Origin: Thiobacillaceae bacterium
GTDB lineage: Bacteria > Pseudomonadota > Gammaproteobacteria > Burkholderiales > Thiobacillaceae
Direction: 5' to 3'
Assembly: GCA_025458005.1 (NCBI GenBank)
Contig: JALOTG010000003.1
Location: 1 to 35,549 of the forward strand
DNA: 35,549 nt
The position numbers were made by a program, and so were the translations under genes. Numbering within the stretch: the stretch's first letter is position 1; each line of letters begins with the position of its first letter. Of this stretch, positions 1 to 35,549 are shown in pieces. Under the pieces are notes generated by a model. It had not been told where the DNA came from. It did no database searches and saw only the letters and a program-made list of their open reading frames with translations.

Positions 1-2
1 AA

Positions 3-164
3 CGCCAGCAGTCGCAGGCCCAGGAACGGGTGCGCGACCCGGCCGCCGTCCAGAGCCAGGAGCGGCTGCGCAGCGAGGAGCAGACCCAGTCGCGGCTCGA
101 CGAGCCGCAGCAGGACCAGACCAGGCTGCGCGAACAGGACCGCGCGCGGGTCCACCAGCCCTGA
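3..164 (+). CDS. 3' end of a truncated Q/E/R-rich (coiled-coil-like) protein
   Basis: Open frame from the window edge (RQQSQAQERVRDPAAVQSQERLRSEEQTQSRLDEPQQDQTRLREQDRARVHQP*), stop TGA 162-164; low-complexity, N-terminus outside window. Confidence 0.4.
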   Translation, partial: RQQSQAQERVRDPAAVQSQERLRSEEQTQSRLDEPQQDQTRLREQDRARVHQP

Positions 165-306
165 GGCGCCGCCCGTCCCCCAGCGCCCTGCGGGGCCTGG
201 GGGCATGGGATGGACGCGGACCCGCGCATACCCGCCGCCTGGCGGACCGCTTGGCGTGGCATGATCCGGCCCTGCCCATGACGGCTCGACCCTACGGAGG
301 AAAACC

Positions 307-792
307 ATGCCGCGCGCCCTTGCCCTCGCCCTGCTGTTCGTCCCGCTGCTCCTCGCCCTGCTGTTCGTCCCGCTGCTCGCCACCGCCGGCGAACACGCCC
401 ACCACGCGCCGAAACTCGATACCCGCCAGGCCATCCCGGTCAGCGCCGAGGAGGCGATGCACATCCGCCTGGAGATGCGCGCCTTCCTGTCCGGCGCGCA
501 GAAGATCGTCACCGCGGCGGCGGCCGACGACCTGCCCACCGTGGCCCGCGCCGCCCGCGAGCTGGGCGTCGCCGCCGCCCACGAGGTGCCCGCCGGCCTG
601 CGCGCCAAGCTGCCGCAGACGTTCAGGCAGCTGGGCCACGCCACCCACGAGGGCTTCGACGACCTGGCGCGCGACGCCGACAGCCTGGGCGACGCCAACC
701 ACGCCCTGCGCCAGCTCGGCGCCGTGATGAGCAACTGCGTCTCCTGCCATGCCAGCTTCCGGCTGGAGACCGGCGCGACCGCCAAGCGCTAG
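307..792 (+). CDS. Secreted c-type cytochrome, class II (cytochrome c')-like
   Basis: GGAGG ribosome site just upstream; hydrophobic signal peptide; single C-terminal haem motif CVSCH, as in cytochrome c' proteins. Confidence 0.8.
   Translation: MPRALALALLFVPLLLALLFVPLLATAGEHAHHAPKLDTRQAIPVSAEEAMHIRLEMRAFLSGAQKIVTAAAADDLPTVARAARELGVAAAHEVPAGLRAKLPQTFRQLGHATHEGFDDLARDADSLGDANHALRQLGAVMSNCVSCHASFRLETGATAKR
324..377 (+). repeat. Perfect 27-bp tandem duplication (2 copies) in signal-peptide coding region
   Basis: cctcgccctgctgttcgtcccgctgct occurs at 324-350 and again at 351-377; encodes LALLFVPLL twice. Confidence 0.95.
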
Positions 793-851
793 GGGGGCCT
801 TGCTTCCTCGCGGGCAGGCCGGCGCGCCGCGGAGGGCCGCGAGCGGGGCCT

Positions 852-1766
852 TCAGCGCAGGCGAAGGATGCGCACCGCGCCGACCAGGACGACCAGGCCG
901 ATCGCGATGCCGATCACCCAGTCCGGCCACGGCCTGCCCGTCACCATCACCAGCAGGCCGGCGGCCAGGACCCCCAGGTTGGCGATCACGTCGTTGGCCG
1001 AGAAGATGTAGCTGGCCCGCATGTGCGCGCCCCGATGGCGATGGCGGTGGATCAGCAGCAGGCAGGCGACGTTGGCCATCAGGGCCATGAACCCCACGCC
1101 CAGCATCGCCACGCTCGCCGGCTCGACGCCGCCCAGGACATGGCGGGCGGTCTGACCCAGCGCGCCGAGGGCCAGCAGGAGCTGGAACAGGCCGGACAGC
1201 CGCGCGGCGGCCAGCTTGACCCCGGCGGCGCGTCCGACGCCGTAGAGGGCGACGCCGTAGACGGCCGCGTCGGCGAACATGTCCATGGCGTCGGCGATCA
1301 GCCCCGCCGAGCCGGCCAGCCAGCCCGCGCCGATCTCGACGACGAACATCAGCGCGTTGATGGCCAGCAGCCACCACAAGACGCGCGCCTCCGCGGCGTC
1401 CGTCTGCGCGGCGTCATCAACGCGGTCGGCCGCGTCCGCCACCGCGCCGCTCTCCAGCAGCGTCGCCCCGTAGCCCAGCGGCCGCAGCCGCTCGAGCAGC
1501 TCGGCCGGGTCGCCGGCGTGGTCCACGGTCAGCCGCCGCGCGACGAGGTCGAAGCTCAGGCCGACCACCGGCGCGCCCTGAAGCCGCAGGCGGATCATGC
1601 CTTCCTCCGCCGGGCAGTCCATGCCGGGCATGTGGAAGACGGAACGCGCCAACCCACCCCCGGCGACGGCAACCACCGGCGCGGCGAGCACAGGCCCCAC
1701 CGCGCCGCAAGTGCAATCGCCCGCGCAGGGGGAGGTTTCTCGCCTGGGAGACTCATCGCGGACCAT
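852..1766 (-). CDS. Cation transporter: N-terminal HMA-like domain fused to CDF-type membrane domain
   Basis: FHMPGMDCPAEEGMIRLRL HMA-like segment followed by multiple TM helices with DAMDMFADA and ANDVIANLG motifs, HRHRHR loop. Confidence 0.75.
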   Translation of the reverse strand: MVRDESPRRETSPCAGDCTCGAVGPVLAAPVVAVAGGGLARSVFHMPGMDCPAEEGMIRLRLQGAPVVGLSFDLVARRLTVDHAGDPAELLERLRPLGYGATLLESGAVADAADRVDDAAQTDAAEARVLWWLLAINALMFVVEIGAGWLAGSAGLIADAMDMFADAAVYGVALYGVGRAAGVKLAAARLSGLFQLLLALGALGQTARHVLGGVEPASVAMLGVGFMALMANVACLLLIHRHRHRGAHMRASYIFSANDVIANLGVLAAGLLVMVTGRPWPDWVIGIAIGLVVLVGAVRILRLR

Positions 1767-2004
1767 GGCGGGGAGTCTAGTGCAACCCGCCGCCGGGCGT
1801 CGCGCGCGCGGACAGGCAACGCCCAGCGGGCCAAGATCGGCCTGCGGGGACGATAGGAAGACGGCAGGGTGACGGCCGAGGCATTCATCGCCATGTGGCG
1901 GGTGACCCGCGCGGCGAGAAGACGGGCGCGCAGCCTGTCTGCCTCGACCTGTGCGAGCCGCTCGGCGTCGGCGGTGAGATCTTGCCGCCCATTCCCGACA
2001 ATAA

Positions 2005-2034
2005 TTGTCAACTATTGCCCCACGCGCCTAGAAT
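2005..2034 (+). promoter_or_regulatory. Putative sigma70 promoter TTGTCA-N18-TAGAAT for the DUF255 gene, overlapping a GACAAT-A-ATTGTC palindrome
   Basis: Motif match 26 nt upstream of the ATG at 2060. Confidence 0.45.
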
Positions 2035-2059
2035 AGCGGCCTGCCCTCAGGAGCCCGCC

Positions 2060-4081
2060 ATGCCCAACCGTCTCGCCCAGGAATCCAGCCCCTACCTGCT
2101 GCAGCACGCCGACAACCCGGTGGACTGGCAGCCCTGGGGCGAGGCGGCCCTGGAGCAGGCGCGCCGGGAGGACCGGCCCATCCTGCTGTCGATCGGCTAT
2201 TCCGCCTGCCACTGGTGCCACGTCATGGCGCACGAGTGCTTCGAGGACCCGGAGGTGGCGGCGGTGATGAACCGGCTGTTCGTGAACATCAAGGTGGACC
2301 GGGAGGAGCGGCCCGACCTCGACCAGATCTATCAGACCGCCCACCAGATGCTCGCCCGGCGCGGCGGCGGCTGGCCCCTGACCCTGTTCCTCGCGCCGGA
2401 CCAGACGCCCTTCTTCGCCGGCACCTATTTCCCCAAGCAGGCGCGCTTCGGCCTGCCCGGCTTCGTGCAGCTGATGGAGTACGTGGCCGACGCCTACCGC
2501 CACCGCCGCGCCGACATCGAGGCGCAGAACGCCGCCCTGCTGGAGGCCCTGGCCGACCAGGCGGCCGAGGCGGGCCCGGCGGTGGCGATGGCCGAGCACC
2601 CGCTGCGCGCGGCGGTCGCCCAGCTCACCGAGAATTTCGACCCGGTGCACGCCGGCTACGGCGGCGCGCCCAAGTTTCCCCGCCCCGCCGACCTGGAGTT
2701 CCTGCTGCAGCGCGGTGACGCGCGCTCGCGCGAGCAGGTCCTGGTCACCCTGCGGCGCATGGCCGAGCGCGGCCTGATGGACCAGCTCGGCGGCGGCTTC
2801 TACCGCTACTCGGTGGACGAGCGCTGGGCCATTCCCCACTTCGAGAAGATGCTCTACGACAACGGCCCGCTGCTGGCCCTCTACGCCGACGCCTGGGCGT
2901 TGACGGGGGAGGCCGGTTTCCTGCGCGCCGCCGCGTTGACCGTCGACTGGCTGGCGCGCGAGATGACCACGCCGGAAGGCGTGTTCTGCTCGGCCCTGGA
3001 CGCCGACTCGGAGCACGAGGAGGGCAGGTTCTACGTCTGGACGCCGGAGGCGGCGCGCGCCCTGCTCAGCGCCGAGGAATACGCCGTGGCGGCGCCGCGC
3101 TGGGGGCTGGACGCGGCGCCCAACTTCGAGGGCCACGCCTGGCACCTGGGCGGCGAGCGGTCGCTGGAGGCGGTGGCGGCTGAGCTGGGGCTGGACATGG
3201 CGACGGCGACGGATCGGCTGGAGAGCGCCCGCGTCAAGCTGCTCGCCGCTCGCGAGCAGCGCGTCCGTCCCGGACGCGACGACAAGGTGCTGGCGAGCTG
3301 GAACGCCCTGATGATCCGCGGCCTGGCCCGCGCCGGCCGGCGCTGCGACCGGCCGGACTGGACGCGCATGGCCCAGGGCGCGGTGGACGCCCTGCGCCGG
3401 CTGGCGTGGCGCGACGGCCGCCTCCTCGCCAGCTGGAAGGACGGCCAGGCCCGCCACAACGGCTACCTGGACGACTACGCCTTCCTGCTCGACGCGCTGT
3501 TGGAATGCCTGCAGGCCGACTACCGCCCGGCCGACCTGGCCTGGGCGCGCGAACTGGCGGACGCCCTGCTGACCCATTTCGAGGACCCCGAGCGGGGCGG
3601 CTTCTGGTTCACCAGCCACGACCACGAGCGGCTGATCCACCGCATGAAGCCGGTGCACGACAACGCCATGCCGGCCGGCAACGGCGTCGCGGCCGTGGCC
3701 CTGAACCGGCTCGGCCAACTGATCGGCGAGCCCCGCTATCTGCAGGCGGCCGAGCGGGCCCTGCGCCTGTTCTACCCGGCCATGGCGGACCACCCGCCCG
3801 CCTTCCCCGGCCTGCTCACCGCACTGGCGGAACACCTGGCGCCGCCCGCCGTGGTCGTCCTGCGCGGCCCGGCGACCGAGCTCGGGGACTGGCAGTCCCG
3901 CGCGCAGCGGGCCCTGCCGGCGAACGCCCTGTGCCTGGCCATCCCGCCGGATACCCCCGGCCTGCCCGACGCGCTCGCCAAACCGGTACGAACATACGTC
4001 GCCGCCCATGTCTGCACCGGCGTTAAATGCCTACCGGAAATAGTCCGTTTTGATGATCTGGCAGCTATTTTCATGTTGTAA
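2060..4081 (+). CDS. DUF255/YyaL-family thioredoxin-domain protein
   Basis: [31 protein letters not shown]...[24 protein letters not shown] is the hallmark N-terminus of this family; ORF track start (1895) trimmed to this ATG. Confidence 0.93.
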
Positions 4082-4140
4082 TCAATCGGTTACCATTCTC
4101 GCCGCAACACTTGAACGACACCTACTCTAGGAGAAACGCA

Positions 4141-4446
4141 ATGAAAGCTGTCCTGACCCTCGCCGCCGCCGTTCTGGCCGTGTCCGCCAACGTCGCCTAC
4201 GCCGACCAGGCCCTGGCCAAGAAGCACGCCTGCATGAGCTGCCACCAGGTCGAGCGCAAGGTCGTCGGCCCCGCCTTCAAGGACGTGGCCAAGAAGTACA
4301 AGGGCGATGCCAAGGCCGAGGAGCATCTGCTCGCGGTGATCAAGAAGGGTGGCAAGGGCGTCTGGGGGAACGTGCCGATGCCCCCGCACCCGCAGGTGAG
4401 CGACGCCGACGCCAAGACCCTGGTCGGCTGGGTGATGGGCCTGTAA
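4141..4446 (+). CDS. Small secreted class I cytochrome c (c551/c552-like)
   Basis: AGGAG upstream; signal peptide MKAVLTLAAAVLAVSANVAYA; CMSCH haem motif; distal MP(M)P region as Met ligand. Confidence 0.9.
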   Translation: MKAVLTLAAAVLAVSANVAYADQALAKKHACMSCHQVERKVVGPAFKDVAKKYKGDAKAEEHLLAVIKKGGKGVWGNVPMPPHPQVSDADAKTLVGWVMGL

Positions 4447-4464
4447 GACACGCCTTCCCCCCCG

Positions 4465-4497
4465 AAAAGGCCGGCTTCGCCCGGCCTTTTCTCTTTC
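4465..4497 (+). terminator. Rho-independent terminator after cytochrome c gene
   Basis: AAAAGGCCGG-CTTCGC-CCGGCCTTTT hairpin followed by T/C-rich tract. Confidence 0.85.
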
Positions 4498-4587
4498 TCG
4501 GGCCCCGGACGGGCCCATTTTTTTGCCGCCCCGTCCAAAAGCGATGAAAATGGCGCCCATTCGACGGCACGGGGAAAGACCACTCGC

Positions 4588-6111
4588 ATGGACAAGGGGA
4601 AAATCGCCGGCGCGGCCCTGCTCGCCAGTCTGCCCGGGCTGACCCGGGCCGCCGAGCCGGGACATTTCGACGCCGCCTTCGGGGTCATCAACCACTACCT
4701 CTCCCTGGTCCTGTTCTGGGATGTGCTGCCCGGCGAGGGGGACATGCCCTTCATCGTCGGCTGGCTGATCGTCGGCGCCCTGTTCCTGACCCTGCGCTTC
4801 AATTTCGTCAACCTGCGCATGATGGGCCACGCCTTCAGCATCCTGCGCGGCAAGTACCGGCCCAAGCGGGAGGCCGGCGACGTCACACCGTTCCAGGCCC
4901 TGTCCACGGCCCTGTCGGCCACGGTGGGCCTCGGCAACATCGCCGGGGTGGCCATCGCCATCAGCATCGGCGGGCCCGGCGCCACCTTCTGGATGATCGT
5001 CGCCGGCTTCCTGGGCATGACCAGCAAGTTCACCGAGGTGACCCTGGCCCAGATGTACCGCGTGTTCCGTCCGGACGGTCACGTCATGGGCGGGGCCATG
5101 GAATACCTGTCGCGCGGCTTCGCCGAGAAGGGCCTGCCGCGCCTGGGCAAGGGTCTGGCCATCCTGTTCGCGCTGCTCACCATCGGCGGCTCCCTGGGCG
5201 CCGGCAACGCCTTCCAGCTCAGCCAGTCGATGGGCGCCGTGCAGGGCGAGGTCGCCTTCTTCAGGGACTACCCCATCGCCTACGGCCTGCTCATGGCCCT
5301 GGCCGTCGGCCTGGTGATCATCGGCGGCCTGCGCCGCATCGCCCACACCGCCGAGGCGGTAGTGCCGTTCATGATCCTGGTCTACATCGGCGCCTGCCTG
5401 TGGATCATCCTCGCCAATGTCGAACTGCTGCCGATGGCCGTCGCCAAGATCGTCGTCGAGGCCTTCTCGCCGGTCGCCGTGGCCGGCGGCATGGTCGGGG
5501 TGATCGTGCAGGGCTTCAAACGCGCGGTCTTCTCCAGCGAGGCGGGCATCGGCTCGGCCGCCATCGCCCACTCGGCCGCCAAGGTGCATTACCCCATCCA
5601 GCAGGGCTTCGTGGCCCTCTACGAGCCGTTCATCGACACCATCATCATCTGCACCATGACCGCCCTGGTGATCGTCATCACCGGCGTCTACAACGCGCCC
5701 GAGCACGCCGCGCTGGTGGACGGGCGCAATGGCGCCGCCCTCACCGCGGCGGCCTTCGCCACCATGCACGACTGGTTCCCGAAGATCCTCGCCCTGTCCG
5801 TGCTGCTGTTCGCCTACAGCACCATGATCTCCTGGTCCTACTACGGCGAGCGCTGCTGGACCTACCTGTTCGGGGAGCGCTATTCCCTGGCCTATCGCCT
5901 CATGTTCGTCGCCTTCATCGTCGTGGCCTCGGTCACCAGCGCCAGTCATCTGCTCGACTTCAGCGATCTGCTGATCCTGTCCATGGCCTTCCCCAACTTC
6001 ATCGCCCTGTATGCGCTGCACGGCAAGGTCGGCGCGGCCCTGAAGGAATACCGGGCCAAGCTGCACAGTGGCGAACTGGACCGGGAGTTGGCTCGGGAAC
6101 TGGCCCGCTGA
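4588..6111 (+). CDS. Sodium:alanine/glycine symporter family (AGCS) protein
   Basis: Multi-pass; TPFQALSTALSATVGLGNIAGVAIAISIGGPGATFWM and SSEAGIGSAAIAHSAA motifs characteristic of AGCS. Confidence 0.93.
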   Translation: MDKGKIAGAALLASLPGLTRAAEPGHFDAAFGVINHYLSLVLFWDVLPGEGDMPFIVGWLIVGALFLTLRFNFVNLRMMGHAFSILRGKYRPKREAGDVTPFQALSTALSATVGLGNIAGVAIAISIGGPGATFWMIVAGFLGMTSKFTEVTLAQMYRVFRPDGHVMGGAMEYLSRGFAEKGLPRLGKGLAILFALLTIGGSLGAGNAFQLSQSMGAVQGEVAFFRDYPIAYGLLMALAVGLVIIGGLRRIAHTAEAVVPFMILVYIGACLWIILANVELLPMAVAKIVVEAFSPVAVAGGMVGVIVQGFKRAVFSSEAGIGSAAIAHSAAKVHYPIQQGFVALYEPFIDTIIICTMTALVIVITGVYNAPEHAALVDGRNGAALTAAAFATMHDWFPKILALSVLLFAYSTMISWSYYGERCWTYLFGERYSLAYRLMFVAFIVVASVTSASHLLDFSDLLILSMAFPNFIALYALHGKVGAALKEYRAKLHSGELDRELARELAR

Positions 6112-6416
6112 GGGGCCGCCGCGAGACCGGGAGGGCGAACGATCCGGCATGGGTTGCTCGGGACGGGAGGCTCAAGCGACCGTGCCGGTCCCTCCCGACC
6201 AGACCCGCTGGTGGTTTACGCGAGCCAATCGGAGTACGCTTGAACCAGGGCGCGGCCCGCCCTGTTGCGCATTGGCGACATTGCCGGGCCACCCGATTCC
6301 GAGGCCGGATGTTTAATAGAATTCGCTAATATTCGCTGCCTACAATGGCAACCGGCCTAGACGCTAAACAGAATGGCGCCAGCCCCTCTCAACCGACCAA
6401 CCTCAGGAGCACCACG

Positions 6417-7094
6417 ATGAAGATGACCACCCTTGCCAGCGCCGTTGCCCTGGCCGCCCTGACCCAGACCGCTTTCGCCGCCGGCCCGGAAGACACCGCC
6501 GCCCAGCTGCTGGACCCCGCCAAGGCCGTGCAGCCCATGCAGGATCCGAAGGCCGCCGTGCAGACCATGACCAACCTGATGGATCCCGCCACCGCGATGA
6601 TCATGATGCAGCGCGGCATGGACCCCGCCACCTACACCCGCATGGCCCAGTCCGGCATGTCCCCCGACATCCTGAAGTCCTATGCCGCCTTCCTGGATCC
6701 CGCCATGTACGCCAAGTGGATGTCCGCCGGCATGGATCCCAACTTCTACATGGCCGCCATGGCGCCCTTCATGAACCCCAACATGTACATGAAGTGGATG
6801 ATGGCCCCCATGGATCCGCGCGCGTGGCAGATGATGATGGCCCCCATGAACCCCAACATGTACATGAACTGGGCGATGGCTCCCATGTCCCCGGCCAACA
6901 TGAACCTGATGATGGCCCCCCTGAATCCCAACCTGTACGGTCAGTGGGCCGGCGCCGCCGCCAACCCCGCCACCTACGGCGCCTGGGGCCAGTTCATGAA
7001 TCCCGCCGCCTACGGCAACATGGCCAACCCGTTCGCCGCCTTCATCCCGGCGCCCGCCGCTCCGGCCGCTCCGGCCGCGCCCGCCGCCAAGTAA
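6417..7094 (+). CDS. Secreted methionine-rich tandem-repeat protein, no recognised family
   Basis: AGGAG 8 nt upstream of ATG 6417; signal peptide MKMTTLASAVALAALTQTAFA; 225 aa with 35 Met by hand count, no Cys, no His; repeats such as MNPNMYMKWMMAPMDPRAWQMMMAP / MNPNMYMNWAMAPMSPANMNLMMAP. Confidence 0.9.
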   Translation: MKMTTLASAVALAALTQTAFAAGPEDTAAQLLDPAKAVQPMQDPKAAVQTMTNLMDPATAMIMMQRGMDPATYTRMAQSGMSPDILKSYAAFLDPAMYAKWMSAGMDPNFYMAAMAPFMNPNMYMKWMMAPMDPRAWQMMMAPMNPNMYMNWAMAPMSPANMNLMMAPLNPNLYGQWAGAAANPATYGAWGQFMNPAAYGNMANPFAAFIPAPAAPAAPAAPAAK

Positions 7095-7117
7095 TCCCCG
7101 GCTGAACGGCACCCCCG

Positions 7118-7144
7118 AGGGGCGGACTGGTTCCGCCCCTTTTT
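7118..7144 (+). terminator. Rho-independent terminator after Met-rich gene
   Basis: AGGGGCGGA-CTGG-TTCCGCCCCT followed by T tract. Confidence 0.85.
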
Positions 7145-7191
7145 CATGGCGCCGCCGCGCCGGGCCGACCTCATCCCGCGGCGAGACCGTC

Positions 7192-7806
7192 TCAGGCCCG
7201 CGCCGTGAAGCGGTGCAGGGCTCGCTCGGTGAGCACCGCGTCGACCGGGATGTCCCAGGGATCGTGGGGCAGATCCTCCACCCCCTGGGCCTCGAAGGCC
7301 ACGCCGACCAGCAGCGGCTTGCGCCAGTGGCGCCGGCGCCCGAGATAGGCCAGCGTGGTGTCGTAGTAGCCGCCGCCCATGCCCATCCGATAGCCCTGTC
7401 GATCGAAGCCCAGCATGGGCACGAACAGCACCTGCAGTTGCCAGGCCCTCACCCGACCGGCTTGACGGGTGTATTCCGGGATGCCGTAGCGGTTGGTCGA
7501 CCAGTGGTGCGCGGCCTCGCCGAGGCGGCTGAACCACATCCTCTTGCGGCCGTGCCAGTCGCCCAGTCTGGGCGGCACCATCGGCAGGTAGCAGCCGACC
7601 CCCTGCCAGAGGGCGCGATTGAGCAGGGGCAGGATGTCGATCTCGCCCTTGGCCGGGATGTAGAAGCCGACCCGCCGGCCGCGGGCGATCAGGCGCGCGT
7701 GCAGCGCCAGGCGTTCGACGCGCCGGCCGGCGGCCTTGCGCAGGCGCGCCGGGACCGCCGCCCGCCGCGCGCGCAACTCGCGGCGCAATCGGGACTTGTC
7801 CGTCAT
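7192..7806 (-). CDS. fau: 5-formyltetrahydrofolate cyclo-ligase
   Basis: MTDKSRLRRELRARRAAV...FVPMLGFDRQGYRMGMGGGYYDTTL signature; adjacent to 6S RNA as in many proteobacteria. An upstream in-frame ATG (7839) is possible. Confidence 0.92.
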   Translation of the reverse strand: MTDKSRLRRELRARRAAVPARLRKAAGRRVERLALHARLIARGRRVGFYIPAKGEIDILPLLNRALWQGVGCYLPMVPPRLGDWHGRKRMWFSRLGEAAHHWSTNRYGIPEYTRQAGRVRAWQLQVLFVPMLGFDRQGYRMGMGGGYYDTTLAYLGRRRHWRKPLLVGVAFEAQGVEDLPHDPWDIPVDAVLTERALHRFTARA

Positions 7807-7849
7807 CCGGGCGTTCTGATCAGGGGAGGGGCTGGGCATGGCGTGGAGG

Positions 7850-8028
7850 GACCCCCCGCTCGCGCCGTCCGGACCGCATCTCTTGAACCCAGGGGTTCAA
7901 GGTGGCCGCGGCGCATCGACATCAGGCACATGGGCGAATGCCACGCGCACACCAGCGAGTTGTTGCCGCTGCCTGTGGCACACGTATCGGTTCACAGAAT
8001 ACGCGGCCCTCGCGAACGCAGCAGGGGG
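7850..8028 (-). ncRNA. ssrS: 6S RNA
   Basis: Located between zapA and fau; minus strand contains CACCTTGAACCCCTGGGTTCAAGAG, matching the conserved 6S element CACCTTGAACCAAGGGTTCAAGGG; ends can pair (GACCCCCTGC / GCGGGGGGTC). Ends approximate. Confidence 0.88.
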
Positions 8029-8337
8029 TCAGAACAGATTATCGTGCTGCGCGAGCGCCACATCAAGCAGGCCGTTGAGACGGGCGATCCTGGCCTTGGC
8101 CTCGCCGTCGTCCGCGGCGGGCGGCTTGGCGGCGAGATAGTCGTGGGTGATGTTCAGGGCGGCCATGATGGCGATGCGCTCCAGGCCGATCACCTTGCCC
8201 GTGTCGCGGATCTCGCGCATCTTCCGGTCCAGGAAGGTGACCGCCTGCAGCAGGCCTTCCTTCTCGTCTTCAGGACAGGAGACGCGGAACTCGCGGCCCA
8301 TGATGGCGACATCGAGGCTGACGCTGCGGGCGGACAT
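8029..8337 (-). CDS. zapA: Cell division protein ZapA
   Basis: VSLDVAIMGREFRVSCPEDEKEGLLQAVTFLDRKMREIRDTGKVIGLERIAIMAALNITHDYL. Confidence 0.92.
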   Translation of the reverse strand: MSARSVSLDVAIMGREFRVSCPEDEKEGLLQAVTFLDRKMREIRDTGKVIGLERIAIMAALNITHDYLAAKPPAADDGEAKARIARLNGLLDVALAQHDNLF

Positions 8338-8338
8338 C

Positions 8339-8530
8339 TTATTCCGGGATCCGGTTGTAGAGGGCCTCGACGCGGCCCTTGGCCTCGGCGAGTCGGTCGG
8401 TGAGGAGCTTGTTGGCGTTCTCCATGGCCACCACCTGCTGCCGCAGCCGCAGGTTCTCGGCGCGCAAGGCCTGCCACTGATCCAGCAGCTGGGTCAGCTT
8501 GCCTTCCAGATCGTCCAGTTCATCAAGCAT
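8339..8530 (-). CDS. ZapB-like / TIGR02449-type short coiled-coil protein
   Basis: 63-aa coiled coil MLDELDDLEGKLTQLLDQWQALRAENLRLRQQVVAMENANKLLTDRLAEAKGRVEALYNRIPE immediately upstream of zapA. Confidence 0.8.
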   Translation of the reverse strand: MLDELDDLEGKLTQLLDQWQALRAENLRLRQQVVAMENANKLLTDRLAEAKGRVEALYNRIPE

Positions 8531-8536
8531 GCGGGC

Positions 8537-8566
8537 ACTATAATTGCCGCCATTTTATGGCGTCAA
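8537..8566 (-). promoter_or_regulatory. sigma70-type promoter TTGACG-N18-TATAGT
   Basis: On minus strand: -35 = 8566-8561, -10 = 8542-8537; predicted start coincides with the zapB-like ATG at 8530. Confidence 0.6.
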
Positions 8567-8594
8567 CCGTCGCCTGCGCCCCTGGACCGGGGAC

Positions 8595-9530
8595 ATGAAC
8601 ACGACCAGCCATCCCACCCCCTATCGCGGCCGCTTCGCCCCCACGCCCAGCGGGCCCCTGCATTTCGGCTCCCTGGTGGCGGCCCTGGGCAGTTTTCTGG
8701 AGGCGAGGGCGCACGACGGCGCCTGGCTGGTGCGCATGGAGGACGTCGACCCGCCCCGTGTCGTGGCCGGGGCGGCCGACGACATCCTGCGCACCCTAGA
8801 GGCGTTCGGCTTCGAGTGGGACGGGCCGGTCATGCGCCAGAGCCGGCGCGGCGATGCCTACCGCGACGCCCTGGCCCGCCTCGACCGGACGGGTCTGCTC
8901 TACGCCTGCGCCTGCAGCCGCAAGCGGCTCGGCGAGTCCGCCCGGCGTGGCGTGGACGGTCCCGTGTATCCGGGCACCTGCCGCGGGCGACGCCCCGGCC
9001 AGGGCGAGGCGGCCCTGCGCCTGTCGGTCCCGGACCGGCGCATCGTCTTCGAGGACGCCCTGCAGGGCCGGGTGGCCTGCGATCTGGCGGCGGAATGCGG
9101 CGATTTCGTCGTGCGGCGGGCCGACGGGGTGGTGAGCTACCAGCTGGCGGTGGTGGTGGATGACGCCGAGCAGGGCATCAGCCACGTCGCGCGCGGCGCC
9201 GACCTGCTCACCTCCACGCCGCGCCAGATCATTCTTCAGGACTATCTCGATCTGCCCACGCCGGCCTACCTGCACCTGCCGGTGGCCCTGGACGAACGGG
9301 GCGACAAGCTGTCCAAGCAGACCCTGGCCAAGCGGGTCGACGCCCGCGCGCCGCTGCCGGCCTTGTTCGATGCACTGCGCTTCCTGGGCGTCCCCGCCGA
9401 CCGCTCGGCCGGGAATGTCGGCGAGTTCTGGGAAATGGCCGCGGGCGCCTGGTCGGCCGATCGCCTGCCGCGGCTGCGCGGCAAACGGCTGGCGCCGCCT
9501 AGCGCATGTAGCCCTCGTGCTCCAGCTTGA
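8595..9530 (+). CDS. gluQRS: Glutamyl-Q tRNA(Asp) synthetase
   Basis: YRGRFAPTPSGPLHFGSLVAALGSFLEAR (HIGH-like) and DERGDKLSKQTLAKR (KLSKQ) motifs; truncated GluRS-like length. Confidence 0.93.
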   Translation: MNTTSHPTPYRGRFAPTPSGPLHFGSLVAALGSFLEARAHDGAWLVRMEDVDPPRVVAGAADDILRTLEAFGFEWDGPVMRQSRRGDAYRDALARLDRTGLLYACACSRKRLGESARRGVDGPVYPGTCRGRRPGQGEAALRLSVPDRRIVFEDALQGRVACDLAAECGDFVVRRADGVVSYQLAVVVDDAEQGISHVARGADLLTSTPRQIILQDYLDLPTPAYLHLPVALDERGDKLSKQTLAKRVDARAPLPALFDALRFLGVPADRSAGNVGEFWEMAAGAWSADRLPRLRGKRLAPPSACSPRAPA

Positions 9531-11190
9531 GCACGATCTTCTGCACCGCCTCCTCGACGCTGTACTGGGCGGTGTCGATGGCCAGCTCGGGCGACTCCGG
9601 CACCTCGTAGGGGTCGGACACGCCGGTGAACTCCGGGATCAGGCCGGCGCGCGCCTTGGCGTAGAGCCCCTTGCGGTCGCGCGATTCGCACACGTTGATG
9701 TCGGTGGAGACGTGGATCTCGACGAAGCCGCCCCAGGGCTCGATCATCGCGCGCACGTCGCGGCGCGTCTTGCGGTAGGGGGCGATCGGCGCGCAGATGG
9801 CCACGCCGCCGTGCTTGGTGATCTCCGAGGCGACGAAGCCGATGCGCCGGATGTTGATGTCGCGATGCTCCTTGGAGAAGCCCAGCTCGCTGGACAGGTG
9901 GCGTCGCACCACGTCGCCGTCCAGCAGGGTCACGCGCCGACCGCCCATCTCCATCAGCTTGACGGTCAGTGCCCGGGCGATGGTCGACTTGCCGGCGCCC
10001 GACAGGCCGGTGAGGAAGACCGTGAAGCCCTGGCGGCTGCGCGGCGGATAGGCCTTGCGCAGTTCCTCCACCACCTCCGGGTAGGCGAACCAGTCGGGCA
10101 CCTTGAGGCCCTGCATCAGGCGGCGCCGCAGTTCGGCGCCGCTCATGTGCAGCACGCGCGCCTCGCCCGCCTCGGACTCGGGCAGGTAGGCATCCTGGTC
10201 CTCCACGTAAACCAGGCGCGGGAAGGGCACCAGCTCGATGCCCAGGGCCTCGCGAAAGCGCGCCAGCAGGCCCTGATCCAGGTCGAGGGCGTCGACGCCG
10301 CGGCGCATGTCGCCGGCGGTGTTGTTCTCGCCGCCCACCACCAGGTGGGTGCAGCCGTAGTTGCGCGCCACGATGGCCTTGTACAGCGTTTCGCGCGGGC
10401 CGGCCTTGCGCGGCAGCAGGGCGCTCACCGCGAGCAGGGTGGTGGTGGAGGGAAAACGCGGCAGCAGCGCCTGGCAGGCGCGGATGCGGGTGAAATGGAC
10501 CGGGTCGTGCACCGGGTCGGAGCCGCCCGCCACGTGGATGAACAGGTTGGCCTCGCGCTGCACCGCCGCGTCGAGGAAGAACTCGAACTGCGGGCGGTGC
10601 ATGGGCTCGGCCGGCATGACGCCGAGGATGCGCCGCCAGCCGCGCCGCGCGAACTGGGCGCGCGCCTCGGCGGGGGTCAGGCGCTGGGTGAGGAAGTCGT
10701 GTCTGGGCGGCAGGGCCACCCCTTCGACGCGACCGGCCAGGTAGACCTGGCCCTCTTTCGCGGTGGGAGCGGCAAGGGCCAGACCGGAGGCCTCGGCCAG
10801 CGACTGCTCGCGGGCCGGATCAGCCGACCAGACCTCCGTGACATGCAACACCGCCGGCATAAAACCCTCCGCGTCGCGCAGGGCGACACTCTGCCCGGGC
10901 GCCAGGCCCTCGGCCTGCTTGGCGCTCACCGCCAGGGTGACCGGCAGGGGCCAGAAGCGGCCGTCGGCGAGCTTCAGGCCGGCGAGCACGCTGTCCAGGT
11001 CCGCCTGGCCCATGAAGCCGGTCAGGGGCGCCAGGGCGCCGGTGAGCAGCAGTTCCAGGTCGCACATCTGGCGCCCGTCCAGGTCTACGGACGGGTAGTC
11101 GAGGGCGGCGCGCTTCAGATGCTGGGCGCGGTATGCGTCGACCAGCAGCATGGGCAGGTCGCCGCCGTAGGGAGAGATCAGGTTTTCCAT
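9499..11190 (-). CDS. Bifunctional sulfate adenylyltransferase / adenylylsulfate kinase (Sat-CysC fusion)
   Basis: N-terminal ATP sulfurylase (GRMQ/QxRN-type region, VGGENNTAGDM) fused to APS kinase (FLTGLSGAGKSTIARAL...LLDGDVVRRHLSSELGFSKEHRDINIRRIGFVASEI). Confidence 0.93.
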   Translation of the reverse strand: MENLISPYGGDLPMLLVDAYRAQHLKRAALDYPSVDLDGRQMCDLELLLTGALAPLTGFMGQADLDSVLAGLKLADGRFWPLPVTLAVSAKQAEGLAPGQSVALRDAEGFMPAVLHVTEVWSADPAREQSLAEASGLALAAPTAKEGQVYLAGRVEGVALPPRHDFLTQRLTPAEARAQFARRGWRRILGVMPAEPMHRPQFEFFLDAAVQREANLFIHVAGGSDPVHDPVHFTRIRACQALLPRFPSTTTLLAVSALLPRKAGPRETLYKAIVARNYGCTHLVVGGENNTAGDMRRGVDALDLDQGLLARFREALGIELVPFPRLVYVEDQDAYLPESEAGEARVLHMSGAELRRRLMQGLKVPDWFAYPEVVEELRKAYPPRSRQGFTVFLTGLSGAGKSTIARALTVKLMEMGGRRVTLLDGDVVRRHLSSELGFSKEHRDINIRRIGFVASEITKHGGVAICAPIAPYRKTRRDVRAMIEPWGGFVEIHVSTDINVCESRDRKGLYAKARAGLIPEFTGVSDPYEVPESPELAIDTAQYSVEEAVQKIVLKLEHEGYMR

Positions 11191-11193
11191 GGC

Positions 11194-12156
11194 TCAGGCA
11201 GGGTAGGCGTTGAAGAAGGCGCGCACGAAGTCGTCCAGGCGCTCGGTGGGCAGCACGTTGATGCCGGCGGCGGCCTTGCGCCCGCCGCCGGTCTCGAACT
11301 GCTTGCACAGTTCGTCCGCGCCGGTCTTGTTCGCCAGCGGGGCGCGCACGCTCACCACATAGTGGCCCTTGGGCGAACGGGTGAGCAGGGCGTGGGCACG
11401 CCGCGGGTGGGCGGTGGCGAGCTCGTTGGCGTACACCCCGGACACCCGCCGCGCCCAAGCCGCGTCGGGCAGCGCCACCACCGCGCCCGAGGCGCGCTCG
11501 TCCATCGGCGCCACGGCGCGGGCGGCCGCCATGTCGGCGGCGTAACCTTCGCGCAGGGCGCGGAACTCGGGCGCCGCGCGGATGAAGTCGAACGGGTCGG
11601 CGTAGGCGTGCAGGCGCCGGTACAGTTCGGCGGGATGGAAATGGAGGTCCTCGACGCTATCGCCGTAGGCGTTGTAGTTGAGGCACTCGCCCAGCTCGCG
11701 CAGGGCCGCCAGCCCCACCTCGTCCAGCCCCAGAGGAGCCGCCGCCGCGCGGGCGGCGTCGTGCAGGTTGTCGCCGAAGGCGGCGGTGACCGCCCAGACC
11801 AGGTGGCGTCCGCCCAGGTAGCGGTTCACCAGCAGGCTGGTGCAGACATCGGCGGCGGTGTCGATGTGGGCCTCGAAATTGGGATGCGCGGGCAGCTCGC
11901 CGGGGTTGTGGTGGTCGAACCAGCGCACCCGCACGCCCTTGTCCAGCAGGGCCGCCAGCGGCGCGGCGTTCTTCTCCACGGCGATGTCCAGGGCGGTGAC
12001 CGCGTCGCCGGCCCCGGCGTCGATTTTCTTCAGCAGGCTGATGTCGCGCTTGACGCCGGTGATAAGCTCGCTGTCGACGGGTTCGGCGAGACGCAGCTGA
12101 TGCAGGGCGCAGATCCCGTCGGCGTCGCCGTTGAAGGCATCGTGGTACATGGGCAA
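11194..12156 (-). CDS. DHH-family phosphoesterase
   Basis: YHDAFNGDADGICALHQ, VRWFDHHNPGE (DHH) and C-terminal GGGRKAAAGIN (DHHA1-type) motifs. Confidence 0.88.
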   Translation of the reverse strand: MPMYHDAFNGDADGICALHQLRLAEPVDSELITGVKRDISLLKKIDAGAGDAVTALDIAVEKNAAPLAALLDKGVRVRWFDHHNPGELPAHPNFEAHIDTAADVCTSLLVNRYLGGRHLVWAVTAAFGDNLHDAARAAAAPLGLDEVGLAALRELGECLNYNAYGDSVEDLHFHPAELYRRLHAYADPFDFIRAAPEFRALREGYAADMAAARAVAPMDERASGAVVALPDAAWARRVSGVYANELATAHPRRAHALLTRSPKGHYVVSVRAPLANKTGADELCKQFETGGGRKAAAGINVLPTERLDDFVRAFFNAYPA

Positions 12157-12226
12157 TCCCAGCTAGAAAAAGGTCAAGTTAGGGCAACTGCGTGACATAA
12201 CGGCAGCGCGGGGGAAAAAAATAGGC

Positions 12227-13294
12227 ATGAACGGCATCAAGGACGGACCATCGGGGCGCTATCCGCCATGGATACCGCTGGCGTTCTACGCCGCCCTGAT
12301 CTGCTTCAGCAGCCTGCACCCCTTCTCGGGCTGGCGTTCCCTGGGGGATTGGTCGCCGCAGTTTATCACGGCCCCCCTGCCCCCCTTCATCACCCGCACC
12401 GACCTGTCCACCAACTTCCTGGTCTACGTGCCGCTGGGCTATCTCCTCGCCCTGGTGCTGGCGCGGCCTCGCCGCCGCGGGCGGGCCGTGCTGCTGGCCA
12501 GCCTGGCGGGCATGTCCGTGAGCCTGGCCCTGGAGAGCCTGCAGCAGCTGGCGCCCGGCCGCATTGCCTCGAATCTGGATGTGTTCGTCAACACCCTCGG
12601 CGGCCTGACCGGCGCCGTGCTGTTCCTGCACCACCGGCGCTGGCAGCGCGCCGGGCGCTGGTTCCGGCGCTGGCGCAACGACTGGTTCCTGCCCGGCAAC
12701 GTGGTGAACCTCGGCATCGGCCTGCTCGTGCTGTGGGGCCTGGCCCAGTTCTCCCTGCTGCCCGTCGCCGGCGCCGGCTGGCTGGACCTGCATCTGCGCC
12801 CCCTCGACACTCCGCCCGGCGGACTCGACAAACTGAACCTGGCCTGGTTCGCCGCCGTGTTCCTGGAGATCGCCGTCCTGGCCGCCTTCGCCGCCTGCCT
12901 GCTGCGCCCCGGCCGCTATGTCAGCGCGATGGTGCTGCTGTTCCTGCTCGCCTTCGCCGGCAAGCTGCTGGCCGCCACCATCCTGCTCAAGCTGCGCGTG
13001 GTGGGCGGCGTCCTCTCCCTGGAGACCCTGGCCGCCTTCCTGCTCGCCTTCTGGCTGCTGCTCAATCCGCATGTGTCCAGGCGTCGCCTGATCTTCGCTA
13101 CCCTCTTGCTGTTGCTGATCCTGGCCGTCCGGCTCGCCCTGGCCGATTATCTGTTCCTGCCCGGGGTGAGCCTGCTCAACATCATGGGACTGGCGAAGAC
13201 CATCGCGTCCCTGTGGCCCTTCATGGCCCTGGGGGCACTGTCCATCCTCGCCTGGTCCCGGCCACGCGCCAGCATCGCAAAGGTATCCCCATGA
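12227..13294 (+). CDS. VanZ-like integral membrane protein
   Basis: FYAALICFSSLHPFSGW...DLSTNFLVYVPLGYLLALVLARP...LALESLQQLAPGRIASNLDVFVNTLGGLTGAVL; VanZ-like pattern plus extra TM helices. Confidence 0.85.
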   Translation: MNGIKDGPSGRYPPWIPLAFYAALICFSSLHPFSGWRSLGDWSPQFITAPLPPFITRTDLSTNFLVYVPLGYLLALVLARPRRRGRAVLLASLAGMSVSLALESLQQLAPGRIASNLDVFVNTLGGLTGAVLFLHHRRWQRAGRWFRRWRNDWFLPGNVVNLGIGLLVLWGLAQFSLLPVAGAGWLDLHLRPLDTPPGGLDKLNLAWFAAVFLEIAVLAAFAACLLRPGRYVSAMVLLFLLAFAGKLLAATILLKLRVVGGVLSLETLAAFLLAFWLLLNPHVSRRRLIFATLLLLLILAVRLALADYLFLPGVSLLNIMGLAKTIASLWPFMALGALSILAWSRPRASIAKVSP

Positions 13295-14508
13295 TCAGAG
13301 GCAAGCGGCGCAAGACCCGGTTCACTCACGGCATGAGGACAGTCGTGCTGCTCCTGCTGCTGCTCGCCGCGGGACTCGCCGCCCTCTCGTTCGTGGCCCT
13401 GCGCAAGCTCGGCTGGCAGGAACTGCGCGTCTACGCGCAGCGCGACCTGCCGGCGGGACGCCCCCTCGACGACATCCCCGCCAACACCTGGGTCAAGCTG
13501 CACCAGCCCTGGGCTGCCGACTGGCGGCGCCAGGGGCATGCCGGCGCCGCCTACGACAGCCGCCGCGGGCGCCTGATGATCTTTGGCTCCGACACCCACG
13601 GCACGAACTGGGACAACCGGGTGCACATCTTCGATCCCGACCACCGCCTCTGGGAAAGCCCCTACCCGGAGTCGCCGCCGGACAGCTATGCCGCCGACCG
13701 GCAGGGCCGGGCGGTGGCCGGCGAGGACGGCTCGCGCCCGTGGGCCATGCACACCTACGACACGGTGGTCTACGACGCCGGCCAGGACGCCCTGGTGGCC
13801 GCGGCCCGCCCCGAGCACAACCCGATGCGGCGCAAGGTGTCCGAGGCGCGCGACCACCCCGCCTGGCGCTACGACATCGCGTCTGGCGCATGGCAGCCGC
13901 TGGACAACGGCGGCCAGCCAACGCCCAGCTTCTTCGCCTCGTCGGCCGCCTACGATCCGCATCGCGACACCCTGGTGGTCTACGCCAAGGGCATCTGGGA
14001 GATGGGGCCGGCACGCGACGTCTGGCGGAAGACCAGCGGCGAGCGCCACCACGAGATCCATCACAGCCTGGAATACGATGCCCGCCGGCGGTTGTTCGCC
14101 GTGTTCGGGGATTATCGGAACAGCAACGCCGTCTGGCTGTACCGGCCGGGATGGCGGCCCGGCCAGGCGGGCGTGTGGGAAGAGCGGCGTCCTGGCGGTG
14201 AGGCGCCGCCGCCCAGCCAATCCTTTCCGGTCGCCTATGACGCGGATCACGGCCTCTTCCTGCTGGTGGTCGACGATGCGAAGGGGGCGGCCGGGCGTCG
14301 GGCGCGCTCCTATGTCTACGACGTGGACGCCAACCGCTATGCGCGGCTTCCCCACGCCGACATGCCGGCGCTGGGCATGAACTACAACCTGGTCTACGAC
14401 AGTCGCCGCAAGGTCTTCCTCCTGGTGACGGGGGGCTGGCAGACGCCCCCCGTGGTCTGGGTGCTGCGCCTGAACCCGGACCTCCTGCCGGGCGCGCACG
14501 CACGATGA
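13291..14508 (+). CDS. Membrane-anchored Kelch/beta-propeller-like repeat protein
   Basis: Start ATG overlaps upstream TGA (ATGA). N-terminal TM anchor then six YD-x-x-R-type repeats: AYDSRRGRLMIFG, VYDAGQDALVAAA, AYDPHRDTLVVYA, EYDARRRLFAVFG, AYDADHGLFLLVV, VYDSRRKVFLLVT. ORF-track start (12268) trimmed. Confidence 0.8.
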   Translation: MIRGKRRKTRFTHGMRTVVLLLLLLAAGLAALSFVALRKLGWQELRVYAQRDLPAGRPLDDIPANTWVKLHQPWAADWRRQGHAGAAYDSRRGRLMIFGSDTHGTNWDNRVHIFDPDHRLWESPYPESPPDSYAADRQGRAVAGEDGSRPWAMHTYDTVVYDAGQDALVAAARPEHNPMRRKVSEARDHPAWRYDIASGAWQPLDNGGQPTPSFFASSAAYDPHRDTLVVYAKGIWEMGPARDVWRKTSGERHHEIHHSLEYDARRRLFAVFGDYRNSNAVWLYRPGWRPGQAGVWEERRPGGEAPPPSQSFPVAYDADHGLFLLVVDDAKGAAGRRARSYVYDVDANRYARLPHADMPALGMNYNLVYDSRRKVFLLVTGGWQTPPVVWVLRLNPDLLPGAHAR

Positions 14509-17500
14509 AGGCCCTGTTTCTCCTCCTCTGCCTGTTGATCGGGCTGACCCTCTCCGCTCCCCGGAGCATCGCCGCCTCTCTGTCCGGGACCGGGTATCAG
14601 TGGGCGGCAGGCGTGTTCGCGGTGCCCCTGGAGATCAAGGACAACGCCGGCGTCGATCGCCTGGGCTGGCCGGTCACTTCCGGAGTGCCGCTGCCCGAGG
14701 GCGTGGCGCGGGACCCCGGCGAACTGCGCCTGACCGACGCGGCGGGACGGGAAATCCCCTGCCAGTTCACGCCCCTGGCCCGCTACTGGGGCAAGGACCG
14801 GTCCCTGCGCTGGGTGCTGCTGGACTTCCAGGTGGATCTGCCCGGCCATGGCCGGACAACGGTGTGGCTGCGCAACGACCGGCCGGCGCTGCCCGTCGCC
14901 TCCCCCTTGATCGTGCGCGAGGAGGCCGGACGCTTCGTGGTCCACACCGGTCCCCTGCGGGCGGCGATCTCCAAGCGCTCCGGTCGCCTGTTCGACTGGG
15001 TGCAGGTGGAGGGGCACACCCTGCTGCAGGCGCGCGGTAATGACGGCCCGGTGCTGCGCAGCGGCGAGGTGCGGTTGTGGGAACGCTTCCGGGGCAGGGT
15101 CTGGAACAACGCCGGCTGGGACCACGAGCGCGGCTTCGAGGATCGTCACGTGGCCGAGGCCGGATACCGGTCGGGCCCCTTCCGGCCCCAGCGCGTCGAG
15201 GTGGAGAGCGCCGGTCCCCTGCGCGCGGTGATCGCCATCCACGCCCGCCATTACCCGCCCGACGCCGGCGACGGCATCGTCGCCACGGGCCTCTACGACA
15301 CCACCACCCGCCTGCACTTCTACCGCGGCCGGGACTACGTCACCGTGGAACACACCCTGGCCCATGCCGACCGTGTCCAGCCCCAGAGGCAATTCATGTT
15401 CCGCGCCGCGGGCCTGGAGCACGGCCTGACCCTGGCCGGGCCGCTGACGGTGACGGTGGGCGGCAAGGACGCTGCCGATGGGACGACGCGCGCGCAACGC
15501 TTCGCCCTGCCGCCCGACACCGAGGCCTGGCTCTATCAGGAAGAGGCCGGCAAGGGCCGCCCGGGCCGCTTCGTGGCCGGGACGGGCAAGGATGCCGAGG
15601 TCTTCCCGGTCCGCATGGCGGGCGCTCAGGGCCGTTTCCTGGACCTGTCCGACGCCGGCAAGGGCCTGGCCGTGACGCTGCGCGATCTCTGGCGGGAGGC
15701 GCCGCGGGCCATCGCCCTGTCCGCGGCCAGTCTGGCCGTCTGGCTGCATGCCGACGCCCCCGGCCGCGCCGACCGACCCGGCCGGCCACGACCCGCCTAC
15801 GACCTGGATTTCGGCGAGCGTTCCAGCCACGAGGTGCTGTTTCATTTCCACCGCGGCGGCGCTGAGCAGGCCCGCGTCCGGGAGGTGGCCGAGGCCTTCG
15901 AATACCCCCTGTTCGCCCGCGCCCCGCCGGCCTGGTACTCCGACTGCGAGGTGTGGCCCTTCGAGATCGCCCGCGCCCCCCTGCCGCCCAAGGCGGGCGG
16001 GGATGACCACTGGAAACCCGACCGGGTCCTGTGGAACCACCGCCTCCGCGTCAGCGGGGTCGACTACAACTCGGGCGGCCACCACGACAGCCTGTCGTCG
16101 AGCTGGCTGCCCTACCTGCGCAGCGGCCAGCTGCGCGACCTGGAGCGGCTGTTGGCGGAAAGCCGCTGGCACATGCTGCGCAATCCCGGCTGGGCCTATC
16201 GCGGCGCCATCCCGCCCGACCAGCCTGCGTCGGGGCGGATGGACGACTATCTCGCCGACTGGGACCGCCTGGCCGGTTTCGGGCCCAAGGACTTCTACCT
16301 CTGGCGCGCCCGCGGCCCTGAAGGCAAGGTCAGGGGCGGCGCCACCTACCTGAACCATTACAAGGCCCTGCCCGACGCCGAGCACTACGCCCTGTTCCAG
16401 TTGTTCGAATACTGGCATCTCACCGGGGACCGGCGCGCGTTGCCGGCGATCCACGGCTTCGTCAACTGGGCACTGAACTATCAGCACAAGCACCTGTTCC
16501 GGCGCGAGACACGGCCGCTTACCGTCACCGATCTGTTCCGGGACGACCCCGACGCGTTGCGCCGCGGCCATTACGCCCGCATCTATGCCTGGATGCTGCA
16601 CACCACCCTGGCCGGCTACCAGGCCACCGGCCATCCGGCGCATAACGAATTCGCCCTCTGGCAGCTGCGCCGCATGCTCGCCCTGCTTCGCCACCGGCAC
16701 GGACAGCTGACGCGCTGGGACGCGCGTCCCAGCGACTATCTGCCCCTGCTCACGAGATGGGAGCGCGTTGCCTCGCTCGACGCCCTGTTCGAGGGCCGCG
16801 AGCTGGGCAACTGGGACAGCCGCCTGCGCACGGCCCTGGGCTGGTTCGGCGACGAACGGCCACCGCAATCACGGGCCAAGACCTGGATGGAGGCCAAGGG
16901 GGTGTTCGCCCTGCACGAGGCCTACCGGACCTACGGCGACGAACGCATCCTGGACGGCATCTGGGGCCTGGCCGACTACTTCAGCCACCATGTGCTGTTC
17001 TATCCCCGCCTGGGCATGATCAACCATTTCACGGGCATGCCCAGCGACCGGCTCGGCGAATATCCCGATTCCCTCTCGCCGCAGCGCCACGACCGGGTGA
17101 CCCAGGTCTGGCCCCTGCTCTACCACTACACCGGCTGGGAAGAGACGCGGCGCCGTTACGCGTCCTTCGAGCGGGCGCGGGTGGGCACATCAGTGCAGGA
17201 CCGCTTCCTGCAGACCCACCGGTGGGAGGGGGAAAACCGCGCCAAGCGCAGCCGCCGGCCGCCCGATGCGGTCAACGACCTGCGCGTGGTCCGGACCGAC
17301 GCGGACGGTATCGTCCTCGCCTGGACGAGCCCTCGGGACGACGGTCCGTCCGGCCGCGCCGAGCGCTATTTCGTGAAATACAGCGACAAGCCCATCGCCG
17401 AGTTCGCCCCCACCGACCATCCCATGCGAGCGCGGGAAAAGACCCGTCTGGTCGAGGAAACGGAAGAGGCCATGCTGCGCCGGAGCAGCCGGCGCGGCCG

Positions 17501-17813
17501 CCCGTCACCGCCCCCCGAAGGCCGCCTGCCACCAGAGCAGATTGACTTCGAGCGCTGGCACCCGGAATGGCACAGCGCGGTCGGTTTCTGGATGGCGGAA
17601 CACGTCGCGGGCGAACCCCGTCCCGGCGCCGCCGGCGGGCGCGAAACCTTCGTCGTGCGCACCCTGACCCCGCACAGCTGGCTCGGCGCGCCTCGCCAGC
17701 CCGGACTGGGGATCCTGGAATCGGGCAAGACCTATTACTTCGCCCTGTGCAGCTGGGACGAGGACCGCAACCTGAGCCGGCTGTCCAACGTGGTCTCGGT
17801 GCGCTGGCCCTGA
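14505..17813 (+). CDS. Large secreted protein resembling PcRGLX/YetA-type exo-polysaccharide lyases, with C-terminal fibronectin-III-like segment
   Basis: ATGA overlap with upstream gene; signal peptide; N-terminal VPLEIKDNAGVDRLGWPVTSGVPLPEGVARDPGELRLTDAAGREIPCQFTPLARYWGKDRSLRWVLLDFQVDLP is RIFT-barrel/RGLX-like; C-terminal PPDAVNDLRVVRTDADGIVLAWTSPRDDG...YFVKYSD is Fn3-like. Confidence 0.7.
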   Translation: MKALFLLLCLLIGLTLSAPRSIAASLSGTGYQWAAGVFAVPLEIKDNAGVDRLGWPVTSGVPLPEGVARDPGELRLTDAAGREIPCQFTPLARYWGKDRSLRWVLLDFQVDLPGHGRTTVWLRNDRPALPVASPLIVREEAGRFVVHTGPLRAAISKRSGRLFDWVQVEGHTLLQARGNDGPVLRSGEVRLWERFRGRVWNNAGWDHERGFEDRHVAEAGYRSGPFRPQRVEVESAGPLRAVIAIHARHYPPDAGDGIVATGLYDTTTRLHFYRGRDYVTVEHTLAHADRVQPQRQFMFRAAGLEHGLTLAGPLTVTVGGKDAADGTTRAQRFALPPDTEAWLYQEEAGKGRPGRFVAGTGKDAEVFPVRMAGAQGRFLDLSDAGKGLAVTLRDLWREAPRAIALSAASLAVWLHADAPGRADRPGRPRPAYDLDFGERSSHEVLFHFHRGGAEQARVREVAEAFEYPLFARAPPAWYSDCEVWPFEIARAPLPPKAGGDDHWKPDRVLWNHRLRVSGVDYNSGGHHDSLSSSWLPYLRSGQLRDLERLLAESRWHMLRNPGWAYRGAIPPDQPASGRMDDYLADWDRLAGFGPKDFYLWRARGPEGKVRGGATYLNHYKALPDAEHYALFQLFEYWHLTGDRRALPAIHGFVNWALNYQHKHLFRRETRPLTVTDLFRDDPDALRRGHYARIYAWMLHTTLAGYQATGHPAHNEFALWQLRRMLALLRHRHGQLTRWDARPSDYLPLLTRWERVASLDALFEGRELGNWDSRLRTALGWFGDERPPQSRAKTWMEAKGVFALHEAYRTYGDERILDGIWGLADYFSHHVLFYPRLGMINHFTGMPSDRLGEYPDSLSPQRHDRVTQVWPLLYHYTGWEETRRRYASFERARVGTSVQDRFLQTHRWEGENRAKRSRRPPDAVNDLRVVRTDADGIVLAWTSPRDDGPSGRAERYFVKYSDKPIAEFAPTDHPMRAREKTRLVEETEEAMLRRSSRRGRPSPPPEGRLPPEQIDFERWHPEWHSAVGFWMAEHVAGEPRPGAAGGRETFVVRTLTPHSWLGAPRQPGLGILESGKTYYFALCSWDEDRNLSRLSNVVSVRWP

Positions 17814-17837
17814 TCGTACCGCCACGGTGATCAGGGC
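17807..17837. terminator. Bidirectional hairpin spanning both convergent stop codons
   Basis: GCCCTGATC-gt-ACCG-cca-CGGT-GATCAGGGC: 9-bp plus 4-bp stem, no strong T tract. Confidence 0.55.
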
Positions 17838-19108
17838 GCCGGCCATTCTGGCGGCCAGAGCCGGTCGAGCGGCGCCACCAGCGCGCCCGGAATCGCGCTG
17901 AGCCGGGGTCGTCCGGCGTAATCCCGATCCGCGTCGGGCAGGCTGGACAGGCCCGGCGGGAGTATCTCCCGGGTTTCATCCGCAGGCATGTCCAGGCCGC
18001 CCAGCCCATCCGTGGCCGACAGGGGCCAGCCGGGCGAAGCAGCTGGCAGAGCGGGGATGCGCGCGGCCGCCTCGGCGCCTGACGCGTCATCGATCGACCG
18101 AGCCAGATTGAGCATGACGCGCGGGACATGGGGATTGTCCAGCCCGGGTTCGACGCGTATAGCCCGGCCCCGGGACAAAACGGTGTTGTGGAAGACGGCC
18201 ACCTCGCGCGGCCGGTCGTTGTGGGGGCGGATGTTCACCGCCGATCCCTGCCGGTTGACGAAGACATTGTTGTACAGCGCCACGTTCCCCTCGCCCTGGA
18301 ACAGGGCCTCGGTGGGATTCTGCCAGAACAGATTGGCGTAGATCAGGTAGCGGTCCTCGATGCCCTCGCCGGCCAGGGGCCAGTGGCCGACCAGGACGTT
18401 GGGCCGCGCCAGGGCGCCTGCGTTTGCGCCGGTCTCCTTGCCGAAGAAGTTGCGGCGGATGATGGTGTCGTGGCGCTGACCGGCGCCCGGCAGGCCCTCG
18501 GGCCGGCCCCTCTGGTGCTTGATCTGCAGGTTGTAGCCCAGGGTCCCGCTGACGTGGTTGTCCTCGATCAGGCCGGCCACGAAGGGGTCTGAGCCGTCCG
18601 AGTCGCCGAAGTACATGCCGGTGCCCACCCGCTCGATGCGGTTGCCGCGCACCACCCAGCCGTAGGCGGGGCACTTGGTGGAGATGCCGACACTCTGCTG
18701 GGAGGCGTCGTGGTCGTGGATGTGCAGTTTTTCCAGGGTGACGAAGTGGGCGTGGCGGCTGTGGCCTTCCGCCTTCACCGCGTCCACCGGCAGGCGCTGG
18801 CCGTCCAGTTCCAGGTGGCGGATGACGACGTGGCGCACGTCCACCAGGCTGACCGTGTTTGCCCCGCGCCGGGCCAGGAAGCGGGCCGGCGGGCCGCTGG
18901 CCAGCCCCTCGATGAGGATGGGGCGGCCCGCCTCGCCGTTCAGGCCCTGCAGCGGCAGGCCGCGCAGGTAGTCGCCGGGGGCGAGGAGGAGACGGTCACC
19001 AGCCTGCAAGCGGCCGAGGAATTGCCGGTAGTCGTCGGGTCCGGCATGGATGTCCGCCGCCCGAACGGCCCAGACGGCCCAGCACAACACGGCCAGGATC
19101 AGCCGCAT
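17831..19108 (-). CDS. Secreted right-handed parallel beta-helix protein (polysaccharide lyase-like)
   Basis: Signal peptide [106 protein letters not shown] pattern of beta-helix coils. Confidence 0.8.
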
Positions 19109-19734
19109 GACTCCGCCCGCGCTCCCCCTCCGGCGCCGATGACCGCGTCGATGCGCCCCTCCAGCCGCCGCACCAGGCAGTGCACGCTCTGCCGGCCGGT
19201 GTCCAGGACGATATCGGCGATCTCCATGTACAGGGGATGGCGTAGCTGGTAGAGGGCCTTGAGCTTCTGCAGGGGGTCGTCGGTCTGCAGCAGCGGGCGG
19301 TTGCGGTCGTGGCGGGTGCGCAGGTAGAGCTCGTGGGGGTGGGCACGCAGGTAGACCACCGTGCCGCGCGCCCTGAGCCAGGCCCGGTTGTCGGGGCTGA
19401 GCACCGCGCCGCCGCCGGTGGCCAGGACGACGCCCCGGCGTTGGGTGAGCTCGTCGATCATCGCCGACTCGCGCCGGCGGAAACCCGCCTCGCCCTCGAT
19501 CTCGAAGATGGTGGGGATGGACACGCCGCAGCGCGCCTCGATCTCCTGGTCGGAGTCGATGAAGTCCAGCTGCCGGTGCTTGGCCAGCAGCCGGCCGACG
19601 GTGGTCTTGCCGGCCCCCATCAGGCCGATCAGGAAGACATTGGCCGGCCATCCGTCGCCCGTACCGGGATGTGCCGGCGTGTCGGCGGCGGGCACCTGGC
19701 CGTGCCGAGGGGGGTCGTGCTCGTTGGCGGTCAT
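19099..19734 (-). CDS. aroK: Shikimate kinase
   Basis: [58 protein letters not shown]...[10 protein letters not shown] signature; N-terminal extension of about 28 aa as annotated. Confidence 0.92.
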
Positions 19735-19780
19735 GCCCGGATTCTGCGATTAGGCCGGGGCGGCGGCAAGACGGCCACCC

Positions 19781-20236
19781 TCAGCGCCCCCCCTGATGCC
19801 GCAGCAGGCGGTCCACCGCCGCCTTCAGCGCCGCGTCGGCCAGCTCGTCGCGCAGGGACGCCCAGGCGGCCAGCGCGGCCGGCGGCATGTCGCGCTTGGC
19901 CTGGCGCGCCGGCGCGGCCCAGTCGGCGCGCACCTTGACCTTGAGGGCGGCGACCGGCGTCTCCGCCGTATCGAGGGCCCGGGCCAGGGTGGCCGTCTGG
20001 CTGCGCAGCCGGGCGGCGGCGGCGCCGTGGCCGCAGTAGACCAGGGCGGTGTCGCCCTCCAGGGCGGCCACCCGGCAGGCCCTGGCCAGCCCCGCCGGCG
20101 CCGCCCGCGCGAAGCGCTCGTTGAGGCGGGCGAGCCGCCTGGCCTCGGGCAGGAGCACGGCCAGGGCGCGCTCCTCGGCCAGCACGCCGCGCACGCGCAT
20201 GAGGGGCAGGGGGCGAATGGGCATGATGGTAGGCAC
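19781..20236 (-). CDS. DUF721 / DciA-like protein
   Basis: Short basic protein, LLPEARRLARLNERFARAAPAGLARACRVAALEGDTALVYCGHGAAAARLRSQTATLARAL; divergent from secA, a common DUF721 context. Confidence 0.65.
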   Translation of the reverse strand: MPTIMPIRPLPLMRVRGVLAEERALAVLLPEARRLARLNERFARAAPAGLARACRVAALEGDTALVYCGHGAAAARLRSQTATLARALDTAETPVAALKVKVRADWAAPARQAKRDMPPAALAAWASLRDELADAALKAAVDRLLRHQGGR

Positions 20237-20311
20237 CGGCCTTAAGGAAGGGGGCAGGAGCGCTATGTTACCATTTACCGATTTTCCCTTTACCGACAGG
20301 GCGTTCGCTTC

Positions 20312-23056
<2,745 letters not shown>

Positions 23057-23117
23057 GGCTTGCCGGGGCGGCGCAAATAGTTGACAATGATACTCGGATA
23101 TTAGTCGAGGACCTGTC

Positions 23118-23345
23118 ATGCCCTATTTCATCTACAAGATCGGCCCCCTGAACATCCTGGAAAAGCAGGGCCAGGCGGAGACCTTCAAGGAGGCCAAGGC
23201 CCTGGCCAACGAGCGGCGCAAGACCCTCGACCCGACCAGCGGCCAGGTGGTGAAGATGATCTTCGCCGAGAACGAGCTGGCGGCCGAGGACACCCTCTCC
23301 CAGCCCAGGGAACTGGACGCCTCCCTGGCGGGCGACGACTACTGA
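23118..23345 (+). CDS. Conserved-looking 75-aa hypothetical protein
   Basis: ORF with plausible composition: MPYFIYKIGPLNILEKQGQAETFKEAKALANERRKTLDPTSGQVVKMIFAENELAAEDTL; no rival ORF on the opposite strand of better quality. Confidence 0.75.
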   Translation: MPYFIYKIGPLNILEKQGQAETFKEAKALANERRKTLDPTSGQVVKMIFAENELAAEDTLSQPRELDASLAGDDY

Positions 23346-23382
23346 TCGTGAGCGGTAAGCGGTAACCCCTCACCGCTCACGA
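23346..23382. repeat. 11-bp perfect inverted repeat built from heptads, directly before an ATG
   Basis: TCGTGAGCGGT (23346-23356) and ACCGCTCACGA (23372-23382), ATG at 23385. Confidence 0.8.
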
Positions 23383-23384
23383 CC

Positions 23385-23831
23385 ATGTCCGGCTACAACG
23401 AAGAGGCCTACAAGCAGGCGCGCGACAGCGTCATCGCCCTGCCCTGCCCGTTCGAGCGCGCCCTGCTGTCGCGCTGCGTGGGCTGCTTCAAGTCCAAGCG
23501 CCTGCTGCTGGCGGAGCGCGAGGCGATCACCTGCTCCGAGGCCGCCGCCAATGACCTGTGCAAGGCCTTCCACCGTGCCCTGCACGAGAACGCCCGCTTC
23601 GCCCTGCACATGGATCCGCGCCAACCCTGGCCCTTCGGCAAGGAGATCCGCGCCCAGTGCGGCGGCGTGCTGGGGTTGCGCGAGGTCCTCGACCCCGAGG
23701 ATGCCGAACCCGCCGACGTCGCCCTGCTGGTGAACCAGGCCATCGACCAGTTCGGCGCCATCGAGCGCTTTCCCTACTCCCGGATCATGCGCGGCGTGGT
23801 GCATTACGAGCCGCGCAGGAGGAACCGGTGA
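23385..23831 (+). CDS. Conserved-looking cysteine-containing hypothetical protein (148 aa)
   Basis: CPFERALLSRCVGCFKSKRLLLAEREAITCSEAAANDLCKAFHRALHENARFAL...RAQCGG. Confidence 0.75.
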   Translation: MSGYNEEAYKQARDSVIALPCPFERALLSRCVGCFKSKRLLLAEREAITCSEAAANDLCKAFHRALHENARFALHMDPRQPWPFGKEIRAQCGGVLGLREVLDPEDAEPADVALLVNQAIDQFGAIERFPYSRIMRGVVHYEPRRRNR

Positions 23832-23888
23832 GGGGTGAGGGACGGATGCTAAACTTGAATCGTTTACACCATACCCCCTTCTACCTGC

Positions 23889-24923
23889 ATGCGGATCACC
23901 CTCACCCGCCCCGACGACTGGCACCTGCACCTGCGTGACGGTGCCGCCATGCGGGCGGTGCTGCCGGACACCGCGCGGCGCTTCGGCCGCGCCATCGTCA
24001 TGCCCAACCTGAAGCCGCCGGTGCGCACGGTGGCGGAGGCCGCCGCCTACCGTGACCGCATACTGGCCGCCGTGCCCGAAGGGCTGGCCTTCGAGGCGTT
24101 GATGACTCTGTACCTCACGGACAACACCTCCGCGCAGGAGGTTGCCAAGGCCCGCTCCAGCGGCTTCGTGCACGCCGTGAAGTATTATCCGGCCGGGGCC
24201 ACCACCAACGCCGACTTCGGCGTCACCGCCGTCGAGAAGGCCTGGCCGGCCATTGCCGCGATGGAGGAACAGGGCCTGCCCCTGCTGGTGCACGGCGAGT
24301 CGACCGACCCGGGGGTGGACGTGTTCGACCGCGAGGCGGTGTTCATTGACCGGGTGCTCGTGCCCCTGCTGGACCGCTTCCCGAGGCTGAAACTGGTGCT
24401 GGAGCACATCACCACCCGGCAGGGCATCGATTTCGTGCGCGCCATGCCCGCCAACGTCGCCGGCACCCTCACCGCGCACCACCTGCTCTACAACCGCAAC
24501 GCGATGTTCAAGGGCGGCATCCGGCCGCACTACTACTGCCTGCCGGTGCTGAAGCGCGAGTCGCACCGCCAGGCCCTGCTCGAGGCGGCCGTCTCCGTCG
24601 ATGCCAAGTTCTTCCTCGGCACGGACAGCGCGCCGCACGCCCAGAGCGCCAAGGAGTGCGCCTGCGGCTGCGCTGGCATCTACACCGCGCATGCCGGCAT
24701 CGAGCTTTACGCCGAGGCCTTCGAGTCCGCCGGGGCCCTGGACCGGCTGGAGGCCTTCGCCAGCTTCCACGGCCCGGATTTCTACGGCCTGCCGCGCAAC
24801 ACCACCCGCGTCACGCTGGTCAGGGAAGACTGGACGCCGCCGGACGCCCTGGATTTCGGAGACGGCCAGCGCCTGGTCCCGCTGCGCGCCGGGGAGGCCA
24901 TCCCCTGGCGCCTGGCCCATTGA
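23889..24923 (+). CDS. pyrC: Dihydroorotase
   Basis: [55 protein letters not shown]. Confidence 0.96.
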
Positions 24924-24957
24924 CGCAAACCCCCTGCAACGTCCCTCCACGCCATCC

Positions 24958-25281
24958 ATGAAGCCCTTCTGGTTGACCCTCGGCGGCATTGCCGCCTTCG
25001 CCCTCTACGTCTGGCTGAGCCAGGAGATGTATGCCGGCCTGATGCTGGCGCACTGCCGTGAAAACGCCGAGCTCGCCGGGGCCGCGCACGCCTGTGCCGG
25101 CCCCCAGAGCGTCACGGCCGACGATTTCGGCTCCCATGCCTCCTACTGGACCTGGCTGATGCTGCTCGGCCTGCCCGCCCTCGGGGTCGCGGTGGGCTAT
25201 CTCCTCGTGGTCCTGGCGGTCGACAGGTTGGCCAGGCGGATGCGCCGACCGCGCTCCCGGCGGCACAGGCACCGGTTGTAG
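24958..25281 (+). CDS. Small two-TM membrane protein, hypothetical
   Basis: MKPFWLTLGGIAAFALYVWLSQEMYAGLML...YWTWLMLLGLPALGVAVGYLLVVLAVDRLARR, basic C-terminus. Confidence 0.7.
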   Translation: MKPFWLTLGGIAAFALYVWLSQEMYAGLMLAHCRENAELAGAAHACAGPQSVTADDFGSHASYWTWLMLLGLPALGVAVGYLLVVLAVDRLARRMRRPRSRRHRHRL

Positions 25282-25381
25282 CCCAGCCCGGCGCTCACGG
25301 ACCTCAAGTTGCCTTCAAGCCGCGCCGCCGGAATGCCGACAATGAGCCAGTGCACCCCACTGGCCAGGACGCGGAGATGAC

Positions 25382-26530
25382 ATGCAGATCGACAGCCCCT
25401 ATTTCAAGTACGTGGTGGAACTGCTCAAGGTGATGCTGGAGAAGGGCGGCTCCGACCTCTTCATCACCGTCGGCGCACCACCGGCGATCAAGATCCACGG
25501 CGACATGACCCCCTTCGGCGGCAAGCCGGTGAGCCGCGAGCAGGCCGAGGAGATCGTCGCGGCGGTGATGAACGACAAGCAGCGCGACGAGTTCCGCGAC
25601 ACCAAGGAGTGCAACTTCGCCCTCTCCCTGGACGGCATCGGCCGCTTCCGCGTCAACGCCTATGTGCAGCGCGGCTCGCACGGCCTGGTGGCGCGGGTCA
25701 TCAACACCACCATCCCCACCGTGGAAGGCCTCAAGCTGCCACCCGTCCTCAAGGAGGTGGTGATGGAGAAGCGCGGCCTGCTGCTCATGGTCGGCGGCAC
25801 CGGCTCGGGCAAGTCCACCAGCCTGGCGGCCATGCTGGACCACCGCAACGAGCACTCCAAGGGCCACATCATCACCATCGAGGATCCGGTGGAATTCGTC
25901 CACCAGCACAAGCGCTGCCTGATCATGCAGCGCGAGGTGGGGGTGGACACGGACAACTGGCACGCCGCCCTGAAGAACACCCTGCGCCAGGCCCCGGACG
26001 TGATCCTGATCGGCGAGATCCGCGACCGCGACACCATGGACTACGCCATCGCCTTCGCCGAGACCGGCCACCTGTGCCTGGCCACCCTGCACGCCAACAA
26101 TGCCAACCAGGCCCTCGACCGGATCATCAACTTCTTCCCGGCCGACCGCCGCCAGCAGATCCTCATGGACTTGTCGCTGAACCTCAAGGCGGTCGTCTCG
26201 CAGCGCCTGATCCCCGCCGTGGGCGGCGGACGCGCCGCGGCGGTGGAGATCATGCTCAACACGCCGCGGGTGGCCGACCTGATACTCAAGGGCCAGGTGC
26301 ACGAGATCAAGGAGGCAATGGCCAAGTCCAAGGACCTGGGCATGCGCACCTTCGACCAGGCCCTGTTCGAACTGTGCCAGGCGGGCCGGGTGGAGCCGGA
26401 GACCGCCCTGCGCTACGCCGACTCCTACAACGAGCTGCGCCTGATGCTCAAGAACATGGTGCGCCGCGCCCCGCTGGAGGCCGAGGCGGAGGTGGGCGAG
26501 GCGGACGACAACGGCCTGTCGCTGGTCTGA
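25382..26530 (+). CDS. pilU: PilT/PilU-family type IV pilus ATPase, most like PilU
   Basis: Walker A GGTGSGKSTSLAAMLDHRN, HIITIEDPVEFVHQH, GEIRDRDTMDYAIAFAETGHLCLATLHANNANQALDRIINFFP; PilU-like C-terminal extension. Confidence 0.88.
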   Translation: MQIDSPYFKYVVELLKVMLEKGGSDLFITVGAPPAIKIHGDMTPFGGKPVSREQAEEIVAAVMNDKQRDEFRDTKECNFALSLDGIGRFRVNAYVQRGSHGLVARVINTTIPTVEGLKLPPVLKEVVMEKRGLLLMVGGTGSGKSTSLAAMLDHRNEHSKGHIITIEDPVEFVHQHKRCLIMQREVGVDTDNWHAALKNTLRQAPDVILIGEIRDRDTMDYAIAFAETGHLCLATLHANNANQALDRIINFFPADRRQQILMDLSLNLKAVVSQRLIPAVGGGRAAAVEIMLNTPRVADLILKGQVHEIKEAMAKSKDLGMRTFDQALFELCQAGRVEPETALRYADSYNELRLMLKNMVRRAPLEAEAEVGEADDNGLSLV

Positions 26531-26535
26531 ACGGC

Positions 26536-26564
26536 TTGCCTCCCGACCGCCATGACCCTATATT
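26536..26564 (+). promoter_or_regulatory. sigma70 promoter of rnpB: TTGCCT-N17-TATATT
   Basis: -35 26536-26541, -10 26559-26564, predicted start about 26571 where the RNase P RNA P1 stem begins. Confidence 0.7.
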
Positions 26565-26570
26565 GCCCAC

Positions 26571-26947
26571 GGGAGTCGGCCAGACAGCCGCTGCATCCCT
26601 GATGCAGAGGAAAGTCCGGGCTCCATAGGGCAGGGTGCCAGGTAACGCCTGGGCGCTATAAGTCGAAAGACCCAAGGCGACGGACAGTGGAACAGAAAAC
26701 ATACCGCCGATGGCCGGCGCACGGGGCAACCCGGCACCGGATCAGGCAAGGTTGAAATGGCGGGGTAAGAGCCCACCGCGTCCCCGGCAACGGGAACGGC
26801 ACGCAAAACCCCACCCGGAGCAAGGCCAAATAGGCAGACGACGAGGCGGCCCGCCGAGTCTGCGGGTAGGCTGCACGAGGCGGCGGGCGACCGCCGTCCC
26901 AGATGAATGGCTGTCCACGACAGAACCCGGCTTATCGGCCGGCTCCC
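26571..26947 (+). ncRNA. rnpB: RNase P RNA component, bacterial type A
   Basis: GAGGAAAGTCCGGGCTCCATAGGGCAGGGTGCCAGGTAACGCCTGG and AGATGAATGGCTGTCCACGACAGAACCCGGCTTATCGG; ends pair GGGAGTCGGCC / GGCCGGCTCCC. Confidence 0.97.
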
Positions 26948-27142
26948 CTCTCTCCCCGCCCTGCGCGCGCAATGCCTGAACAGCACCCGACCCCGATCGG
27001 GCCGCAAGTTGACCCGGCGCGACCCAATCCTGAGAATCTACTTTAACTTCAACCTCTAGTGCATTATTTGCACGACATCTCGCTGGCCTTGCAACGTCGG
27101 CGGTAAGTCCTTGTTCGGATTAAAAAAAACCACGTATTTCCC

Positions 27143-27172
27143 TTGACGGTGGAATATTTGTCCCACTATAGT
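27143..27172 (+). promoter_or_regulatory. Candidate mraZ promoter TTGACG-N18-TATAGT with upstream A8 tract
   Basis: -35 27143-27148, -10 27167-27172; A-tract 27122-27129. Confidence 0.6.
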
Positions 27173-27215
27173 GGGTAGGAGTGGGGAAAAGTGGAGGAAA
27201 GTGCAGCCGAGTGGG
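27171..27215 (+). promoter_or_regulatory. MraZ-box-type array: five GTGGG-like boxes at 10-bp spacing
   Basis: GTGGG 27171, GTGGG 27181, GTGGA 27191, GTGCA 27201, GTGGG 27211, all upstream of mraZ ATG 27238. Confidence 0.8.
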
Positions 27216-27237
27216 CAACCCGGCTGCCGGGCGACAG

Positions 27238-27708
27238 ATGTTTCGAGGGCTCTCACCGTTGGCGTTGGATGGCAAAGGCAGGCTGGCCATCCCGACCCGC
27301 TACCGCGAACTGCTGATGCAGCGCTGCGGCGGGCACCTCATCGTCACCCTCGACCCGAGCGGCTGCCTGCTGCTCTACCCCTTCCCGGAATGGGAACCCA
27401 TCGAACAGAGGCTCAACGCCCTGCCCAGCTTCAGCCCGATCAGCCGGCACATGCAGCGCATCCTGGTGGGTTCCGCCACCGACCTGGACCTCGACGGCGC
27501 CGGCCGCATCCTCCTGCCGGCGCCGCTGCGCGAGAAGGCCCGGCTGGAGAGGGACGTGGTCCTGGTCGGCCAGGGCAACAAGTTCGAGATCTGGAACGAC
27601 CAGGCCTGGCAGGCCCAGTTCGACGCGGCCGCCGATCTGCCCGGCATGCTGGAGGAGGCCATGCGCAAGGGAGAGGTCCCCGATGAGCTCAAGGGCTTCT
27701 CGCTGTGA
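27238..27708 (+). CDS. mraZ: Transcriptional regulator MraZ
   Basis: [29 protein letters not shown]-track start (27181) trimmed to the conserved MFRG start. Confidence 0.95.
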
Positions 27709-28649
27709 ACCACGGGCATCTGCCTGTCCTGCTGGAAGAAACCATGACCGCCCTGCACATCGATCCGGACGGCGCCTATGTGGATGCCACCTTCGGGCGG
27801 GGTGGCCACAGCCGCGCCCTGCTGGCCAGGCTGGGTCCGGCGGGACGGCTGCTGGCGCTGGATCGCGACCCGGAAGCGGTAGACGCGGGGCGGGCGCTCG
27901 TCGATCCGCGCTTTTCCCTGCGCCACGCGTCATTCAGCGAACTCGGTGCGGCGCTGCGCGGCGCGGGCGTGCAGGCGGTGGATGGGGTGCTGTTCGACCT
28001 GGGCGTGTCGAGCCCGCAGCTGGACACGCCGGCGCGGGGCTTCAGCTTTCGCCACGACGCCCCCCTGGACATGCGCATGGACACCAGCCGCGGGCAGACC
28101 GCGGCGGAATGGCTGAACGGCGCCGATGAAGACGAGATCGCGAGGGTCATCAGGGATTATGGCGAGGAGCGGTTTGCTAAGTCGGTTGCAAGGGCGATTG
28201 TCGCGGCAAGGCGCGACGCGCCGATCACCACCACTGGCCAGCTCGCCCGCCTCGCCGCCCAGGCGGTGCGTACCCGCGAGCGCGGCCAGGATCCCGCCAC
28301 GCGGACCTTCCAGGCTGTCCGGATTTACATTAACCGGGAGCTTGAGGAGTTGGCTGCGGCGCTGCCCCAGGCGGTCGACCTGCTCAGGCCCGGCGGGAGG
28401 CTGGCGGTGATCAGCTTCCACTCCCTGGAAGACCGCATGGTGAAACGCTTCATGCGCGCCGAGGCACAGGGCGACGACATCCCCGCAGAGATCCCCATGC
28501 CCCACAAGGCGTTGCGGCCGGGGCGGCTGCGCGTGGTCGGCCGGGCACAGCGCGCCTCCGCCGCGGAGGCGGCCGCCAACCCGCGCGCCCGCAGCGCCGT
28601 GCTGCGCGTCGCGGAGCGGACTGGCGCGGCGGGGAGTACGGCATGCTGA
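27705..28649 (+). CDS. rsmH: 16S rRNA (cytosine(1402)-N(4))-methyltransferase
   Basis: [39 protein letters not shown] start overlapping mraZ stop (GTGA). Confidence 0.97.
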
Positions 28650-28921
28650 AGGTCAATCTGGCCCTCGCCCTGGTCCTGCTCGCCTGCGCCATGTCCGTGG
28701 TGTCGGCCCGCCACACGGCGCGCCAGCTGTTCGTGACCCTGCAGCAGGAACAGTCCCGGGCCCGGGAGCTGGACATCGAGTGGGGGCGCCTGCTCCTGGA
28801 ACAGAGCACCTGGGCCATGCACACCCGGGTGGAGGTGGTGGCCCGCCACCAGCTGCAGATGTCGGTGCCGGACCCGGCCCGCATCCACCTGATCCGGCCG
28901 GCGCGGGAGGAAGCGCGATGA
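28643..28921 (+). CDS. ftsL: Cell division protein FtsL
   Basis: Short single-TM protein with coiled coil between rsmH and ftsI. Confidence 0.9.
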
Positions 28922-30681
28922 CGCGCGCGGCGAAAACGAGCCGGCATGCCAATCGTCATGCCAATCCCCTGCTGCGGCTGGACCTGCAGCGCTGGCGGAT
29001 GCGGCTGGTGATGACCCTGATCTTCGGCGGCTTCGCCGCGCTCACCGTGCGCGCGGCCTACCTGCAGGCCTGGCAGACCGATTTCCTGAGCGACCAGGGC
29101 GACAAGCGCATGAACCGCGTCATCCCCATCCCCGCCCATCGCGGCATGGTGCTGGATCGTCGCGGCGAGCCCCTGGCCATCAGCACCCCGGTGGAGTCCC
29201 TCTGGGTCAACCCGCGCGAGGCCCGGCCGGACGCAGTCCAGGTCCAGTCCCTGGCTGGCCTGCTGCAGACCGATCCGGACCCGCTGGCCCGGCTGTTCGC
29301 CGACGACGCGCGCACCTTCGTCTACCTGAAGCGGCAGATGCCGCCCGACGTGGCCCGGAGCTGCCTGGCCCTCGGCATCAAGGGGCTGTACGCCATCCCG
29401 GAGTTTCGCCGCTACTACCCGGCCGGCGAGGTGATGGCCCAGGTCGTGGGGCTCACCAACATCGAGGACGCCGGCCTGGAGGGCCTGGAATTCGCCTACA
29501 ACACCTGGCTGGCCGGCGAGGCCGGCATGAAGCGCGTGATACGCGACCGCAAGGGCAACGTGGTGGAGGAACTGGACCTGCTGCGGCTGCCCAAGCCCGG
29601 CAACGATCTCTACCTGTCCTTCAACCTGCAGATCCAGTATCTGGCCTACCGGGAGCTGTCCGAGGCGGTACGCGAGAATCGCGCGCGGGCCGGTTCGGTG
29701 GTGGTGCTGGATGCCCGCACCGGCGAGATCCTGGCGCTGGCCAATCTGCCTTCCTACAACCCCAACAACCGGGCCACCCTGTCCGCCGAGCGCGCCCGCA
29801 ACCGGGCCGCCACCGACGCCTTCGAGCCCGGTTCGACCATGAAGCCGTTCCTGATGGCCGCCGCCCTGGACGCCGGCGTGGTGACCCCGGAGACGCGCAT
29901 CGATACCGGGCCGGGCTATTACTACATCGGCGACAAGCGCATCACCGACGTGCACCCCAAGGGGGTGCTGACGGCGGCCGAGTCCATACAGGTGTCCAGC
30001 AACGTGGTCGCCGCCCGCATCGCCATGGACCTCAAGGCCGAGGACTACTGGCGCCTGCTCACCCACGCCGGCTTCGGCAAGCCGCCCGGCGCCGGCCTGC
30101 CCGGCGAGGCGGGCGGACGCCTGCGCCCCTACAACACCTGGCGCCCGATCGAGAAGGCCACCATGTCCTTCGGCCACGGCCTGTCGGTCAGTCTGCTGCA
30201 GCTGGCGCGCGCCTACGCCGCCTTCGCCAACGACGGCGTGATGCCGCCGCTGACCGTGCTCAAGCGGCGCGAGGCGGTCATCGGCCAGCGGGTGATGTCC
30301 GAGAAGGCCGCGCGGCAGGTGCGCGAAATGCTGGAGATGGTCACCCAGAACGAGGGCACCGCGCCCCAAGCCAGGGTCATGGGCTACCGCGTCGCCGGCA
30401 AGACCGGCACCGCCCACAAGCTGGTGGGCGGCGCCTACGCGCCGAACAAGTACATTGCCTCCTTCGTCGGCATGGCGCCGGCTTCCAACCCCCGTCTGGT
30501 GGTGGCGGTGATGATCGACGAACCGTCCGAGAAGCGCTACTACGGCGGGCTGGTGGCCGGACCGGTGTTCTCCCGCGTGATGGGCGGCGCCCTGCGGCTG
30601 ATGGCCCTGCCGCCGGATGCCCCCATGGATGCCGAAACCGCGCCCAACAGCGCGGCGCCGGTGATCGGCGAGGCGGCATGA
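28918..30681 (+). CDS. ftsI: Peptidoglycan transpeptidase FtsI (PBP3)
   Basis: FEPGSTMKPF (SxxK), SSN, KTGTAHK motifs; ATGA overlap with ftsL; ORF-track start (28780) trimmed. Confidence 0.96.
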   Translation: MTRAAKTSRHANRHANPLLRLDLQRWRMRLVMTLIFGGFAALTVRAAYLQAWQTDFLSDQGDKRMNRVIPIPAHRGMVLDRRGEPLAISTPVESLWVNPREARPDAVQVQSLAGLLQTDPDPLARLFADDARTFVYLKRQMPPDVARSCLALGIKGLYAIPEFRRYYPAGEVMAQVVGLTNIEDAGLEGLEFAYNTWLAGEAGMKRVIRDRKGNVVEELDLLRLPKPGNDLYLSFNLQIQYLAYRELSEAVRENRARAGSVVVLDARTGEILALANLPSYNPNNRATLSAERARNRAATDAFEPGSTMKPFLMAAALDAGVVTPETRIDTGPGYYYIGDKRITDVHPKGVLTAAESIQVSSNVVAARIAMDLKAEDYWRLLTHAGFGKPPGAGLPGEAGGRLRPYNTWRPIEKATMSFGHGLSVSLLQLARAYAAFANDGVMPPLTVLKRREAVIGQRVMSEKAARQVREMLEMVTQNEGTAPQARVMGYRVAGKTGTAHKLVGGAYAPNKYIASFVGMAPASNPRLVVAVMIDEPSEKRYYGGLVAGPVFSRVMGGALRLMALPPDAPMDAETAPNSAAPVIGEAA

Positions 30682-32144
30682 GCGCGGACCTCGCCTCCCT
30701 GCTCGCCCGGATCCGGGCCGCGAGCCCCGCCGGCGCGGCGATGACCGCCGACAGCCGGCGCGTCGCTCCCGGCGACGTGTTCCTCGCCTTCCCCGGCGAT
30801 ATCCACGATGGCCGCCACTACATCCCCCAGGCCATCGCCGCCGGGGCGAGCATCGTGCTCTGGGAGGCGCAAGGCCACGCCTGGCCGGCGGACCGGGCAG
30901 TGGCCAACCTGCCCTTGCCCGGCCTGCGCGGACTGGCCCCGCAACTGGCGGCGGCCTGGTATGGCGAGCCGTCCCGGCAGCTGTGGATGATCGGCGTCAC
31001 CGGCACCAACGGCAAGACCTCCATCAGCCACTGGTTGGCCCACGCCCTGACCGAGGCCGGACAGCGCACCGCCATCCTGGGCACCCTGGGCAACGGCTTT
31101 CCGGGCGCACTGGACCCCGCCAGCCACACCACCCCGGACTGCGTCACCCTGCAGTCCCTGCTCGCCCGCTACCGGCGCGAACAGGCCTGGGGCGCGGCGA
31201 TGGAGGTGTCCTCGCACGGCCTCGACCAAGGCCGCGTGGCGGGTACCCATTTCGACGTCGCCGTGCTCACCAACCTGTCCCGCGACCACCTCGATTATCA
31301 CGGCGACATGGCCTGCTACGCCCAGGCCAAGGCCAAGCTGTTCGGCTGGCCGGGCCTGAAGTGGGCGGTACTGAACGTGGACGACGAGTTCGGCCAGTCC
31401 CTGCATGCCCGCTTGCGGGGCAGCGACGTGCGCTGCCTGACCTACGGTTTCGGGGCCGGCGACGTGATCGGCAGCGGCCTCCGGCTGTCCGCCCAGGGAC
31501 TGCGCATGGCGGTGGCCACGCCCTGGGGGGCGAGCGAGATCGAGAGCCCCTTGCTGGGCGAATTCAATGCCTACAACCTCCTGGCGACCCTGGCCACCCT
31601 GCTGGCCAGCGGCCTGCCTCTGCCGGAGGCGGCCGACCTGGCCGGCCGGGCCAGGCCCGTCGCCGGCCGCATGCAGACCGTCGCCGGTGGACCGCGCGAC
31701 CCCACCGTGGTGGTGGACTACGCCCACACCCCGGACGCCCTGGAGAAGACCCTGCTGGCCCTCAGGACCCTCACCCGCGGCCGACTCTGGTGCGTGTTCG
31801 GCGCCGGCGGCGGGCGCGACCACGGCAAGCGGCCGTTGATGGGCGGCATTGCCGCCGCCCTCGCCGACCACGTCATCGTTACCAGCGATAACCCGCGCAA
31901 CGAGGACCCCGCCCAGATCATCGCCGAGATCCTGGCCGGCATGCCGCCCGGCCAGAACGCCATCGCCGACCGCGCCGAGGCCATCCGCGCCGCCATCCGC
32001 GAGGCCCGCGCGGAGGACGTGGTGTTGGTCGCCGGCAAGGGGCACGAGGACTACCAGGAGGCGCACGGCGTGCGCCAGTATTTCTCGGACAGCGCCGTGG
32101 CCGAGGCGGCCCTGCTGGAAAGGAGCGGCCATGCGCCTGAGTGA
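30678..32144 (+). CDS. murE: UDP-MurNAc-tripeptide synthetase
   Basis: GVTGTNGKTSISHWLAHAL, DNPRNEDP motif. Confidence 0.96.
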   Translation: MSADLASLLARIRAASPAGAAMTADSRRVAPGDVFLAFPGDIHDGRHYIPQAIAAGASIVLWEAQGHAWPADRAVANLPLPGLRGLAPQLAAAWYGEPSRQLWMIGVTGTNGKTSISHWLAHALTEAGQRTAILGTLGNGFPGALDPASHTTPDCVTLQSLLARYRREQAWGAAMEVSSHGLDQGRVAGTHFDVAVLTNLSRDHLDYHGDMACYAQAKAKLFGWPGLKWAVLNVDDEFGQSLHARLRGSDVRCLTYGFGAGDVIGSGLRLSAQGLRMAVATPWGASEIESPLLGEFNAYNLLATLATLLASGLPLPEAADLAGRARPVAGRMQTVAGGPRDPTVVVDYAHTPDALEKTLLALRTLTRGRLWCVFGAGGGRDHGKRPLMGGIAAALADHVIVTSDNPRNEDPAQIIAEILAGMPPGQNAIADRAEAIRAAIREARAEDVVLVAGKGHEDYQEAHGVRQYFSDSAVAEAALLERSGHAPE

Positions 32145-33489
32145 CGCCGCCCAGGCCCTGAATGCCGTCATGGTCGGCGCGGACGTGGACTTCACCGCCG
32201 TTTCCACCGACAGCCGCCGCCTGCCGCCGGGCTGCCTGTTCATCGCCCTGCGCGGCCCGCGCTTCGACGGCCACGCCTACGCCGCCGCCGCCCTGGACCA
32301 GGGCGCGGCGGCGGTGATGGTGGAGGCGTCCTCCACCTCACCCCTCGCCCCTCACCCCTCACTGCGAGTCGCGGACACGCGACTCGCGCTCGGCCGGCTC
32401 GCCGCCTGGCACCGCCAGCGGATGCCCGCCCGGCTGATCGCCATCACCGGCAGCAACGGCAAGACCACGGTCAAGGAGATGACCGCCGCCATCCTGCGCG
32501 CCCACGCCGGGGAGGATGTCGTGCTGGCCACCGAGGGCAACCTGAACAACGACATCGGCATGCCGCTGACCCTGCTGCGCCTCGCTCCCCAGCACCGTTA
32601 CGCGGTGATCGAGATGGGCATGAACCACGCCGGCGAGATCGACTACATGACCCGCCTGGCCCAGCCCGACGTGGCCCTGGTGAACAACGCCCAGCGCGCC
32701 CACCTGGAAGGCCTCGCCACGGTGGAGGCGATCGCCCGCGCCAAGGGGGAGATCTACGCCGGGCTCAAGCCCGACGGCATCGCCCTGATCAACGCCGACG
32801 ATCCCCACGCCGACCTGTGGCGGGGACTCAACGCGCGGCACCGGGTGCTGACCTTCGGCCTGGACGCGGCGGACATCCGCGCCGAGCATCGCCTGTCGGA
32901 ACTGGGCGCCGAACTGGCCCTGCAGACTCCCGCCGGGGAGACCGCCATCCAGCTGCGGGTCCCCGGCCTGCACAACGTGCGCAACGCGGTCGCCGCCGCG
33001 GCCGTCGCCCATGCCCTGGGCCTCCCGCTGGAGGCGGTGGCGCGCGGCCTGGCGACCTACGCCGGGGTGAAGGGGCGCCTGCAGAGCCACCCCTGCATCC
33101 TGGGCGCCCGCCTGATCGACGACACCTACAACGCCAACCCGGACTCGGTGAGCGCCGCCATCCAGGTCCTCGGCAGCCAGCCCGGCACCCGCATCCTGGT
33201 GCTCGGCGACATGGGCGAACTGGGTCCCGGCGCGGCGGACCTGCACCGGGAGATCGGCGCGCGCGCGCGCTCGGCCGGTATCCACCGCCTGCTCGCCCTG
33301 GGCGAACTGTCCGCCCACGCGGTCGAGGGCTTCGGACCGGGCGGCATGCACTTCGAGCGCATCGAGGAGCTGCTGGCGGAGATCGAGGTCGCCCTGGGAG
33401 CGGAGGTGACGGTGCTGGTGAAGGGCTCCCGCTTCATGCGCATGGAACGCATCGTCGAAAGCTTCAAGGAGGCCCAGGTATGCTCCTGA
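32131..33489 (+). CDS. murF: UDP-MurNAc-tripeptide:D-Ala-D-Ala ligase
   Basis: [32 protein letters not shown] 32131 overlaps murE 3' end. Confidence 0.96.
32336..32363. repeat. Four tandem 7-bp units within murF
   Basis: CCTCACC CCTCGCC CCTCACC CCTCACT. Confidence 0.85.
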
Positions 33490-34565
33490 TGCTCGCCCAG
33501 TGGCTGGGCCACGACATCCGCGCCTTCAACGTCTTCCAGTACATCACCCTGCGCGCGGTGCTGGCGGCCCTCACCGCGCTGGTGATCTCCTTCGTCGTCG
33601 GCCCCTGGATGATCCGCAAGCTCACCGCCCTCAAGGTCGGCCAGCCGGTGCGCGACGACGGCCCGCAGACCCACCTGGTGAAGGCCGGCACGCCGACCAT
33701 GGGCGGCGCCCTGATCCTCGCCGCCATCATCGCCACCACCCTGCTGTGGGCGGACCTGACCAACCGCTACGTGTGGATCTCGCTGCTCACCCTGGTGGGT
33801 TTCGGCGCCATCGGCTGGGTGGACGACTGGCGCAAGGTGGTGGAGAAGAACCCCAAGGGCCTGGCCTCGCGCTGGAAGTACTTCTGGCAGTCGGTCATCG
33901 CCATCCTCATCGCCGCCTGGCTGGCCTGGTCGGCCCACCTGCCGGCCCAGACCGAGCTGATCGTGCCCTTCTTCAAGCAGATCGTCATGCCCCTGGGGGC
34001 GCTGGGCTTCGTGGTGCTGGCCTATTTCGTCATCGTCGGCAGCAGCAACGCCGTGAACCTCACCGACGGCGCGGACGGCCTGGCCATCCTGCCCACCGTC
34101 ATGGTGGCGGGGGCGCTGGCCATCTTCGCCTACGTGGCCGGCCACGCGGTCTTTTCCAAGTACCTGGGCCTGCCGCACATCCCCGGCGCCGGCGAGCTGG
34201 TGGTGTTCTGCGCCGCCATGGTGGGGGCGGGACTCGCCTTTCTCTGGTTCAACGCCTACCCGGCCGAGGTGTTCATGGGCGACGTCGGCGCCCTGGCCCT
34301 GGGCGCCGCCCTGGGCGTGGTGGCGGTGATCACGCGGCAGGAGATCGTGCTGTTCATCATGGGCGGCGTGTTCGTCGCCGAGGCCATCTCGGTGATGGTC
34401 CAGGTCGGCTCCTACAAGCTGCGCGGCAAGCGGGTCTTCCTCATGGCGCCCATCCATCACCACTTCGAGAAGAAGGGCTGGAAGGAAACCCAGGTGGTGG
34501 TCCGCTTCTGGATCATCAGCATGATGCTGGTGCTCATCGGCCTGGCGTCCCTGAAGCTGAGGTGA
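33480..34565 (+). CDS. mraY: Phospho-MurNAc-pentapeptide transferase
   Basis: [67 protein letters not shown]. Confidence 0.97.
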
Positions 34566-35549
34566 TGATGATCGACGGCGCACTGGACTATTCCGGCATC
34601 CGGGCCCTGGTGGTGGGGCTGGGCGACACCGGCCTGTCCTGCGTGCGCTGGCTGTTGCGGCACGGCGCCCAGGTGCGCGCCGCCGACACCCGCGCCACCA
34701 CGCCCCACAGCGACCGGCTGCGCGCCGAGCATCCCGAGCTGGCCATGAGCCTGGGCAGCCTGGACGAGGCCGATTTCCGCTGGGCCGACCTGATCGTGGC
34801 CAGCCCCGGCGTGCCGATCGCCACGCCGCAGATCGCCGCCGCCGCCCGCGCCGGCAAGGATGTGGTGGGCGACGTCGAACTGTTCGCCCGCGCGCTGCCG
34901 CGCATCAATACGGATGCCGCGGTGCTGGCCATCACCGGCTCCAACGGCAAGAGCACCGTCACCGCCCTCACCGGTCACCTGTGCGCCAGCGCCGGCCAGT
35001 CCACCGTCACCGCCGGCAACATCGGCCTGCCCGTCCTGGACGCCCTGTCGGAGCGCATGGAGCGGGGGCAGATGCCGGCGATCTGGGTCCTGGAGCTGTC
35101 CAGCTTCCAGCTGGAGACCACCGTCGGCCTGAATCCCAGGGCCGCCACGGTGTTGAACCTCTCCCAGGACCATCTGGACCGCTACGCCGGCATGGAGGAC
35201 TACGCCGCCGCCAAGGCGCGCATCTTCGCCGGCGACGGGATTCAGGTGCTGAACCGGGACGACCCGCTGGTGATGAAGATGACCCAGCCCGGCCGCGCCC
35301 TGTGGACCTTTGGCCTGAACACGGGCCTGCATCCGGGGGAGTGGGGGCTGACCGACCGCGGCCACGAGAAGTGGCTGGCGGAGGGCCTGGAGCCCCTGCT
35401 GCCGGTGGACCACCTGCCCATCGCCGGCCTGCACAACGCGGCCAACGCCCTGGCCAGCCTGGCCCTGTGCCGGGCCCTGGACCTGCCCTATCCCCTCCTG
35501 CTGGAGGGCCTGGCCACCTTCCGCGGCCTGCCGCACCGGGTGGCGCGGG
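34565..35549 (+). CDS. murD: UDP-MurNAc-L-alanine:D-glutamate ligase, 3' truncated by window
   Basis: ALVVGLGDTGLSCVRWLLRHGAQVRAADTR, ITGSNGKSTVTALTGHL; overlaps mraY stop by 1 nt and runs off the window end (absent from ORF track for that reason). Confidence 0.95.
   Translation, partial: MMIDGALDYSGIRALVVGLGDTGLSCVRWLLRHGAQVRAADTRATTPHSDRLRAEHPELAMSLGSLDEADFRWADLIVASPGVPIATPQIAAAARAGKDVVGDVELFARALPRINTDAAVLAITGSNGKSTVTALTGHLCASAGQSTVTAGNIGLPVLDALSERMERGQMPAIWVLELSSFQLETTVGLNPRAATVLNLSQDHLDRYAGMEDYAAAKARIFAGDGIQVLNRDDPLVMKMTQPGRALWTFGLNTGLHPGEWGLTDRGHEKWLAEGLEPLLPVDHLPIAGLHNAANALASLALCRALDLPYPLLLEGLATFRGLPHRVAR

Follow-up and report, generated by a model that had tools for sequence, protein, structure and literature searches.

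The gene at positions 6417-7094 (+) of the window, by which we mean the whole 35,549-nucleotide stretch of Thiobacillaceae DNA analysed here, encodes an exported short-helix-repeat protein; its family, from sulfur-oxidising bacteria, is large and unnamed. We suggest that this family most likely binds or coats elemental sulfur made outside the cytoplasm. A periplasmic, proline-punctuated helical coat or scaffold that binds zero-valent sulfur is the best explanation, and we give it a probability of about one half. The sulfur link of the family is well supported; that the proteins coat sulfur, and that this applies also to the window copy, which lies outside any sulfur operon, is what we infer from it.

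Gene and repeat architecture

The reading frame encodes 225 residues (about 22 kDa) and has relatives in 15 GTDB loci and in 52 of 118 genomes of the family Thiobacillaceae. The ribosome-binding site AGGAG, read directly from the sequence at about 6404-6408 (+), favours the start at 6417 over the longer ORF start at 6345. The translation opens with a 21-residue Sec-type signal peptide, MKMTTLASAVALAALTQTAFA (6417-6479, +), cleaved after AFA; it is recognised by eye, in agreement with the first-pass annotation, and full-length homologues have a similar leader. The array of 12/13-residue units, each opening with [DNS]P, occupies 6513-7025 (+) and is followed by an NPF segment and an Ala/Pro tail (APAAPAAPAAPAAK, 7026-7091, +), which is a low-confidence part of the AlphaFold model. 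Longer tails or an OmpA domain replace this tail in several paralogues. An intrinsic terminator-like hairpin with a T-run is found at 7119-7145 (+), one against 0.5 expected in shuffles.

The [DNS]P dipeptides stand at residues 33, 43, 56, 69, 82, 94, 107, 120, 133, 145, 158, 170, 183, 195 and 204, giving spacings of 10, 13, 13, 13, 12, 13, 13, 13, 12, 13, 12, 13, 12 and 9. The proposed 12-13-residue units opening with D/N/S-P are thus borne out: 12 of the 14 intervals measure 12 or 13 residues, and residue shuffles reach 3 at most (n = 20,000). The proposed 13+12 alternation into a 25-residue unit holds from about residue 120 onward, whereas the N-terminal part is mostly 13+13. At the DNA level the exact repeat of the 23-mer ATGAACCCCAACATGTACATGAA, with copies at 6771 and 6846, 75 bp apart, is confirmed. 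The earlier hand count of 35 Met among the 225 residues, with neither Cys nor His, is exact, and MM, MxM and MxxM motifs are numerous. With a GRAVY of -0.07 over its 204 mature residues the protein is only moderately hydrophobic.

Homologues with a conserved repeat phase exist: orthologues of the window gene keep it, with dN/dS of 0.25-0.54, and the ORF at 6417-7094 is thus a conserved gene. A chance or artefactual origin is ruled out by the shuffles, the orthologues and the purifying selection. We take the antisense ORF at 6357-7112 to be a mirror image of the repeat.

The profile of 753 units from 93 distinct proteins gives the 13-mer consensus [DN]P-x-x-Y-x-x-W-M-x-A-x-M. AlphaFold was run with 15 sequences; in the model of the window protein, of modest confidence (pLDDT 69, pTM 0.54), helices begin at the DP/NP/SP motifs, and the model of one paralogue is poor (pLDDT 57, pTM 0.38). 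The structural check proposed with the first-pass annotation returned helices but, with Foldseek against the PDB, no fold match. Over the unit set the helices are amphipathic, with a mean moment of 0.30 against 0.21 ± 0.006 in shuffles. These helices and their amphipathicity, together with the OmpA fusions of paralogues described below, fit the proline-punctuated helical structural role that the first-pass annotation had listed among its possibilities.

Methionine as a hydrophobic residue

Met enrichment is a property of the whole family. Met content ranges from about 8 to 22% and, across 54 members, is anticorrelated with the content of Leu, Ile, Val and Phe (rho -0.93), their sum being nearly constant (SD 1.3%, against 3.5% for Met alone); Met is invariant or nearly so in few alignment columns only. 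Hence, the Met sites behave as hydrophobic sites. Despite this exchange Met accounts for 63% of M+LIVF in the window protein, while the figure for other genes of that genome is 8.9%, an approximately sevenfold excess among the aliphatics, as expected of a pliable hydrophobic binding surface. In this repeat design Met is a hydrophobic residue that can be exchanged but is strongly preferred.

This exchange bears on two functions proposed earlier. The first is that of an oxidant sink in the periplasm, its methionines being re-reduced by MsrP/MsrQ. The model for it is MrpX, an exported Met-rich polypeptide that Melnyk et al. reportedly described in 2015 with MsrP/MsrQ in Azospira suillum (cited in PMC5358917). 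The window protein shares with MrpX export and richness in Met (35 residues, no Cys), and some 2.6 kb separate a PF01641 gene (MsrB, SelR) from the C197 paralogue, but by eye this MsrB has no obvious export signal. The suggested search for msrP gave no PF00174 match (MsrP fold) in the window genome, an absence that is soft since the genome is about 90% complete; of 38 carriers tested, 19 likewise have no PF00174, and several of them are 98-100% complete. In the neighbour survey no Msr gene recurs beside the family loci. Unlike in MrpX, the partner is thus missing in half of the carriers tested and Met is not conserved as such, which makes an oxidant sink very improbable.

The second function is Cu(I)/Ag(I) binding in the periplasm through Met clusters, as in SilE, PcoE and the Met-rich segments of CopA. 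It would make use of the numerous Met motifs, and the window holds a cation-efflux gene (PF01545, 852-1631). That gene, however, lies about 5 kb away on the strand opposite to the repeat gene and is not recurrent, and no copper gene was recognised by eye among the recurrent neighbours (clusters of 512 neighbour genes). The protein has no His, and homologues replace Met positions by Leu, which is unable to bind Cu(I). We regard metal binding as slightly less probable still than the oxidant sink. The functional interpretation of the first-pass annotation is therefore partly supported: its structural alternative fits, and its two methionine chemistries are poorly supported.

Family and distribution

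Sequence searches of Pfam, NCBIfam and the PDB with the window protein returned nothing significant, in line with the earlier failure to recognise a described family. No name for the repeat family was found in the open-licence literature; most subscription journals lie outside that scope, and an earlier description may exist. The 15 matching GTDB loci are on contigs named Thiobacillus, Hydrogenophilaceae, Gallionellaceae, Parasulfuritortus and others. The 52 carriers among the Thiobacillaceae have 3-11 copies each, and the window genome (G000) has four. Among 400 genomes sampled across the order, a match came from one other Burkholderiales family (genome G300). The G300 protein consists of near-perfect DPKMMNSMMAMG / DPKVWTPWMTAMT units of 12 + 13 residues. 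Queries with it, and then with a broader alignment, against 369 genomes sampled across the class found seven other carriers, distant Gammaproteobacteria included, and the members that we read have NPxxYxxW-type repeats. Beyond the gammaproteobacterium G519 no further relatives were found in its family, of which it is the sole genome sampled. The G300 protein (L097:9695-11029) also has a long Ala/Lys/Gly phasin-like amphipathic C-terminal tail, which is in no other member.

An OmpA domain is present in seven paralogues, for two of which Pfam confirms it. In these proteins (L062:8931-10475, L059:9585-11015, L066:8878-10377, and those of L100, L106, L112 and L116) the repeats are followed by an Ala/Pro linker and the C-terminal OmpA domain. 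This C-terminal domain indicates that the repeat domain faces the periplasm or the envelope. By Pfam search the window protein itself has no OmpA domain.

The OmpA fusions, with an OmpA-domain gene adjoining the C197 copy, also suit a general structural protein of the outer envelope, that is, a helical layer held on the peptidoglycan by the OmpA-domain paralogues. Such a layer would be found in sulfur bacteria through common descent and would not touch sulfur itself. Sulfur genes are not adjacent at most family loci, and the window locus is one of housekeeping synteny, with a cytochrome on one side and ygfA-6S RNA-zapA on the other. Against such a protein stand two observations set out below. 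One is that fcc, sox, DUF302 and sulfur-transporter genes are repeatedly and tightly linked to the family, in a gammaproteobacterium and another family of Burkholderiales as well as in Thiobacillaceae; the other is the way in which family presence tracks the number of flavocytochrome c sulfide dehydrogenase (FCSD) genes within genera. We consider the envelope protein unlikely.

Linkage to sulfur-oxidation genes

Eight Thiobacillaceae paralogues from three genera (in G011, G016, G017 with two, G108 with two, G113 and G114) lie inside clusters of fccA-fccB, DUF302, rhodanese and soxY-soxZ genes in varying combinations. The gap to the next gene is about 20-50 bp in most of them. The order differs by genus, DUF302-repeat-fccA-fccB versus fccA-fccB-repeat-soxY-soxZ. 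One of these clusters (L053) was checked with Pfam and the other fcc/sox loci were annotated by similarity to its proteins; apart from Pfam-checked genes, neighbours in general were annotated by similarity or by eye. The tree unites the window gene with the fcc/sox-linked copies in one clade of 34 members, with 100% SH-aLRT support. Outside the Thiobacillaceae, the G300 repeat gene stands between a PF04143 (YeeE-type) sulfur transporter and a DUF302 gene, and that of G519 adjoins PF04143, with DUF302, SoxY and SoxZ within about 6 kb. This operon context of the paralogues is what the window sequence alone could not reveal.

In the window genome itself, fcc or sox genes adjoin none of the four copies; it is paralogues that carry the sulfur link. 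Housekeeping synteny is seen at most other family loci (neighbour survey, 512 neighbour genes clustered).

DUF302 and repeat proteins look like partners. The DUF302 proteins beside the family (L053:10409-11119, L055:12156-12929, L074:2581-3300) have exported N-terminal parts, some of them Met-rich. Further exported proteins rich in Met, Asn and Pro are encoded in a gammaproteobacterial sulfur island at L090:9502-11501; an LTXXQ/Spy-like domain is present in one, while others belong to no family and have motifs of the QFADPNNMMAWMNP type.

The same neighbourhood invites a different reading, in which the protein is a soluble periplasmic polysulfide carrier or chaperone: its Met-rich helices would hold sulfane sulfur or nascent S8 from FccAB/SoxYZ and pass it to DUF302, rhodanese or transporters, and no globule would be coated. 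The immediate adjacency of repeat genes to fccAB, DUF302, rhodanese and soxYZ, and of relatives to YeeE-type transporters, is consistent with such a carrier. As the protein has no Cys, its binding of sulfur would be hydrophobic and not covalent, and covalent sulfur transfer of the kind carried out by TusA, rhodanese or SoxY is thus closed to it. The 3-11 paralogues per genome and the OmpA fusions, moreover, suggest a structural role at high abundance. We judge a carrier to be improbable, to the same degree as the envelope protein.

Co-occurrence with sulfur oxidation

The family also goes with sulfide oxidation at the level of genomes. Thiobacillaceae genomes with the family (n = 52) have a mean of 3.04 FCSD genes and those without it (n = 66) 1.08; the excess is significant by within-genus permutation (p = 5e-5) and in genus g10 alone (p = 6.5e-6). 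In the class sample dsrA is above the cut-off in 6 of the 7 other carriers versus 113 of 369 genomes overall (Fisher p = 0.004). Both tests, for FCSD and for dsrA, correct only partially for shared ancestry. Among the tested Thiobacillaceae dsrA is nearly universal, occurring also in most genomes without the repeat family; it is therefore uninformative within that family, and FCSD gene number is informative.

The window genome has one SoxY and two FCSD genes, that is, host enzymes able to form periplasmic zero-valent sulfur. No dsrA was found in it, though most relatives carry the gene; at about 90% completeness this absence too is soft, and the gap may reflect assembly loss.

Proposed role

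We suggest the following role for the family. The product would be a Sec-exported, non-enzymatic helical-repeat protein, in which each 12/13-residue unit forms a short amphipathic helix with a [D/N/S]-P cap and a conserved Tyr/Trp/Met face. Chained together, the unit helices would give a flexible, greasy, Met-lined surface. In sulfur-oxidising Beta- and Gammaproteobacteria the presumed site of action is the periplasm or the outer envelope, in which polysulfide or elemental sulfur would arise through flavocytochrome c sulfide dehydrogenase and chemistry of the SoxYZ type. There the repeat proteins may bind and coat zero-valent sulfur, keeping it dispersed and accessible, and would thus correspond in function to the envelope proteins of sulfur globules. 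The OmpA-domain paralogues would tether the sulfur-binding layer to peptidoglycan. The window copy presumably shares the role of its sulfur-linked paralogues. Export, the repeats, the lack of catalytic or covalent-sulfur residues, the multiple copies and the partial co-encoding with polysulfide- or sulfur-producing enzymes are together best fitted by a hydrophobic coat or scaffold.

We more tentatively propose that the family may form an undescribed class of sulfur coat, non-homologous to the known ones: Met/Tyr/Trp-containing 12/13-residue amphipathic helices with peptidoglycan-anchored paralogues and a DUF302 partner, in Beta- and Gammaproteobacteria. If so, a dedicated protein scaffold handles zero-valent sulfur in bacteria for which no sulfur globule proteins are known. 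How insoluble sulfur is handled between FccAB/SoxYZ and further oxidation is poorly understood in sulfur-oxidising betaproteobacteria; in one genome paper an unidentified protein is considered that may release the sulfur visible as early-growth deposits (PMC5248467). A multi-copy unnamed family within the sulfide-oxidation operons of some genera is a direct genetic handle on this sulfur step and on biogenic sulfur formation.

Comparison with known systems

The sulfur globule proteins of Allochromatium are exported and repetitive, with regularly spaced prolines (PMC10386293). The window family appears analogous to SgpA, SgpB, SgpC and SgpD of Allochromatium vinosum, beside which we set it by description: common to both are Sec export, a non-enzymatic character, regular-proline repeats, several paralogues per cell and occurrence in bacteria oxidising sulfide through zero-valent sulfur. 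A further likeness is in the terminator, since sgpD forms a transcription unit by itself and has a terminator of its own (PMC10386293) and the window gene has its terminator-like hairpin. However, SgpA-C are 'extremely hydrophobic' and of 11-13 kDa (PMC10386293), and the window protein is far less hydrophobic and larger; by this comparison, made by description only, we do not file it among the Sgp proteins. The window family differs further in its 12/13-residue [DN]PxxYxxWM helix unit, a very high Met content, OmpA-fused paralogues and, in some genomes, a place in fcc/sox clusters.

With OmpA-family proteins (PF00691) the likeness is limited to the C-terminal domain of some paralogues; the N-terminal part is made of helical repeats and has no beta-barrel. 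Apolipoprotein A-I 22-mers and phasins are proline-separated short amphipathic helices able to spread over a hydrophobic surface. The window protein resembles these coats in its short, proline-punctuated amphipathic helices; it differs in being an exported bacterial protein with a 12/13-residue, Met/Tyr/Trp-rich unit, and Pfam detects no homology.

The window locus

The repeat gene lies in a conserved gene order: cytochrome c, livJHMGF or an alanine symporter, the window-type gene, often a diverged relative of it, 5-formyltetrahydrofolate cyclo-ligase, 6S RNA and ZapA, with the 6S RNA searched for in the window only. The conserved upstream neighbour is a small c-type cytochrome (PF00034, 4141-4446, +) and the downstream one the cyclo-ligase (PF01812, 7192-7806, -). 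The 6S RNA (Rfam RF00013, 68.6 bits; 7849-8030, -) lies between the cyclo-ligase gene and zapA. The alanine symporter takes the place of livJHMGF in the window and in L013.

In many genomes a diverged, Met-poor relative ending in ..RY stands directly downstream of the window-type gene (for example L006:8784-9599, L009:8739-9263, L010:8791-9399, L014:8730-9377 and L064:9193-9819). The window is without this relative, and there the gap from the repeat gene to the next gene is only 97 bases. Elsewhere in the window we note the class A RNase P RNA (RF00010, 279.8 bits) at 26572-26950 (+) and, at 9499-11190 (-), a gene that by eye resembles a fused ATP sulfurylase / APS kinase.
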